From contig NZ_CP084742.1 in NCBI RefSeq assembly GCF_020520285.1, forward strand, positions 2,170,001-2,234,000: a DNA stretch of 64,000 nt, written 5' to 3'. Both the position numbers and the translations under genes were made by a program. Source of the stretch: Pseudomonas sp. L5B5. GTDB lineage: Bacteria; Pseudomonadota; Gammaproteobacteria; Pseudomonadales; Pseudomonadaceae. Each line of letters opens with the position of its first letter. Position 1 is the stretch's first letter. Positions 1 to 64,000 of the stretch are shown piece by piece. The notes under the pieces are model-generated. The model had not been told where the DNA came from, searched no databases, and saw nothing but the letters and a program-made list of their open reading frames with translations.

Positions 1-1425
1 CTTGCACAAGTCGAAGATCTGCGCCGAGCGCTGGGCCGTGAAACGCGTGGCCAGGTTGGCCTTGAACTTGGCTTCCAGCAGGGGGATGCCCTCGGCCCGC
101 CGGCGACGGTGACCAATGGGATACTCGACCGCCACCTGCTCGGTGCAGCTGCCATCGGTGAAGAACACCTGCACCGCGTTGGCGATCGAGCGCTTGTCGG
201 CCTCCAGGTACTCGCGGGTGTAGCGCGGGTCCTCGACGACCTCCATCTTGTCGCGCAACTGGTCGATGATCGGATGGGCCGCGTGGAAGTCATCCTCGTA
301 GTGCTCGGCCACCAGGGCACCGAATGCCAGGGGCACGGCCGTCATGTATTGCAGGCAATGATCGCGGTCGGCGGCGTTGGCCAGCGGGCCGACCTTGGAA
401 ATGATGCGGATCGCCGACTCATGGGTGGTGATGACGATCCGCTCGATCTGCTGCAACCGATCGCGCACCTGGGGATGCAGGGCCACCGCGGCCTCGCAGG
501 CGGTTTGCGCATGGAACTCGGCCGGGAAGCTGATCTTGAACAGGATGTTCTCCATCACATAGCTGGCGTAGGCCTGCGGCAGGCTGAAGCGCCGCTGGCC
601 CTCGGGCTTGAGCGCCAGGTCCTTGTTGGTGTGGCTGAACAGCACATCGTAGAACCCCCACTGCGGCGCACTGAGCACCCCAGGGATGCCCATCTCGCCC
701 CGCAGGGCCATGTCCGCCAGGCGCACCCCACGACTGGACGCATCCCCCGCGGCCCAGGATTTGCGCGAGCCGGCGTTGGGTGCATGGCGATACGTGCGCA
801 GGGCCTGGCCATCGACAAAGGCGTGGGACAGCGCGGCCAGCAGCTGTTCGCGGTTGGCCCCCATCAGCCGAGCGCACACCGCAGTGGAGGCGACCTTGAC
901 CAGCAGCACATGATCGAGCCCGACGCGGTTGAAGGAGTTTTCCAGGGCGAAGATACCCTGGATTTCATGAGCCATGACCATCGCCTGCAGTACATCGCCC
1001 ATGCTCAGCGGCACCTCGCCGTCGGCCACGCGCTTCTGCGAAAGGTGATCGGCCACGGCGAGGATCCCGCCGAGGTTGTCCGATGGATGCCCCCATTCCG
1101 CTGCCAGCCAGGTGTCGTTGTAATCGAGCCAGCGCACGATGCAGCCGATGTCCCAGGCGGCCTTCACCGGGTCCAGGCAAAAGCGGGTACCCGGCACGCG
1201 CGCACCATGGGGCACCACGGTGCCTTCGACGATCGGCCCCAGGTGCTTGGTGCATTCGGGAAAACGCAAGGCCAGCAGGCCGCAGCCGAGGGTGTCCATC
1301 AGGCAGTTGCGCGCTGTATCGAGGGCTTCCTGGGAGTCGACGCGGTACTCCAGGACATAATCGGCGATGTCCTGCAAAACCAGGTCATAGTCGGGACGGT
1401 TGTTCAGATCAACGTTGGCGCTCAT
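1..1425 (-). CDS. prpD: 2-methylcitrate dehydratase PrpD, 3'-truncated by the window edge
   Basis: Dehydrates 2-methylcitrate in the 2-methylcitrate cycle of propionate degradation. Translating the minus strand from the ATG at 1425 gives [14 protein letters not shown], then [20 protein letters not shown] and [17 protein letters not shown], typical of the MmgE/PrpD family. The 475 codons present run open to base 1. The family is about 494 residues, so only about 20 C-terminal residues lie outside the window. It is the last gene of the gntR-prpB-prpC-acnD-prpF-prpD operon and is separated from prpF by a REP-type palindrome. An AcnD/PrpF pair is also present, so the dehydration step may be carried out by AcnD/PrpF, with PrpD partly redundant; this is inference from how such operons are understood. 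Confidence 0.96.
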
Positions 1426-1542
1426 GGATCATGTACTCCAGTGACAGGGTTGTAGGTAGGTCGATTCCTCAGGTTGCAGGTTCAGGTCAATAACGGCATC
1501 GCAGGTCTGCGCCTGCTCAGCGACTCAATTACCACTAGCGGT

Positions 1543-1690
1543 TGTGGCGAGGGAGCTTGCTCACGCCGGGTGGCGTGGCCGCCCAAAAGGCGGCCCATGG
1601 GTTGCAGCGGATCAATCGCGGGCTCGGGGCTTGCGACCGCTACGCGCCGGAACGCCGGCTGGCCGAGCGGGAGCAAGCTCCCTCGCCACA
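1543..1690. repeat. REP doublet (REPIN-like inverted repeat) between prpF and prpD
   Basis: TGTGGCGAGGGAGCTTGCTC at 1543-1562 is repeated as its exact reverse complement at 1671-1690. The 20-base arms enclose about 108 bases. This is the layout of the REP doublets scattered between genes in fluorescens-group Pseudomonas. The region 1426-1724 holds no convincing gene. The repeat lies inside the prp operon, so it could form an mRNA hairpin that affects expression or decay of the prpD part; that is inference. Confidence 0.85.
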
Positions 1691-1724
1691 GCAAGCCACA
1701 CCGCCACAGCAAGCGCTTCTCTTC

Positions 1725-2915
1725 CTAGAAACTGTCGCCGGGCACTCGCACCCAGCCTTCCATCAGCACCCGCGCGCTGCGACTCATGATGGCCTTGACC
1801 ACGGTCCAGTCGCCGTCGCTCAGGGTCGCCTCGGCGCCGACACGCAAGGTGCCCGAAGGATGGCCGAAGCGCACCGCGCTGCGCTCGCCACCACCGGCCG
1901 CGAGATTGACCAGGGTGCCCGGGATCGCCGCCGCCGTGCCGATGGCCACCGCTGCCGTGCCCATCATGGCGTGGTGCAACTTGCCCATGGACATGGCACG
2001 CACCAGCAGGTCGACATCCCCGGCCTTGACCGCCTTGCCACTGGAGGCCTGGTAATCCGCAGGTGCAGCGACAAAGGCGACTTTCGGCGTGTGCTGGCGC
2101 TGCGCGGCCTCGTCCAGGTGCTGGATCAGGCCCATGCGCAGGGCGCCGTGGGCGCGGATGGTCTCGAACATCGCGAGGGCCTTGGGGTCACCGTTGATGA
2201 CGCCCTGCAACTCGGTCCCGCGATAACCGATGTCCGCCGCATTGACGAAGATGGTGGGGATCCCGGCATTGATCAGGGTCGCCTTGAGGGTGCCGACACC
2301 CGGCACTTCCAGGTCGTCCACCAGGTTGCCGGTCGGGAACATCGAACCGCCGGCCCCCTCTTCCTCGGCTGCCGGATCGAGGAACTCCAGCTGCACTTCG
2401 GCCGCCGGAAAAGTCACCCCGTCCAGCTCGAAATCACCGGTCTCCTGGACCGCGCCGTCGGTGATCGGCACGTGGGCGATGATGGTCTTGCCGATGTTCG
2501 CCTGCCAGATACGCACCACGGCCATGCCGTTGCGAGGAATGCGCCCGGGGTCCACCAGGCCGCTGCTGATGGCGAACGAACCCACGGCCGCCGACAGGTT
2601 GCCGCAGTTGCCGCTCCAGTCGACGAAGGCCTTGTCGATGGCCACCTGGCCAAACAGGTAGTCGACGTCGTGGTCGGCCTTGATGCTCCGGGACAGGATC
2701 ACCGTCTTGCTGGTGCTGGAGGTCGCGCCGCCCATGCCGTCGATCTGCTTGTCATAGGGATCGGGGCTGCCGATCACCCGCAGCAGCAAGGCGTCACGGG
2801 CTGCACCCGGCAGCTGGGCCGCCTCGGGCAAGTCCTGCAGGTTGAAGAACACACCCTTGCTGGTGCCGCCCCGCATGTAGGTGGCGGGAATCTTGATTTG
2901 CGCTACGAATGCCAT
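1725..2915 (-). CDS. prpF: 2-methylaconitate cis-trans isomerase PrpF
   Basis: A 396-residue member of the PrpF/DUF453 family (diaminopimelate epimerase fold), beginning MAFVAQIKIPATYMRGGTSKGVFF. The YMRGGTSKG segment is the family signature. PrpF isomerises the trans-2-methylaconitate made by AcnD to the cis form that can be rehydrated to 2-methylisocitrate. The ATG at 2915 has AGGA about 11 bases upstream. It lies just downstream of acnD (61-base gap), the usual partner arrangement. Full family length, no sign of damage. Confidence 0.97.
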   Translation of the reverse strand: MAFVAQIKIPATYMRGGTSKGVFFNLQDLPEAAQLPGAARDALLLRVIGSPDPYDKQIDGMGGATSSTSKTVILSRSIKADHDVDYLFGQVAIDKAFVDWSGNCGNLSAAVGSFAISSGLVDPGRIPRNGMAVVRIWQANIGKTIIAHVPITDGAVQETGDFELDGVTFPAAEVQLEFLDPAAEEEGAGGSMFPTGNLVDDLEVPGVGTLKATLINAGIPTIFVNAADIGYRGTELQGVINGDPKALAMFETIRAHGALRMGLIQHLDEAAQRQHTPKVAFVAAPADYQASSGKAVKAGDVDLLVRAMSMGKLHHAMMGTAAVAIGTAAAIPGTLVNLAAGGGERSAVRFGHPSGTLRVGAEATLSDGDWTVVKAIMSRSARVLMEGWVRVPGDSF

Positions 2916-2976
2916 GAATTTCAGGTCCTGATAAAGACCGGGGGCGGTGCCTTGCGGCCCGCCCCCGGTGCGTCGC

Positions 2977-5571
2977 TTAAACGGCTACAGCCGATTCCAG
3001 GAAGTCCTGGGCGAAGCGTTGCAGCACGCCGCCCGCCTCATAGATCAACACCTCTTCGGCGGTGTCGAGGCGGCAGGTCACCGGCACCTCGAGCCGCTCG
3101 CCATTGCGGCGGTTGATCACCAGGGTCAGTTGCGCCCGAGGCGTACGCGCGCCGATCACGTCGTAGGTTTCGGTGCCGTCCAGGCCCAGGGTCTTGCGGT
3201 CGGTGCCCGCCAGGAACTCCAGCGGCAGCACGCCCATGCCCACCAGGTTGGTGCGATGGATGCGCTCGAAGCCTTCGGCGACGATGGCTTCCACGCCCGC
3301 CAGACGTACGCCCTTGGCCGCCCAGTCGCGGGACGAGCCCTGGCCGTAGTCGGCACCGGCGACGATGATCAGTGGCTGCTTGCGCTCCATGTAGGTTTCG
3401 ATGGCTTCCCACATCCGCGTCACTTTGCCTTCCGGCTCGATCCGCGCCAGGGAACCCTGCTTGACCTTGCCGTCTTCCTGGACCATTTCGTTGAACAGTT
3501 TCGGGTTGGCGAAGGTCGCGCGCTGAGCGGTCAGGTGGTCGCCACGGTGGGTCGCGTAGGAGTTGAAGTCCTCTTCCGGCAGGCCCATTTTCGCCAGGTA
3601 CTCACCCGCCGCACTGCCCGCCATGATGGCGTTGGACGGCGACAGGTGATCGGTGGTGATGTTGTCCGGCAGCACCGCCAGCGGGCGCATTCCGGTGAGA
3701 CTGCGCTCGCCGGCCAGGGCCCCTTCCCAGTAGGGAGGGCGACGGATGTAGGTGCTCTGCGGGCGCCACTCGTACAGCGGCTCGACTTTCGGACCGGTGT
3801 CTTCGTGGATGGCGAACATCGGGATGTAGACCTTGCGGAACTGCTCTGGCTTGACCGCCGCCTTGACCACCGCGTCGATTTCTTCATCGCTCGGCCAGAT
3901 GTCCTTGAGGCGGATTTCGGAGCCGTTGGCGTCCAGGCCCAGCACGTCCTTCTCGATATCGAAGCGGATGGTCCCGGCAATGGCGTAGGCCACCACCAGC
4001 GGCGGCGAAGCCAGGAACGCCTGCTTGGCGTAAGGGTGGATACGCCCGTCGAAGTTGCGGTTGCCCGAGAGCACGGCGGTGGCGTACAGGTCGCGGTCGA
4101 TGATTTCCTTCTGGATCACCGGGTCCAGGGCGCCGGACATGCCGTTGCACGTGGTGCAGGCAAAGGCCACCACGCCAAAGCCCAGTTGCTCCAACTCATG
4201 CCCCAGGCCGGCCTCTTCCAGGTACATGGCCACGGTTTTCGAACCCGGGGCCAGGGACGACTTGACCCATGGCTTGCGGGTCAGGCCCAGCTTGTTGGCA
4301 TTGCGCGCCAGCAGGCCGGCGGCGATCACGTTGCGCGGGTTGCTGGTGTTGGTGCAGCTGGTGATGGCGGCGATGATCACCGCGCCGTCAGGCATCTGCC
4401 CCGGGGTTTCGGACCACTGTCCGGCGATGCCCTTGGCCGCCAGGTCGCGGGTGGCGACCCGGGCGTGGGGATTGCTCGGGCCGGCCATGTTGCGCACCAC
4501 CGAGGACAGGTCGAACTGCAAGCCGCGCTCGTAGTGGGCGTTCTTCAGGCTGTCGGCCCACAGGCCGGTGTGCTTGGCGTAGTTCTCCACCAGCCGCACT
4601 TGCTCGTCTTCACGGCCGGTGAGCCTCAAGTAGTCGATGGTCTGCTGGTCGATGTAGAACATCGCCGCCGTGGCGCCGTATTCCGGGGCCATGTTGGAGA
4701 TGGTCGCGCGGTCGCCCAGGGTCAGCGCCGCCGCACCTTCGCCGAAGAACTCCAGCCAGGCACCCACCACCTTCTGCTTGCGCAGGAACTCGGTCAGCGC
4801 CAGCACCATGTCGGTGGCGGTGATGCCCGGTTGCAGCTTGCCGGTGAGTTCGACGCCGACGATTTCCGGCAGGCGCATCCACGAGGCGCGACCGAGCATC
4901 ACGCTCTCGGCTTCCAGGCCACCAACACCAATGGCGATGACCCCCAGCGCATCCACGTGCGGAGTGTGGCTGTCGGTGCCGACGCAGGTATCAGGGAAGG
5001 CCACACCGTCGCGCACCTGAATCACCGGGGACATTTTCTCCAGGTTGATCTGGTGCATGATGCCGTTGCCCGGCGGGATCACATCGACGTTCTTGAAGGC
5101 CTTCTTGGTCCAGTTGATGAAGTGGAACCGGTCCTCGTTGCGCCGGTCTTCGATGGCGCGGTTCTTGTCGAAGGCGTCCGGGTCGAAACCGCCGCATTCC
5201 ACGGCCAGGGAGTGGTCGACGATCAACTGGGTCGGTACCACCGGGTTGACCAGCGCCGGGTCGCCGCCCTGGTCGGCAATCGCATCGCGCAGGCCGGCCA
5301 GGTCCACCAGGGCGGTCTGGCCAAGAATGTCGTGGCACACCACGCGGGCCGGGTACCAGGGGAAGTCCAGGTCGTCACGACGCTCGATCAACTGGTTCAG
5401 CGACGCGTCGAGGGTCGCCGGATCGCAGCGACGCACGAGGTTTTCCGCCAGCACCCGCGAGGTGTACGGCAGGCTGTCGTAGGCGCCCGGCTTGAGGGCA
5501 TCGACGGCCTCACGGACATCGTAATAATCCAGTCGGGTACCCGGTAACGGTTTACGGAATTCAGTGTTCAT
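2977..5571 (-). CDS. acnD: Fe/S-dependent 2-methylisocitrate dehydratase AcnD
   Basis: An 864-residue aconitase-superfamily protein. The [4Fe-4S] cysteines are visible in AITSCTNTSNP and CTTCNGMSG, and the C-terminal swivel domain carries DYGQGSSRDWAAKG. Its length and its place between prpC and prpF separate it from the TCA aconitase AcnA (about 890-910 residues). It dehydrates 2-methylcitrate to trans-2-methylaconitate, which PrpF then isomerises. The start is the ATG at 5571; no strong Shine-Dalgarno is visible there. Long open frames on the opposite strand across this gene are high-GC shadows. Confidence 0.96.
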   Translation of the reverse strand: MNTEFRKPLPGTRLDYYDVREAVDALKPGAYDSLPYTSRVLAENLVRRCDPATLDASLNQLIERRDDLDFPWYPARVVCHDILGQTALVDLAGLRDAIADQGGDPALVNPVVPTQLIVDHSLAVECGGFDPDAFDKNRAIEDRRNEDRFHFINWTKKAFKNVDVIPPGNGIMHQINLEKMSPVIQVRDGVAFPDTCVGTDSHTPHVDALGVIAIGVGGLEAESVMLGRASWMRLPEIVGVELTGKLQPGITATDMVLALTEFLRKQKVVGAWLEFFGEGAAALTLGDRATISNMAPEYGATAAMFYIDQQTIDYLRLTGREDEQVRLVENYAKHTGLWADSLKNAHYERGLQFDLSSVVRNMAGPSNPHARVATRDLAAKGIAGQWSETPGQMPDGAVIIAAITSCTNTSNPRNVIAAGLLARNANKLGLTRKPWVKSSLAPGSKTVAMYLEEAGLGHELEQLGFGVVAFACTTCNGMSGALDPVIQKEIIDRDLYATAVLSGNRNFDGRIHPYAKQAFLASPPLVVAYAIAGTIRFDIEKDVLGLDANGSEIRLKDIWPSDEEIDAVVKAAVKPEQFRKVYIPMFAIHEDTGPKVEPLYEWRPQSTYIRRPPYWEGALAGERSLTGMRPLAVLPDNITTDHLSPSNAIMAGSAAGEYLAKMGLPEEDFNSYATHRGDHLTAQRATFANPKLFNEMVQEDGKVKQGSLARIEPEGKVTRMWEAIETYMERKQPLIIVAGADYGQGSSRDWAAKGVRLAGVEAIVAEGFERIHRTNLVGMGVLPLEFLAGTDRKTLGLDGTETYDVIGARTPRAQLTLVINRRNGERLEVPVTCRLDTAEEVLIYEAGGVLQRFAQDFLESAVAV

Positions 5572-5631
5572 CGTCAGAACTCGGTCACGGTGATTACAAG
5601 AGGTGGGGCCAGTACTGAAACCGCTCCCCCT

Positions 5632-5722
5632 GCAGCAGCAAAGCTTGCTCGCGATAGCGGTGTGACGGTCGACATCGGGTGTTGAATGTCACTCCGTCTT
5701 CGCGGGCAAGCCTCGCTCCTAC
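5632..5722. repeat. REP-type inverted repeat between prpC and acnD
   Basis: GCAAAGCTTGCTCGCGAT near 5638-5655 is matched in inverted orientation by CGCGGGCAAGCCTCGCTCC at 5701-5719. Both are arms of the common fluorescens-group REP sequence (GTAGGAGCGAGGCTTGCCCGCGA type). The 192-base gap between prpC and acnD contains this repeat and no recognisable gene. Confidence 0.75.
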
Positions 5723-5763
5723 AAGGCTCTGGGGTTATCCAGCAACGGGCGTTCAGCCACCAT

Positions 5764-6891
5764 TCAGCGACGCTCGATTGGCACGAACTTGCGCTGTTCA
5801 ACGCCGGTGTACTCGGCGCTTGGACGGATGATGCGGTTGTTGGCGCGCTGTTCGAACACGTGGGCGGCCCAGCCAGTCAGGCGCGAGCAGACGAAGATCG
5901 GGGTGAACAGCTTGGTCGGGATGCCCATGAAGTGATACGCCGAGGCGTGGTAGAAGTCGGCGTTGGGGAACAGCTTCTTCTGTTCCCACATGGTCTTGTC
6001 GATGGCTTCGGAGACCGGGAACAGCACCTTGTCGCCCACCTGGTCGGCCAGTTGCCTGGACCAGCCCTTGATCACCTCGTTGCGCGGGTCGGACTCTTTG
6101 TAGATCGCATGGCCAAACCCCATGATCTTGTCCTTGCGCTCGAGCATCCTGAGCAACTCGGCCGTGGCTTCTTCCGGCCCCTGGAAGCGCTCGATCAGCT
6201 CCATCGCCGCCTCGTTGGCCCCGCCGTGCAGCGGGCCGCGCAGCGAGCCGATGGCCGCGGTGATGCACGAGTACAGGTCCGACAGGGTCGAGGCGCATAC
6301 ACGAGCGGTGAAGGTCGAGGCGTTGAATTCATGCTCGGCGTAGAGGATCAGCGAGACGTTCATCACCTTGACGTGCAAGTCGCTGGGTTTCTTGCCATGC
6401 AGCAGGTGCAGGAAGTGACCACCAATGGACGGCTCGTCGCTGACGCATTTGATGCGCACACCGTCATGGCTGAAGCGGTACCAGTAGCACATGATCGCCG
6501 GGAACGCCGCCAGCAGGCGGTCGGTGGTGTCCTGCTGCTGGGAGAAATCCTTCTCCGGCTCGATATTGCCCAGGAACGAGCAACCGGTGCGCATCACATC
6601 CATGGGGTGGGCCTGGGCAGGAATACGCTCCAGCACTTCCTTCAGGGCCTGGGGCAGGTCGCGCAGCTTGCCCAGCTTGGCGATGTAGGCCGCCAACTGT
6701 TCCTGAGTCGGCAGCTCGCCGTACAGCAGCAGGTAGGCGACTTCCTCGAACTGGGCATCGGCGGCCAGCTCTCGCACGTCATAACCGCGGTAGGTCAGAC
6801 CGGCACCAGCCTGGCCCACGGTGGACAACGCGGTTTGCCCGGCCACCTGGCCACGCAGACCTGCGCCACTCAATACTTTTGCTTCGGCCAT
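5764..6891 (-). CDS. prpC: 2-methylcitrate synthase PrpC
   Basis: Condenses propionyl-CoA with oxaloacetate. The 375-residue citrate-synthase-fold protein starts MAEAKVLSGAGLRGQ. It has the conserved histidine segments LHGGANEAAM and GFGHAIYKESDPRN and the C-terminal FEQRANNRIIRPSAEYTG. The ATG at 6891 was chosen over an in-frame codon 12 bases upstream because GGAGAG lies 5 bases before it and the length then matches the family. It is followed by acnD after a 192-base gap carrying a REP palindrome. Confidence 0.97.
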   Translation of the reverse strand: MAEAKVLSGAGLRGQVAGQTALSTVGQAGAGLTYRGYDVRELAADAQFEEVAYLLLYGELPTQEQLAAYIAKLGKLRDLPQALKEVLERIPAQAHPMDVMRTGCSFLGNIEPEKDFSQQQDTTDRLLAAFPAIMCYWYRFSHDGVRIKCVSDEPSIGGHFLHLLHGKKPSDLHVKVMNVSLILYAEHEFNASTFTARVCASTLSDLYSCITAAIGSLRGPLHGGANEAAMELIERFQGPEEATAELLRMLERKDKIMGFGHAIYKESDPRNEVIKGWSRQLADQVGDKVLFPVSEAIDKTMWEQKKLFPNADFYHASAYHFMGIPTKLFTPIFVCSRLTGWAAHVFEQRANNRIIRPSAEYTGVEQRKFVPIERR

Positions 6892-6956
6892 TGCTCTCTC
6901 CAATCTTGAATTTGTTAGGGACTTGGCAACTTCACGGGTCGGGGCTCCCCCGACAG

Positions 6957-7058
6957 TGCAGGAACGAGTTTGCTCGCGATCCGGGCCCGCGCACCCCAGC
7001 GTGCCAGGGACTGCGCGTTAGCGTTGACGGCCATCGTGAGCAAGCTCGCTCCCACAGG
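6957..7058. repeat. REP-type inverted repeat between prpB and prpC
   Basis: Arms GGAACGAGTTTGCTCGCGAT (6961-6980) and GTGAGCAAGCTCGCTCCCAC (about 7036-7055) face each other with about 55 bases between. This is the third REP doublet inside the prp operon. The 6892-7065 gap holds no gene. Confidence 0.75.
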
Positions 7059-7065
7059 GATTGAT

Positions 7066-7959
7066 TCAGCCTTTCTTCTGCGCGAACAGCGCGTCGAGCT
7101 TCTGCTCGAAGCTGTGGTAGTCGATGCGATCGTAGAGCTCCATGCGGGTCTGCATGGTATCGATCACGTTCTGCTGGGTGCCGTCGCGGCGGATGGCGGT
7201 GTAGACGTTTTCCGCGGCCTTGTTCATGGCACGGAACGCCGACAGCGGGTACAGCACCAGGGAAACATCCACGGATTTCAATTGTTCGGTGGTGTACAGC
7301 GGGGTTGCGCCGAATTCGGTGATGTTGGCCAGGATCGGTGCCTTCACCCGATCGGCGAAGATCTTGTACATCTCAAGCTCGGTGATGGCTTCGGGGAAGA
7401 CCATGTCGGCACCGGCCTCGATGCAGGCCGCAGCACGTTCCAGGGCCGACTCCAGGCCTTCCACGGCCAGGGCGTCGGTGCGCGCCATGATCACGAAGCT
7501 GTCGTCGGTGCGGGCATCCACCGCGGCCTTGATGCGATCGACCATTTCCTGCTGGGACACGATTTCCTTGTTCGGACGGTGACCGCAGCGCTTGGCGCCG
7601 ACCTGGTCTTCGATGTGGATTGCCGCGGCGCCGAACTTGATCATCGACTTGACGGTGCGCGCCACGTTGAACGCCGAGGAGCCGAAGCCGGTATCCACGT
7701 CCACCAGCAGGGGCAGGTCGCAGACGTCGGTGATGCGGCGCACGTCAGTGAGGACGTCGTCCAGGCCGGTGATGCCCAGGTCAGGCAGGCCGAGGGAGCC
7801 GGCAGCGACCCCGCCACCGGACAGATAAATGGCCTTGAAACCGGCGCGCTTGGCCAGCAGGGCATGGTTGGCGTTGATCGCGCCGACGACTTGCAGTGGC
7901 TGTTCGCTGGCGACCGCATCGCGGAAACGCTGGCCTGGAGTGCTCTTGTTGGAACTCAT
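7066..7959 (-). CDS. prpB: 2-methylisocitrate lyase PrpB
   Basis: Cleaves 2-methylisocitrate to pyruvate and succinate, the last step of the cycle. The 297-residue PEP mutase/isocitrate lyase-type TIM barrel contains the catalytic loop motif KRCGH (in [14 protein letters not shown]), the Mg-binding VDVDTGFG and IHIEDQ segments, and [13 protein letters not shown]. The start ATG at 7959 overlaps the stop of the upstream GntR gene (ATGA), so the two are translationally coupled and the operon begins with its own regulator. Confidence 0.97.
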
Positions 7960-8678
7960 GACTCACCTCGTGGAGTGGCTGTCGGTTGGGCGCTGTCCTG
8001 GTAGTGACGCGCGATATTGCGTTTCGAGGCGCCGATATGGCGACGCATCAGTAGCTCGGCCAGTTCGCCGTCGCGATCGGCAATGGCATCGAGAATCCGG
8101 TGGTGCTCGGCAAAGGCCTGGTGCGGCCGATTGGGCGTGGCGGAAAACTGGATGCGGTACATGCGCACCAGTTGATACAGCTCGCCGCAGAGCATTTGCG
8201 TGAGGGTGCGATTGCCCGCGCCCTGGATGATCCGGTAGTGGAAGTCGAAATCCCCTTCCTGCTGGTAGTAGCCGACACCGGCCTGGAACGCCGCGTCGCG
8301 TTCGTGGGTCTCGAGCACCCGGCGCAGGTCGTCGATCTCGGCCACGCTCATGCGCTCGGCCGCCAGGCGGCAGGCCATGCCCTCCAGCGACTCGCGGATC
8401 TCATAGAGTTCGATCAGCTCCGCGTGGCTCAAGGACACCACCCGGGCGCCGACATGGGGCACGCGTACCAGCAGGCGCTGGCCTTCCAGGCGATGGATGG
8501 CCTCGCGCAGCGGGCCACGACTGATGCCATAGGTGCGGGCCAGCTCGGGCTCGGAGATCTTGCTGCCGGGGGCGATCTCGCCCTTGACGATGGCGGCCTG
8601 GATACGCCGGAAGACGTTTTCGGACAGGGTCTCGGAGTCGTCTTGCGTCGGCGTCGGGCGGTCCAGTTGATCCAGCAT
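7956..8678 (-). CDS. GntR-family (FCD subfamily) regulator of the propionate operon
   Basis: A 240-residue protein with an N-terminal winged helix ([36 protein letters not shown]..., residues about 18-80) and a C-terminal all-helical FCD ligand-binding domain ([21 protein letters not shown], then [12 protein letters not shown] and MRRHI). The ATG at 8678 ([14 protein letters not shown]) was preferred to an upstream codon at 8783 because the extra 35 residues are encoded by promoter and operator DNA. It probably represses its own transcript and prpBCD-acnD-prpF, induced by a cycle intermediate; this follows from FadR-type GntR family knowledge and the operators at its promoter. Confidence 0.9.
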
Positions 8679-8680
8679 AT

Positions 8681-8764
8681 TGTCGACACCTTTGAAATCA
8701 ATGAGGCAAAAATTAGCCAATAGCCCCAACACAGTCAAAGGAAAAATTGAGATTGTCGACAATC
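8681..8764 (-). promoter_or_regulatory. prp operon promoter with two TGTCGACA operators
   Basis: On the minus strand there is TTGACT (8738-8733), a 17-base spacer, and TAATTT (8715-8710), a good sigma-70 promoter predicting a start near 8703. A perfect 14-base palindrome GATTGTCGACAATC (8751-8764) lies just upstream of the -35 box. A second copy, ATTGTCGACA (8679-8688), lies downstream of the start site and touches the ATG of the regulator. Two operators bracketing a promoter suggest autorepression by the GntR protein. Confidence 0.75.
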
Positions 8765-8945
8765 GTCTAATAACCCACGGCACTCAAGCGAGACAAAAGG
8801 CCCACCCCCGGCGCTGGCGCCATGAAACCAGCATGCTAGAATGCCGCCCGCATTGACCTGCCATCTGCCCATGGCATGCACACGAGGGAGCTTGCGCAGC
8901 AATGCCGGTCGCCTTGAACTGAAGAACCCATGCCCATCAGGATCT

Positions 8946-9482
8946 ATGACTCTCAAGGCCCTTCTCCCACTGCTCTGCCTGCTTGTCCTGCCCGGTACCG
9001 GCATCGCCGCCGGCAAGACTGTCTATGGCTTGAATGAATATGCACAACTCTCGGGCATCGACCTGGAAGTTGCCGCCAAGCTCGACACCGGCGCCAAGAC
9101 CGCTTCGCTGAGTGCCCGGGACATCAAGCGTTTCAAGCGCAACGGCGAATCCTGGGTGCGCTTCTACCTGGCCATCGACACCGCCCACTCCCATCCCATC
9201 GAGCGCCCCCTGGCCCGGGTCAGCAAGATCAAGCGCCGTGCCGGCGACTATGACCCCGATGAGGACAAGAACTACACGGCTCGCCCGGTAATTGCCCTGG
9301 ATATCTGCATGGGCAGCGCCTTGCGCAGCATCGAAGTGAACTTGACCGACCGCAGCGCATTCCAATACCCGCTCCTGATCGGCTCCGAAGCCCTCAAGCG
9401 TTTCGATGCGCTGGTCGATCCCAGTCTTAAATACGCTGCTGGCAAACCCGCCTGCGCCACCGACGCTCATACCGCAGAGTAA
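8946..9482 (+). CDS. Retropepsin-like ATP-dependent zinc protease family protein (RimB-like), exported
   Basis: A 178-residue protein with an N-terminal signal or anchor (MTLKALLPLLCLLVLPGTGIAA). The core resembles pepsin-like half-proteases: KLDTGAKTASLSA at residues about 46-56 has the D-T/S-G active-site signature, followed by IGSEALKRFDALVDPSLKY. Such proteins are annotated ATP-dependent zinc protease/RimK-LysX family (PF05618); the zinc and ATP attributes are inherited names, not visible here. The ATG at 8946 has AGGA upstream; an in-frame extension to 8841 would hide the signal peptide. It is followed 5 bases later by the transglutaminase-like membrane protein, so these form an operon. 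Confidence 0.85.
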   Translation: MTLKALLPLLCLLVLPGTGIAAGKTVYGLNEYAQLSGIDLEVAAKLDTGAKTASLSARDIKRFKRNGESWVRFYLAIDTAHSHPIERPLARVSKIKRRAGDYDPDEDKNYTARPVIALDICMGSALRSIEVNLTDRSAFQYPLLIGSEALKRFDALVDPSLKYAAGKPACATDAHTAE

Positions 9483-9487
9483 TTCCA

Positions 9488-11020
9488 ATGCGCTCTCTTA
9501 CCCTTCATCTGAAAGTCCTGATCGCCATCCTGGTGGTGCTGGGCATTTCGATCACGGCCTACCAGATCTTCGTGCTCGGCATTCCAGTGACCGAGGACGC
9601 TACCGATGACCTGTGGAACATCGATGCCAAGGTCGAGTTCGTCGCCAACGGCAAGGACCCGATCAAGATCCAGATGTTCGTGCCGCCCCTGAGCCGCGAC
9701 TACGTGAGCCTCAACGAGAGCTTCATTTCCAACAACTATGGCGTGGCGGTCAACCGGGTGGACGGCAACCGCAAGGTCACCTGGTCGGCACGCCGGGCCA
9801 AGGGCAACCAGACCCTGTACTACCGCCTGGTACTGACCCAGCGCTACAGCGCCGAGAAAGCCAAGGTCAAGGGCCCGACCTTCCGCGACAGCATGGCCGT
9901 GGAAGGACCGGAAAAGATTGCCGCCGATGCCCTGCTGGCACCAATCCGCCAGCATTCGGCGGACGTCGAGACGTTCATCAGCGAAGCCATCAAGCGGGTC
10001 AACAACACCAACGACGACAATGCCAAGCTGTTGCTGGCTGGCGACGCTTCCAGCGCCAACAAGGCCAAGATCGTCGAGCTGCTGCTGTCCATTGCCCACG
10101 TACCGGCCGAGAAGGTCCACACCATTCGCCTGGTGGCCGACCAGCCGCAGACCCCGGAACTGTGGCTGCGCAGCTTCAACGGCACCGACTGGCTGTACTT
10201 CAATCCCGAGACCGGTGAGCAGGGCCTGCCCAGCGACCGCCTGCTGTGGTGGACCGGCGACGACAACCTGATCACCGTCGATGGCGGCAAGAAGGCCAAC
10301 GTCACCTTCAGCATGAACAACAGCGAGATGAACGCCATCCGCCTGGCCAAGCTGACCGACGAGAATACCGACGCCAACTTCCTCGAATACTCGCTGTACG
10401 GCCTGCCGCTGCAGACCCAGCAGACCTTCATGATCATGGTGATGATCCCCATCGGCGTGCTGGTGATCCTGGTGCTGCGCAACCTGATCGGCCTGCAGAC
10501 CCTGGGCACCTTCACCCCGGTGCTGATCGCCCTGGCATTTCGCGAGACCCAGCTGGGCTTCGGCATCGCGCTGTTCACGGTGATCACTGCCCTGGGCCTG
10601 TCGCTGCGCTCCTATCTGGAACACCTCAAGCTGCAGATGCTGCCGCGCCTGTCGGTGGTGCTGACCTTCGTCGTGGTACTGATCGCCGCCATCAGCCTGT
10701 TCAGCCACAAGCTGGGCCTGGAACGCGGATTGTCGGTGGCCCTGTTCCCGATGGTGATCCTGACCATGACCATCGAACGCCTGTCCATCACCTGGGAAGA
10801 ACGCGGCGGCGGCCATGCGATGAAAGTCGCCATCGGCACCCTGTTCGCCGCCTCCCTGGCGCACCTGATCATGAGCGTGCCGGAGCTGGTGTACTTCGTC
10901 TTCACCTTCCCGGCGATGCTGCTGATCCTGGTGGGCTTCATGCTGGCGATGGGTCGCTACCGCGGCTACCGCTTGACGGAGCTGGTGCGCTTCAAGGCCT
11001 TCGTCAAGGCGGATTCCTGA
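9488..11020 (+). CDS. Inactive transglutaminase-like protein fused to 7 transmembrane helices
   Basis: 510 residues. A first membrane helix (residues about 8-30) is followed by a large extracytoplasmic region (about 35-300) with features of the inactive transglutaminase-fold family (PF14400; LRSFNGTDWLYFNPETGEQGLPSDRLLWWTGDDNLITV). The C-terminal half (from about 310) has about seven hydrophobic helices (PF14402 type), e.g. QQTFMIMVMIPIGVLVILVL and LVYFVFTFPAMLLILVGFML. The transglutaminase triad is thought to be lost in this family. It overlaps the next gene by one base (TGATG), so coupling to the ATP-grasp enzyme is tight. The role is unknown, perhaps sensing or presenting a periplasmic peptide substrate. 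Confidence 0.85.
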   Translation: MRSLTLHLKVLIAILVVLGISITAYQIFVLGIPVTEDATDDLWNIDAKVEFVANGKDPIKIQMFVPPLSRDYVSLNESFISNNYGVAVNRVDGNRKVTWSARRAKGNQTLYYRLVLTQRYSAEKAKVKGPTFRDSMAVEGPEKIAADALLAPIRQHSADVETFISEAIKRVNNTNDDNAKLLLAGDASSANKAKIVELLLSIAHVPAEKVHTIRLVADQPQTPELWLRSFNGTDWLYFNPETGEQGLPSDRLLWWTGDDNLITVDGGKKANVTFSMNNSEMNAIRLAKLTDENTDANFLEYSLYGLPLQTQQTFMIMVMIPIGVLVILVLRNLIGLQTLGTFTPVLIALAFRETQLGFGIALFTVITALGLSLRSYLEHLKLQMLPRLSVVLTFVVVLIAAISLFSHKLGLERGLSVALFPMVILTMTIERLSITWEERGGGHAMKVAIGTLFAASLAHLIMSVPELVYFVFTFPAMLLILVGFMLAMGRYRGYRLTELVRFKAFVKADS

Positions 11021-12006
11021 TGTTCGGCCTGTGGAAGACCTGGAAGGCCCTGGAAGCCCGCGGGATCATGGGCATCAACCGGCGTAACGCCGACTACGTG
11101 CTCAAGTACAACAAGCGCAGCCTGTACCCCATCGTCGATGACAAGATCATCACCAAGGAACGGGCGATCAAGGCCGGTATCCATGTACCGGAACTGTACG
11201 GGGTGATCTCCACCGAGAAGGAAATCGACAAGCTCGACGAGATCATCGGTGGGCGCAACGATTTCGTCATCAAGCCGGCCCAGGGCGCCGGTGGCGATGG
11301 CATCCTGGTGATCGCCGATCGCTTCGAGGGTCGCTACCGCACCGTGTCCGGGAAGATCATCAGCCACGAGGAAATCGAACATCAGATTTCCAGCATCCTC
11401 ACCGGCCTGTACTCCCTGGGCGGCCACCGCGACCGCGCGCTGATCGAGTACCGGGTGACCCCGGACCAGATCTTCAAGAGCATCAGCTACGAGGGTGTGC
11501 CAGACATCCGCATCATCGTGCTCATGGGTTACCCGGTGATGGCCATGCTGCGCCTGCCGACCCGCCAGTCCGGCGGCAAGGCCAACCTGCACCAGGGCGC
11601 CATCGGCGTCGGTGTCGACCTGGCCACCGGCCTGACCCTGCGTGGCACCTGGCTGAACAACATCATTACCAAGCACCCCGACACCACCAATGCGGTGGAC
11701 GGCGTGCAGCTGCCCTACTGGGACGGCTTCATGAAGCTGGCAGCCGGCTGCTACGAGCTCTGCGGCCTGGGCTACATCGGCGTGGACATGGTGCTGGACC
11801 AGGACAAGGGACCGCTGATCCTCGAGCTCAACGCGCGGCCGGGGCTGAACATCCAGATCGCCAACGATTGCGGCCTGACCCTGCGCACCCATGCCATCGA
11901 GGCTCACCTGGAAGAACTCAAGGCCCAGGGCATCGAGGAAAGCGTCGAGGAGCGGGTGCGTTTTGCCCAGCAGTTGTTCGGCCATATTCCTGCCGTGGAA
12001 GGCTGA
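11020..12006 (+). CDS. Alpha-L-glutamate ligase-like protein (ATP-grasp)
   Basis: 328 residues. The ATP-grasp fold is recognisable from the phosphate-loop segment FVIKPAQGAGGDGILV (about residues 83-98) and the metal-binding end LILELNARPGLNIQIAN (about 266-282). It belongs to the RimK-related alpha-L-glutamate ligase-like family, which forms an amide bond between an amino acid and a carboxylate acceptor. No signal peptide, so it is cytosolic. The start codon shares its A with the stop of the 7-TM gene. Protease, membrane protein and ligase together resemble the amidoligase peptide-modification operons predicted in comparative genomics; the substrate cannot be read from the sequence. Confidence 0.88.
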   Translation: MFGLWKTWKALEARGIMGINRRNADYVLKYNKRSLYPIVDDKIITKERAIKAGIHVPELYGVISTEKEIDKLDEIIGGRNDFVIKPAQGAGGDGILVIADRFEGRYRTVSGKIISHEEIEHQISSILTGLYSLGGHRDRALIEYRVTPDQIFKSISYEGVPDIRIIVLMGYPVMAMLRLPTRQSGGKANLHQGAIGVGVDLATGLTLRGTWLNNIITKHPDTTNAVDGVQLPYWDGFMKLAAGCYELCGLGYIGVDMVLDQDKGPLILELNARPGLNIQIANDCGLTLRTHAIEAHLEELKAQGIEESVEERVRFAQQLFGHIPAVEG

Positions 12007-12007
12007 C

Positions 12008-12076
12008 CGTAGCGGCCGCAGGTTGCGCATCGAAGGTCCGGCGGACCATTTTGCACCTGCGGCAGCGACTGCCACG
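12008..12076. repeat. REP-type palindrome downstream of the ATP-grasp gene
   Basis: GTAGCGGCCGCAGGTTGCGC at about 12010-12029 faces CACCTGCGGCAGCGACTGCC at about 12054-12073. These are arms of a second REP family (GTAGCCGCTGCCGCAGGTTGCG type), different from the GGCTTGC family in the prp operon. Confidence 0.65.
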
Positions 12077-12179
12077 AACGGTACGTCGCAAACCGCACCA
12101 TCCCCGACATCCCCACTAGGAGCAAATCCCCGGGGAGACTACAATCGCCAGCCGCGCTCCGATGGCTGATCTGCCCCGC

Positions 12180-13523
12180 ATGTTGACCTGCTCCGTACAC
12201 CCGCTGCCCTATCGCGCCAACCCCGTCGATTATTTCGCGGCAATCGAACACGCCCCCGGCGCCGTGCTGCTCGACAGCGGCCGCCCCAACGCCGAACGCG
12301 GTCGTTACGACCTGCTCAGCGCCTGGCCCCTGGCAGAACTGGCAGCGGCGACCGACGAAAGCGGCGGCGCATTCCTGCAACGCCTGCGGGACAACCTTGC
12401 GCAACTGGGCCCGGCGCAGATTCCCGCGCCCTACCAACTGCCTTTCGCCGGCGGCCTGATCGGCTACCTGAGCTATGACTTCGGCCGGCACCTGGAGCGC
12501 TTGCCCAGCCAGGCCGCGGACGACCTGCAACTGCCCGATGCGCGCCTGGGGCTGTATGCCTGGGCGCTGATCAACGACCACCAGGCCGGCACCAGCCAAC
12601 TGGTGTTCCACCCCTCCCTGCCAGAGAGCGAACGCCAGCGCCTGGTGCAGCTGTTCAACCAGCCACTGCCAGTATCCACTGGCTCGTTCAAGCTGGCTGG
12701 GGCCATGCAGGCCGATCTGAGCGCCGAGGACTACCGCCAAGCGTTCCAGCGCATCCAGCACTACATCCAGGCGGGCGACTGCTACCAGGTGAACTTCGCC
12801 CAGCGCTTTCGCGGCCAGTACCAGGGCGATCCATGGGTCGCCTACCGCGCCCTGCGCAGGGCCTGCCCTACTCCGTTCTCCGGCTTCCAGCGCCTGCCCG
12901 ACGGCGCAGCGGTGCTCAGCCTGTCACCGGAACGTTTCGTCCATATCAGCCAGGGCCAGGTGGAAACCCGGCCGATCAAGGGCACCCGCCCGCGGGGGCG
13001 GAACCCCGCTGAAGATGCAGCCAATGCCGCCGAACTGCTGGCCAGCCCCAAGGACCGAGCGGAAAACCTGATGATTGTCGACCTGCTGCGCAACGACCTC
13101 GGCCGCACCTGTCGTACCGGCTCGGTGAAGGTGCCGGAACTGTTCAGCCTGGAGAGCTACCCCAACGTCCATCACCTGGTGAGCAGCGTCACCGGTGAGC
13201 TGGCGGACGGCAAGGATGCCCTGGACCTGATCGCCGGCAGCTTCCCCGGTGGCTCGATCACCGGCGCGCCGAAGATCCGCTCGATGCAGATCATCGACGA
13301 GCTCGAACCCACGCGCCGGGCACTCTATTGCGGCTCATTGCTGTACCTGGACGTACGCGGGGAGATGGACAGCTCGATCGCCATCCGCAGCCTGCTGGCC
13401 AAGGACGGGCAGATCAGTTGCTGGGGCGGCGGCGGGATAGTCGCGGACTCGGATTGGCAAGCCGAATACCAGGAGTCGATCACCAAGGTGCGGGTGCTGC
13501 TGGAGACCTTGCAACAGCTCTAG
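12180..13523 (+). CDS. pabB: Aminodeoxychorismate synthase component I PabB
   Basis: Converts chorismate plus ammonia to 4-amino-4-deoxychorismate for folate synthesis; PabC (56461-57276) completes p-aminobenzoate. The 447-residue chorismate-binding protein has PIKGTRPRG, DLLRNDLGR, GSFPGGSITGAPK and the C-terminal SCWGGGGIVADSDWQAEYQES typical of the anthranilate synthase I/PabB family. The PIKG lysine marks PabB, since anthranilate synthase has PIAG. The ATG at 12180 (MLTCSVHPLPYR) was chosen because the family begins there; the codon at 12162 adds six residues and neither has a clear Shine-Dalgarno. Confidence 0.93.
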   Translation: MLTCSVHPLPYRANPVDYFAAIEHAPGAVLLDSGRPNAERGRYDLLSAWPLAELAAATDESGGAFLQRLRDNLAQLGPAQIPAPYQLPFAGGLIGYLSYDFGRHLERLPSQAADDLQLPDARLGLYAWALINDHQAGTSQLVFHPSLPESERQRLVQLFNQPLPVSTGSFKLAGAMQADLSAEDYRQAFQRIQHYIQAGDCYQVNFAQRFRGQYQGDPWVAYRALRRACPTPFSGFQRLPDGAAVLSLSPERFVHISQGQVETRPIKGTRPRGRNPAEDAANAAELLASPKDRAENLMIVDLLRNDLGRTCRTGSVKVPELFSLESYPNVHHLVSSVTGELADGKDALDLIAGSFPGGSITGAPKIRSMQIIDELEPTRRALYCGSLLYLDVRGEMDSSIAIRSLLAKDGQISCWGGGGIVADSDWQAEYQESITKVRVLLETLQQL

Positions 13524-13530
13524 CGAAAGA

Positions 13531-13690
13531 GGCGGCTACTCGATCTTGCGGCCGCTGCGCGCCCGTGCGCAACCTGCGGCAGCGGCTACACAAAGCATCT
13601 GTAGCCGCTGCTGAGCCTGCGAAGCTGCGACAAGGCCCGCAGGGCCTTCCCGCGATAGCGGCGGCGACTCGGCCTTGCAGCCGCGCTTGG
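13531..13690. repeat. Cluster of REP palindromes between pabB and thrH
   Basis: Between the convergent pabB and thrH ends, GCAGCGGCTACA (13579-13590) and TGTAGCCGCTGC (13600-13611) form a perfect 12-bp stem with a 9-base loop. Partial copies flank it (GCGGCCGCTGCGCGCCC upstream, GCGATAGCGGCGGCGACTCGG downstream). It is the same REP family as 12008-12076. With no T-tract terminator visible, this may double as the transcript end for both genes. Confidence 0.7.
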
Positions 13691-13694
13691 CCGG

Positions 13695-14312
13695 TTACAG
13701 GTTCAGGCTGCGGTTGGAAGCCTTGAGGAACTCCTGCTTGAGCTCGGCAAAGCTGTGCACTGCCGGAAATTGCGGGAACTCGCGGATCACATTGTCCGGT
13801 GCATGGAACAGGATGCCGGCATCCGCCTCGCCCAGCATGGTGGTGTCGTTGTAGGAGTCGCCCGCGGCGATCACTCGGTAGTACAGGCTCTTGAAGGCCA
13901 GCACCGACTGGCGCTTGGGGTCCTTCTGGCGCAGTTGGTAGCCAGTGACGCGGCCACTGGCATCGGTGACCAGGCGGTGGCACAACAGGGTCGGGAAACC
14001 CAGCTGGCGCATCAGCGGCTGGGAGAACTCATAAAAGGTGTCGGAGAGGATCACCACCTGGAACCGCTCGCGCAGCCAGTTGACGAATTCCACCGCGCCG
14101 TCCAGCGGCTTGAGGGTGGCGATCACTTCCTGGATATCCGAAAGCTTCAAGCCGTGCTCATCGAGGATGCGCAGGCGCTGCTTCATCAGCACGTCGTAGT
14201 CGGGAATATCCCGGGTGGTGGCCTTGAGGGATTCAATCCCGGTTTTTTCGGCAAAGGCGATCCAGATTTCCGGGACCAGCACACCTTCCAGATCGAGACA
14301 GGCGATTTCCAC
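13695..14312 (-). CDS. thrH: ThrH, phosphoserine phosphatase / homoserine phosphotransferase
   Basis: 205 residues, HAD superfamily, reading VEIACLDLEGVLVPEIWIAFAEKTG. Asp7 in LDLEG is the expected nucleophile. Later motifs are VVILSDTFYEF (Ser/Thr motif), KRQSVLAFKSLYY (Lys) and IAAGDSYNDTTMLGEAD (acidic motif). ThrH of Pseudomonas aeruginosa dephosphorylates phosphoserine and can move the phosphate to homoserine. The start is taken as the GTG at 14312, 4 bases after GGGAGTG, and gives exactly the 205-residue family length; an upstream ATG at 14396 is unlikely. Confidence 0.95.
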   Translation of the reverse strand: MEIACLDLEGVLVPEIWIAFAEKTGIESLKATTRDIPDYDVLMKQRLRILDEHGLKLSDIQEVIATLKPLDGAVEFVNWLRERFQVVILSDTFYEFSQPLMRQLGFPTLLCHRLVTDASGRVTGYQLRQKDPKRQSVLAFKSLYYRVIAAGDSYNDTTMLGEADAGILFHAPDNVIREFPQFPAVHSFAELKQEFLKASNRSLNL

Positions 14313-14487
14313 AAGACACTCCCATTGGTTCTGATTATTGAAATTGAGCGAGCAAAAGGACTGCCGAACTCTAGCGACTCGCCCCCACGGGCGCAACGCA
14401 GACGAGCGCGCCAGGCCCCTGGGGATTTTGCTAAGATCGCCCCCCTATAGAGCGCACAGCGCCACCGACCTGTAGGAAACCGCCCTG

Positions 14488-15222
14488 ATGACTCCATCGT
14501 TCGACGTCGCTGAACTCGCCGCGACCTATGCCAACAAATCCGCCCAGGACATTCTCAAGCTGGCGTTCGCCCACTTCGGCGACGACCTGTGGATCTCCTT
14601 CAGTGGCGCCGAGGACGTGGTGCTGGTGGACATGGCCTGGAAACTGAACAAGAACGTCAAGGTCTTCAGCCTCGACACCGGGCGCCTGCATCCGGAGACC
14701 TACCGCTTCATCGACCAGGTGCGCGAACACTACAAGATCGACATCGAGCTGATCTCGCCGGACCACAGCAAGCTCGAACCCTTCGTCAAGGAAAAGGGCC
14801 TGTTCAGCTTCTACAAGGATGGCCATGGCGAATGCTGCGGCATCCGCAAGATCGAGCCGCTGCGACGCAAGCTGTCCACCGTCAGCGCCTGGGCCACCGG
14901 CCAGCGCCGCGACCAGAGCCCGGGCACCCGCAGCCAGGTGGCGGCGCTGGAGATCGACAGCGCCTTCTCCACCCCGGAGCGCACGCTGTACAAGTTCAAC
15001 CCGCTGGCACAGATGAGCAGCGAAGAGATCTGGGGCTACATCCGCATGCTCGAACTGCCGTACAACAGCCTGCACGAGCGCGGTTTCATCAGCATCGGCT
15101 GCGAGCCCTGCACCCGCCCGGTACTGCCCAACCAGCATGAACGCGAAGGCCGCTGGTGGTGGGAGGAGGCAACCCAGAAGGAATGCGGCCTGCACGCCGG
15201 CAACCTGATCAGCAAGGCCTGA
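14488..15222 (+). CDS. cysH: Phosphoadenylyl/adenylyl-sulfate reductase CysH (APS-type)
   Basis: Reduces activated sulfate to sulfite in assimilatory sulfate reduction. 244 residues with [10 protein letters not shown] (residues 39-48) and [12 protein letters not shown] for nucleotide binding. Four cysteines, Cys116-Cys117 (GECCGIRK) and Cys205/Cys208 (CEPC), are the [4Fe-4S] ligands that mark APS-preferring enzymes; PAPS-only E. coli CysH lacks them. Cys233 in the C-terminal KECGLH is the catalytic thiol. The ATG has GTAGGAAA about 10 bases upstream. Single gene, followed by a strong hairpin terminator. Confidence 0.97.
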
Positions 15223-15288
15223 TCCTCCGGGACGGCCTGCATTGCAGTGGCCAGCCCGAGCCTCGAAGGCGGTTTCGATGCACACAAA

Positions 15289-15322
15289 AACGCCGGATCA
15301 CCCTCGGGGCTGATCCGGCGTT
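15289..15322. terminator. Bidirectional terminator between cysH and the HAD phosphatase
   Basis: AACGCCGGATCA (15289-15300) pairs perfectly with TGATCCGGCGTT (15311-15322) around a 10-base loop. An A-run at 15286-15290 gives a T-tract on the minus strand, so it suits the minus-strand gene best, and it also lies just past cysH. Confidence 0.85.
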
Positions 15323-15357
15323 GCTGTCTTGGGCGCTGCATACGCGTATCGCCCGCG

Positions 15358-16053
15358 TCAGCCCCACATCAGGTGTGGCAACCCGCAAGCAGCGGGCTGA
15401 AAGCCCTTCAACGAGCGCAAGATCGCATCGGCATGGGCGAACTTGCCATCGGCCATGGCTGGATCGGGTACCGCGATCGCGGTCATGCCGGCCGCCTTGG
15501 CCGCCGTCACGCCAAACGGTGAATCCTCGAACACCAGGCATTGCGCGGGGTCGACCCCCAGTCGCCGGGCCGCCGTCAGGAAGATGTCCGGTGCCGGCTT
15601 GGCCGCAGTGACCTCCGGGTCATCAGCGGTGACGATAGTGTCGAACAACGCGAACCAGTCCCCATGGCGGGTGGTTTTTTCCACAAAGGACATCTGCGAG
15701 GAACTGGTGCCCACGGCAATCGGAATCCGGTGCTCCTTGAGATGGCGCACCAGCTGTTGCGCCCCGGGCATCGCCTCGGCGCGGGGAAAGCGTTCGCGCA
15801 TCAGCGGTTCGCGCATCACCAGGAACTCCTCGGCGCTGATGGGCAAGTCCAGGGCTTGCACGATATAGCGAGCGAGGTCGCCAGCGCCGCGGCCGATGAT
15901 GTTCTGCTTGATGCTCCAGTCGTAGGTGCGGCCAAAACGCTCGGCGATCAGCTGGGTGATCTCGGTATAGATGCCCTCGGTATCCAGCAGCAGACCGTCC
16001 ATGTCGAAAATGACCGCCTTGATCGGTCCAAAATCATTCAACTGTGCATTCAT
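15358..16053 (-). CDS. HAD-IA family phosphatase (beta-phosphoglucomutase/pseudouridine-phosphatase-like)
   Basis: 231 residues. HAD motif I is VIFDMDGLLLDTEG with Asp17 and Asp19. Motif II is AVGTSSSQ, the lysine is in VTAAKPAPDIFL, and motif III is CLVFEDSPFGVTAAKAAGM. The helical cap between residues about 25 and 85 is typical of subfamily IA. The substrate is probably a sugar phosphate or nucleoside monophosphate, but cannot be assigned. The ATG at 16053 (MNAQLNDFGPIKAV) was chosen over one at 16113 because family members start just before motif I. Confidence 0.88.
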   Translation of the reverse strand: MNAQLNDFGPIKAVIFDMDGLLLDTEGIYTEITQLIAERFGRTYDWSIKQNIIGRGAGDLARYIVQALDLPISAEEFLVMREPLMRERFPRAEAMPGAQQLVRHLKEHRIPIAVGTSSSQMSFVEKTTRHGDWFALFDTIVTADDPEVTAAKPAPDIFLTAARRLGVDPAQCLVFEDSPFGVTAAKAAGMTAIAVPDPAMADGKFAHADAILRSLKGFQPAACGLPHLMWG

Positions 16054-16202
16054 CGCATCTGATCCGTTAGCAAAAGTACATTCCAGGGAGCGGCTCAGGT
16101 ACGGCCCGTTCATTCGCGCCCCTTTCGATGAAAGGGTTCAGCAGCATAGCGGCGGGCCTGTACCAGGGGCAACCGGGGCAGGTACAACGGGATGTGCGGG
16201 CT

Positions 16203-16364
16203 TCAGTCGGCCGGGGCGGGTGCGGCATCGCCTGCATCAGGTTCCTCTTGCAGGGGAACGCGTGCATCGTCCAGCAAGAAGCCGGGATCTTCGTTACCCG
16301 GGTCATTGATCACCTGGCCATCCTCGGCGCCAGGCGGGACACTGCCTTGGTTGTTGCGGGTCAT
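16203..16364 (-). CDS. Small acidic hypothetical protein (53 aa)
   Basis: Reads MTRNNQGSVPPGAEDGQVINDPGNEDPGFLLDDARVPLQEEPDAG and so on, rich in Pro, Asp and Glu, with no membrane segment or known domain. The ATG at 16364 has GGAGG 6 bases upstream, which is why I favour this start over an in-frame codon at 16415. Probably intrinsically disordered. Function unknown. Confidence 0.65.
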   Translation of the reverse strand: MTRNNQGSVPPGAEDGQVINDPGNEDPGFLLDDARVPLQEEPDAGDAAPAPAD

Positions 16365-16429
16365 GATCGCCTCCACGGTCGTCGGGGCCACCTGTCGAGT
16401 ATGGCGAAGCCTCAAACAACGCGCACAAA

Positions 16430-16452
16430 AAACCCGGCACAGGGCCGGGCTC
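16430..16452 (-). terminator. Terminator of the glycine-zipper gene
   Basis: CCCGGC ... GCCGGG around a short loop, with six A at 16427-16432 giving a T-tract on the minus strand, 21 bases past the stop of the glycine-zipper gene. Confidence 0.8.
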
Positions 16453-16472
16453 TCGGATCGCTAGTACGCGGA

Positions 16473-16838
16473 TCAATGACGCTTCTTGTGACCCATGCTG
16501 CTGCCCAGGGCACCCCCTGCGGCACCACCGATACCGGCACCAACAGTAGCGCCAGTGCTGCCGCCCAAGTGGTTGCCGATCACCGAACCACCCGCCGAAC
16601 CCAGGCCGCCGCCAATGGCTGCCTTGGCACGACTGCCCTTGCGCGCTCCGGCCGCACTGCCGGCCGCCCCCGCGACACCGGCACCGATGGCCGCCCCGGT
16701 GCTGCCACCGAGCCTCTGTCCCACCACGTTGCCCAGCGCGCCGCCAAGACCGCCACCAATGGCCGCCGTACCGTCACCCGCCATCGCCCCCTGGGCCAGC
16801 AGAAGTCCCACAACCAGGGCAGGTAGAGTTGAACGCAT
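16473..16838 (-). CDS. Exported glycine-zipper protein
   Basis: 121 residues: a signal peptide (MRSTLPALVVGLLLAQGAMA) and then an almost pure run of GxxxG-type glycine zippers (GGGLGGALGNVVGQRLGGSTGAAIGAGVAG repeated with variation), ending GHKKRH. Such repeats pack helices in membranes; related sequences include outer-membrane lipoproteins and stress-response proteins, but no lipobox is visible here. The ATG at 16838 has GAGG 10 bases upstream. The sequence looks like two tandem copies of a ~35-residue unit. Role unknown, probably envelope. Confidence 0.8.
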   Translation of the reverse strand: MRSTLPALVVGLLLAQGAMAGDGTAAIGGGLGGALGNVVGQRLGGSTGAAIGAGVAGAAGSAAGARKGSRAKAAIGGGLGSAGGSVIGNHLGGSTGATVGAGIGGAAGGALGSSMGHKKRH

Positions 16839-16977
16839 GAATTGAACCTCGAAAAAAGACTGTCGAACTGACATGTAAAACCCGGTGCCGCGCCCGCCGA
16901 TACGACTCGACACAGCTGCGCCCGCTTGCTTCGCGGGGGTTGGACAGCTGATTCTAAAAGAGTTTTATCGTCGCGCA

Positions 16978-17003
16978 AAAAAAAGCCCGCTGGGGAACGG
17001 GCT
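16978..17003 (-). terminator. Orphan minus-strand terminator
   Basis: AGCCCG (16984-16989) pairs with CGGGCT (16998-17003), and an 8-base A-run (16977-16984) gives a strong T-tract on the minus strand. No minus-strand gene ends here. The 190 bases to its right (17004-17192) contain no convincing coding frame and could hold an unrecognised small RNA. Confidence 0.65.
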
Positions 17004-17192
17004 AGGGTGTTGCGTTTAACGGATGGTTTGAGCCTACTCAGGCAGATGTGAAGAAAGCGTGAAAAATTTCACCGCCGGGCGACCCATTCGCTCAACACCC
17101 CTCTCCTCGCCCCCTGCCTGCGGGCCTGGCGGCGCAATAAAAAATCAGCAATATTTTTCTCGCATCCGTAGCCTGCCATTTCCTCCCCCCAC

Positions 17193-17215
17193 AAAAAGCC
17201 CCGCGGGTGCGGGGC
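17193..17215 (-). terminator. Terminator of the small gene at 17225-17419
   Basis: GCCCCGC/GCGGGGC hairpin (17198-17215) with AAAAA at 17193-17197, i.e. a U-run on the minus-strand transcript, 10 bases past a minus-strand stop codon. Confidence 0.75.
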
Positions 17216-17224
17216 AGTCGTTAC

Positions 17225-17419
17225 TCAAGATCGCTTGTTCCTGGGCAACACCTTCGGAAAGAACATCGTATTGCTGGCGACCGACGTCACAGCAGATCTT
17301 TTCCTGATGGCATTCGCAGAAGACCGAGCCTGCGCATCGAATGCCGCCTGCCCGCAACGTACCAGGTTGTTGATTGGGAACTCATCCCCGTTGTCTTCGA
17401 TATAGGCAAGACCCCTCAT
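17225..17419 (-). CDS. Small hypothetical protein (64 aa)
   Basis: MRGLAYIEDNGDEFPINNLVRCGQAAFDAQARSSANAIRKRSAV and so on; a basic C-terminus, no membrane segment, no family recognised. Support for a real gene: GGAGGGAGCTGGGAG immediately precedes the ATG at 17419 and a canonical terminator follows the stop. Codon usage is less GC-biased than in neighbouring genes. Confidence 0.55.
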   Translation of the reverse strand: MRGLAYIEDNGDEFPINNLVRCGQAAFDAQARSSANAIRKRSAVTSVASNTMFFPKVLPRNKRS

Positions 17420-17749
17420 CTCCCAGCTCCCTCCAACAACCGACCAGCACCGGCAAGCTCCTGATTGCCTGGAAAGTACTGATCGTCACGGCGCTTGAGA
17501 CTAGACAGTCATTTAGCGACCTGCCGGCCAAAGCGCCCCAGACGCCGACGAGCGGCCAGCCAGTGGAAGAAAAACTGATCCAGGGCAAGTTTTCCCCTGG
17601 TGCTTAGCTGTCGTACGCCGCCAGCGCCCGTGCCAGACGCATGTCATGGGGGTGCAATGGCGATATCCGCTGCGGTATTTCTCTGTTTCAATGACGGCCT
17701 TCAAGCGACCTCCTGCACTCAAGACGCCCTGCCCCGGAAATATCACGGA
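17420..17749. other. Gap without a supported gene
   Basis: About 330 bases. A plus-strand open frame at 17374-17607 has no ribosome binding site and no recognisable product. The sequence is less regular in codon third positions than the surroundings, which may mean decayed or recently acquired DNA. I see no promoter or repeat that I can defend. Confidence 0.4.
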
Positions 17750-18064
17750 ATGATGACGATCGACGCCTTCAAGGCATACGGCACCAGAGCCGGCTCTCCC
17801 ACGCAAATGCCACTGGACGAAATGACCCTACTGGCCACGCCCGGCACACTCAGGGCGCTGAGCGCGTTCCTGATGCAGGCAGCACAGCACATGGAGGAAG
17901 ACGGCGTGGAGCATCTCCACCTGCAGGATGCCTGGGCCGGATTCGACCCTGAGCATCATGTGGACCTGATACTGGTGAACAGCAACCTGGTGACAGCCGC
18001 TGAGCCGCAGCCCGGAGCAACTGCTGGCTGCGACACCAACCCGCCAGATGGCCATCTCCCATGA
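17750..18064 (+). CDS. Hypothetical protein, faint Imm32-type immunity resemblance
   Basis: 104 residues from the ATGATG at 17750: MMTIDAFKAYGTRAGSPTQMPLDEMTLLATPGTLRALSAFLMQAAQHMEEDGVEHLHLQDAW. The central part (strand, helix with LRALSAFLMQAAQHME, then HLHLQD and VDLILVNS) recalls small polymorphic-toxin immunity proteins such as Imm32, but this is impression, not a match I can prove. Frames reach back to 17600 but the ATG pair after CACGGA is the better start. Its stop overlaps the next gene by four bases (ATGA). Confidence 0.6.
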   Translation: MMTIDAFKAYGTRAGSPTQMPLDEMTLLATPGTLRALSAFLMQAAQHMEEDGVEHLHLQDAWAGFDPEHHVDLILVNSNLVTAAEPQPGATAGCDTNPPDGHLP

Positions 18065-18468
18065 ACCAGCCAGCCCCATCGTTACCGGCATTGCAGCACA
18101 AAGCCGCAGATTGTCTGGATGCCTATTGCCAGGCGCAAGGCATCACCCATCCGTGCATCGATGAGCTGCTTGAGCACCTGCGATCCATGGCGCGTTATCC
18201 GAACCTCGCCTTGTGGGAGCAGGCCGGCGCCGGACTGGCCCTGAACGGCCGGGGTGACGACATGCCCGCGACACTGCGGGCAATGCTGACCCCCGAGCTG
18301 GCCGAGCGTTTTCACACACTGGTCTGCAACGTCGTGGAAGTCGGACTGGCGGATATGTACGGCCAAGACTCGACGCTGCCCCAGCACTTCCTCGCGCAGG
18401 TGGAGGCGATGCTGGAAAGGGCAAACGTTGAATTGCCCAAGCACAGGAACAACAGCAAACCCACCTGA
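18061..18468 (+). CDS. Hypothetical protein coupled to the preceding gene
   Basis: 135 residues, mainly helical: [44 protein letters not shown], then [17 protein letters not shown], then [19 protein letters not shown]. The VVEVGLxDMYG stretch looks conserved but I cannot name the family. The start ATG lies inside the stop of the upstream gene, so the two are made together. They lie within about 110 bases of a tRNA-Ser, a common landing site for accessory DNA. No toxin gene is nearby. Confidence 0.6.
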
Positions 18469-18529
18469 GCGCACCAGCGCAGCCGAGAACGACCAAGCTC
18501 CCAGCGGGAGGATATTTCTACAGGCAACA

Positions 18530-18564
18530 AAAAACCCCTGGAAGCCATGAGCCTTCAGGGGTTT
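18530..18564 (-). terminator. tRNA-Ser terminator
   Basis: AACCCCTG-GAAG / CTTC-AGGGGTT hairpin with AAAAAA on its left (T-tract on the minus strand), just past the 3' end of the tRNA. Confidence 0.85.
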
Positions 18565-18577
18565 CTTGTATGGAATG

Positions 18578-18668
18578 TGGCGGTGAAGGAGAGATTCGAA
18601 CTCTCGATACAGTTTCCTGTATACACACTTTCCAGGCGTGCTCCTTAAGCCACTCGGACACTTCACCG
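18578..18668 (-). tRNA. tRNA-Ser (anticodon GGA)
   Basis: 91 bases on the minus strand beginning CGGTGAAGTGTCCGAGTGGC. The anticodon stem-loop reads CACGCCTGGAAAGTGTG, giving anticodon GGA. A long variable arm (TATACAGGAAACTGTATC) is typical of class II serine tRNAs, followed by the T-loop GTTCGAATC, and the acceptor strand ends CTTCACCG with encoded CCA (18580-18578). Confidence 0.96.
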
Positions 18669-18705
18669 TTTCTCTTCAAACCGATTCAGTCTGTCGAGGC
18701 GCGCT

Positions 18706-18734
18706 AATGTAGTCGAAAGCTTTTCAGATGGCAA
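18706..18734 (-). promoter_or_regulatory. tRNA-Ser promoter
   Basis: On the minus strand TTGCCA (18734-18729), a 17-base spacer and TACATT (18711-18706) predict a start near 18699, about 30 bases before the mature tRNA. The rest of the 18669-18987 gap shows nothing else except the leader of the crotonase gene. Confidence 0.65.
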
Positions 18735-18987
18735 AGGTTTTTTTCAGAATTTTCATGCGCTTAAGCACTTTTCTGGTTTTCAGGGGCTGCGCGCGCCTGC
18801 GGCACAAGGCAAACCGGCCAATCTTCGGCCTGGCTCACTCCAGCCCTGCCGCTCATCTTGCACGGCCCGGCGGGTGGCGCGGGTTGCTCGCCTGGCCTGG
18901 GCCTGACTCATCAGTCAGTCACGGCGCTTTACCGGGCCAGTCATGGTGGGTAACGTCTGCTGCACTTCTAATACAAGGAATTGCGTC

Positions 18988-19677
18988 ATGAGTGAGTTGA
19001 TTTCCTACCATCTAGAAGACGGTATCGCGACCCTGACCTTGAGCAACGGCAAGGTCAATGCCATCTCCCCGGACGTGATTGCTGCCTTTAATGCCGCGCT
19101 GGACCAGGCCACTGCCGACCGTGCAGTGGTGATCATCACCGGCCAGCCGGGGATTCTGTCTGGCGGCTACGACCTCAAGGTGATGACCGCCGGCCCTAGG
19201 GAAGCAGTGGCCCTGGTGACCCTGGGCTCGACCCTGGCTCGGCGCCTGCTGTCCCACCCATTCCCGGTGATCGTGGCCTGCCCGGGGCACGCCGTGGCCA
19301 AGGGCGCCTTCCTGCTGCTGTCGGCCGACTACCGCATCGGTGTCGAGGGCCCGTTCAGCATCGGCCTCAATGAAGTACAGATCGGCATGACCATGCACCA
19401 CGCCGGCATCGAGCTGGCCCGTGATCGCCTGCGGCGCTCGGCCTTCCATCGTTCGGTGATCAATGGCGAGATGTTCGACCCGCACAGCGCCGTGGATGCC
19501 GGCTTCCTCGACAAGGTGGTCAGCCCCGACGAGCTGCAGGGCGCCGCCCTGGCCGCGGCGCGCCAGTTGAAGAAGATCAACATGGTGGCTCACAAGAACA
19601 CCAAGCTGAAGGTGCGCAAGGGTCTGCTGGACAACCTGGACAACGCCATCATCGAAGACCAGCAACACCTGGGCTGA
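18988..19677 (+). CDS. Crotonase/enoyl-CoA hydratase family protein
   Basis: 229 residues with the crotonase fold: GIATLTLSNGKVNAISPDV, then GILSGGYDLKVM (oxyanion hole strand), KGAFLLLSADYRIG and FSIGLNEVQIGM. Compared with FadB, the second catalytic glutamate is kept (LNE) but the first (in GGGCE) is a Phe in AKGAF, so simple hydratase activity is doubtful; isomerase, hydrolase or another crotonase reaction is possible. The ATG at 18988 has AAGGA about 8 bases upstream. It is monocistronic and followed by a terminator split by a repeat element. Confidence 0.88.
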   Translation: MSELISYHLEDGIATLTLSNGKVNAISPDVIAAFNAALDQATADRAVVIITGQPGILSGGYDLKVMTAGPREAVALVTLGSTLARRLLSHPFPVIVACPGHAVAKGAFLLLSADYRIGVEGPFSIGLNEVQIGMTMHHAGIELARDRLRRSAFHRSVINGEMFDPHSAVDAGFLDKVVSPDELQGAALAAARQLKKINMVAHKNTKLKVRKGLLDNLDNAIIEDQQHLG

Positions 19678-19715
19678 TACGCCAGGCCTGCTGGACCATG
19701 GCCCGGCCCTGCGCC

Positions 19716-19884
19716 GTAATGCTGTTCAGTTAAGTAAATTGTAGGAGCGAGGCTTGCCCGCGATGGACATGGGAGCGCTGCGTTTATCCAGTAAACACGC
19801 GCTACCGCTGACGGCCATCGCGAGCAATTGAGCGTCGACCGGCTGCTCCTACGGGGATCACCTCGCTTAACTGATCGGCATTAC
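19716..19884. mobile_element. 169-bp inverted-repeat element, copy A, inside a terminator hairpin
   Basis: Ends GTAATGCTGTTCAGTTAAG and CTTAACTGATCGGCATTAC are imperfect inverted repeats (2 mismatches in 19). The interior carries GTAGGAGCGAGGCTTGCCCGCGATGG and the inverted relative ending in CTCCTAC. No coding frame. Flanks: GGCCCTGCGCC (19705-19715) and GGCCCTGTGCC (19885-19895), direct repeats with one mismatch. Removing the element and one repeat leaves GCCCGGC-CCTGT-GCCGGGC followed by TTTTT, a complete terminator for the upstream crotonase. Copies B and C lie at 27983 and 38723. Transposase-less; would need an enzyme encoded elsewhere. Confidence 0.75.
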
Positions 19885-20047
19885 GGCCCTGTGCCGGGCT
19901 TTTTATTGCCTGCCCCGCACCTTGGTTCATCACGCCGAAAGATCCGCTCAAACATCTGTCTTCTTGCCACCCTGCGCGGCAATTGCCGAAAAGAGTGCAC
20001 ATTCGTACACTGCGCCACCTTTTTTCCCCTGCGCGGTGACCGTTCAA

Positions 20048-20770
20048 ATGCTGTATCTGTTTCGCATGTCCTTGATGGGACTTCACTTCATTGCTGCCGG
20101 CTGCCTGGGCTTGCTGCTTGGCCTGTGTCGCCCTTTCAATCCGGACAACAGCCGCCTGTGCGCCCGCTTCTATGCCTGGCCGGCCATGCGCATCCTGGGC
20201 CTCAAGGTCAGGACCGAAACCGGTCCGTTGATGGACAAGCCGCACAGCTGCGTGATCATCGCCAACCACCAATCCAACTACGACCTCTTCGTGTTCGGCA
20301 ACGTGGTACCACGGCGCACCGTTTGCATCGGCAAGAAGAGCTTGAAGTGGGTCCCGCTGTTCGGCCAGCTGTTCTGGCTGGCGGGCAACGTACTGATCGA
20401 TCGAGGCAACCCGCACAAGGCCCGGCGCTCGATCAGCACCACGACCCATACCCTGCAACACGAGGACACGTCTATCTGGGTGTTCCCGGAAGGAACCCGC
20501 AATGGTGGCAACGAGCTGCTGCCGTTCAAGCGCGGAGCCTTCCAGATGGCCATCGCTGCCGGCGTACCGATCGTGCCGGTCTGTACCAGCAACTACATCA
20601 AGCACATGCGGCTGAATAGCTGGAACAGCGGTGAGATCCTGATCCGTTCGCTGCCCCAGATTCCTACCACCGGCTTGACCCTGGATGACATACCGCAGCT
20701 GATTGCCCAATGTCACCAGCAGATGCAGGACTGCATTGCCAGCATGGACCGCCAACTGCAATCGGCCTGA
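20048..20770 (+). CDS. plsC: 1-acyl-sn-glycerol-3-phosphate acyltransferase PlsC
   Basis: Adds the second acyl chain to lysophosphatidate at the inner membrane. 240 residues; an N-terminal hydrophobic segment (about 8-27), the catalytic HX4D in NHQSNYD (His74, Asp79), glycerophosphate-binding FPEGTRNGG (about 144-152) and the VPIVPVCTS motif. The ATG at 20048 is favoured because GGTGA lies about 10 bases upstream and the hydrophobic N-terminus follows at once; an in-frame codon at 19922 adds a poorly coded stretch. Followed by a good terminator. Confidence 0.93.
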   Translation: MLYLFRMSLMGLHFIAAGCLGLLLGLCRPFNPDNSRLCARFYAWPAMRILGLKVRTETGPLMDKPHSCVIIANHQSNYDLFVFGNVVPRRTVCIGKKSLKWVPLFGQLFWLAGNVLIDRGNPHKARRSISTTTHTLQHEDTSIWVFPEGTRNGGNELLPFKRGAFQMAIAAGVPIVPVCTSNYIKHMRLNSWNSGEILIRSLPQIPTTGLTLDDIPQLIAQCHQQMQDCIASMDRQLQSA

Positions 20771-20789
20771 GCCGCCCGCCTCCAGACCC

Positions 20790-20812
20790 AGCCCGCCCCG
20801 TGCGGGCTTTCA
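20790..20812 (+). terminator. plsC terminator
   Basis: AGCCCGC-CCCG-TGCGGGCT hairpin (20790-20808) followed by TTTCATTT, 19 bases past the plsC stop. Confidence 0.8.
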
Positions 20813-20912
20813 TTTGCCCGCGAACTCGGCTCTCGCCTGTGACTCTGATGCTGCAATGCAGGCTAAGCTGCTGATCTGTCACCCCCTTGATAAGAAGAAG
20901 TGAACCGCCACC

Positions 20913-21884
20913 ATGGGTAGAGTTGTTGCCGCCGCCGTCTACAGCGGCGGAAAGAAAGTCACCGACATCAGCCTCGACGAAGGCGCGGCCTGGGCGGCCA
21001 AGCCCGACCATTTCGTCTGGATCGGCCTGGAAGAACCCAACGCCCACGAGCTGGCCAACCTGCAACGTCAATTCAACCTGCATGAACTGGCCATCGAGGA
21101 TGCGCTGGAGAAACACAGCCGGCCCAAGCTGGAAACCTTCGGCGATGCGCTGTTCATCGTCACCTACTCGCCGGTGCGCACCGAGGGCAAGCTGGAGTTC
21201 ATCGAAACCCACATCTTTGCCGGCAACGGCTACATCATCACCGCGCGCAACGGCCACTCGGCCTCCTACGGCTACGTGCGCCAGCGCTGCGAGGCGCGCC
21301 CACTGCTGCTGGAGCACGGCGAAGACTTCGTGCTGTATGCCCTGCTGGACTTCGTCACCGAGAACTACCAGCCGGTCAGTGAAGCCATCCATGCGGAGAT
21401 CGACGAGCTGGAGCGCAACGTCCTCTGCAATTCGCTTAACGAACGGGACATCCAGCACCTGCACGGCCTGCGCCGCGACGTACTGCGCCTGCGCCGGCAT
21501 GTGGCGCCCATGGTGGAAATCAGCGAGGAGCTGCAGAAGCTCAGTTTTCCCTTTATCGACAAGAACATGCGGCCGTACTTTCGGGATGTGCAGATTCACG
21601 TCACCCGGCAGATGGAAGATCTGTCGACGCTGCGCGATATAGCCAGCCAGACCATCGAGATCGGTGTGCTGCTGGAGGCGTCACGGCAAAGCATCGTGCA
21701 ACGCAAGTTCGCCGCCTGGGCAGCGATCCTGGCGTTTCCGACGGCGGTGGCGGGGATCTACGGGATGAACTTCCAGAACATGCCAGAACTGAGCTGGCAC
21801 TACGGCTACTTTGGCGTGCTGGGTTTCATCAGTGTGGGTTGCGTCGGTCTGTGGGCCAGCTTCAAGCGGTCCGGCTGGCTTTGA
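20913..21884 (+). CDS. corA: Magnesium/cobalt transport protein CorA
   Basis: 323 residues. A cytoplasmic alpha/beta domain (1 to about 240) with long coiled helices (ENYQPVSEAIHAEIDELERNVL, RDVLRLRRHVAPMVEISEEL) and two C-terminal membrane helices. The signature YGMNF follows the first helix (AAWAAILAFPTAVAGIYGMNFQNMPELSW) and forms the pore loop of the pentameric channel. The MPEL variant of the loop is usual for this CorA subgroup. The AAGAAG upstream is a weak ribosome binding site. Stands alone; convergent with the amidotransferase gene. Confidence 0.94.
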   Translation: MGRVVAAAVYSGGKKVTDISLDEGAAWAAKPDHFVWIGLEEPNAHELANLQRQFNLHELAIEDALEKHSRPKLETFGDALFIVTYSPVRTEGKLEFIETHIFAGNGYIITARNGHSASYGYVRQRCEARPLLLEHGEDFVLYALLDFVTENYQPVSEAIHAEIDELERNVLCNSLNERDIQHLHGLRRDVLRLRRHVAPMVEISEELQKLSFPFIDKNMRPYFRDVQIHVTRQMEDLSTLRDIASQTIEIGVLLEASRQSIVQRKFAAWAAILAFPTAVAGIYGMNFQNMPELSWHYGYFGVLGFISVGCVGLWASFKRSGWL

Positions 21885-21924
21885 TCAGCGGCCCTGCGCA
21901 CATCGGGCAGGGCCATGCGCCACC

Positions 21925-22647
21925 TCAGGCAGCCTCGGGCTTGTGGGCGACAAAACGCATCATCCACTCCGCGACCGTAGTGCCATGGTGGTCGTGCTCC
22001 AGACTGGCCACGCCCTTCTGGTAGACCTGCGCGCCGAGGGCCTCCTGGCGCAGGTCCAGCAGTGCACGGGAATAGTCGTGGATGAACTCCGGATGCCCCT
22101 GGAAGCACAGCACCTGGTCGTTGATGTGGTAGGCCGCGAACGGACAAAAGTCGCTGGAGGCAATCACCGTGGCATTGTCCGGCAGGGCGGTGACCTGGTC
22201 CTGGTGGCTGATCAGCAGGGTCAGCTCCTCCACCAGCGGGCTCATCCACGGCGCCTTGGCCGCCAGCTTGTAGTTGTGGATGCCCACGCCCCAGCCTTGG
22301 TTCGCCCGCTCGCTCTTGCCCCCCAGCAATAGCGCCAGCAGCTGATGGCCAAAGCAGATGCCCAGCAGCTTGTCGCCACGTTCGTAGCGCTCCAGCAGAT
22401 AGGTCTTGAGGGTCTGGATCCAGGGGTCAGTGCCAAAGGAGTCAGCCTTGCTGCCGGTCACCAGGTAGGCATCGAACTCCAGGCCGGCGGGAGGATATTC
22501 GCCTTGCACCACGTTGTAGACAGTGAACTGGGCGGCGATCGGCTGCTGGGAAAACAGGCGCTGGAACATCTGCCCGTAACCCTGATACTGATCGATCAGT
22601 TCGGGACGCAGGATATCGGTTTCAAGAATGCAGATGCGTAGCGACAT
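21925..22647 (-). CDS. Class I glutamine amidotransferase-like protein
   Basis: 240 residues with the GATase-1 triad: Cys98 in LLGICFGHQ (nucleophile elbow), then the His and Glu of FQGHPEF. The oxyanion strand is YLVTGSKADS. Such stand-alone domains resemble the GMP synthase amidotransferase half but lack the synthase, and are also related to gamma-glutamyl hydrolases. The ATG at 22647 (MSLRICILETD) fits the family start. No biosynthetic partner lies beside it, so the substrate is unknown. Confidence 0.85.
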   Translation of the reverse strand: MSLRICILETDILRPELIDQYQGYGQMFQRLFSQQPIAAQFTVYNVVQGEYPPAGLEFDAYLVTGSKADSFGTDPWIQTLKTYLLERYERGDKLLGICFGHQLLALLLGGKSERANQGWGVGIHNYKLAAKAPWMSPLVEELTLLISHQDQVTALPDNATVIASSDFCPFAAYHINDQVLCFQGHPEFIHDYSRALLDLRQEALGAQVYQKGVASLEHDHHGTTVAEWMMRFVAHKPEAA

Positions 22648-22751
22648 AAAATATTCCTGACAAGGCGATGGCAATAACGAACACCCAGAGCCTGCCTTGA
22701 AAGACCACGGCAAGGCAAGCCCCGGGAGCTGTCATTTCATCCCCGCCAGCC

Positions 22752-24896
22752 TCAGAACAGCTGGCCCTGGCGGGCCTTCTCCAGCAGCAGGTCTGGCGGA
22801 TTGAAGCGCTCGCCGTACTGGCGCGCCAGGTACTGGGCACGGGCTACGAAATCCTGCACGCCGTACTGGTTGATGAACTGCAGCGCACCACCACTCCAGG
22901 CGGCAAAACCAATGCCGAACACCGAACCGATGTTGGCGTCCGCCGTGGACTGCAACACCCCCTCCTCCACACAACGCACGGTCTCGATGGCCTGGATGAA
23001 CAGCAGACGGTCGCGCACGTCCTGGGGCGAAATCTGCCCATCGGCTTTATGAAAGCGCGTACGCAGTTCTGGCCACAGCTGCTTGTGGCCACCGGCCGGG
23101 TAGTCGTAGAAACCGCCGCCGGCCGCCTTGCCCGCACGCTTGTATTCATTGAGCAGCAGATCGATCACGGCGAACGCCGGATGCTCGATGGCCGGCCTGC
23201 CCTCGGCCAACAGATCCTTGGTGGTCTGCTGGCGAATGTGGCTCATCAGGCTCAGGGACACTTCGTCGGAAATCGCCAGCGGACCGATCGGCATGCCGGC
23301 CTTGCGGGCCTCGGTCTCGATCATCGGCGCCGCGACGCCTTCGCCGAGCATGGCGATCCCTTCATTGGTGAAGGTGCCGAACACTCGGGAGGTGAAAAAG
23401 CCGCGGCTGTCATTGACGACGATCGGGGTCTTCTTGATCTGCAAGACGAAGTCGAAACCGCGGGCCAGGGTTTCATCGCTGGTTTTTGCACCCTTGATGA
23501 TTTCCACCAGCGGCATCTTTTCCACCGGGCTGAAGAAATGCAGGCCGATGAACTTGTCCGGGTCCGGCACTGCCGTGGCCAGCCCGGTGATGGGCAAGGT
23601 CGAGGTATTGGAAGCGATCACCGCATCGGCGCCCACCACCTGCTGTGCTGCCTTGGAGACCTTGGCCTTGAGTTCGCGATCTTCGAAGACCGCCTCGATG
23701 ATCAGGTCGCAACCGGCCAGGTCCGCATCCTCGGCGGTGGTGAGGATCCGCGCCAGGGTCACGTCACGCTGCTCGGCGCTCAATTGCCCGCGGGCCACCT
23801 TCTTTTCCAGCAGCGCGGCAGAGTGGGCCTTGCCCTTTTCCGCGGCTTCGCGACTGACATCCTTGAGCACCACCTCGATGCCCGCCACCGCACTGACATA
23901 GGCAATGCCGGCACCCATCATGCCGGCGCCCAGCACCCCGACCTTCCGGGTCGCCTGGGGTGGCACGCCCTGGGGCCGCGAGCCGCCTGCGTTGATTTCA
24001 TTGAGCTGGAACCAGAAGGTGCCGATCATGTTCTTCGCCACCTGGCCGGTGGTCAGCTCGGTGAAATAACGGGTCTCGATCAACTGCGCAGTATCGAAGT
24101 CCACCTGGGCACCTTCGACCGCGGCACAGAGGATCTTTTCCGGCGCCGGGAAACAGCCCTGGGTCTTGGCCCGCAGGATCGACGGCGCAATAGCCAGCAT
24201 CTGCGCAACCTTGGGGTTGGACGGGGTACCGCCGGGAATCTGGTAGCCCTTCACATCCCAGGGCTGCCTGGCCCCCGGATTGCCGGTGATCCAGGCCCGG
24301 GCCTTGGCCAGCAATTCGTCGCGGTCGCTGGCCAGTTCGTTCACCAGGCCCGCCTGCAACGCCTGCTGCGGCCGGACCTTCTTGCCTTCAAGCAGATAGG
24401 GCAGAGCCTTTTCCAGGCCCAGCATGCGCACCATGCGCACTATCCCTCCGCCGCCGGGCAACAGCCCCAGTGTGACTTCCGGCAAGCCGACCTGCAGCGA
24501 CTGGTCGTCCAGGGCCACCCGGTAATGGCAGGCCAGGCAGATTTCCCAGCCGCCCCCCAGGGCTGTGCCATTGATCGCGGCCACCACCGGCTTGCCGAGG
24601 GTCTCCAGCGCCCGCAACTGGGCCTTGAGGGCCAGCACCATGTCATGGAATGCCTGGGCCTGGGGTTTGCCGACCTTGATCAGCTCGTTGAGGTCGCCGC
24701 CGGCGAAGAAGGTCTTTTTCGCCGAGGTGACGATCACCCCGGCGATGCTTTCCTGCTCGGCCTGCAACCGGGCCACGATGGCGGCCATGGCGTCGCGGTA
24801 GACCGCGTTCATGGTATTGGCGCTCTGGCCCGGCATGTCGATGGTCAGGACGACGATCTGGTCCTGGCCTTTTTCGTAACGGATGGCATCGGTCAT
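22752..24896 (-). CDS. FadB/FadJ-like multifunctional fatty acid oxidation protein
   Basis: 714 residues. The N-terminal enoyl-CoA hydratase half (1 to about 300) has GTALGGGWEICLA and LPEVTLGLLPGGGG, each carrying a catalytic Glu. The C-terminal 3-hydroxyacyl-CoA dehydrogenase half has the NAD loop VGVLGAGMMGAGIAY, IEAVFEDRELK, the catalytic FIGLHFFSPVEKMPLVEII and SRGFFTSRVF. It catalyses two successive beta-oxidation steps. It follows the thiolase gene by 24 bases, thiolase first. The order and sequence differ from the main FadBA5 pair, so this is probably a second set for another chain length; that is inference. Confidence 0.93.
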   Translation of the reverse strand: MTDAIRYEKGQDQIVVLTIDMPGQSANTMNAVYRDAMAAIVARLQAEQESIAGVIVTSAKKTFFAGGDLNELIKVGKPQAQAFHDMVLALKAQLRALETLGKPVVAAINGTALGGGWEICLACHYRVALDDQSLQVGLPEVTLGLLPGGGGIVRMVRMLGLEKALPYLLEGKKVRPQQALQAGLVNELASDRDELLAKARAWITGNPGARQPWDVKGYQIPGGTPSNPKVAQMLAIAPSILRAKTQGCFPAPEKILCAAVEGAQVDFDTAQLIETRYFTELTTGQVAKNMIGTFWFQLNEINAGGSRPQGVPPQATRKVGVLGAGMMGAGIAYVSAVAGIEVVLKDVSREAAEKGKAHSAALLEKKVARGQLSAEQRDVTLARILTTAEDADLAGCDLIIEAVFEDRELKAKVSKAAQQVVGADAVIASNTSTLPITGLATAVPDPDKFIGLHFFSPVEKMPLVEIIKGAKTSDETLARGFDFVLQIKKTPIVVNDSRGFFTSRVFGTFTNEGIAMLGEGVAAPMIETEARKAGMPIGPLAISDEVSLSLMSHIRQQTTKDLLAEGRPAIEHPAFAVIDLLLNEYKRAGKAAGGGFYDYPAGGHKQLWPELRTRFHKADGQISPQDVRDRLLFIQAIETVRCVEEGVLQSTADANIGSVFGIGFAAWSGGALQFINQYGVQDFVARAQYLARQYGERFNPPDLLLEKARQGQLF

Positions 24897-24920
24897 GAAA
24901 GGATTCCTTGAAATCGGGGC

Positions 24921-26126
24921 TCAGAGGCGTTCGATGATGGTGGCGATGCCCATGCCGCCGCCGACACAGAGGGTGGCCAGGCCATAGCGCTGGCCGCGGG
25001 CCTCCAGTTCGTCGAGCAGGGTGCCGAGGATCGCGCACCCCGTGGCGCCCAACGGATGGCCCATGGCGATGGAGCCTCCGTTGACATTGACCTTGGCCGG
25101 ATCGATGGCCATGTCCTTGATGAACTTGAGTACCACCGAGGCAAAGGCCTCGTTGACCTCGAACAGGTCGATGTCCTCGACCCGCAGCCCGGCCTTGGCC
25201 AGGGCCTTGCGGGTGGCCGGCGCCGGCCCGGTGAGCATGATGGTCGGATCGGTACTGGTGACGGCCGTGGCGACGATCCGCGCCCGGGGCTTGAGGCCCA
25301 GCTCGCGGCCCTTGGCCTCGGAACCGATGAGCATCAGCGCCGCGCCGTCGACGATCCCGGAACTGTTGCCCGGGGTGTGCACATGATTGATCTGCTCGAC
25401 ATGGCTGTAGACCCGCAAGGCAGTGGCGTCGAAACCCATCTGCCCCATCATCTCGAAGCTCGGCTTGAGCTTGCCCAGGCCTTCGAGGGTCGAGTCGGCG
25501 CGGATGAACTCGTCATGGTCCAGCAGCACGATGCCGTTCTGATCACGTACCGGCACCAGTGACTTGTCGAACGCCCCTGCTGCCCGGGCGCGGGCGGCCT
25601 TCTGCTGGGATCGCAGGGCGAACTGGTCGACATCCTGGCGGGAGAAACCTTCCAGGGTGGCGATCAGGTCGGCGCCGATACCCTGGGGCGTGAAGTGGCT
25701 GTGCAGGTTGGTCTCCGGGTCCAGCACCCAGGCGCCTCCGTCGCTGCCCATGGGCACCCGCGACATGGATTCCACGCCACCGACCACCACTAGCTCCTCG
25801 AAGCCGGAGCGGACCTTCATCGCCCCCAGGTTGACCGCTTCCAGGCCCGAGGCACAGAAACGGTTGATCTGCACACCGGCCACGCTGACATCCCAATCCG
25901 CAGCCTGCACTGCAGTCTTGGCAATATCGGCGCCCTGGTCACCGATGGGCGTCACACACCCCAGGACCACGTCATCCACCTGGCTGGTATCCAGCTCGCA
26001 GCGCTGCTGCAGGGCCCGCAGCAGGCCAGCCACCAGGTTCACCGGCTTCACACTGTGCAAGGCGCCATCTGCCTTGCCTTTGCCACGGGGCGTGCGTAAC
26101 GCATCGAATATCAAAGCTTGGGTCAT
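24921..26126 (-). CDS. Acetyl-CoA C-acyltransferase (thiolase)
   Basis: 401 residues. Nucleophilic Cys in [16 protein letters not shown] (about residue 89), His in [16 protein letters not shown] and the second Cys in [14 protein letters not shown], the three thiolase signatures, plus EVNEAFAS. It cleaves 3-ketoacyl-CoA with CoA. The ATG at 26126 has GAGGA 6 bases upstream. It heads a two-gene operon with the FadB-like protein. Full family length. Confidence 0.95.
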
Positions 26127-26530
26127 GACGTCCTCGAACCGTTGTGCAGGGGGGAAAATGTCGAGCTTCCACCTTAGGCGCGACAGCGTCGGATTCAATG
26201 ACCGATGCGCTCAGCCGCCTTGACGGTGCTGCTCAGACGAACGGTAGGTAGCTAATGGATAGGCCGATGAAGGGTCGCAAGCTGTCTAGCCAAAGGGTGG
26301 CCACCCGGGGTCGAGGGATATTTATAATTTTTAAAACGGTTTTGACGATAAATTCATATGAATTGGATCTAAGCCAGGGTATTCAGGGCCCCTAATGTAG
26401 AAGCTGTAGGAAGTCCCAGAGGGGTTTTGCACTGGGACAAGTAAGAAAAAGGAAACATGGCCGGTCCATAGTGAAAAACAGGAACCGGCTTGCATTGATG
26501 CTCAGGAATAACAACAAAAGGCATTCAGCC
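26127..26530. promoter_or_regulatory. AT-rich leader upstream of the thiolase operon with a perfect palindrome
   Basis: Between the divergent thiolase and the 31-residue peptide gene. AATTCATATGAATT (26351-26364) is a perfect 14-base palindrome, and AAAACGGTTTT (26334-26344) a near-palindrome beside it, in an AT-rich stretch that stands out from the GC-rich surroundings. These could be operator or promoter elements for the minus-strand fatty-acid genes, but I cannot name the regulator. No gene seen apart from the peptide that follows. Confidence 0.4.
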
Positions 26531-26626
26531 ATGTTCAAACATTCGAAAGTACGTCAGGCGGGGCTCATTCTCTTCGCAACCACGCTGCTGCTGATCTTGC
26601 CGAATCTCACCAAAGTGATCGGCTGA
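26531..26626 (+). CDS. 31-residue single-helix membrane peptide
   Basis: ATG at 26531 to TGA at 26626. It begins MFKHSKVRQAG (basic, predicted cytoplasmic) and continues with about 16 hydrophobic residues (LILFATTLLLILPN), ending TKVIG. That is the layout of a small inner-membrane protein. AAGG lies about 12 bases upstream. The gene is too short for routine calling. Function unknown; small proteins of this shape often bind and modulate a larger membrane complex. Confidence 0.55.
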   Translation: MFKHSKVRQAGLILFATTLLLILPNLTKVIG

Positions 26627-26727
26627 TTCGTGGCTGCTCGTTCGGCAGGTCATAAAATTGTCCCCGGTTCCTACCGGGGTACGCACTTGTGTGCCAGTCT
26701 TCCTGGGGAACATCACGGGGAAGATTC

Positions 26728-27177
26728 ATGCGCCATTGGATTGCACTTGCCGCGCTCTTGAGCGCCTTCGACGCCTGCGCCGGAATCATCGATGTGAATC
26801 GCGCCGTGGATGAAATCAACGACGGCGCGCTGATCCTGGACCTGCGCAACGACAGTGACTTCGCTGCCGGCAACCTGCACAACTCGCTGCAGGTCAATCT
26901 CGAACTCGAGGACGGCACCGGCATCAGCGCCGAGGGCCTGGCCTACCAGTTGCGCAAGATGGTGCTGGACCCCAACGCCACGGTGGTGATCTACAGCGAC
27001 ACCAACCAGCACGCCCTGGAAGCCGAGGACACGCTGGTCAAGCACGGCTATTTCGGTATCGTGAACGGCGGCAACTACGAAGAACTCCGGGACGCGCTGT
27101 TCGACCACGTGTCGCGACCCGACGATGTGCTTCCTGGCGACGAACCCACTGACGACGATCCGACGGCCATCAATTGA
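26728..27177 (+). CDS. Exported rhodanese-like protein lacking the catalytic cysteine
   Basis: 149 residues: signal peptide (MRHWIALAALLSAFDACA), then one rhodanese fold with ALILDLRNDSDFAAGNLHNSLQVNL and NATVVIYSDTNQHALEAEDTLVKHGYFGIVNGGNYEEL. In active rhodaneses the loop after the central strand has a Cys; here the position reads S90 in VIYSDTNQ, so sulfurtransferase activity is unlikely and a binding role is more plausible. Its stop overlaps the TTG start of the cytochrome gene, so the two are co-translated and both exported. Confidence 0.82.
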   Translation: MRHWIALAALLSAFDACAGIIDVNRAVDEINDGALILDLRNDSDFAAGNLHNSLQVNLELEDGTGISAEGLAYQLRKMVLDPNATVVIYSDTNQHALEAEDTLVKHGYFGIVNGGNYEELRDALFDHVSRPDDVLPGDEPTDDDPTAIN

Positions 27178-27977
27178 AAGCTCTGTTCCTTTGCACTGCC
27201 CTGCTGCTGAGCATGCCCCTGCACGCCGCACAACTGCTGATCGACCTGGGCTCCGGCAGCCACGCCTGGCAGACCCAGGCGCTGCTCGAGCACCCCGATG
27301 TTCGGGACATCACCATCCGGGACGACGTCTCCTACAAGCGCGACATGCACTACCGGGCGGTGCCGCTGGCCAGCCTGCTCAAGGGCCTGAAGGCCGAGGA
27401 TCACCTGCAGGCCGTGGCCCTGGACGGTTTTGCCGCGGAGCTGAGCGCGGCTCCGTTACTCGAGCGCCAGGGGGCCAGGGCCTGGCTGGCCGTGGAGGAC
27501 CCGCGCCAACCCTGGCCGGCCCTGGCGGCCGACAAGCCCAGCGCCGGCCCCTTCTACCTGGTCTGGACGGACCCCGCAGCCGGGCACATCAGCCCCGAAC
27601 AGTGGCCGTTCCAGGTGACCCGGATCCAGCGCCTGGCACCGGTGGCCGAACGTTTCCCGGCCCTGAGACCAGCCCCCGGGCTGGCAGCCGATGACCCGAT
27701 CAACCAGGGTTTTGCCCTGTTCCAGAAGAACTGCCTGGCCTGCCATCGGCTCAATGGCGCCGGGGATTCGCAGTTCGGCCCCGACCTGAACTTGCCCTAC
27801 AACCCCACCGAGTACTTCAGCGGCGACTTCCTCAAGCGTTACGTGCGCGATCCGCAAAGCCTGAGGCGCTGGCCCCAGGCAAAAATGCCGGGGTTCAGCA
27901 GCAGCGTCCTGCCTGAGGCGGAGCTGGATCTGCTGCTGGGCTACCTGCGCCACATGGCCGGCCGCAAGCAACCCTGA
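27174..27977 (+). CDS. Exported c-type cytochrome with an N-terminal oxidoreductase-like domain
   Basis: 267 residues, TTG start at 27174 overlapping the upstream stop. Signal peptide MKALFLCTALLLSMPLHA. Residues about 20-155 (VRDITIRDDVSYKRDMHYRAVPLASLLKG, WPFQVTRIQRL) resemble the sulfite-oxidase-type molybdopterin domain but without the cofactor cysteine that I would expect. Residues about 175-267 are a monohaem cytochrome c: CLACH (187-191), distal Met238 in AKMPGF, and a C-terminal helix LLGYLRHMAG. It acts in the periplasm, probably as an electron carrier for an unknown reaction. Followed by a copy of the inverted-repeat element. Confidence 0.85.
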   Translation: MKALFLCTALLLSMPLHAAQLLIDLGSGSHAWQTQALLEHPDVRDITIRDDVSYKRDMHYRAVPLASLLKGLKAEDHLQAVALDGFAAELSAAPLLERQGARAWLAVEDPRQPWPALAADKPSAGPFYLVWTDPAAGHISPEQWPFQVTRIQRLAPVAERFPALRPAPGLAADDPINQGFALFQKNCLACHRLNGAGDSQFGPDLNLPYNPTEYFSGDFLKRYVRDPQSLRRWPQAKMPGFSSSVLPEAELDLLLGYLRHMAGRKQP

Positions 27978-27982
27978 GCGCC

Positions 27983-28140
27983 TAATGCCAGTCAGTTAAG
28001 CGAGATGATCCCCGTAGGGGCAGCCGGTCGACGCTCGATGGCTCGCGATGGTCGTTAACGCTAGCGCGTATTGACGGGATAAACGCAGCGTTCTGAAGTC
28101 TATCGCGGGCAAGCCTCGCTCCTGCATAACCGATCGGCAC
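27983..28140. mobile_element. Inverted-repeat element, copy B (degenerate)
   Basis: Begins TAATGCCAGTCAGTTAAG, contains GGTCGACGCTCGATGGCTCG, GATGGTCGTTAACGCTAGCGC, GATAAACGCAGCG and GCGGGCAAGCCTCGCTCCT in the same order as copy C, and ends CGATCGGCAC. The right end is more diverged than in copies A and C. Flanks AGCGCC (27977-27982) and GGCGCT (28149-28154) are complementary, as if a hairpin after the cytochrome gene had been split. Confidence 0.65.
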
Positions 28141-28227
28141 GAGCCCTGGGCGCTTCCTTGCACCAGCCCTGCATGGTCGCCAGGGTTGGATAGGGGACTG
28201 GCTATCACCTGCATAGCCAGAGTCGAT

Positions 28228-28401
28228 TTCACCCACTGCGAATGCCGGTAGATAATCGCCCCCATCGAACCACTCTTCACCGCCTGATGAAGTTACTGCA
28301 ACCCTGATGACACCGATGACAACCGAGTCCGGGCTCTCCCGACCGGTTCCCTCTCCTGACCGGTCTTCCCTTTCAGCCACCCTCCCGGGTGGCTTTTTTT
28401 T
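28228..28401 (+). ncRNA. Candidate structured small RNA (predicted transcript about 28263-28401)
   Basis: No protein frame. TTCACC (28228-28233), a 17-base spacer and GATAAT (28251-28256) form a plausible promoter. About 139 bases later a textbook terminator, GCCACCC-TC-CGGGTGGC followed by eight T, ends at 28401. Just before it, GACCGGT ... ACCGGTC forms another hairpin with a C/U-rich loop (TTCCCTCTCCT), complementary in type to Shine-Dalgarno sequences. It does not match any Pseudomonas small RNA I remember. The remainder of the 27978-28475 gap is repeat copy B. Confidence 0.45.
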
Positions 28402-28423
28402 GCTGTGCCGCTCCCTGAAATGC

Positions 28424-28450
28424 AATTGGCCAACCCGGAGGTTGGCCAAT
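28424..28450 (-). terminator. Putative terminator of the RraB-like gene
   Basis: TTGGCCAACC ... GGTTGGCCAA is a perfect 10-bp inverted repeat with a short loop about 26 bases past the stop of the minus-strand gene; only a weak T-tract follows on the minus strand. Confidence 0.55.
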
Positions 28451-28475
28451 CATCTGCCTTGTCGCGATTGACGGG

Positions 28476-28817
28476 CTATATCAGGCGCCCGCGTACCTCA
28501 TGTTTCACACCCCAGCCTTCAATGATGCCACCCAGAGGCTCGACCACTGCCTCGAAATCCTGTTCGAAATCCCCGATGCCACCATGCGTGGCATACATCA
28601 CCTTGCTCAGTTCCAGATACCAGGCGCCATCATCACGGGGACTGACCTGGGCATTCAAGGATTCTCCTCGAAACTGCCCTGCCGCCCTGCGCGCCCGCTC
28701 CTCATCCGGGAAAATGGCGTAGAACTCGATGGGATGAAACCGTGAAAAATCGAAACCGCCTTCTTTCATGCGGCGCAGCACACTGCTGCTGATGTCTTCT
28801 TGAAAGGCTGTGCTCAT
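28476..28817 (-). CDS. RraB-like (ribonuclease E inhibitor B family) protein
   Basis: 113 residues: FDFSRFHPIEFYAIFPDEERARRAAGQFRGESLNAQVSPRDDGAWYLELSKVMYATHGGIGDFEQDFEAVVEPLGGIIEGWG. The ferredoxin-like fold with FPDEERA and a C-terminal GWG is characteristic of the RraB/DUF1260 family. E. coli RraB binds RNase E and alters mRNA turnover; whether this shorter protein does so is inference. Confidence 0.78.
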   Translation of the reverse strand: MSTAFQEDISSSVLRRMKEGGFDFSRFHPIEFYAIFPDEERARRAAGQFRGESLNAQVSPRDDGAWYLELSKVMYATHGGIGDFEQDFEAVVEPLGGIIEGWGVKHEVRGRLI

Positions 28818-29028
28818 GAAACGTCCTCCTCAAACCGATGGATAGACTTTCCGTGCTTCCCGAATTGCAGGCCAAACAGACCGACGTCACGACCCAGGGA
28901 GAGTCGACAGGAAACAAACATGGAGCTGGCAAGATCAGGCCTTGGTGAAGAATTCGCTGACCCTGCTTGCAGATTAGCGCCTACCTCTGGACGCCGCCAG
29001 AAATCGTGGCCGGTGCCATTGCCGCTAC

Positions 29029-29265
29029 TTACTGGATCGGCGAGATGCTCAGAATCTGAATGCTGTTCTGCTCTTTCAGGCTCTTGAGAGTAGGCGCATC
29101 GGTACGCCCCTCCAGGTCGTTGAGGTCCAGTTCGGCACTCACTGGCAGCAACCGGGCCCGCACCAGCTGCGCAGCGCGCTCCAGTGTCGGTTGCTGTTCG
29201 CAATCGAAGTGCTCGACAGACTGGACACCATGATCATCAACGAAAGTGACTTGCCACTTTTGCAT
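29029..29265 (-). CDS. Small hypothetical protein (78 aa)
   Basis: MQKWQVTFVDDHGVQSVEHFDCEQQPTLERAAQLVRARLLPVSAELDLNDLEGR and so on: a predicted beta-alpha fold, no signal peptide or known domain. GAGGAGG lies about 6 bases before the ATG at 29265, which strongly supports this start; longer open frames upstream are spurious. Probably conserved in pseudomonads but I cannot give a function. Confidence 0.7.
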   Translation of the reverse strand: MQKWQVTFVDDHGVQSVEHFDCEQQPTLERAAQLVRARLLPVSAELDLNDLEGRTDAPTLKSLKEQNSIQILSISPIQ

Positions 29266-29362
29266 CAATGCCTCCTCGATAGCCCCGTGAGTGGGCCTAC
29301 ATAATCTGGACCTTGAGGCACTGGCAAACGTTCCACCGCAGGATCGGCAACCACCCATGAAA

Positions 29363-29384
29363 AAGGCCGCCCAGAGGCGGCCTT
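29363..29384 (-). terminator. Terminator of the START-domain gene
   Basis: AAGGCCGCC-CAGA-GGCGGCCTT hairpin with AAAAA to its left (T-tract on the minus strand), 24 bases past the stop. Confidence 0.85.
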
Positions 29385-29407
29385 GAGTGGCAGGTGGAAC
29401 AATTCGG

Positions 29408-30016
29408 TCAAGGCTTCTCGGCGCGAGCCTTGAGTGCCTTGAGGGTGTTGAACGGCGCCTCGACCACGAACTTGTTAGCCAGCCAGGAGGGCACGCTGCC
29501 ACCCGGCTCGGTATGGACCTGGTAGGTCACTTCCACCTGGTCGGCGCCCTTGGGTACGAACTTCCAGTAGCCCTGGACCTGGGCCACACGCACGAAGCCT
29601 TTCTCTTCGGGGATATAGGTCGGCAACCCCTCGAGCTTGCGAGTCAGGCTGCCGTCGGCGCCTTCACTGGTGGTGATGTGCAGGACCGAGTCGCGGGCAG
29701 TGACTGGCCACGGCGCGTTGAACTGCGTGTAGGTCCAGCTCTGGTCGCCCTCGTGCTTGAGCAGCTTCTGGGTCTTGCACTCGTGAATCCAGGCACAGGC
29801 TCCAGCCGCATCTTCCTGTAGTGCACGGAGCTTGGCGATGGAGGTCTTCATGGTGGCGACACCGCGGTAGGCCTTGTACTTGGAACCGGCCACTTCGCTC
29901 AAGGACACCTTGATGCCGTCTTCGTCCTTGGCCGTTTGCCAGTCTTCGGCCTGGGCCGTTGCCGACAACAGCGCGGTTAAACCACAGATAACAGCAATTC
30001 GATGCAGCGAACCCAT
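29408..30016 (-). CDS. START-domain (lipid-transfer fold) exported protein
   Basis: 202 residues. Signal peptide MGSLHRIAVICGLTALLSATAQA, then a StAR-related lipid-transfer domain: DWQTAKDEDGIKVSLSEVAGSKYKAYRG, WIHECKTQKLLKHEG, NAPWPVTARDSVLHITTS, GYWKFVPKGADQVEVTYQVHTEPGGSVPSWLANKFVVEAPFNTLKAL. The start ATG at 30016 has AAGGAA 8 bases upstream. A hydrophobic-ligand carrier in the periplasm is likely from the fold; the ligand is unknown. Confidence 0.88.
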   Translation of the reverse strand: MGSLHRIAVICGLTALLSATAQAEDWQTAKDEDGIKVSLSEVAGSKYKAYRGVATMKTSIAKLRALQEDAAGACAWIHECKTQKLLKHEGDQSWTYTQFNAPWPVTARDSVLHITTSEGADGSLTRKLEGLPTYIPEEKGFVRVAQVQGYWKFVPKGADQVEVTYQVHTEPGGSVPSWLANKFVVEAPFNTLKALKARAEKP

Positions 30017-30059
30017 TGTCTTATTCCTTATTGTTGAAGTTCCGTTCATTGAGAACAAC

Positions 30060-30314
30060 CTAAGCCGCTGTCATTTGCTCCCACCAACCGATCAGGCGGA
30101 TGGCTTGCTCACGGCTTTCGCCACACACTTCGGGATCTGCCATGAACGCCGCACACACCGCCGGGCGCTCCGGTAATCCGAACAGGCCGCACAGGTGTTC
30201 GACCGAAAGATGCAGGCATCGTTCTCCGGCCGGCTTGCCTTGGGGCATTCCGGGAATCGGGGTACTGATGGAAGGGGCAATGCAGCAAGCGCCACAACCT
30301 TCACGGCAGTTCAT
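30060..30314 (-). CDS. YkgJ-family cysteine cluster protein
   Basis: 84 residues starting MNCREGCGACC. Cysteines are arranged CxxxCxxCC near the N-terminus, then ERCLHL, HLCGLF, AVCAAF and EVCG. This is the PF03692 (UPF0153) pattern, thought to bind zinc or an Fe-S cluster. Function not established. An in-frame ATG at 30362 would add 16 residues; the family begins at the first Cys segment, so 30314 is preferred. Confidence 0.82.
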   Translation of the reverse strand: MNCREGCGACCIAPSISTPIPGMPQGKPAGERCLHLSVEHLCGLFGLPERPAVCAAFMADPEVCGESREQAIRLIGWWEQMTAA

Positions 30315-30483
30315 GACGAAACGCTCCTCGCGACGAGCAAAGTGTTGGATGGCGCCGGACAAGAGTAACCGCTAAAACAGCCGTTTAAAATTACTCGAAG
30401 AACGGATTTGACGCACAACCGTGCGTGACTGATCAGTCTCCGACAAAGTGTCGGCCAGGACGGTCACAAGGATGCACAAGAAT

Positions 30484-30999
30484 TTATTGCTTGAACTCGA
30501 AATCCAGGGCGGCGCCCTCGATGTCTCGACGCTCTTCCCTGCGCAATTGCAACTGCATTTCGTTGCTGAGCAGGCGACCGTTAAGTTGGAACGGGCTGCT
30601 TTCCTTGGGTTTCTCGCCGAACATCGGCGGCAGCAACGGCTCGCGCTTGGGCAGCGGCGTGGCACCGATGGGTTGCAGGTGCCTGACCATTTCCGTTGGC
30701 AGGTTCAAGTCCAGCTTGGGGCTGACCAGCGGGGTCTTGATGTCCTGGTAGGCCCACTTGGACTTGGGGGCGGCCTTGGCGCTGCGCTTGGAAGCCTTGG
30801 CCTTGCCGGCACTCTTCGAAGCCTTGGGCTTGCTTGCCGGCGTCTTGCTGGTTGCAGCTTTGCTGGCAGCTGGCGACTGCCCCGAACGAGTGGCGCCGGC
30901 TGCAGATTTTTCAGCGGCCGGAGCGGCCTGCACTGATGTGGCGGCAGCAACTCCCAGCAGGCAGGCACATAACCAGATGGCAGGAAAAAAGGCTTTCAT
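30484..30999 (-). CDS. Exported lysine/alanine-rich protein of unknown function
   Basis: 171 residues: signal peptide (MKAFFPAIWLCACLLGVAAATSVQA), then a low-complexity Ala/Lys/Ser stretch (about 27-85, with SKPKASKSAGKAKASKRSAK), then a conserved-looking tail (AYQDIKTPLVSPKLDLNLPTEMVRHLQPIG ... GRLLSNEMQLQLRREERRDIEGAALDFEFKQ). The low-complexity part often draws a wrong translation-factor annotation by composition. Tail suggests a specific partner; no function known. ATG chosen to place the signal peptide first. Confidence 0.72.
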   Translation of the reverse strand: MKAFFPAIWLCACLLGVAAATSVQAAPAAEKSAAGATRSGQSPAASKAATSKTPASKPKASKSAGKAKASKRSAKAAPKSKWAYQDIKTPLVSPKLDLNLPTEMVRHLQPIGATPLPKREPLLPPMFGEKPKESSPFQLNGRLLSNEMQLQLRREERRDIEGAALDFEFKQ

Positions 31000-31077
31000 A
31001 AAGACAGGCAAATCGAGAAAAGATGCCTCTATGCTCGCTTGTTGCACGCCCCATGACAAGCATGGGGAGCGCATTGG

Positions 31078-32517
31078 CTAGAAACCGCCGGCCGCTTCCT
31101 GGCACAACTGGCTGGCGAGCATGCCCAGGGTCATCAGCGCCCGTTCGGCTTCGCGGTTCCACGGAGTGCCGCAGTTCAGGCGTATGCAGTGGTTGAACTG
31201 CTCGGTGTTACTGAAGATCAGCCCCGGCGCGATGCTGATGCCCTGCTGCAAGGCTCGTACATGCAGTTCCTGGGTATTGACTCGCCCCGGCAAGCTGACC
31301 CACAGGATGAAGCCGCCAGTGGGCCGGGTGATTTGCGTGCCTTCCGGAAAATGCTGCTGGACCGCCAACTGGAAGGCGCTGAGGTTCTTGCGGTACTCCT
31401 GGCGGATGTAACGCAAGTGGCGGTCGTATCCGCCGTTCTCCAGGTAGGCCGCCACAGCCATCTGGGTCACGCTGCACGCCGAATGAGTGCTGAAGGTCTG
31501 CAGGCGCTGGATCTCCTGCTGATACTTGCCAGCGATCATCCAGCCGATGCGCACGCCGGGCGACAGGGTCTTGGAAAAGCTGGAACAGTAGATCACCCGG
31601 TCCAGGCGGTCATAGGCCTTGAGGGCCTTGGTGCGGCCAACCTCAAACATCAGCTCGCCGTAGATATCATCCTCGACCACCTGGATATCGAAGTCCGAAG
31701 CCAGGCGCAGCAACTGCTTCTGCCGCTCTTCGGGCATCGTGCCGCCCAGGGGGTTGCTCAGGCGCGTGGTCAGCACCAGGGCCTTGATCGACCATTGGTT
31801 GGCTGCCAGTTGCAGGGCCTCCAGGCTCATGCCGGTGGCCGGATCGCTGGGAATCTCGATGACCTTGAGCCCCAGCAGGTCGGCCAATTGCAGCAATCCA
31901 TAATAGGTGGGCGACTCGGCGGCGATCAGGTCGCCCGGCCGGGTGAGGACTCGCAGCGACATCTGCAGCGCATCGACGCAGCCGTGGGTGATCACCACCT
32001 CGGAAGGGTCGACCACCACGCCGGCATCGCGCATGCGGATCGCCACCTGGCGCCGCAGCGGCTCGAAACCCGGGCTGAACATGTAGCTGAATGCCCGTGG
32101 GCTATGGAAACGCGTGACCTTGGCCAACTGCTGGTGCAGTGCGCGCACCGGCAAGTAGTCGACGCTGGGCACCGCTGCCCCGAGGGGAAAGACCCCTTCG
32201 CGCCGGGACTCCACCAGGACTTGCTGGATGATGCTGCTGCGAGTGACCAGCCCCGGACGCTCGACCCGGGCGATGTCCGGCGTCGGCGCAGTCAGCGCCG
32301 GCGTCTGGTGCACGTAGTAGCCCGACTGGGGCCGCGCGCGGATCAGCCCCTGGTCCTCGAGGTTGGCATAGGCCTGGAGCACCGTGGCATGGCTGACGTT
32401 GAGCTGCGAGCTCATCTTGCGTACCGACGGTACGCGCTCCCCCGGCTGATAGACACCACGACGAATATCCTCAGCCAGCTGCTGAGCGATACGTTGATAG
32501 AGCAAGAGATTGGTCAT
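31078..32517 (-). CDS. MocR-type GntR regulator fused to an aminotransferase domain
   Basis: 479 residues. N-terminal winged helix (LLLYQRIAQQLAEDIRRGVYQPGERVPSVRKMSSQLNVSHATVLQAYANLEDQGLIRARPQSGYYV), then a class I aminotransferase fold with AAESPTYYGLL, LVLTTRLSNPLGG and the PLP lysine in YCSSFSKTLSPGVRIGW. MocR proteins use PLP or a PLP-amino-acid adduct as effector. No obvious target operon is adjacent; it is not divergent from a biosynthetic gene. The ATG at 32517 (MTNLLLYQ) suits the family. Confidence 0.93.
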   Translation of the reverse strand: MTNLLLYQRIAQQLAEDIRRGVYQPGERVPSVRKMSSQLNVSHATVLQAYANLEDQGLIRARPQSGYYVHQTPALTAPTPDIARVERPGLVTRSSIIQQVLVESRREGVFPLGAAVPSVDYLPVRALHQQLAKVTRFHSPRAFSYMFSPGFEPLRRQVAIRMRDAGVVVDPSEVVITHGCVDALQMSLRVLTRPGDLIAAESPTYYGLLQLADLLGLKVIEIPSDPATGMSLEALQLAANQWSIKALVLTTRLSNPLGGTMPEERQKQLLRLASDFDIQVVEDDIYGELMFEVGRTKALKAYDRLDRVIYCSSFSKTLSPGVRIGWMIAGKYQQEIQRLQTFSTHSACSVTQMAVAAYLENGGYDRHLRYIRQEYRKNLSAFQLAVQQHFPEGTQITRPTGGFILWVSLPGRVNTQELHVRALQQGISIAPGLIFSNTEQFNHCIRLNCGTPWNREAERALMTLGMLASQLCQEAAGGF

Positions 32518-32671
32518 TGCGCAGCACCCGATTTCACGGTGTTTTATTCTTGTGTGAAACAATACCGGCACAGTTTAGAAGTGTACTGGGACAGTTTCCA
32601 CAATAGTCGAGTACACCGGCCAGTGAAAAGCACCGCAGCAGGTTTTTTACCTACCTTCACGCAGACATAAA

Positions 32672-32702
32672 AAAACCCGACGCCGGCCAGGCATCGGGTT
32701 TT
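32672..32702 (-). terminator. Terminator of the OmpA-lipoprotein operon
   Basis: AACCCGA-C-GCC ... GGC-A-TCGGGTT stem (32674-32700) with seven A at 32669-32675 giving a T-tract on the minus strand; about 20 bases past the OmpA-family stop. Confidence 0.85.
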
Positions 32703-32720
32703 CCAGGGATCAGCGTGTGA

Positions 32721-33533
32721 TCAGCGCGCAGCGCCGAGCTGCCCCTTCTCGTCGGAGAAGACGATCTCCACCCGCCGGTTCTGCGCCCGACCACGCTCGG
32801 AGGCGTTGGCCTCCACCGGATAGTCGTCGCCATAACCTTCGACCTGGATGCGTTTCTCGTCGACACCAAGGTCCACCAGCACGTCTGCCACCGCCTGGGC
32901 CCGATCGCGGGACAACTGCAGGTTGCCCTGCTGTTCGCCGGTGTTGTCGGTGTAACCCTCGATGCGCACCACACGCTTGGGATTGAGCTGGAGGAACTGG
33001 GCTACCTTGAGCACGGTGCGGTTGGCCGAGTTGTTGAGTTCTGCTTCGCCGGTATCGAACTGCACGTCCCCCAGCGTCATGACCAGGCCACGATCGGTCT
33101 GGGTGGTGGCCATGTTGAGGATCTGCTCTTCCAGCCATTTGCCCTGCTGCTGCACGCTGAGCAGCTTGGCCTCGCGCAGGGCCAGTTGCAGGCGCTGGCG
33201 CTCCAGCTCGAGCTTGGCCCCGCGTTCCTGGTTCAGCGCCTGCTCGGTGTGCTCGCGGGCGATCTCGCTGTAGCGACGGCTCAGGTAGGCGTAGTGCTCC
33301 ACGTCACTGCCGCTGCCCCAGTAGCTGGACAGGCGATCGGCACGGGCCAGGGACTCCCCGGCGCGGATCACATCCTTGGGGGCGATCCGCAGAACATTGG
33401 AGTCTTCCTTGACCTTCTGGAAGTCGTTGCTGGCCTGTTGCAGCGCTTCTTCGCTGTGCTGGCCTGCACACCCCATGAGGCTCGCGCCGGACAGCAGCAC
33501 GACAGCACCCAATACACATCTGGACATCTTCAT
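32721..33533 (-). CDS. OmpA-family lipoprotein with DUF4398 region
   Basis: 270 residues. Lipobox LMGC (Cys22) after a hydrophobic signal. The middle has long helices (SDVEHYAYLSRRYSEIAREHTEQALNQERGAKLELERQRLQLALREAKLL). The C-terminal OmpA peptidoglycan-binding domain includes VQFDTGEAELNNSANRTVLKVAQFL, IEGYTDNTGEQQGNLQLSRDRAQAVADVLVDLGVDEKRI and the final SERGRAQNRRVEIVF. It anchors to the outer membrane and grips peptidoglycan. Its ATG overlaps the stop of the upstream lipoprotein gene (ATGA). Confidence 0.92.
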   Translation of the reverse strand: MKMSRCVLGAVVLLSGASLMGCAGQHSEEALQQASNDFQKVKEDSNVLRIAPKDVIRAGESLARADRLSSYWGSGSDVEHYAYLSRRYSEIAREHTEQALNQERGAKLELERQRLQLALREAKLLSVQQQGKWLEEQILNMATTQTDRGLVMTLGDVQFDTGEAELNNSANRTVLKVAQFLQLNPKRVVRIEGYTDNTGEQQGNLQLSRDRAQAVADVLVDLGVDEKRIQVEGYGDDYPVEANASERGRAQNRRVEIVFSDEKGQLGAAR

Positions 33534-33886
33534 TGGGCGTCCCCCAGTTGCTTGCGCAGGCGGGCGATGCGGGTATTGAGCATGTTCACCTGTTCCTGGC
33601 TCTTCTGGGTCAAGACCTTGGCCTCGGCCAGGCGTGCATCCAGTTCGGCCTGCTCGGCACGCATCCTGGCTTTCTTGTAGGACTCATCCTGCATGTTGCC
33701 CTGGGCCCGGGAAAACTTCTCCTCGGCCAGCTTCAACTCCGGCACGTCCTCGGCCGAGGCACCAACGGCCTTGGCCTGTTCCAGCGCCCGGGCAGTGAGG
33801 CGCATTTGCTCGCTGGGTGCCGGATCAGTGGCACAACCCGCCATGGCCAGCAGGGCCAGGGCAGCAAAAAGAGGTCGAATAATCAC
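33530..33886 (-). CDS. DUF4398 lipoprotein
   Basis: 118 residues; GTG start at 33886 with AGGA 7 bases upstream. Lipobox AMAGC (Cys18), then a coiled-coil-like body (RALEQAKAVGASAEDVPELKLAEEKFSRAQGNMQDESYKKARMRAEQAELDARLAEAKVLTQ) characteristic of DUF4398. Overlaps the OmpA gene and follows the binding-protein gene by nine bases, so all three form an envelope operon. Confidence 0.88.
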   Translation of the reverse strand: MIIRPLFAALALLAMAGCATDPAPSEQMRLTARALEQAKAVGASAEDVPELKLAEEKFSRAQGNMQDESYKKARMRAEQAELDARLAEAKVLTQKSQEQVNMLNTRIARLRKQLGDAQ

Positions 33887-33895
33887 ACGAGATTC

Positions 33896-34720
33896 CTACG
33901 GTTTGGGGCTGCTGACGGGTTGCTGCAACTGGGCCTTCCAACGCTCGAGATTGCGCTGCAACAAGACCTCCGTCAGACCGGACGCGGGCAATTCTGTCAT
34001 CTTTTTGGCCAGCTGTCCGCGCAACCATGGGTCGTTGCAGGCCGAGTTGTGGGACAACGCCAGAAACAGGCCCGGCTTGTCGATGGGCTGGGGAAACGCC
34101 ACCAGGTCGGCAGCCATTCCCAGGGACTGCGCCATCGTCATGCCGGCATAGCGTGGCGCCAGCGCATAGTCGACTTCTCCCAGCAGCAACTTCTGAAACA
34201 CCTGAGTCAGGTTCGGCAGGCGCTTGAGTTGCAGATGCTCCTTGGCCAGGGCCTGGAATGGCTGGGTCAGGCGGGCCTTTTCCGACACGGCTCCCGGGTG
34301 CCCCTGCAGGTCGGCCAACTGCAGATAACCCAGGCTCGACTCCTTGCGAGTCCAGACCAGGTAATCGTTCTGCACCAGGGCGGGATGAATGTAGTCCAGG
34401 GATTCGAGCTCGCTCAGGGTCAACGGGGCGTCGACGAGCATGTCCATGCGCCCGGCACGCACCTCCTCGAGTGCCTCGGAGCGCTTGCCGGCGTACAGCA
34501 CCTCGATCTTGAGCCCCAGCTCTCCCGCCACTTGCTGCAACAGGTCGGCACTGGCACCCATCAGGTGCTTGGGGTCCTGCGGGTCGCGCCACAGGTAGGG
34601 CGGTGCATCGGGGCTGCCCGTGACCACCAGGCGCTCGCACTTGCCCACCGCCAGCGCCAGCGAGGGCAACAGCGTCAGGCCCAACAGCACTGGCCAGCCA
34701 CACATGCGGCGCAGATCCAT
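33896..34720 (-). CDS. Periplasmic solute-binding-type protein (SBP family 3)
   Basis: 274 residues: signal peptide (MDLRRMCGWPVLLGLTLLPSLALA), then a two-lobed extracellular solute-binding fold: LVVTGSPDAPPYLW, LMGASADLLQQVAGELGLKIEVLYAGKRSEALEEVRAGRMDMLVDAPLT, HPGAVSEKA. No ABC transporter is adjacent, and the companions are lipoproteins, so a sensory or structural role is likely. The ATG at 34720 has GGGGAG 9 bases upstream. Confidence 0.85.
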   Translation of the reverse strand: MDLRRMCGWPVLLGLTLLPSLALAVGKCERLVVTGSPDAPPYLWRDPQDPKHLMGASADLLQQVAGELGLKIEVLYAGKRSEALEEVRAGRMDMLVDAPLTLSELESLDYIHPALVQNDYLVWTRKESSLGYLQLADLQGHPGAVSEKARLTQPFQALAKEHLQLKRLPNLTQVFQKLLLGEVDYALAPRYAGMTMAQSLGMAADLVAFPQPIDKPGLFLALSHNSACNDPWLRGQLAKKMTELPASGLTEVLLQRNLERWKAQLQQPVSSPKP

Positions 34721-34751
34721 GACATCACTCCCCAGATAAACGACAGGCAAA

Positions 34752-34779
34752 AAAAACCCGGCCAGAAGGCCGGGCTCTT
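34752..34779 (-). terminator. etfBA terminator
   Basis: ACCCGGCC-AGAA-GGCCGGGCT hairpin (34755-34776) with eight A at 34749-34756 (T-tract on the minus strand), about 20 bases past the etfA stop. Confidence 0.88.
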
Positions 34780-34798
34780 TATAAGTGAAGCAGCCGGA

Positions 34799-35728
34799 TT
34801 AGACCAGCTTCTCCAGCTCGGGGACGGCTTCGAACAGGTCCGCTACCAGGCCGTAGTCGGCTACCTGGAAGATGGGAGCCTCTTCGTCCTTGTTGATCGC
34901 GACGATCACCTTGGAGTCCTTCATGCCTGCCAGGTGCTGGATCGCGCCGGAGATACCGACGGCGATGTACAGCTGCGGTGCAACGATCTTGCCGGTCTGG
35001 CCGACCTGCATGTCGTTCGGCACGAAGCCTGCGTCGACTGCAGCGCGGGATGCGCCGACTGCCGCGCCCAGCTTGTCGGCCAGGGCGTACAGGTGCTTGA
35101 AGTTGTCCCCGTTCTGCATGCCGCGACCGCCGGAAACGACGATCTTGGCAGCGGTCAGCTCAGGACGATCGGACTTGGCCAGCTCTTCGCCAACGAAGCT
35201 CGACTTGCCGGCATCGTGGGCGGCGCCAACGGCTTCCACCGCAGCCGAACCACCTTCGGCGGCAACGGCGTCGAAGCCGGTGGAACGCACGGTGATGACC
35301 TTGACTGCAGCAGTGGACTGCACGGTGGCAATGGCGTTACCGGCATAGATCGGACGCTTGAAGGTATCGGCGCTTTCTACCGAGATGATCTCGGAGATCT
35401 GATCGACGTCCAGCTGGGCGGCAACCCGCGGCAGGATGTTCTTGCCGTTGGAGGTGGCGGCAGCCAGGATGTGGCTGTAGCCAGCGCCCAGTTCGGCTAC
35501 CAGCGGCGCTACGTTTTCCGGCAGTTGGTGCGCGTAGGCGGCATTGTCGGCCACCAGCACTTTGGCCACGCCAGCGATTTTCGCAGCGGCCTCGGCCACG
35601 GCGCCAACGCCCTGGCCGGCAACCAGCACGTGAATGTCGCCACCGATTTTGGCAGCAGCGGCAACGGTGTTAAGGGTGGCCTGGGCCAGTGCCTTGTTAT
35701 CGTGTTCGGCGATTACCAAGATAGTCAT
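34799..35728 (-). CDS. etfA: Electron transfer flavoprotein alpha subunit EtfA
   Basis: 309 residues. Starts [30 protein letters not shown]. The C-terminal FAD-binding domain has [79 protein letters not shown]. With EtfB it carries electrons from acyl-CoA dehydrogenases to ETF-QO. It follows etfB by two bases in one operon. Confidence 0.97.
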
Positions 35729-35730
35729 GA

Positions 35731-36480
35731 TCAGATTACCTTCGCTTCGTTTTTCAGTTTCTCAACCAGTTCAGCCACCGACTTGACCTTGATGCCCGCG
35801 CTGCGTGCAGCCGGCGCTTCGACTTTCAGGGTCTTGTTGGTGGAGGCGGTGGAAACACCCAAAGCATCAGGAGTCAGCGTTTCAAGCGGCTTCTTCTTGG
35901 CTTTCATGATGTTCGGCAGAGACGCGTAGCGCGGCTCGTTCAGGCGCAGGTCGGTGGTGACGATCGCCGGCAGGTTCAGTGCAACGGTCTGCAGGCCGCC
36001 GTCGATTTCACGGGTGACATTGACCTTGTCGCCAGCCACTTCGACCTTGGAGGCGAAGGTGCCTTGGGCGTAACCGCTCAGGGCCGCCAGCATCTGGCCG
36101 GTCTGATTGTTGTCGCTGTCGATGGCCTGTTTGCCCAGGATCACCAGTTGAGGCTGCTCCTTGTCGACCACAGCCTTGAGCAGCTTGGCCACGGCCAGGG
36201 AGTTCAACTCTTCAGCGGACTCGACGAGGATCGCGCGATCGGCACCCAGTGCCAGGGCGGTACGCAGTTGCTCTTGAGCAGTAGCAGGACCGATGGAGAC
36301 GACGACGATTTCAGTCGCCACGCCTTTCTCTTTCAGGCGTACGGCTTCTTCCACTGCGATTTCGCAGAAAGGGTTCATCGACATCTTGACGTTGGCGAGG
36401 TCGACGCCGGAGTTGTCCGCCTTGACGCGAACCTTGACGTTATAGTCGACCACTCGTTTGACAGCTACAAGAACCTTCAT
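35731..36480 (-). CDS. etfB: Electron transfer flavoprotein beta subunit EtfB
   Basis: 249 residues: [53 protein letters not shown], with the family signature [44 protein letters not shown]. It binds AMP structurally and completes the EtfAB dimer. Transcribed away from ETF-QO across a 546-base region. No promoter for this direction stands out. Confidence 0.97.
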
Positions 36481-36855
36481 GGATTCCTCGTTACTCTCCG
36501 GTGAAAAGAAAGTCGCCTAGGCGAGAACCTGGCGGTTGATGCTCATCGGCACAAGGGCACCTCCAAAAACGCCGGCGCACAAAGGTTGACCTTGCTCACG
36601 GGGCGATGACCATTCGTCAGTGGTGACCGACAAGTCATTCATTATCGCGGCGTGTAAACTGCGCACTTTCAAGTTGCGCGGCACGTCACCTTCACTGCCT
36701 TTGCCCTGTCTTTAGAGGTGCTCTTGAAACCAACAGTCAGCCTACGGCGAGCGCAAAACCGACCGTATCTTGACCGGAACACCTTTTCCGGTCAATACGG
36801 CAAAATGGTCGTTCATAAGCCGCGCTTCTTTGTTTTACCTGGCCTGCGGCAATTT

Positions 36856-36900
36856 CAAACAAACGTTTGTATTGGACGCTGAGAGTGGTGTAGATATAAT
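36856..36900 (+). promoter_or_regulatory. ETF-QO promoter with PsrA-type box
   Basis: TTGGAC (36872-36877), a 17-base spacer, and TATAAT (36895-36900) form a near-ideal sigma-70 promoter, start near 36907. Directly upstream, CAAACAAACGTTTG (36856-36869) fits the PsrA consensus (C/GAAAC, 2-4 bases, GTTTG/C). PsrA is a fatty-acid-sensing TetR regulator in Pseudomonas whose known targets include fatty-acid oxidation genes. The rest of 36481-37026 holds no gene. Confidence 0.7.
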
Positions 36901-37026
36901 GCGCCGCCCAGAGAGAAAGGTCGGCCGTCCTCCCTTCTCCCCCCATCTGCGATGGGAGAACGCGGGATGCAACGCCAGACCTCCAATTAGAAAAAAACCG
37001 TTGAGCCTTGAGTAGGAGATAGCCTA

Positions 37027-38691
37027 GTGGAACGCGAATACATGGAATTCGACGTGGTCATCGTCGGTGCCGGCCCCGCAGGCTTGTCCGCCGCTTGCCG
37101 CCTGAAACAGAAGGCTGCCGAAGCCGGCAAGGAAATCAGCGTCTGCGTCGTTGAAAAAGGCTCCGAGGTCGGTGCTCATATCCTTTCCGGCGCGGTGTTC
37201 GAACCACGGGCCCTGAACGAGCTGTTCCCCGACTGGAAGGAACTGGGCGCCCCTCTCAATACCCCGGTCACCCGCGACGACATCTATGTCCTGCGCAGTG
37301 GTGAATCCGCCACCAAGGTTCCCGACTTCTTTGTGCCCAAGACCATGCACAACGAAGGCAACTACATCATCTCCCTGGGCAATCTGTGCCGCTGGCTGGC
37401 CCAGCAGGCCGAGAACCTGGGCGTGGAGATCTACCCAGGCTTCGCCGCCCAGGAAGCCCTGATCGACGAAAACGGCGTGGTCCGCGGCATTCTCACCGGC
37501 GACATGGGCGTGGATCGTGAAGGCCATCCCAAGGACGGCATGTACACCCCTGGCATGGAGTTGCGCGGCAAGTACACCCTGTTCGCCGAAGGCTGCCGTG
37601 GCCACATCGGCAAGCAGCTGATCAAGCGCTTCAACCTGGACAGCGACTCCGACGCCCAGCACTACGGCATCGGCCTCAAGGAAATCTGGGAAATCGACCC
37701 GGCCAAGCACCAGCCAGGCCTGGTGGTGCACACCGCCGGCTGGCCGCTGGACATCATGAGCACCGACAACACCGGCGGCTCCTTCCTCTATCACCTGGAA
37801 AACAACCAGGTCGTGGTCGGCCTGATTGTCGACCTGTCCTACGCCAACACCTACCTGTCGCCGTTCGATGAATTCCAGCGCCTCAAGCACCACCCGGTGC
37901 TCAAGCAGTACCTGGAAGGCGGCAAGCGCATCAGCTACGGCGCCCGCGCCCTGGCCAAGGGTGGGATCAATTCGCTGCCGAAGATGATCTTCAAGGGCGG
38001 CGCGCTGATCGGTTGCGACCTGGGCACCATGAACGTGGCCAAGATCAAGGGCAGCCACACCGCGATGAAGTCCGGCATGCTGGCCGCCGACGCCGTGGCC
38101 GACTCGCTGCTGGCCGGTTCCGAAGGCGCCGACGAGCTCAAAAGCTACGTCGACTCGTTCAAGTCCAGCTGGCTGTATGAAGAGCTGTTCGCCAGTCGCA
38201 ACTTCGGCCCGGCCATGCACAAGTTCGGCCCGATCCTCGGTGCCGGCTTCAACTGGTTCGACCAGAACATCCTCGGCGGCAAGATGCCGTTCACCCTGCA
38301 TGACACCACGCCGGACTATGCCTGCCTGAAGCTGGCCAAGGACTGCGTGAAGATCGACTACCCGAAACCCGACGGCAAGCTGAGCTTCGACAAATTGAGC
38401 TCGGTGTTCATCTCCGGTACCAACCATGAAGAAGAACAGCCTTGCCACCTGAAGCTCACCGACCCGAGCATCCCCCTGGGCCGCAACCTGCCGCTGTACG
38501 ACGAGCCAGCCCAGCGCTACTGCCCGGCCGGTGTGTACGAGGTGGTCACCCAGGAAGACGGCGAGAAGCGCTTCCAGATCAACTCGCAGAACTGCGTGCA
38601 CTGCAAGACCTGCGACATCAAGGACCCGGCGCAGAACATCACCTGGGTCACCCCGGAAGGCTCCGGCGGCCCGACCTACCCGAACATGTAA
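37027..38691 (+). CDS. Electron transfer flavoprotein-ubiquinone oxidoreductase
   Basis: 554 residues. FAD-binding VVIVGAGPAGLSAACRLK near the N-terminus (about 10-27). The C-terminal [4Fe-4S] ligands are CPAGVYEV and CVHCKTCDIKDPAQNI. A hydrophobic monotopic membrane-binding region lies between. It moves electrons from EtfAB to the ubiquinone pool. Start: GTG at 37027 with TAGGAG upstream; an in-frame ATG 15 bases later (MEFDVVIVG) is a possible alternative. Divergent from etfBA, its electron donor. Confidence 0.96.
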   Translation: MEREYMEFDVVIVGAGPAGLSAACRLKQKAAEAGKEISVCVVEKGSEVGAHILSGAVFEPRALNELFPDWKELGAPLNTPVTRDDIYVLRSGESATKVPDFFVPKTMHNEGNYIISLGNLCRWLAQQAENLGVEIYPGFAAQEALIDENGVVRGILTGDMGVDREGHPKDGMYTPGMELRGKYTLFAEGCRGHIGKQLIKRFNLDSDSDAQHYGIGLKEIWEIDPAKHQPGLVVHTAGWPLDIMSTDNTGGSFLYHLENNQVVVGLIVDLSYANTYLSPFDEFQRLKHHPVLKQYLEGGKRISYGARALAKGGINSLPKMIFKGGALIGCDLGTMNVAKIKGSHTAMKSGMLAADAVADSLLAGSEGADELKSYVDSFKSSWLYEELFASRNFGPAMHKFGPILGAGFNWFDQNILGGKMPFTLHDTTPDYACLKLAKDCVKIDYPKPDGKLSFDKLSSVFISGTNHEEEQPCHLKLTDPSIPLGRNLPLYDEPAQRYCPAGVYEVVTQEDGEKRFQINSQNCVHCKTCDIKDPAQNITWVTPEGSGGPTYPNM

Positions 38692-38722
38692 GTCGACGCC
38701 CTGCGAAAAGCCCCCATATGGG

Positions 38723-38892
38723 GTAATGCTGTTCAGTTAAGCAAGGTGATCCCCTGTAGGAGCAGCCGGTCGACGCTCGATTGCTCGCGATGGTCGTTAA
38801 CGGTAGCGCGTGTTTACTGGATAAACGCGGCGCTCTGAAGACCATCGCGGGCAAGCCTCGCTCCTACCATTTCCTTAACTGAACGGCACTAC
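38723..38892. mobile_element. 170-bp inverted-repeat element, copy C, inside a terminator hairpin
   Basis: Begins GTAATGCTGTTCAGTTAAG, identical in 19 bases to copy A, and ends CTTAACTGAACGGCACTAC. It is flanked by direct repeats CCATATGGG (38714-38722 and 38893-38901). Removing the element and one repeat restores AAAAGCCCCCATATGGGGGCC followed by TTTTT, a strong bidirectional terminator between ETF-QO and the convergent AraC gene. The interior resembles copy A in inverted order. Confidence 0.78.
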
Positions 38893-38921
38893 CCATATGG
38901 GGGCCTTTTTCTTTCCAGCGT

Positions 38922-39827
38922 TCAAGCCACGCGTTCATCCCCCGGGCTGCGCTCGAAGTAGCGCTTGTACTCGCGGCTGAATTGCGAGGTGCTCTGGTAC
39001 CCCACACGATGGGCCACTTGGGCCACGCCCAGGCCCTCACCCAGCAACAGCTGCTGGGCCTTGAGCAGCCGCAGGCGCTTGAGGTACTGCACCGGCGACA
39101 ACAAGGTGCTGCGCTTGAAATGCTCATGGAAGGTCGAGGTACTCATATTGGCGCAACGGGCCAGGGTCTCGACGTTCAACGGCTCGGTGTAATGCTGGTG
39201 CAAATGATTGAGCGAGGCGGCGACCCGGGCGAAATGCCCCTGCTGCTCCACCAGTGCCCGCAAGGCTTCGGCCTGGGGTCCGCGCAAGGCAGCGAACAGC
39301 AGCTCACGGACCCGCGCCGGCCCCATGACCTTGCACTCCAGGGGATCGTGCAGGCAGCGCAACAAGCGCTCCACACAACCGCGCATGCTGTCGTCGAGGA
39401 CCACCGAGGTCATGGACTCCAGGGTCTGCGCCGCGGCTGCGGGCCCATCACCGATGCCCATGGCCAGCACCAGTTCCCTCAGCATGGCGCGGTCGATACC
39501 AATGGAGATTCCCAGCAGCGGCGCGTTGGGCAAGGCGAAGGTTTCGCACTCGAACGGCACCGACAACGCCTGGATCAGGTAATGCCCGGCGCCGTACTCC
39601 AGGGTCCTGGTGCCCAGGTAGGCCAGCTTGCTGCCCTGGACGATGATCATCAGGCTCGGCTCGTAGATCTGCGGCCCCCGGGCCACATCGCGGCTGGCTC
39701 GCAGCACCTGGACCCCGGGCAAGGCCGTAGCGGCGAAGCCCTCACGACTGGCCAGGGGCTCGAGCAGCGCGACCAGGGGGGCATTGGCGTCCAGATGGCG
39801 GGTCAACAACATGTGGGGAAACTTCAT
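38922..39827 (-). CDS. AraC-family transcriptional regulator
   Basis: 301 residues. N-terminal AraC-type effector domain (PSLMIIVQGSKLAYLGTRTLEYGAGHYLIQALSVPFECETF) and a C-terminal double helix-turn-helix (NVETLARCANMSTSTFHEHFKRSTLLSPVQYLKRLRLLKAQQLL ... QVAHRVGYQSTSQFSREYKRYFERSPG). Divergent from the zinc alcohol dehydrogenase at 39995, which is its probable target. Effector unknown. Confidence 0.93.
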   Translation of the reverse strand: MKFPHMLLTRHLDANAPLVALLEPLASREGFAATALPGVQVLRASRDVARGPQIYEPSLMIIVQGSKLAYLGTRTLEYGAGHYLIQALSVPFECETFALPNAPLLGISIGIDRAMLRELVLAMGIGDGPAAAAQTLESMTSVVLDDSMRGCVERLLRCLHDPLECKVMGPARVRELLFAALRGPQAEALRALVEQQGHFARVAASLNHLHQHYTEPLNVETLARCANMSTSTFHEHFKRSTLLSPVQYLKRLRLLKAQQLLLGEGLGVAQVAHRVGYQSTSQFSREYKRYFERSPGDERVA

Positions 39828-39994
39828 GCAAGGGAGGGGATGCCAGCATCATCGCAGGTCCGTTGGCCAATGCCCCGTGAAAACCGTCGATGGCGGAGGA
39901 ATAGGCATGACATGCCGAGGAATCGCCATGGTTGCCCGCAAGTCTGGCGCCGACAATGCGCCGCCTCACTTGTCAGCGCTTTGCGAGGTCCACC

Positions 39995-41047
39995 ATGTAC
40001 ACCGCCATCGGTTATGCCGCCCAGTCGGCCACCACTCCCCTCGCCCCCATGAGCTTCCAGCGGCGCAGCCCGCGCCCGGACGACGTGGCCATCGAGATCC
40101 TCTACTGCGGCGTCTGCCACTCCGACATCCACCAGGCTCGCAACGAATGGGGCATCGCCGTGTACCCGCTGATGCCGGGCCATGAAATCGTCGGCCGGGT
40201 CACCGCCATCGGTGCCAATGTCAGTAAGCACCAGGTCGGCGACCTGGTCGGCGTCGGCTGCATGGTGGATTCCTGCCGCCAGTGCGAGGCCTGCGCGGCC
40301 AACCTGGAACAGTACTGCCTGCAGGGTCCGACCCTGACCTACGCCTCGCCAGACCGGATCGATGGCAGCAACACCCTGGGCGGCTACTCCGACAGCATCG
40401 TGGTCAGCGAGCATTTCGTGGTGCGCATCCCCGAGTCCCTGGATCCGGCCAGCGCCGCGCCGATCCTCTGCGCTGGCATTACCACCTATTCGCCGCTCAA
40501 GCACTACGGCGTCAAGGCTGGGGACAAGGTAGGCATTCTCGGCATGGGCGGCCTGGGCCACATGGGCATCAAGTTCGCCAAGGCCCTGGGGGCCGAAGTG
40601 ACCCTGTTCACCCGCTCCGCGAGCAAGGCCGGGGAAGCCCGGCAACAAGGCGCGGATCACGTGATCGTGTCCACAGACCCGGCGCAGATGCAGGCCGCGG
40701 CCGGGCAATTCGACTTCCTCCTGGACACCATCCCGGTGGCCCACGACCTCAACCCCTACCTCGATACCCTGCGCTTTGACGGCGTGCACATCCTGGTGGG
40801 CCTGATCGAACCGGTGGACCCGGCGCTGCACGCCGGCAAGCTGGTGATGGGCCGCCGAGTGCTGGCCGGCTCGCTGATCGGTGGCATCGCCGAGACCCAG
40901 GAGGTGCTGGACTTCTGCGCCGAACACGGCATCAGCTGCGATATCGAGATGCTGGATATCCGCCAGATCAACCAGGCCTACGAGCGCATGATCAAGGGCG
41001 ACGTGAAATACCGCTTCGTGATCGACATGGCGACCCTCAAGGCCTGA
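39995..41047 (+). CDS. Zinc-dependent NAD(P) alcohol/aldehyde dehydrogenase (YahK/CAD-like)
   Basis: 350 residues of the medium-chain dehydrogenase family. Catalytic zinc ligands are Cys41 (CGVCHSD), His63 and Glu64 (GHE). Structural zinc cysteines are 94, 97, 100 and 108 (SCRQCEACAANLEQYC). Cofactor loop VGILGMGGLGHMGIKFAKALGA. Family members reduce aldehydes with NADPH. GAGGT lies about 6 bases before the ATG. Probably regulated by the divergent AraC gene; 39828-39994 is their shared promoter region. Confidence 0.93.
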   Translation: MYTAIGYAAQSATTPLAPMSFQRRSPRPDDVAIEILYCGVCHSDIHQARNEWGIAVYPLMPGHEIVGRVTAIGANVSKHQVGDLVGVGCMVDSCRQCEACAANLEQYCLQGPTLTYASPDRIDGSNTLGGYSDSIVVSEHFVVRIPESLDPASAAPILCAGITTYSPLKHYGVKAGDKVGILGMGGLGHMGIKFAKALGAEVTLFTRSASKAGEARQQGADHVIVSTDPAQMQAAAGQFDFLLDTIPVAHDLNPYLDTLRFDGVHILVGLIEPVDPALHAGKLVMGRRVLAGSLIGGIAETQEVLDFCAEHGISCDIEMLDIRQINQAYERMIKGDVKYRFVIDMATLKA

Positions 41048-41065
41048 CCCGGCAAGGATCAGGCT

Positions 41066-41092
41066 CCTGCGGCCCCTTGCGGGCCGCAGGTT
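41066..41092. terminator. Terminator between the dehydrogenase and the acetyltransferase
   Basis: CCTGCGGCCC-CTTGC-GGGCCGCAGG is a perfect 10-bp stem followed on the plus strand by TTGCTT. It serves two convergent genes. Confidence 0.78.
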
Positions 41093-41095
41093 GCT

Positions 41096-41575
41096 TCAAC
41101 CGCGGGCGAATGCCCGCAGGACCTCGCCATCCATGCGGTACTTGACCCACTCTTCCTGGGGTTGTGCACCCAGCGACTTGTAGAACTGGATCGCTGGTTC
41201 GTTCCACTCCAGCACGCTCCACTCGAAGCGCCCGCAATCATTGTCGCAGGCAATCTGCGCCAGATGCCGCAGCAGTTGCTTGCCGGCACCGCCTCCGCGC
41301 TGCTCCGGAGTGATGTAGAGATCCTCCAGGTACAGGCAGTTGCTGCCCAGCCAGGTGGAGTAGCTGAAAAAGAACACCGCGAAACCGATCGGCACGCCCT
41401 CGCGCAGACATATCAGGCCATGGGCCGTGGCGCCTTCGCTGAACAGGCTGCGCTCGATGTCGGCGACGCCGGCGATCACCTCGTGACGGGCTCGTTCGTA
41501 GTCGGCGAGTTCAGTGATGAACGCAAGAATCTGTGGGGCATCGCTAGGCAGCGCAGGACGGATTTCGACGGTCAT
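41096..41575 (-). CDS. GNAT-family N-acetyltransferase (diamine/spermidine acetyltransferase-like)
   Basis: 159 residues: RPALPSDAPQILAFITELADYERARHEV, IGFAVFFFSYSTWLGSNCLYLEDLYITPEQRGGGAGKQLLRHLAQIA (acetyl-CoA loop RGGGAGK) and EWNEPAIQFYKSLGAQPQEEWVKYR. The arrangement matches the SSAT-like subgroup that acetylates polyamines or thialysine. Actual substrate unknown. Confidence 0.88.
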   Translation of the reverse strand: MTVEIRPALPSDAPQILAFITELADYERARHEVIAGVADIERSLFSEGATAHGLICLREGVPIGFAVFFFSYSTWLGSNCLYLEDLYITPEQRGGGAGKQLLRHLAQIACDNDCGRFEWSVLEWNEPAIQFYKSLGAQPQEEWVKYRMDGEVLRAFARG

Positions 41576-41754
41576 CGACGGTTCTCATGGCGGAATCAGG
41601 TCGCCATATTAGAACGACAGCCAAAAGACATGCACGGGCATTTGCACAGCCAGGGCAATCCGTGGCTTCAAGATCCGTTCCAGCCCTCGACGCTTATCGC
41701 CACCGAAGCCAGAGGTTAGAGTGACGACCAAACCGCCACCTGGAACCTGCATCC

Positions 41755-42396
41755 ATGACTTTCGCCCCCCTGGAGCCCCTCGCCGCCACCCTCCTGCCCC
41801 ATGCCTTCGAACCCCACGACGATGGTGCCCACGATCTGTCCCACCTGTATCGGGTGTGGAGCAATGTCCGGCGTATCACCGCGCAGGAAGGCGGCGACCT
41901 GCGCCTGCTGCTGGCCGCGACCCTGCTCCACGACTGCGTGAACGTGGAAAAAAGCTCGCCGCTACGTTCCCAGGCTTCCCGGCTCTCGGCAGAGCGGGCA
42001 CGACAGATCCTGGCCGACCTGCACTGGAGCACCAGCGATATAGAAGCAGTTGCCCACGCCATCGCCACCCACAGTTTTTCCGCAGGGCTGACACCTGCCA
42101 CCCTGGAAGCACGAATCCTCCAGGATGCCGATCGCCTCGACTCCCTGGGCGCGCTTGGCGTGGCACGCACCTTCTACGTTTCGGGGCGCCTGGGCCACGC
42201 GCTGTATGACCCGACCGACCCTTGCGCCAGCCAGCGCGAACTGGATGACTCGCGCTTCACCCTGGATCACTTCCAGAGCAAGCTCCTGCACCTGGCCGAG
42301 GGATTCCAGACCCCTACCGGCAGGCGCCTGGCCCAGGTCCGACATGAACGCCTTGAGCGCTTCCGGCAGGAGTTGCTGGAAGAAATCGGCCAGTAG
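41755..42396 (+). CDS. HD-domain phosphohydrolase
   Basis: 213 residues. Metal ligands of the HD fold: His30 (HDLSHLYRV), His59-Asp60 (LLHDCVNVE), AHAIATHSF and Asp in ILQDADRLDSLGALGV. Related to YedJ-type predicted hydrolases acting on nucleotides or phosphodiesters. No partner gene to narrow the substrate. The start ATG at 41755 has no strong ribosome binding site. Confidence 0.87.
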   Translation: MTFAPLEPLAATLLPHAFEPHDDGAHDLSHLYRVWSNVRRITAQEGGDLRLLLAATLLHDCVNVEKSSPLRSQASRLSAERARQILADLHWSTSDIEAVAHAIATHSFSAGLTPATLEARILQDADRLDSLGALGVARTFYVSGRLGHALYDPTDPCASQRELDDSRFTLDHFQSKLLHLAEGFQTPTGRRLAQVRHERLERFRQELLEEIGQ

Positions 42397-42509
42397 CCCG
42401 CCGCCTTACTCCACTGCTGGCTAACCCTGAGGCATCGAGGAATGCAACCAACACCCGCCACCGCCATGGTAGAAAGCCTCGCTAACCACAAGCATAAAGA
42501 GGCGCCTTC

Positions 42510-43724
42510 ATGCCCCCCTGCACGGCCCCCGCCAACCGGATTGCCGGCCCGTTGTTCGGGCTGTTCTGCCTGGGCAGCTACCTGCTGTCCCTGTCCTATG
42601 GCTCGACCTTCCTCCTGTCACTGCTGATCAGCAGCCACGGCGGCAACGAACATGATGCAGGCCAGGTGATCAGCGCAGCGATGATCAGCACCTTCGTCGC
42701 CGTGATCGGCTCCGGACACCTCTCGGACTGGCTCGGTGCCGCCCGTTCAGTGGCCCTGTTCGGCAGCCTGCTGGTCGTGGCCAGCCTGGGCTTCGCCCTG
42801 ACGCCCGGGGTCGGTCCCGCCCTGCTGGGTTTCGGCCTGGTCCTGGGGTTGGGCTGGGGCGTGTTCTACACCTTGGGGCCAATCATCGTCGCCATGCTGG
42901 TGGAACCTGCACAGCGAGCCCGCTATTTTGCCCTGCTCTCGGGCAGCATGATGAGCGGCATTGGTTCGGGCCCGCTGCTCGGACGCCTGGCCAGTGCCCT
43001 GGATTACCCGCTGAGCAGTGCCTTTTTCATCGCTGCGGCAGCCAGCCTGCTGGGCGTGCTGATCTTCTGGCGCCTGGCCAGTCGCCTGCAACGTCACTCT
43101 CGCCCTCTGGGCACCACGGCCGCACGGATCAGCTGGGCGGACAGCGTTCGCGTGCTCAGGTCCAGGGCAGTGTTCCCGATCCTGATGGTGGGCCTGGGGG
43201 GCAGCGTATTTGCGGGTCTGTCGAGCTTCCAGACCAGCTACGGCCCCTCGCGAGGCGTCGATTATTCACTGTTTTTCATTGGATTCATGAGCGCCGCCAT
43301 CGCTAGCCGAATGCTGGTGGCCGGCCTGGTGGTCAAGCGCGATCCGTACCGGGCCGCCTGCCTGCTGTCGGGGCTGATGGTGGTGTCGGTCCTGCTGTTG
43401 CTGTTCGGCGTCGACGGCAATGCCAGCTATCTGCTGGCCGCCGTGGTGCTGGGTGTCGGCTACGGCTTGACCTATTCGGTGATCAACGGCCAGGCCGCCA
43501 ACGAGGCACCCACCGGCTGTACCTCCCAGGCACTGTTGCTGTTCAGCCTGTCCTACTTCATCGGGGTCTTCGGGTTTCCCTGGCTGGCGGGCAAGATCAT
43601 TGTCGAATCCGGCATCCAGGCGCTGCTGCTCACCGTCCTGGCGGTCGCCGTGCTGAACTGGCTGGTCAGCCTCGGGCGCCTTGGGTGGCGGCATCGCTAC
43701 CCGCCATTGGCCCAGAGCACCTGA
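42510..43724 (+). CDS. MFS transporter
   Basis: 404 residues with about 12 hydrophobic segments, the first at residues 12-35 (IAGPLFGLFCLGSYLLSLSYGSTFLLSLL). The loop between helices 2 and 3 (GHLSDWLGAARSVALFG) is a motif A variant. Between helices 6 and 7 is a charged loop (RLASRLQRHSRPLGTTAARISW). Efflux or uptake cannot be decided. No neighbouring regulator or enzyme suggests the substrate. Confidence 0.9.
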   Translation: MPPCTAPANRIAGPLFGLFCLGSYLLSLSYGSTFLLSLLISSHGGNEHDAGQVISAAMISTFVAVIGSGHLSDWLGAARSVALFGSLLVVASLGFALTPGVGPALLGFGLVLGLGWGVFYTLGPIIVAMLVEPAQRARYFALLSGSMMSGIGSGPLLGRLASALDYPLSSAFFIAAAASLLGVLIFWRLASRLQRHSRPLGTTAARISWADSVRVLRSRAVFPILMVGLGGSVFAGLSSFQTSYGPSRGVDYSLFFIGFMSAAIASRMLVAGLVVKRDPYRAACLLSGLMVVSVLLLLFGVDGNASYLLAAVVLGVGYGLTYSVINGQAANEAPTGCTSQALLLFSLSYFIGVFGFPWLAGKIIVESGIQALLLTVLAVAVLNWLVSLGRLGWRHRYPPLAQST

Positions 43725-43807
43725 CACCGTTCGTCGCTCACCCGGCACCAACGACATGCCCGGACAGACCAATATCAGGTAGCGACTCTAACGAATGGAG
43801 GCACACC

Positions 43808-44134
43808 ATGATCAAGGTCCAACTCACTGCCCTGGCCCTGGCCGGGCTACTGTCCGGCGTGGCGCTGGCAGGCTCCACCGGCCCCACCAATCCGGTGGAA
43901 GGCCCGAAATCCCCAGCCACCCAAGGCTCACCGAAGATCAACATCAACCCGCCAACCATGGATGAAGGTTCGTTGCCACCGGCCACCGGCACCGATCCAC
44001 GCATCCAGGGTAACGACAGTGGGCGCCAGGGCGGTGCCGGCACCCTGGATTCCACAACGCCGGACAATGGCAAGACCGGCACCGGCTCGAAGACCACCAC
44101 CGGCGGCTCGGGCTCCGAAGGCAGCAGCCAGTAA
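43808..44134 (+). CDS. Exported low-complexity Gly/Pro/Thr-rich protein
   Basis: 108 residues: signal peptide MIKVQLTALALAGLLSGVALA, then a disordered region rich in Pro, Gly, Ser and Thr (GPTNPVEGPKSPATQGSPKININPPTMDEG ... KTGTGSKTTTGGSGSEGSSQ). GGAGG lies 6 bases before the ATG at 43808. Periplasmic or secreted, function unknown. Confidence 0.75.
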   Translation: MIKVQLTALALAGLLSGVALAGSTGPTNPVEGPKSPATQGSPKININPPTMDEGSLPPATGTDPRIQGNDSGRQGGAGTLDSTTPDNGKTGTGSKTTTGGSGSEGSSQ

Positions 44135-44195
44135 CAGGTCATCCTTGCTTCAAGCCAACCCGTCCTGCTCGCCAGGACCCCAGAGGAGAGACGCC

Positions 44196-44576
44196 ATGAC
44201 TCGAGGAAGCAAAGCCAAGTACACCCCGGCACAGCGTCGCAAGGCAGCGGCCATCGAGGCCAGCTACGAAGAACGCGGCCTGCCCCCGGAACTCGCCGAA
44301 GCCCGGGCCTGGGCCACGGTCAACAAGCAGTCCGGCGGTGGCGAGCGGGCCGGTGGCTCCGGCAGGGACAAGAGCCCGGTGGACAAGGCCCGGGCCCGCA
44401 GCGATTCGGCACGCCGGGCAGCGGCGAGCCGCCAGGGCCACGCGCGCAACAGCAGCGCATCGCTGGCCACCCAGAGCAAGGACAGCCTGATGCAGGAGGC
44501 ACGCGTGAAGAACATTGCGGGGCGCTCGCGCATGCGCAAGCAAGAGCTGATCGAGGCCCTGCGCAAGGCGGGCTGA
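44196..44576 (+). CDS. Rho-N/SAP-like domain protein, basic
   Basis: 126 residues. The N-terminus (MTRGSKAKYTPAQRRKAAAIEASYEERGLPPELAEARAWATVNKQSGGG) resembles small pseudomonad proteins annotated as plasmid stabilization. The middle is basic and Ala/Ser/Arg-rich. The C-terminus (SLMQEARVKNIAGRSRMRKQELIEALRKAG) is a Rho termination factor N-terminal (SAP-like) helix pair that binds nucleic acid. AGAGGAGAG precedes the ATG at 44196. Likely a stress-associated DNA/RNA-binding protein; inference. Confidence 0.8.
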   Translation: MTRGSKAKYTPAQRRKAAAIEASYEERGLPPELAEARAWATVNKQSGGGERAGGSGRDKSPVDKARARSDSARRAAASRQGHARNSSASLATQSKDSLMQEARVKNIAGRSRMRKQELIEALRKAG

Positions 44577-44581
44577 AACGC

Positions 44582-45502
44582 TCAGCCAACCTCCAGCAGG
44601 GCATCCACTTCGGCGCTGCCGGGGGCCGTGGCCGGCCCTCGGCGGGTCACCGCCAGGGCCGCCGCGGCATTCGCCCGACGTGCTGCCGCCAGGGGGTCGA
44701 GACCTGCGGCGAGCGCGGCGATGAACACCCCGGCATGGGCGTCGCCGGCACCGTTGCTGTCCAGCACCTCGACTGCAAACCCGGGAACCAGGACCTGCCG
44801 TCCCTGCTGTCCTACCCAGCACCCCCGGGGGCCATCGCGCAGCACCACCAGGGCATCGGGTGCCAAGCGCACGGCCAGTTGCTCCAGGGCCGCGGCAATG
44901 TGTTCGCAGCCGGTAAACTGCAACGCCTCCACACGGTTGCTGCTCCAGATATCCACCCGGGGCAGCAAGGTCGCCAGCAACGCTGGTTCCACCGAAGCCA
45001 GTAGCGGCCCCGGGTCGAACATCAGCGGCAACATGGCCGGCAGGTCCAGCAACCAGTCGAGCAGGGCCCGCGCCTTGCTCGCCTGCAAGAGGCTGTAGCC
45101 GCTGACATAGACGAAATCCTCGGCGGTAACCCTGACCTGCGCCAGGTCCTGGGCCGACAGCTCGCCCTCGGCACCGATATGGGAAATGAAGGTGCGTTCG
45201 CCACTGGCATCGGTCAGCACCACGCACAACCCGGTATCGGCACCCGGGCTGCAAGGCAGGCTCATCTGAATGCCTTCGGCCTGCATCGCCTCGCGTGCCA
45301 GGTCACCGAAACGCCCCTGGCCGTGGCGCCCCAGGTACACCACCGACAGACCGTTACGCGCCGCCGCAGCCATGACGTTGAAACCACCCCCGGCGTCAAA
45401 ATGCGCCGACTCGGCAAGCACTTCTCCCCCCGGTATCGGCAGACACTCCACGGGCATCACCAGATCGACAATGACCTGTCCGCTATGCAGCAACCTAGGC
45501 AT
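44582..45502 (-). CDS. PfkB-family carbohydrate (probably nucleoside) kinase
   Basis: 306 residues starting MPRLLHSGQVIVDLVMPVECLPIPGGEVLAESAHFDAGGGFNVMAAAARNG. The substrate end GGGFNVMAAAARNG and the ATP/anion hole VLDSNGAGDAHAGVFIAAL are diagnostic of the ribokinase/PfkB family. The start overlaps the 3' end of the permease gene by 8 bases. In E. coli the yegV kinase occupies the equivalent place. Nucleoside or sugar phosphorylation is likely; substrate unproven. Confidence 0.9.
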   Translation of the reverse strand: MPRLLHSGQVIVDLVMPVECLPIPGGEVLAESAHFDAGGGFNVMAAAARNGLSVVYLGRHGQGRFGDLAREAMQAEGIQMSLPCSPGADTGLCVVLTDASGERTFISHIGAEGELSAQDLAQVRVTAEDFVYVSGYSLLQASKARALLDWLLDLPAMLPLMFDPGPLLASVEPALLATLLPRVDIWSSNRVEALQFTGCEHIAAALEQLAVRLAPDALVVLRDGPRGCWVGQQGRQVLVPGFAVEVLDSNGAGDAHAGVFIAALAAGLDPLAAARRANAAAALAVTRRGPATAPGSAEVDALLEVG

Positions 45503-46961
45503 TGGCCTTCTCGACAAAACCTGCGCGCCGATCCCGGGCACCACCTAGCAGGCCATACCCGCCGCCCGCCACCAGGAACGTGACAATCCAGCCCAGGCCA
45601 TTCTGGCCCAGCCAGGAATCGGCCAGCGGCCCGGCGAACCACACATCCTCGGCCGTGGTACCGATGCTGGTGAAGGAGAAGCCCAGGACAATGGCCAGCA
45701 GCCAGGCGCCGAACGCCCGCCACTCGATGCCGCCCTGGTACCAGTAGGCGCTGGCGGGGCTGACATCCAGCAGGTCGGCCGCGCTGTAGCAGTGACGGTG
45801 GATGAGGTCCACCACGAAGATTCCGACCCAGGCGGTGATGGGCACCGCCAACAGGGAGATGAAGCTGATGAAGGGGCCGTAGAAGCTGTCGGCAATCAGC
45901 ATGAAGTAGATCGAGCCGACGAAGATCGCCACGATGTCCACCAGCACCGCATAGACCCGCTTGACCTTGAGCCCCAGGGTCAGCGCAGTAAGACCGGCGG
46001 AATACACCGACAGGTTGTTGGACAGCAGCAGCCCGCCAAAGGCCGCCACCAGGTACGGCACCACCATCCAGGTCGGCAGCATGTCGCGGATGGCAATGAT
46101 CGGATCCACCGCCGAGGCCAGGTGATCGTTGCCCACCGACAACAGCCCGCCCAGGGTGATCAGCAGCACCAGGGGTATACCAGCGCCGAAGGCCGCCGAG
46201 GCCACCAGGCGGCCGGCACTGACCGAGCGCTGCTGGTAGCGCGACATGTCGGCCCCGGAACTGGCCCAGCCAATGCCCGTACCCGCGGCCATGGTGCCAA
46301 TGCCGATCAGTACGGCACTCAATGGCGCAGGGGCGGCACTGAACACCGCCGTCCAGTCGATGGTGGCGCAGAGAAAACCGCCCACCAGCACGTTCAGCGC
46401 GCCGAAGCCGTAGGTCGCCCACTTCTGGATCAGCAGCAAGGTCGCATGGCCCAGGCCCGAAACGCTCAAGGTCAGCAGCACGAAGATGGCAATGAACAAC
46501 AGCGTCAGCAGCGGGGCATCCTTGGCCGAGGCCGGGGTCTGGAACAGGATCGAACTCAGGGACAACAGGACGAAGGCTGCCGTGGTGGTGTTGACCGTCT
46601 CCCAGCCTACCCGGGACAGCATCGATACCAGGGTCGGGCCGATGTTGCCACGCACCCCGAAGATCGCCCGGGACAGGGTCAGGCTGGGAGCCCGCCCACG
46701 TCGGCCAGCCACCGAGATCAGGCCGACCACCGCGAACGAGCCTACCGAGCCGAGGATCGCCACCAGCAGTACCTGCCAGATCGACAGGCCGCGAAAGGCC
46801 ACCAGCGTCGCCCCGAGCGGCAGGCCGAGAATGCTGATGTTGGCTGCGAACCAGACCCAGAACAGCTGCAGCGGGTGGCCGTTGCACTCTGCCTCGGGAA
46901 CCGGCTCGATACCACGTGTCTCCAGTTGCCCGGCGCCCTGCCCGGCTGTCGATGAACCCAT
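45495..46961 (-). CDS. NCS1-family purine/cytosine permease
   Basis: 488 residues with about 12 membrane helices. The N-terminal segment (HPLQLFWVWFAANISILGLPLGATLVAFRGLSIWQVLLVAILGS) and GRRGRAPSLTLSRAIFGVRGN are typical of the NCS1 nucleobase transporters (codB/pucI group). The ATG at 46961 (MGSSTAGQG) leaves a short cytoplasmic tail. Sits between the ADP-ribosylglycohydrolase and the kinase genes in one operon. Confidence 0.9.
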   Translation of the reverse strand: MGSSTAGQGAGQLETRGIEPVPEAECNGHPLQLFWVWFAANISILGLPLGATLVAFRGLSIWQVLLVAILGSVGSFAVVGLISVAGRRGRAPSLTLSRAIFGVRGNIGPTLVSMLSRVGWETVNTTTAAFVLLSLSSILFQTPASAKDAPLLTLLFIAIFVLLTLSVSGLGHATLLLIQKWATYGFGALNVLVGGFLCATIDWTAVFSAAPAPLSAVLIGIGTMAAGTGIGWASSGADMSRYQQRSVSAGRLVASAAFGAGIPLVLLITLGGLLSVGNDHLASAVDPIIAIRDMLPTWMVVPYLVAAFGGLLLSNNLSVYSAGLTALTLGLKVKRVYAVLVDIVAIFVGSIYFMLIADSFYGPFISFISLLAVPITAWVGIFVVDLIHRHCYSAADLLDVSPASAYWYQGGIEWRAFGAWLLAIVLGFSFTSIGTTAEDVWFAGPLADSWLGQNGLGWIVTFLVAGGGYGLLGGARDRRAGFVEKANA

Positions 46962-47123
46962 GAGTAACGCTCCTGGTGCCGTTGTTATGGTTGCAGGCAA
47001 TTTCGGAAGTCGTTGAACGTCCCGGCATTCCCGGCCGTATCCGACACGGCCACCGATGAGCAGCCGTCGGGCTTTCCCTAGCGATCGGCAGCTTGCCGAC
47101 GGTATTGCAGCGACCGGTGCGAC

Positions 47124-48122
47124 TCAGCGCAGGGCCAGCAGTTGTTCTACCAGAGGCTGCAGGTCCAGCTTGTTGACCTGCCGCACCCGAGCGATGAGTT
47201 CGGCAGGCCAGCTCTCCAGGCCCAGGCAGGCCCCGAGCATGGCGCCCAGGATCGCGGCGATGGTGTCGGTATCTCCACCCAGGCTGGCGGCCATGCACAG
47301 GGCTTCGAAGGCTTCCAGGCGGCCCAGCGCTACCTGGCCGGCCAGGGCGAAACTGGCCACTACCGACTCCTGGGAAGCCACCGAGGTGCCAACCAGTTCA
47401 TACAGGGTCCGGGCGAACCCTGCCTTGTCGCCAGCCACGCCCAGGGTCGCGGCCCATTGCAGGCGGGCGGCGATGTTCGCTCCGGCGACCCAGTGCCCGT
47501 GCGCCTCGGCCTGGCAGGCGATCTCCCTGCCGAGCGCCAGCGCCTCGCCCAGGGCCGTGCCGTTGATCCCGGCAGAAACCACTGCCGCCACCGCTGCGGC
47601 ACTGGCAATGCCCAGGCTGGTGTTGTGGGTAACCTGGCAGGCCTGGACCACGGCCTGGACGAATGCCTCGGGCACCGCCACGTCGCTGGCGATGCCGACC
47701 GGGGTGATGCGCATGGCGGCGCCATTGGTCGTGCCGTAACGCCCCGCCTCCTCCACCGAGTGGCCGGCAAGGATCATCTCGATGGCGTGCTTGGTGGAGG
47801 GGCCAAGCAGGTCCTGGGAACCCTTGGCCTGCATCGCCGCTTCCCATTCGATCAAGCCCTGGGCCAACTCCTGCGCAGCGATCCGGCCCTGGCCGCGTAC
47901 CAGCAGGCGCCCTACCAGGACCGCCTGCTCGGTGTCATCGGTGATCGATCCTTTGGGCATGTTGGCGGCGATCGGCTGGTCCGGGCCAGCATCTTCCAGG
48001 GTGCGGATCGTCCCGAAGCGCTGCTGGACCTGTTCGCGGCTCAGGGATTGGGTGGGCATGCCCAGGGCATCGCCCAGGGCCAGTCCGTAGAACGCTCCCA
48101 GTGCCCGCTGCAGCGGACTCAC
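47124..48122 (-). CDS. ADP-ribosylglycohydrolase family protein
   Basis: 332 residues. GLALGDALGMPTQSL at the N-terminus, Mg-binding GSITDDTEQAVLVGRLL (about residues 58-75), NGAAMRITPVG and the C-terminal AASLGGDTDTIAAILGAMLGACLG. The family removes ADP-ribose from proteins or splits N-glycosidic bonds in small molecules. In this operon (permease and kinase beside it) a nucleoside-type substrate is more likely than protein; inference. Overlaps the GntR gene by 4 bases. Confidence 0.92.
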   Translation of the reverse strand: MSPLQRALGAFYGLALGDALGMPTQSLSREQVQQRFGTIRTLEDAGPDQPIAANMPKGSITDDTEQAVLVGRLLVRGQGRIAAQELAQGLIEWEAAMQAKGSQDLLGPSTKHAIEMILAGHSVEEAGRYGTTNGAAMRITPVGIASDVAVPEAFVQAVVQACQVTHNTSLGIASAAAVAAVVSAGINGTALGEALALGREIACQAEAHGHWVAGANIAARLQWAATLGVAGDKAGFARTLYELVGTSVASQESVVASFALAGQVALGRLEAFEALCMAASLGGDTDTIAAILGAMLGACLGLESWPAELIARVRQVNKLDLQPLVEQLLALR

Positions 48123-48832
48123 TGAGACTCCCCGAATTGTAGGTGCATGCGAAAATGCTGCGGATCCAGCAGGCTCTCGACCTGTTCCATGAAACGCCCC
48201 TGGCGGTCATAGGTCGTGCGCAGGGCCTTGAGGAACACTTCGCCGGTGGCGCGCCCCAGCAGCTGGGCATCCTCGGCGCTCAACGGCTCGGCACCGATCC
48301 ACTGGTCGCCACGCTCGCCGATGTAGCCATAGGCAGCCAGGGTAATGGTCAGGGAATCATCGATCAGGCCGACCCGGGGCAGGCCTTCCAGCCCACCGGA
48401 TGCAGGAATGAGCGAACGTTCGAGGGACAGGACCCGGCCATCGGTGCTGCGTCGGCGGCGGTCCAGGGCGATGAACTGCTCGGTGCCCAGGCGATGCTTG
48501 AGGTCCGGGCGGCAGATTGGCTCCAGGCGCAGCACCTCGGTATTGATCAGCGCCCCGCTGTCGGCCAGCGCCTGGGCCCAGCCATGGTTCTGGTCCAGGG
48601 CGACACCGTCGAAGGTGACGATGGAGCCGACCCCGCTTTGCGTGGCGATGTAGTTGCGGCGCTTGAGCTCGGCCAGGGCCTCGCGCAAGGTGCCACGGCT
48701 GACACCGAATTCCTCGGCCAGGCGATGCTCGCCCGGGAGTTGAGAGCCGTCTTCCATCAGACCGCTCTCAATGCGCCGGATCAGTTCGTCGACCACTCTT
48801 TTTTTCTTATCGAATCGGACATGTTTGATCAT
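48119..48832 (-). CDS. GntR-family (HutC/UTRA) regulator of the nucleoside-type operon
   Basis: 237 residues. Winged helix RVVDELIRRIESGLMEDGSQLPGEHRLAEEFGVSRGTLREALAELKRRNYIATQSGVGSIV, then a UTRA effector domain (LEPICRPDLKHRLGTEQFIALDRRRRSTDGRVLSLERSLIP). First gene of the operon, ATGA overlap with the glycohydrolase. A palindrome spans its start codon, pointing to autoregulation. Confidence 0.91.
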   Translation of the reverse strand: MIKHVRFDKKKRVVDELIRRIESGLMEDGSQLPGEHRLAEEFGVSRGTLREALAELKRRNYIATQSGVGSIVTFDGVALDQNHGWAQALADSGALINTEVLRLEPICRPDLKHRLGTEQFIALDRRRRSTDGRVLSLERSLIPASGGLEGLPRVGLIDDSLTITLAAYGYIGERGDQWIGAEPLSAEDAQLLGRATGEVFLKALRTTYDRQGRFMEQVESLLDPQHFRMHLQFGESQ

Positions 48833-48837
48833 GTCCG
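48816..48837 (-). promoter_or_regulatory. Putative operator overlapping the GntR start codon
   Basis: CGGACATG (48816-48823), six bases, CATGTCCG (48830-48837): perfect 8-bp inverted repeat. The ATG of the regulator (48832-48830) lies within the right arm on the minus strand. Its place and symmetry fit autorepression by the GntR/UTRA protein. Confidence 0.65.
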
Positions 48838-48983
48838 GCTTGATACATGAAACGTCGAAGGGAGAGCAAGAAATATATTCTTACAACAGTTTGAGGCACT
48901 AACCGAGTGGCGCACCAACGCTTGCTACACAAGGGCCGGGCCGGCCAGAACAGCTGGAAAACCCGGACAGCTCGTCAAAAAGT

Positions 48984-49547
48984 CTAAGGCTCCAGGCCAA
49001 TGGGGAAAAACACCCCAGCGCTCCATACCCCGAGCCAGCGCTGACCATCAATGTCATGGGGCTGCGCCAAGTCCACCAGTTGGTAGAAGACATTGCGGTG
49101 GATCAGCGCTTCGAGATTGTGTCGAACCCCGATATACGGCGCCGGTTCCTGGGTCCGCGGGTCGATGACCACCCGCAGGGGGCGCTCACTGTCGGCACAC
49201 ACCAGTTCATCGACATTGGTGGTAAAACGCAGCACCTGCTCTTCGCCCTGGCCTTGCACCTCCAGGGTCACGGCGACAAAAGGCGCATCATCGACCTTGA
49301 TTCCCACCTTCTCCACCGGCGTGACGAGGAAATAGTCGTCGCCATCGCGGCGGATGATGGTGGAGAACAGCTTGACCATCGGTTTGCGGCCGATGGGTGT
49401 GCCCAGGTAGTACCAGGTGCCGTCGCGGGCGATCCGCATGTCGATATCGCCGCAGAAATCGGGGTTCCACGAATGAACCGGCGGCAGGCCTTTTTCAGCC
49501 TTGGGAATTTGCGCCAACAGGTCATTGGCCTTGCCTGGACCACTCAT
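48984..49547 (-). CDS. DUF1285 domain protein
   Basis: 187 residues: [78 protein letters not shown] and [54 protein letters not shown]. This is the conserved DUF1285 fold, widespread in pseudomonads, of unknown function. It lies 21 bases downstream of the DUF4823 lipoprotein gene. Confidence 0.9.
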
Positions 49548-49568
49548 GCCACCCTCCTTGTCAATGAT

Positions 49569-50171
49569 TCAGTCACTCAGGCCCAACAGGCCACGCGCGT
49601 ACTGCCGCAGGGGCGGGCCGAGCAAGTCTTGGGGCTTGTTGTCGTGAAACGTCAGTAAACCGCCACGACTGCGAATCCGTGCCGAGTCGATCAGGTATTG
49701 CGTACTGGTTTCGATCAGCATGATCTGGATGGTGCTGGTGTCGACGCCCAGGCGGTCCACCGCCTCCTGGTCGAACCACTCATCGGAGTTGCCGATACGG
49801 TCGTCGGCTCGAGCGAACCGTGCATAAAGCAGATAGTGCGCACCCTGGCTGCGAGCTTCGGTCATGGCTTCGTTGAGGCCTTGTGGAGCACGCGCCCGGC
49901 GGACCATGGGGAAATACTCGACGAAACCGTTGAAGGCTTCCTCGGCTACCACGTTGGGCCTGGGGTAGGCATCACCCGGCGGAACGAAATGCCCCTGGGC
50001 AATAAAAATGTACGAATCGGGCTGAATGCGGAACGAGCTGGTGCGACGGGTATCGCTGTGATCGAGCACTCCCGCATCGCTCAGGTGGTAGCGCACCCCT
50101 TCGCCCATATCACTGACATTCATGCAGCCGCCGAGTGCCAAAAAGGCCAGCAGCAAAACCAGGCTACGCAT
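49569..50171 (-). CDS. DUF4823 lipoprotein
   Basis: 200 residues: MRSLVLLLAFLALGGCMNVSD with lipobox LGGC (Cys16), then YHLSDAGVLDHSDTRRTSSFRIQPDSYIFIAQGHFVPPGDAYPR and AMTEARSQGAHYLLYARFARADDRIG. GGAGGGTAGG immediately precedes the ATG. Outer-membrane lipoprotein, function unknown. Confidence 0.85.
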   Translation of the reverse strand: MRSLVLLLAFLALGGCMNVSDMGEGVRYHLSDAGVLDHSDTRRTSSFRIQPDSYIFIAQGHFVPPGDAYPRPNVVAEEAFNGFVEYFPMVRRARAPQGLNEAMTEARSQGAHYLLYARFARADDRIGNSDEWFDQEAVDRLGVDTSTIQIMLIETSTQYLIDSARIRSRGGLLTFHDNKPQDLLGPPLRQYARGLLGLSD

Positions 50172-50271
50172 CCTACCCTCCAAAATCCGGTGACAGAAAA
50201 CCGGCGAATGGCCACGAGATGCAGCTTCCGCGCCAGCTCCGCCCCTTGAGGGCATCCGTCTAGAGAGAGGA

Positions 50272-51240
50272 TCAGCCACCGATGATCTTCATGACCGTGG
50301 CGCCCCCGGAGAAGGCCACATCCTGCTTGTCGCCCAGGGCCTTGACCAACAACCGCTGCAGGGCCGGCAGGGCCTGGTGACGCGGTTTATCCAGCAGGTC
50401 GCCAACATAGTGGCGATTGCTCGAGGACAGGCAGCCATGCAACCAGCCGGTGGACGACAGGCGCAGGCGCGAGCAAGTCCGGCAGAACGGCACGCTTTCG
50501 TTGGCGATCACCCCAAAGTGACCGAGGCCGGGAATTTCATAGCGCACGGCGGTGGCATCCACCGGTGCATCGGCCTGGAGGTATTCGTAGCGCTGGCCGA
50601 TCAGGTCCAGCAGCTGCTGCAGGCTGACAAACTGCTGCAGGAAGGCATTGCTGTCGCTGGCCAGATGCCCCATGCGCATCAACTCGATGAAGCGCAACTC
50701 GTAACCCTGCTCCAGGCAATAATCGAGCAACGGCATGACCTGGTCCAGGTTCTGCCCACGCAGCGGCACCATGTTGACCTTGATCCTCAGCCCCGCCGCT
50801 CGCGCCTGGCGCATGCCATCGAGCACCGTGGCCAGGTCGCCGCCACGGGCAATGCCGCGAAAGGCCGCGGCATCCAGGGTATCGAGGGAAACGTTGATCC
50901 GCCGGATCCCGGCGTCCAACAACAGCGGCAGCTTGCGGGCCAGTAACTGGCCGTTGGTGGTCAGGCTGATGTCCGCCAGGCCCATGCGACCCACAGCCCC
51001 CATGAACGCAGCAAGCTTTGGACTGACCAGCGGTTCGCCACCCGTGATGCGCAGGCGCTCGATACCGGCGGCCTCGATCAGGTAGGCCACGCCGCGGGCC
51101 ATCGCCTCAGCCGACAACTCGTCCTGGGCAGCCACCAGTCGCTTGCCATTGGGCACGCAATAGGTACAGGCGTAATTGCAGGCTGACGTCAGACTGATCC
51201 GCAAGTTGCGAAAGCGCCTGCCTTGACGATCAACGATCAT
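50272..51240 (-). CDS. moaA: GTP 3',8-cyclase MoaA
   Basis: First step of molybdenum cofactor synthesis. 322 residues. Radical-SAM cysteines 21, 25 and 28 (CNYACTYC), the SAM-binding ITGGEPLV, a second [4Fe-4S] site at Cys253, 256 and 270 (CRTC...HGC), and the C-terminal double Gly (MKIIGG) needed for activity. The ATG at 51240 (MIVDRQGRRF) has GGAGT 5 bases upstream; an in-frame ATG 15 bases upstream lacks one. No other moa genes are in the window; Pseudomonas often carries more than one moaA. Confidence 0.94.
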   Translation of the reverse strand: MIVDRQGRRFRNLRISLTSACNYACTYCVPNGKRLVAAQDELSAEAMARGVAYLIEAAGIERLRITGGEPLVSPKLAAFMGAVGRMGLADISLTTNGQLLARKLPLLLDAGIRRINVSLDTLDAAAFRGIARGGDLATVLDGMRQARAAGLRIKVNMVPLRGQNLDQVMPLLDYCLEQGYELRFIELMRMGHLASDSNAFLQQFVSLQQLLDLIGQRYEYLQADAPVDATAVRYEIPGLGHFGVIANESVPFCRTCSRLRLSSTGWLHGCLSSSNRHYVGDLLDKPRHQALPALQRLLVKALGDKQDVAFSGGATVMKIIGG

Positions 51241-51377
51241 GGGTGACTCCGACATAGGAAGGGAGAGGCGCGCAGAACCTGACTCAAAAATCAGGTTTTT
51301 ACAAGTCCCATGCCTGAGTATATTCCGCGGGCACTGCGCCATACAGGCCCCTGATGGAGCAATCCCGCGGCGCTGGG

Positions 51378-52016
51378 TCAGTTTCCGGAGGTATCGGGGT
51401 CGCGTTTGCGCTTGTTGCCCATGCGTACGCCGATGTCCATCAGGAACTGGAAGAACCCTTCCTGATCCTCCAGCACATTGCTCCAGAACGGCGAGTGATA
51501 CAGCGCCACCGCGCCATGCACCAGCGCCCAGGAAGCACAGTAGTGGAAGTACGGCGGCACGTCTTCCAGCTTGCCTTCGCTGATACGGCCCTTGATCAGC
51601 AGCGTCAGGCGTTCGAAGTTGGAAGCTCGGATCTTGTGCAGTTCCTCGACCATCTCCGGCACCTGGTTGCCCTTGACCACCTTCTCTTCCAGGCGGTCGA
51701 ACAGCCGGTAGCGCTGCGGATCGCGCATGCGGAATTCGAAGTAGGCCCGGGACAGGGCCTCCTTGTCCTTGTCGACATCGGCAGAGTGCAGCAGCTCGTT
51801 CAGGTCACGCTCGTAGTCGAGCATCAGGCGCAGGTAGATCTCCGCCTTGGACTTGAAATGCTTGTAGATGGTCCCTTTGCCGATACCCACGGCATCCGCA
51901 ATCATCTCGACGGTGACGCTGTCTTCACCTTGTTCGAGGAACAGCTTGAGCGCGGTATCGAGAATTTCTTGCTCGCGGCGACGAAACTCACGGACCTTAC
52001 GAGGTTCTTTCTGCAT
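51378..52016 (-). CDS. TetR/AcrR-family regulator
   Basis: 212 residues: MQKEPRKVREFRRREQEILDTALKLFLEQGEDSVTVEMIADAVGIGKGTIYKHFKSKAEIYLRLMLDYER is a TetR helix-turn-helix (about 17-70). The C-terminal ligand domain contains RDPQRYRLFDRLEEKVVKGNQVPEMVEELHKIRASNFERL. It matches the position of the regulator beside rgsA and tatD in P. aeruginosa. Target unknown. Start chosen as the codon with AAAGAACC context nearest the HTH. Confidence 0.88.
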   Translation of the reverse strand: MQKEPRKVREFRRREQEILDTALKLFLEQGEDSVTVEMIADAVGIGKGTIYKHFKSKAEIYLRLMLDYERDLNELLHSADVDKDKEALSRAYFEFRMRDPQRYRLFDRLEEKVVKGNQVPEMVEELHKIRASNFERLTLLIKGRISEGKLEDVPPYFHYCASWALVHGAVALYHSPFWSNVLEDQEGFFQFLMDIGVRMGNKRKRDPDTSGN

Positions 52017-52610
52017 AAGAAAAGGTCTGTTCGGGGTCAAAATCGAAGGCGCGTATTATGCCTAACTTGCACCAAAATGCACGGATCATCCATCGTTGCT
52101 GCGGCTTTCGACACAAAAACCGACCCGCCAAAAGCCCTCGGACAGGCCTGAAAAACCCGATACAGGCCGAGAATACAGGGCCGGCAGCGGTTTCAGAAAA
52201 AAACACCAGGTGCTCCCCTGCTCCGGATCAGACTGCAAGGTCTCTAGATCCTCACAACGCAAACCCAACAGCGCTACAAGCCTGGCCCTTGACGAAAAAC
52301 ACGCGCTCAGTCGCGCTTTCATGGAGCGTGGATACCCGGATAGCCCGCTCGAACCAGCCCCCAGATAGGGACCACGAGCCCGGCTGCATCAACCTGAATT
52401 TGAGAGCAATGGCGGCGACCACCCGGTGACCGTCGATACTGCCGAGAGCAGGCTCAGCAGGACAACGTCCTTGAAAGAAAGGGAAAAATGCAGAAATCCG
52501 CCGAATATACGGGTAAAACCCATTCCTGGAGCGCAACTGAGAACCCAAGCGAAGCGCGCGTATTCCAAATTTGTTTAAGAAACGCGCAAGGCCAACTGGA
52601 CTGAACCCGA
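52017..52610. other. Long gap between the TetR gene and rgsA
   Basis: About 590 bases with no convincing gene. A minus-strand frame (52252-52620) would encode 122 residues from a TTG with no ribosome binding site, and its product is not recognisable. I see no repeats. Sequence is less GC-biased than the flanking genes. Confidence 0.5.
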
Positions 52611-52630
52611 TCCTGATCAATACTTGAACT

Positions 52631-52748
52631 GTCGGCGGGACATCTCCCCCAAGTGAAACGCCGATATAGGTACCGAGGGACCGCGTGCCTAAGTTTTACT
52701 CCTAATGGTCTTAACCCGGATTCACCCCCCAGAACCCGGGTTTTTTTT
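52631..52748 (+). ncRNA. rgsA: Small regulatory RNA RgsA
   Basis: Predicted 118-base transcript ending in AACCCGG ... CCGGGTT plus eight T (52713-52748). A sigma-S-like -10 element CAATACTT (52618-52625) precedes it. Length (about 120), orientation and position between a TetR-family regulator and tatD match RgsA (P16) of Pseudomonas, an RpoS-dependent small RNA. The middle has CGGCG ... CGCCG pairing (52633-52668). Identity rests on synteny and architecture, not on an alignment. Confidence 0.75.
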
Positions 52749-52774
52749 GCCTGGAATTTATCCGCACACCCGGC

Positions 52775-53566
52775 TCAAGCCTGCTCCTTGACCCGTGCCA
52801 GGGGGAACAGGCGCTTGAAGTTCTCCGTGGTCTGCGCTGCGAAGTCGTCGTATGACTCACCTCGCAGCATGGCCAGGAACTCCGCCACTTCACGCACGTA
52901 CTGTGGCAGGTTGGGCTTGCCGCGATAAGGGATCGGCGCCAGGTAAGGCGAATCGGTCTCCACCAGCAGGCGGTCGGCGGGTACCTGTCGGGCCACATCG
53001 CGCAAGGCGTCGGCATTGCGGAAAGTGACGATTCCCGACAGCGAGATATAGAACCCCAGGTCCAACGCCGCCCTGGCCATCTCCCAGTCCTCGGTAAAAC
53101 AGTGCAGTACCCCAGCGTTGGGCAGCGCCGCTTCGCGCAGCAGGGCCAGGGTATCGGCCCGGGCGCCGCGGGTGTGCACCACCACCGGCTTGCCAGTCTG
53201 CCGAGCGGCCTCCAGGTGCAGGCGGAAGGAGGCCTGCTGCAGCTCGGCCGCCTCGGGTTCGTAGTGATAGTCCAGGCCGGTCTCGCCGATGGCCACCACC
53301 CGCGGATGGTTCAGCTCATCCAGCAGCCAGTCCAGCGCCGGTGCTGCCCCGGGCTGTACATCCAGCGGATGCACGCCCACCGAACAGTCGACATCGTCAT
53401 AACGCTCAGCCAGGGCCTTCACATCCGCCGCGTTATCGGCACTGACGCCGATGCACAGGAAGTGTCCGACTCCGCGCTGGCGGGCCGCTGCCAGCGCGGC
53501 ATCCAGGGAGCCGTCGTGAGCGGCCAGGTCGAGGCGATCAAGGTGGCAATGGGAATCTACGAGCAT
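52775..53566 (-). CDS. tatD: TatD-family metal-dependent hydrolase/deoxyribonuclease
   Basis: 263 residues from the ATG at 53566. Metal ligands His6 and His8 in DSHCHLD, Glu in AIGETGLDYHY, His in VVVHTRGA and HCFTEDWE, and Asp in LLVETDSPYL. TatD proteins have 3'-5' DNase activity in repair. An earlier ATG at 53584 would add six residues. It lies 84 bases downstream of holB; in most pseudomonads pilZ sits between them. Confidence 0.93.
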   Translation of the reverse strand: MLVDSHCHLDRLDLAAHDGSLDAALAAARQRGVGHFLCIGVSADNAADVKALAERYDDVDCSVGVHPLDVQPGAAPALDWLLDELNHPRVVAIGETGLDYHYEPEAAELQQASFRLHLEAARQTGKPVVVHTRGARADTLALLREAALPNAGVLHCFTEDWEMARAALDLGFYISLSGIVTFRNADALRDVARQVPADRLLVETDSPYLAPIPYRGKPNLPQYVREVAEFLAMLRGESYDDFAAQTTENFKRLFPLARVKEQA

Positions 53567-53650
53567 AGGCGGTGGCAACTGCATCCGGTAAATGAACGGG
53601 CCTGACAGGTAGATCAGGCCCTGGAAAGATTCGATTCTAGGCGTCGAGCG

Positions 53651-56457
<2,807 letters not shown>

Positions 56458-56460
56458 GAA

Positions 56461-57276
56461 TCAAGCATCCAGTAGTGCGCGGGTAATGCCCTGCAGTTTA
56501 CGGGTGAGCGGTCCTGCCGACCAGCTCATCCCGGCGCAGCCCAGTACCGGCCAGACGCCATAGACACTGTTGCAGACAAAGACTTCGTCAGCCTGTTGCA
56601 ACTGCTCGAAGCTGATGTCGACGACCTGCACGGAAATACCCTGGGCCGCAGCCTGGGCCAGAATCTCGGCGCGCATGACGCCGGCCACGCCACATCGGCT
56701 CAAGTCTGCGGTGAACAAGCCGCCCCGGGAAACCAGGAACAGGTTGCTGAACACGCCCTCGATCACGCGTCCCGCGCCATCGAGCATCAGGCCTTCGGCG
56801 TGCTCGCTGTCGCGCCACTCGGCACGAGCCAGAACTTGCTCAAGGCGATTGAGATGCTTGAGACCGGCCAGCAACGGCTGCTCGGACAAGCGCGTGGCAC
56901 AGGGGAACAGGCGAACCCCCTGTTCAGCATGAGCCGCAGGATAGGCCGGCAAGGTGCTGCCCAGGAGGATCCGTCGCGCCCTGGCAACGGGGTCGGCGGT
57001 GTAGCCTCGCAAGCTGTCGCCCCGGGTCAGGATCAGCTTGAGCACCCCCTCCCCCATGGCCTCGGCGTAGGCCTGCATTTCGCCGCGGACCAGGTCCGGG
57101 TCCACAGTCAGCGCCAGGCGCCGGCAACCTTCGGCCAGGCGCTGCAGATGTCGATCCAGCAACAGCGGCTTGCCGGATCTGACGACGATGGTCTCGAACA
57201 GACCATCGCCGTAGGCCAGGCCACGGTCCTTGAGCGACAGAGCGTCAGCCGGCTGACCGTCGACCCAGCTGTGCAT
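56461..57276 (-). CDS. pabC: Aminodeoxychorismate lyase PabC
   Basis: 271 residues, fold-type IV PLP enzyme: [30 protein letters not shown], Lys in GLKHLNRLEQVLARAEWRD, then EGLMLDGAGRVIEGVFSNLFLVSRGGLFTADLSRCGVAGVMRAEIL. Releases p-aminobenzoate and pyruvate from PabB's product. ATG overlaps the fabF stop (ATGA). Confidence 0.94.
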   Translation of the reverse strand: MHSWVDGQPADALSLKDRGLAYGDGLFETIVVRSGKPLLLDRHLQRLAEGCRRLALTVDPDLVRGEMQAYAEAMGEGVLKLILTRGDSLRGYTADPVARARRILLGSTLPAYPAAHAEQGVRLFPCATRLSEQPLLAGLKHLNRLEQVLARAEWRDSEHAEGLMLDGAGRVIEGVFSNLFLVSRGGLFTADLSRCGVAGVMRAEILAQAAAQGISVQVVDISFEQLQQADEVFVCNSVYGVWPVLGCAGMSWSAGPLTRKLQGITRALLDA

Positions 57277-58520
57277 CACTCGGAAAACCGACGGAACACC
57301 AGGGAGCCATTGGTACCGCCAAAACCGAAGGAGTTGGACAGCACTACATCGATATCCATGCTGCGCGCAGTGTGCGGCACGAAATCCAGGTCGCAACCTT
57401 CATCCGGCTCATCCAGGTTGATGGTCGGCGGCGCAACCTGGCTGTTGATCGCCAGCACGCTGAAGATCGCCTCGATCGCCCCGGCAGCCCCCAGAAGGTG
57501 ACCGGTCATGGACTTGGTGGAACTGACTGCGAGCTTGTAGGCATGATCACCGAACACGCTCTTGATCGCTTCGGCTTCCGCCAGGTCGCCGGCGGGCGTC
57601 GACGTGCCATGGGCGTTGACATACTGCACCTGGTCGACATTGATCTGTGCATCACGCAAGGCATTGGCGATGCAGCGAGCAGCACCGGCGCCGTCGGCAG
57701 GAGGCGAGGTCATGTGGTAGGCATCACCGCTCATGCCGAAGCCGATCAGTTCGGCATAGATGGTCGCTCCACGCGCCTTGGCATGCTCCAGTTCCTCGAG
57801 AACCAGGGCGCCGGCACCATCGGACAGCACGAATCCGTCACGCCCCTTGTCCCACGGGCGACTGGCACGAGCTGGCTCGTCGTTGCGGGTCGACAGTGCA
57901 CGGGATGCACCGAAACCACCCATGCCCAGGCCGCAGGCTGCCATTTCGGCACCGCCGGCGATCATCACGTCGGCTTCGCCGTAGGCAATATTGCGCGCGG
58001 CCATGCCGATGCAATGGGTGCCGGTGGTGCACGCCGTGGAAATGGCGTAGTTCGGCCCCTGAAGCCCCAGGTGAATGGACAGGAAGCCGGAAATCATGTT
58101 GATGATCGAACCGGGCACGAAGAACGGAGAGATCCGCCGTGGACCAGAATCGTGCAGGATGCGGCTGGTTTCCTCGATATTGGTCAAACCGCCAATACCT
58201 GACCCCATGGCCACGCCGATACGATCACGGTTGGCGTCGGTGACTTCCAGGCCGGCATTGCGTACCGCCTGAAATCCGGCCGCCAGGCCGTATTGAATGA
58301 ACAGATCGAGTTTGCGGGCCTCTTTGGCCGACAGGTATTCCTCGACATTGAAGCCCTTTACCGAGCCGCCAAAACGGGTGGAATAGGCAGAAAGGTCAGT
58401 GTGTTCGATCAGACCGATGCCACTTTGGCCAGCCAGAATGCCCTGCCAGCTACTCGGTACATCCGTACCCAGCGGCGACAACATACCCATACCGGTGACT
58501 ACGACGCGTCTACGCGACAC
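57276..58520 (-). CDS. fabF: Beta-ketoacyl-ACP synthase II FabF
   Basis: 414 residues. Catalytic Cys164 in [10 protein letters not shown], His in [12 protein letters not shown] and His in [18 protein letters not shown]. Elongates acyl-ACP, with malonyl-ACP as donor. Follows acpP, separated by a terminator that probably allows partial read-through. Confidence 0.97.
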
Positions 58521-58568
58521 AGCACTCTCCTTTTTCTAATGACGACACTTTGCATCAGGCCTAAAGAA

Positions 58569-58601
58569 AAAACCGCACGCCGTGACGGCAGTGCGGTTTT
58601 T
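58569..58601. terminator. Terminator between acpP and fabF
   Basis: AAAACCGCAC ... GTGCGGTTTT hairpin (58569-58601) with an inner GCCGT/ACGGC stem and A/T runs on both sides. It would let acpP be expressed far above fabF. Confidence 0.85.
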
Positions 58602-58630
58602 CCATGACAGCAATATACGACTACAAACGA

Positions 58631-58867
58631 TTAAGCCTGGTGGCTGTTAACGTAGTCGATAGCTGCTTGAACGGTAGTGATCTTCTCAGCTTCTTCGTCA
58701 GGGATTTCGGTCTCGAATTCCTCTTCCAGAGCCATCACCAGCTCAACGGTGTCAAGGGAGTCGGCACCCAGGTCTTCAACGAAGGAAGCGGTGTTAACAA
58801 CTTCTTCTTCTTTAACGCCCAGTTGCTCAGCAACGATTTTCTTGACGCGCTCTTCGATGGTGCTCAT
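58631..58867 (-). CDS. acpP: Acyl carrier protein
   Basis: 78 residues, acidic: [51 protein letters not shown]. Ser37 of the DSL motif takes the 4'-phosphopantetheine. Codon use is strongly optimised (AT-rich third positions), as expected for a very abundant protein. An AT-rich leader (58868-59063) precedes it. Confidence 0.98.
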
Positions 58868-59063
58868 ACCTTGTTTTCACTCCTAATGGACAAATTCAGG
58901 CAGCTGGCCAGTGGGTAAGTGTATAGAAAGGCTTTTCAGCTTTTCAACCGAAAGCTTTGTCCCTCAAACCCTTTGGCCATCTGCCTATAAATAGATTGCA
59001 GCTTTATAACGGATTTTAGACAGCTCGTATGACACTTTTTTGAAGCAATCCGTCACATTTGCC

Positions 59064-59804
59064 TCACATATACATCCCGCCGTTAACCGGGATTGTAGCC
59101 CCAGTAACGTATGCTGCACCGTCGGATGCCAGGAAAGCGACCACTTGCGCAATCTCTTGTGCCTGACCCAGACGACCCAGCGGAATCTGCGTCTGCAGGG
59201 CTTCACGCTGTGCTTGCGGTAGCTCGCGGGTCATATCGGTGTCGATGAAACCAGGAGCGACCGAGTTCACAGTGATCGACCGCGAACCTACTTCCCGCGC
59301 CAGGGCACGGCTGAAACCTTCCAGGCCGGCCTTGGCGGCGGCGTAGTTTACTTGGCCTGCGTTGCCCATGGCACCCACAACCGAGCCAATATTGATAATT
59401 CGCCCCCAACGGGCCTTGGTCATGCCGCGCAGAACACCTTTGGACAGGCGATACAGGCTGTTGAGGTTGGTATCGACCACGTCGTACCACTCGTCATCTT
59501 TCATGCGCATCATCAGGTTGTCGCGGGTGATGCCTGCATTGTTCACCAGGATCGCCGGCGCGCCGAACTGCTCGGTGATGCTGGCCAGGACTGCAGCCAC
59601 GGATTCGTCGCTGGTGACATTGAGCTCAAGGCCAGTGCCCTGAACACCGTTTTCCTTGAGAGTGGCGGCGATGCGCTCGGCACCCGAGGCGGAAGTGGCG
59701 GTACCCACCACGATGGCGCCCATGCGCCCCAGCTCAAGCGCGATGGCCTGGCCGATCCCACGGCTGGCGCCGGTCACCAGTGCAACTTTACCTTGCAGAC
59801 TCAT
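59064..59804 (-). CDS. fabG: 3-oxoacyl-ACP reductase FabG
   Basis: 246 residues, SDR fold: TGASRGIGQAIALELG (NADPH loop), NNAGITRDNLM and the catalytic NIGSVVGAMGNAGQVNYAAAKAGLEGFS (Ser, Tyr, Lys). Reduces 3-oxoacyl-ACP. The ATG at 59804 has AGGAGAAGC immediately upstream. Confidence 0.97.
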   Translation of the reverse strand: MSLQGKVALVTGASRGIGQAIALELGRMGAIVVGTATSASGAERIAATLKENGVQGTGLELNVTSDESVAAVLASITEQFGAPAILVNNAGITRDNLMMRMKDDEWYDVVDTNLNSLYRLSKGVLRGMTKARWGRIINIGSVVGAMGNAGQVNYAAAKAGLEGFSRALAREVGSRSITVNSVAPGFIDTDMTRELPQAQREALQTQIPLGRLGQAQEIAQVVAFLASDGAAYVTGATIPVNGGMYM

Positions 59805-59820
59805 GCAAGCTTCTCCTAAT

Positions 59821-60759
59821 TCAGGCCAACGCTGCACGGGCGGCAGCGAAAGCATCTGGGGTATTCAGGTTAGAGGTCGAAACGCCTTCGGCACAGCGCT
59901 TGTTGAGGCCTGCCAGGACCTTGCCCGGACCACACTCGACCAGCTCGGTAGCGCCGCTGGCGGCCAGGGCCTGCACGGACTCGACCCAGCGGACAGGCTT
60001 GTACAGCTGTTCCAGCAGGTCACGCTTCAGGCCATCCAGATCGACTGCCACCGCAGCGCTGACATTCTGCACCAGCGGAATCTGTGGAGCCTGCCAGTTG
60101 ATGGCCGCGATCGACTCGGCAAAACGCTCGGCTGCTGGGCGCATCAGTTCGCAATGGGATGGCACGCTGACCGGCAACGGCATGGCGCGCTTGGCGCCAC
60201 GGGCCTTGCAACCTTCGATGGCGCGATCCACAGCCGCCTTGGCACCAGCTATCACCACCTGGCCAGGGGAGTTGTAGTTCACCGCACTGACCACTTCACC
60301 TTGTGCAGCCTCCTCGCAGGCGGCTACCACGTCGGCATCGTCCAGGCCGAGAATCGCCGCCATGCCGCCCTGCCCTGCCGGCACGGCTTCCTGCATCAAC
60401 TGGCCACGACGCTCCACCAACTTGACTGCCTCGGCGAGGGTCAGGCTGCCAGCGGCGACCAGCGCACTGTACTCACCCAGGCTGTGACCGGCGACAAAGG
60501 CCGGACGCGCGCCGCCCTCGGCCAGCCACAAGCGCCACAGCGCAATGGAAGCAGTGAGGATCGTGGGCTGGGTCTTGTCGGTCTGATTGAGCAGCTCTGC
60601 CGGACCTTCCTGGGTCAGGGCCCAGAGGTCGTAGCCCAGAGCATCGGAGGCTTCCTTGAAAGTATCGAGGATCAACGGGTATTGCGCGCCCAGCTCGGCC
60701 AACATGCCGAGGGACTGCGAACCCTGTCCTGGAAAGACGAATGCGAGGGATGCAGACAT
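59821..60759 (-). CDS. fabD: Malonyl-CoA:ACP transacylase FabD
   Basis: 312 residues: FVFPGQGSQSLGM, the nucleophile Ser93 in GHSLGEYSALV, catalytic His in SVPSHCELM, and VECGPGKVLAGL. Loads malonyl onto ACP. Sixteen bases upstream of fabG. Confidence 0.96.
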   Translation of the reverse strand: MSASLAFVFPGQGSQSLGMLAELGAQYPLILDTFKEASDALGYDLWALTQEGPAELLNQTDKTQPTILTASIALWRLWLAEGGARPAFVAGHSLGEYSALVAAGSLTLAEAVKLVERRGQLMQEAVPAGQGGMAAILGLDDADVVAACEEAAQGEVVSAVNYNSPGQVVIAGAKAAVDRAIEGCKARGAKRAMPLPVSVPSHCELMRPAAERFAESIAAINWQAPQIPLVQNVSAAVAVDLDGLKRDLLEQLYKPVRWVESVQALAASGATELVECGPGKVLAGLNKRCAEGVSTSNLNTPDAFAAARAALA

Positions 60760-60885
60760 GTAACGAGCCCCTAATGATCTTGTCGTCGGATAATTGACGT
60801 CACACCGTAGTGGACGCAAGAAACTGACAGTTGGATGGCCAATCGAACCAAGCGGTCACATTTAAGCACTCCCCCGGACAAACTC

Positions 60886-61896
60886 CTAAAGGAGCATGTC
60901 CTCGAGGCGCCCATGCAAACGGCGCGGCAGGTCTTCCTGGATCTCGATCAGAGCACGCTGAATCGCGCTCTGGAAGCCCTGGACCCCCGCCGAACCATGA
61001 CTTTTCACCACGATCCCCTGCAAGCCAAGGAAACTCGCGCCATTGTGTCGCGCCGGCGCCAGGTCAGCCTGCAGGCGTCGCATCAAAGGCAGGGCCAACA
61101 CCCCCACAGCTCGAGACACCAGGTTGCGCCGGAACAGCGCCTCGATACGGGCCGCAATCATGGTCGCCAACCCCTCGCTGGACTTGAGCAGGATATTGCC
61201 GACAAAACCGTCGCACACCACCACATCCGCCTCGCCACGATACAGCCCGTCGCCTTCGACAAAACCGATGTAGTTCAGGCCGCGGGCCTGCTGCAGGAGG
61301 CTCGCCGCCAGCTTGACCTGCTGGTTGCCCTTGATGTCTTCGGTGCCGATGTTCAGCAAGGCCACCCTTGGACGCACGATGCCCAGGGTCTGCGCTGCAA
61401 CCGAACCCATGACGGCAAACTGCAGCAAGTGTTCGGCACTGCAGTCGACATTGGCTCCCAGGTCCAGCAACTGGCAATAACCACGCTGAGTAGGAATGGC
61501 AGCCACCATCGCCGGACGATCGATACCGGGCAGGGTCTTTAGCACATACCGCGAAAGCGCCATCAGCGCCCCGGTATTACCGGCACTGACACAAGCCTGG
61601 ACCTTTTCCTCACGCAACAACTCAAGCGCTACCCGCATCGAAGAGTCAGGCTTGCCACGCAGGGCCTGGGAAGGCTTTTCGTCCATGGTGATCACCTCGC
61701 TCGCCGGGATAATCGTCAGGCGCGCGCGATCCACGGCCGAATGGCTGGAAATCAATTCTTCAAGGAGGGAGGGTTGACCCACGAGAGTCAGGTGCAGCGA
61801 GGGGGTAGCAGACAGGCAAGCAATACTGGCCTGAACAATGCTGCGGGGACCGAAGTCCCCGCCCATTGCGTCAATCGCGATGACTTGAGCGGACAA
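60886..61896 (-). CDS. plsX: Phosphate acyltransferase PlsX
   Basis: 336 residues: [71 protein letters not shown] and [20 protein letters not shown]. Makes acyl-phosphate from acyl-ACP for phospholipid synthesis. The start is a TTG (61896) three bases past the rpmF stop, matching [13 protein letters not shown]. Confidence 0.95.
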
Positions 61897-61899
61897 GGA

Positions 61900-62082
61900 T
61901 TACTCGTCAGCGCCCTTGTCGATCACTTTACGACCACGGTATACGCCTTCTGGCGATACGTGGTGACGCAGGTGAACTTCACCGGTGGTTTTTTCTACGG
62001 ACAGGGTGCTAGCCTCGAGAGCGTCGTGCGAACGGCGCATGTCACGGGCAGAGCGGGATTTTTTGTTCTGCTGAACAGCCAT
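61900..62082 (-). CDS. rpmF: 50S ribosomal protein L32
   Basis: 60 residues, [54 protein letters not shown]. Typical basic L32 but without the zinc CxxC pair found in other bacteria, as usual in Pseudomonas. Cotranscribed with plsX and yceD. Confidence 0.97.
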
Positions 62083-62095
62083 AATTGATTAACTC

Positions 62096-62623
62096 CTAAA
62101 CGTTTGGGTCACGCTTTAACTGCGCCAATACACTGAACGGGTTGGACCGCGTTACCTCGTCCTCGCTCGGCTCGGGCTCATCGAGCCCCGCCGGCTGCTG
62201 GCATTCTTCCGGATGATGAGCAGGCACGATGGGCAAGGCAAGCAAAAGCTCCTCCTCGACCAACGCCTGCAGATCCAAAGGATCCTCGCCCAGTTCCAGC
62301 ACGTCATAACCTTTCGGCAACGACTGGGTATTCGCACCCTCCTTCACCACCGCGTAACTGCACTCGCTGTGGATCGGCAGGGTGACCAGCTCAAGACAAC
62401 GCTGGCAAACCATTTTGACTTCGACGTCGATGGAGCTGTGGATAACTACAGCTTTACGCTCGTCACGCTCGAAAACGAATTTAGCCTGCACCGTACCGAC
62501 ATTATCGGAAAGCGGGTCGCAGAGTCTCTCCAAATCGGCCAGCAGCAGTTCACCCTGGAGGGTGGTGCCACGGTCAGCCAATTTGCGCGGGTCAACGTGA
62601 GGTGGAATCGGGTCATTCAACAT
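62096..62623 (-). CDS. yceD: YceD/DUF177 protein (23S rRNA accumulation)
   Basis: 175 residues: VDPRKLADRGTTLQGELLLADLERLCDPL, VEVKMVCQRCLELVTLPIHSE (CxxC), and LELGEDPLDLQALVEEELLLALPIVPAHHPEECQQ. It pairs with rpmF in many bacteria and is linked to 23S rRNA levels. Divergent from maf. Confidence 0.94.
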   Translation of the reverse strand: MLNDPIPPHVDPRKLADRGTTLQGELLLADLERLCDPLSDNVGTVQAKFVFERDERKAVVIHSSIDVEVKMVCQRCLELVTLPIHSECSYAVVKEGANTQSLPKGYDVLELGEDPLDLQALVEEELLLALPIVPAHHPEECQQPAGLDEPEPSEDEVTRSNPFSVLAQLKRDPNV

Positions 62624-62727
62624 AGGCGCAGCATTATAGGGATGCCCCCGGCCATGTCAAAGGAAATTCAGCCCTGTCCGTCACTTGCGAGCCTCGCTAG
62701 AATTCCTGGCCCGCCCAGGAGATGTAC

Positions 62728-63306
62728 ATGCTGCCCTTATTACTCGCCTCAAGCTCGACCTACCGCCGGGAATTGCTGTCCCGCCTGCAACTGCCATTCA
62801 CTTGCAGCGCCCCCGACATCGACGAAAGCCGTCGCCCAGGCGAAAGCGCCTCAACGCTGGTAAGACGCCTGGCCGAGGAAAAGGCTCGTGCGCTCGCTCC
62901 CAGCTACCCAGGGCACCTGATCATCGGCTCGGACCAGGTAGCCGTGCTGGGTGACCGGATCATCGGCAAGCCCCATACCTTTGACAAGGCCCGCCAACAA
63001 CTGCTGGACGCCAGCGGCGCGAGCGTGACCTTCCTTACCGGACTGGCACTGCTCAACAGCCGGACCGGCCACTGCCAGGTCGACTGCATCCCCTTCACCG
63101 TCAACATGCGTCACCTGGACAGCCAACGCATCGAACGCTACCTGCAGGCCGAGCGCCCCTTCGATTGCGCCGGCAGCTTCAAGGCCGAGGGCCTTGGCGT
63201 CAGCCTATTCCAGAGCACCGAGGGCCCTGACGCCACAGCCCTGATAGGCCTGCCGCTGATCCGCCTGGTGGACATGCTTCAAGCTGAAGGCGTGGACATA
63301 CCCTGA
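62728..63306 (+). CDS. Maf-family nucleoside triphosphate pyrophosphatase (YceF type)
   Basis: 192 residues: LLLASSSTYRRELLSRLQLPFTCSAPDIDESRRPGES, IIGSDQVAVL and CAGSFKAEGLGVSLFQSTEGPDATALIGLPLIRLVDML. Hydrolyses modified nucleotides such as m7GTP (YceF) to monophosphates. AGGAG lies 6 bases before the ATG at 62728, so that start is better than 62722. Confidence 0.93.
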   Translation: MLPLLLASSSTYRRELLSRLQLPFTCSAPDIDESRRPGESASTLVRRLAEEKARALAPSYPGHLIIGSDQVAVLGDRIIGKPHTFDKARQQLLDASGASVTFLTGLALLNSRTGHCQVDCIPFTVNMRHLDSQRIERYLQAERPFDCAGSFKAEGLGVSLFQSTEGPDATALIGLPLIRLVDMLQAEGVDIP

Positions 63307-63314
63307 GCCCATTA

Positions 63315-63340
63315 AAAAGCCGACCCCAGGGCCGGCTCTT
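63315..63340. terminator. Terminator between maf and sppA
   Basis: AGCCGACC ... GGCCGGCT hairpin (with one mismatch) flanked by AAAAA on the left and CTTCATT on the right; serves two convergent genes. Confidence 0.75.
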
Positions 63341-63357
63341 CATTGCGCATCACACGC

Positions 63358-64000
63358 TCAACGCAAGGTCGGCCCGTGGAAGCCCATCCACATGGCAATC
63401 TGCTCGGCCACACTCGCACCCAGCTTTTTCGAGAAGCGGTCGAATGGCGACTCCTGGATCGTGAAATCCACCACTTCCTTCTCGCCAATCACGTCTCGCG
63501 CAACCGAACTGGTATTACCCAGTCCATCGATCAACCCCAGCTGCAACGCTTGCTCACCGGACCACACCAATCCCGAGAACAGCTCGGGATGATCCTTGTC
63601 CTTGAGGCGCTCACCTCGGCCCTGCTTGACGCTGGCGATGAACTGGCGATGGGTGGTGTCCAGCACTCCCTGCCAGAACTGGGTTTCCTCAGGCTTCTGC
63701 GGCTGGAACGGATCAAGGAACGACTTGTGCTCACCGGAGGTGTAGGTACGGCGCTCGACCCCCAGCTTCTCCATGGCGCCGACAAAACCGTAACCGGCCG
63801 CCGTCACCCCGATGGAACCCACCAGACTGGCCTTGTCGGCATAGATCTGATCAGCGGCGCTGGCGATGTAATAGGCACCGGAAGCCCCCAGGTCGGAAAT
63901 CACCGCATAGACCTTGGTGTCCTTGTGCAAAGCCCGCAACCGGCGAATTTCGTCATAGACATACCCGGACTGCACCGGACTGCCACCCGGACTATTGATT
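63358..64000 (-). CDS. sppA: SppA-type S49 signal peptide peptidase, partial
   Basis: The C-terminal 214 codons; the N-terminus lies beyond the right edge. NSPGGSPVQSGYVYDEIRRL contains the oxyanion part of the first conserved region, and KVYAVISDLGASGAYYIASAADQIYADKASLVGSIGV carries the Ser in ASGAYY (catalytic). Then a Lys-containing loop and SGLVWSGEQALQLGLIDGLGN. Short form, as in S49 SohB/SppA36K-like enzymes of the inner membrane that clear leftover signal peptides. Confidence 0.93.
   Translation of the reverse strand, partial: INSPGGSPVQSGYVYDEIRRLRALHKDTKVYAVISDLGASGAYYIASAADQIYADKASLVGSIGVTAAGYGFVGAMEKLGVERRTYTSGEHKSFLDPFQPQKPEETQFWQGVLDTTHRQFIASVKQGRGERLKDKDHPELFSGLVWSGEQALQLGLIDGLGNTSSVARDVIGEKEVVDFTIQESPFDRFSKKLGASVAEQIAMWMGFHGPTLR

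Follow-up and report, generated by a model that had tools for sequence, protein, structure and literature searches.

Directly behind an enoyl-CoA hydratase/crotonase gene of Pseudomonas sp. L5B5 lies a short inverted-repeat element that sits between the two halves of a terminator hairpin. The locus raises the question of what kind of element this is, and whether its position in a terminator is an accident of one copy or a habit of the family to which it belongs. The window, as we call the whole stretch of DNA analyzed, comprises 64,000 nt of the L5B5 genome.

An element has split the crotonase terminator

The features of the locus are as follows (window coordinates).

18943..19677, plus strand: enoyl-CoA hydratase/crotonase gene, 5' of the split terminator (Pfam ECH_1, E 4.1e-28)
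19701..19707, plus strand: left half-stem of the terminator, GCCCGGC, pairing with 19893-19899 in the RNA fold
19704..19716, plus strand: left copy of the target duplication, 13 bp, CGGCCCTGCGCCG, from direct-repeat comparison
19717..19883, plus strand: IS4-subgroup miniature element (MITE), 167 bp, with a REPIN-like core, from end matches in the window and genome
19717..19734, plus strand: left terminal inverted repeat, TAATGCTGTTCAGTTAAG, an end type shared with IS-length elements and E. coli IS4
19741..19852, plus strand: REPIN-like core, two inverted REP-type palindromic units, GTAGGAGCGAGGCTTGC ... GCTCCTAC, from inverted pairs
19866..19883, minus strand: right terminal inverted repeat, TAATGCCGATCAGTTAAG, an exact match to the left end of E. 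coli IS4
19884..19896, plus strand: right copy of the target duplication, one mismatch, CGGCCCTGTGCCG, from direct-repeat comparison
19893..19904, plus strand: right half-stem of the terminator, GCCGGGC, and T-tract TTTTT, from the sequence and RNA fold

The element is non-coding, with 18-bp inverted ends, and the inverted arms 19701-19734 and 19866-19899 are 34 nt long and 85% complementary. When the flanks are joined without it, they form GCCCGGC-CCTGT-GCCGGGC-TTTTT, precisely the terminator that a sequence-only reading of the window had predicted, with a folding energy of -16.3 kcal/mol. That reading had described a 169-bp element between 11-base repeats with one mismatch. The single mismatch stands, but the sizes become 167 bp and 13 nt since other copies fix the end at TAATGC: the preceding base is G at the crotonase copy and C at copies 47644 and 3849703, and therefore belongs to the flank.

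The empty site is preserved in the nearest relative found, G293, whose crotonase is 95% identical as protein and is followed by CATGGCCCGGCCCTTGTGCCGGGCTTTTTATT, an intact terminator with no element. Its loop is one base longer than that of the joined site; otherwise the stem is complete. The joined site thus equals the G293 terminator bar one loop base, which does not fit a hairpin insertion of the IS1272 type, with part of the stem deleted and no duplication. The prediction of an empty site with an intact hairpin held in G293, the extra loop base aside, and finds no backing in G208, where no comparable terminator was found at the crotonase locus (L237). Among 24 other same-genus relatives, seven keep recognizably the same terminator (L077, L079, L080, L083, L086, L089, and L091), and the others have a different terminator or one that is absent or weak by the criterion given below. 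With the 13-bp repeat and the intact G293 site, the proposed insertion of a transposase-less element into a terminator loop with target duplication is borne out: the intrinsic terminator of the crotonase gene has been split by it.

IS4-type ends enclose a REPIN-like core

IS4 of E. coli MG1655 begins with TAATGCCGATCAGTTAAG and ends with the complement of TAATGCCAGTCAGTTAAG, and both forms are present among the end matches of the L5B5 genome. The right end of our element is identical to the left end of IS4 at 18 of 18 positions, and the left end is of the same type with two differences. A 19-base end query with up to three mismatches matches four times in the window, at both ends of two elements, where 0.01 matches are expected. 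Across the single-contig 6.81-Mb genome, the 18-base end pattern has 35 matches with at most one mismatch, against none for the reversed pattern; with up to three mismatches there are 79, against four. These reversed-pattern controls rule out a chance resemblance of the ends.

In another genome, ends of this type enclose an intact 443-aa transposase (locus L041) with Nterm_IS4 (PF13006) and DDE (PF01609) domains. Its single ORF carries the YREK signature YQERWEIELGFRDIK, spaced Y-2-R-3-E-6-K, as in the IS4 subgroup. The same end type borders further IS copies in other genomes; those transposase relatives that carry names are from Pseudomonas, and the transposase matched no solved structure by sequence. 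Within L5B5, an IS4-type end borders a transposase remnant of 150 aa with an Nterm_IS4 domain at 226461, and no intact IS4-type transposase was found in this genome with a Pseudomonas query at E 1e-60 or an E. coli query at E 1e-5. The remnant, at about 226.5 kb, is followed by a frame (L016:1582-2263) matching an ISL3-type transposase (PF01610).

Because its ends are those of IS4 and border IS4-type transposase genes elsewhere, we assign the element to the IS4 subgroup as a MITE: it is short, multicopy, and without a transposase gene, and has IS4-type terminal repeats and a 13-bp duplication, within the 10-13 bp expected. Movement in trans by an IS4-type DDE transposase is most likely, and only a remnant of such an enzyme is found here.

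Between the ends, inverted pairs and the RNA fold show that two REP units in opposite orientation form a hairpin, the architecture of a REPIN core. The REP-type unit also stands alone at 5706-5722, with no CAGTTAAG end adjoining. By a loose motif test, in which a six-base core is enough, a REP-type core is present in 27 of 28 L5B5 MITEs and 26 of 33 other MITEs (first-count sites; see below). This frequency would suit a REPIN of the ordinary kind, mobilized by a REP-associated tyrosine transposase, its IS4-like ends being incidental. We consider that account highly improbable: the 9-13 bp duplications sit at the IS4 ends rather than at the REPs, some MITEs combine IS4 ends with a non-REP core, and the 58-bp element at 5669498 consists of two ends with no REP core. 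That element (L035) and another of 59 bp (L232) hold little beyond the two ends, which suggests that ends alone suffice for movement.

Among the MITEs with IS4-type ends (L214-L233 and L184-L213), the REP-type cores differ between genomes of the genus, and a few (L214-L216 and L184) have a non-REP palindromic core. One L5B5 copy (L118, at about 3729929) has a REP-type core unlike the other copies read from this genome, and it too lies in a terminator-like site. Repeated capture or exchange of cores seems likely among these MITEs. Capture by two insertions around a REPIN was dropped as a route, since neighboring ends would face the wrong way.

Copies in the window, the genome, and the genus

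Two further copies in the window had been taken as hints of a family that recognizes terminator hairpins.

38713..38910, plus strand: copy B, with duplication CCCATATGGGG at 38713-38723 and 38892-38902, element at 38724-38891, and T-tract at 38906-38910
27983..28142, plus strand: copy C (our own identification), 160 bp, with 10-bp duplication CCCTGAGCGC/CCCTGGGCGC

Copy B bears the hint out. It adjoins the 3' side of an ETF-ubiquinone oxidoreductase gene and splits a terminator; 16 of 18 relatives have a terminator 3' of the orthologous gene, in one case 87 nt away. Copy C does not, as its target fails the terminator criterion. The window also holds an RgsA sRNA at 52546-52739 (Rfam RF00628, 187.9 bits).

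In the whole genome, 40 forward and 8 reverse places were inspected among the 79 end matches, and the 73 loci entered gave 28 distinct copies with both ends and a duplication. The duplications are 9-13 bp long, two of them 9. The pairing of these ends with this core is rare: among 298 sampled genomes of the genus, the right junction of the element occurs in four, with 32 instances in L5B5 and 5, 1, and 1 in three others. IS4-type ends without mismatch occur in 109 of the 298.

Targets of the wider family

A hairpin at the insertion site is by itself uninformative in GC-rich DNA. Of the window positions, 28% of those outside ORFs and 46% of random ones pass on a hairpin alone; 20 of the 28 L5B5 copies lie in some hairpin. 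We rejected that test and used T- and A-tract requirements, since a hairpin alone proves nothing. A site was scored as terminator-like when a hairpin was centered at most 2.5 nt from the center of the duplication and either 4 or more of the 7 bases after the hairpin were T or 4 or more of the 7 before it were A. The hairpin needed a loop of 3-9 and a stem of 5 or more with no fewer than 3 GC pairs and no more than one mismatch, G-T pairs being permitted.

By this criterion, 32 of 33 sites of Pseudomonas IS-length elements (1282-1429 bp, some decayed, in two sequence groups) are terminator-like, as are 9 of 11 E. coli IS4 sites, 15 of 28 MITE sites in L5B5, and 21 of 37 other MITE sites. Both an A-tract and a T-tract are present at 28/33, 8/11, 9/28, and 11/37 sites, respectively. 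Control positions pass far less often: 6.7% of 5318 non-ORF positions (all from this window), 3.7% of 5000 random window positions, 4.2% in a 16-kb E. coli stretch, and 5.6% when the sites are shifted by 30-45 nt (816 tests). For both tracts together, the corresponding values are 0.38%, 0.06%, 0.24%, and 0.5%. These data support terminator targeting at the level of the family, with the IS-length relatives more faithful than the MITEs. Counting against a terminator preference are the 13 L5B5 MITEs, copy C among them, and 16 other MITEs that miss the criterion. The sequence-only reading had named a majority of copies outside hairpins as the result that would speak against its proposal, which survives only narrowly in L5B5 under the strict criterion.

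Within each group, the counts include a site once. The loci entered numbered 50 for Pseudomonas IS elements, 55 for other MITEs, and 24 for E. coli, the last hand-picked from the 60 rows listed of 2739. Left out were loci without both ends (at most 3 and at most 5 mismatches), those with a duplication score below 2, and repeats of one site; of the L5B5 places left out, 6040692 and 6094474 are terminator-like by eye and 237396 is not. A first count had also merged look-alike targets, giving 29/30 for IS elements and 21/33 for other MITEs, with 15/28 in L5B5 and 9/11 in E. coli unchanged. It had used a hand list that named five loci at bamD and adhE; only L150 among them was left in the E. coli list. 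Since a merger of similar-looking targets might conceal REP sites, repeats were removed in the reported counts by outer flanks only. Sites within one group come partly from the same genomes, and one old insertion enters two of the groups, as L174 (G293) and as L109 (L5B5).

A preference of this kind might arise if insertion were random and only intergenic copies persisted, terminators being common between genes; the tail-to-tail bias of P. fluorescens repeats has been ascribed to such selection (Silby et al. 2009, PMC2718517). We regard this as very unlikely here. Intergenic survival alone would not center the duplication on a loop, whereas at the scored sites the centers of duplication and hairpin coincide within 2.5 nt, and the 30-45 nt shift brings terminator-like sites and the class with both tracts down to the control levels given above.

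The E. coli IS4 sites include regions 3' of glgP, pdxK, bamD, fumB, adhE, and metK, by annotation and junctions. The IS4 site of MG1655, which several of the retrieved E. coli strains have in common, fails the criterion, as do one in-gene E. coli site and a single Pseudomonas IS site. Functional terminators are not all that the criterion admits, since the in-gene E. coli site in yicI passes. A search of the class for IS4 relatives at E 1e-50 returned 0 of 369 genomes but had no positive control and is thus uninformative; we therefore claim the pattern for the genus of the window and for E. coli.

About 13 of the 37 other MITE sites are, by eye, in REP-like sequence; one of these passes the criterion, compared with 20 of the remaining 24. 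They comprise L194, L195, and L199, together with L186, L204, L206, L220, L221, L222, L228, L229, L230, and L233, where the target is a REP palindrome of type GGGCTTGCCC. An earlier, loose pattern had placed 10 of 33 other MITEs in REP-like targets. Terminators are thus not the only palindromes hit, and the REP-palindrome sites represent a shift of target, in some genomes, among MITEs with closely similar ends.

What is recognized at the target

IS-length elements of both genera mostly have A at positions -14 to -10 and T at +10 to +14 of the duplication center, and where both runs are present, the A-to-T spacing is 17-21 nt at 19 of the 24 sites in Pseudomonas and at 8 of the 9 in E. coli. 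When right arms are permuted among sites (first-count sites), the arms native to each site pair better in every group, with z = 4.5 for L5B5 MITEs, 11.5 for Pseudomonas IS elements, 8.6 for other MITEs, and 4.4 for E. coli IS4. The dyad therefore belongs to each site and is not merely shared sequence.

We conclude with high confidence that the element belongs to the IS4 subgroup as a non-autonomous MITE, most likely moved in trans by an IS4-type transposase that inserts at dyads of the kind found in terminators. In the model we propose, the target would be a dyad composed of an A-tract, a GC-rich half-stem, a loop, a second half-stem, and a T-tract. A staggered cut of 9-14 bp centered on the loop would then duplicate the loop and the tip of the stem; we infer this order of steps. 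Intrinsic terminators naturally have this dyad-and-tract form, which would explain why the subgroup lives largely within them.

How much of the dyad the transposase reads can be viewed in two ways. In a variant compatible with our conclusion, only an A-tract, about 20 bp, a T-tract, and a weak palindrome are recognized in the duplex, and neither hairpin extrusion nor transcription matters. An older target rule for IS4 is AAA-N20-TTT, of which we found no statement in the open literature. The form AAA-N15-24-TTT is present at 24 of 30 Pseudomonas IS and 9 of 11 E. coli IS4 sites (first-count sites), and at the in-gene E. coli sites (VL7S7 and yicI) the A and T arms are retained and the dyad is weaker. 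On the other side, arm pairing exceeds what shared base composition gives in all four groups, although terminators are palindromic in any case, and MITE sites in REP palindromes are without A and T tracts. We give this duplex variant slightly less than an even chance. A bolder proposal, which we put forward tentatively and think rather doubtful, is that the transposases read terminators as such, through the A and T arms together with a hairpin that is extruded or formed during termination, and that terminators serve them as a dedicated safe haven; the REPIN-like core of most Pseudomonas-group MITEs examined would then be kept because it rebuilds a long terminator stem once the element has inserted.

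Probable consequences for transcription

Being an inverted repeat, the element leaves the outer half-stems able to pair across it. In the predicted RNA, nine outer-arm pairs form at the crotonase site and 14 at copy B. The right flank alone folds with -7.7 kcal/mol at the crotonase site and -0.6 kcal/mol at copy B, so the long-range pairing would matter at the latter. From the RNA folding of these two copies, termination probably survives the insertion, which would make for a soft landing.

The IS4-type elements themselves look insulated from outside transcription, judging from the sequence of their ends. In all 16 loci inspected, a terminator lies at most 110 nt from the left end, just before the transposase start (L041, L042, L045, L047, L051, L053, L054, and the nine below); in L054, no ATG directly follows it. 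The corresponding terminator of E. coli IS4 is ATCCGGAAACG-loop-TGTTTCCGGAT-TTTTTT-ATG. At nine loci (L044, L141, L153, L062, L063, L065, L129, L134, and L137), the right end is likewise a hairpin with T's reading inward. An element at the end of a gene meets read-through transcription, and these end terminators look like barriers to it. Protective hairpins are present in other IS4-family elements.

Relation to known systems

IS4 is reportedly found in the pheST attenuator, according to an older paper, and the link between the IS4 subgroup and terminators may therefore already be in print. We recognized no statement of terminator targeting by the subgroup in the open literature surveyed. The subgroup that includes E. 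coli IS4 (De Palmenaer et al. 2008, PMC2266710) shares the end type and the 10-13 bp duplications seen here, and its single-ORF DDE transposase with YREK signature is present in the relative L041; the L5B5 element differs in that it lacks a transposase and has a REPIN-like core. The same paper describes a spectacular specificity for target arms in some elements and treats the preference as conserved arms, and the word "terminator" is absent from its main text. REPINs share the core of two inverted REP units, which here is enclosed by IS4-type ends, and "IS4" and "terminator" are absent from the main text of their description (Bertels and Rainey 2011, PMC3116915).

IS1272 / TnSha1 is a precedent for the targeting of terminator hairpins: as in our case, an insertion sequence enters hairpins, several of them terminators confirmed by RNA-seq (PMC4923244). 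Unlike the element here, it removes part of the stem without duplicating its target, and no primary sequence specificity is reported for it; in our case the duplication covers the loop, the A and T arms are conserved, and the empty site has its full stem. ISRm22, an IS4-family element that enters palindromic REPs, resembles the REP-type sites of the other MITEs noted above but belongs to subgroup IS4Sa, and its target is a REP rather than a terminator (Tobes and Pareja 2006, PMC1525189). Group IIC introns differ in being retroelements that insert after a terminator hairpin, not into its loop.

Reading the target arms of IS4 as the A-tract and T-tract of a terminator gives them a biological meaning, explains where these elements are located, and is open to test. 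Insertion sequences, REPINs, and transcription termination, usually handled apart, are connected by it, and it suggests that transposon-extended terminators stand at some gene ends in these bacteria.
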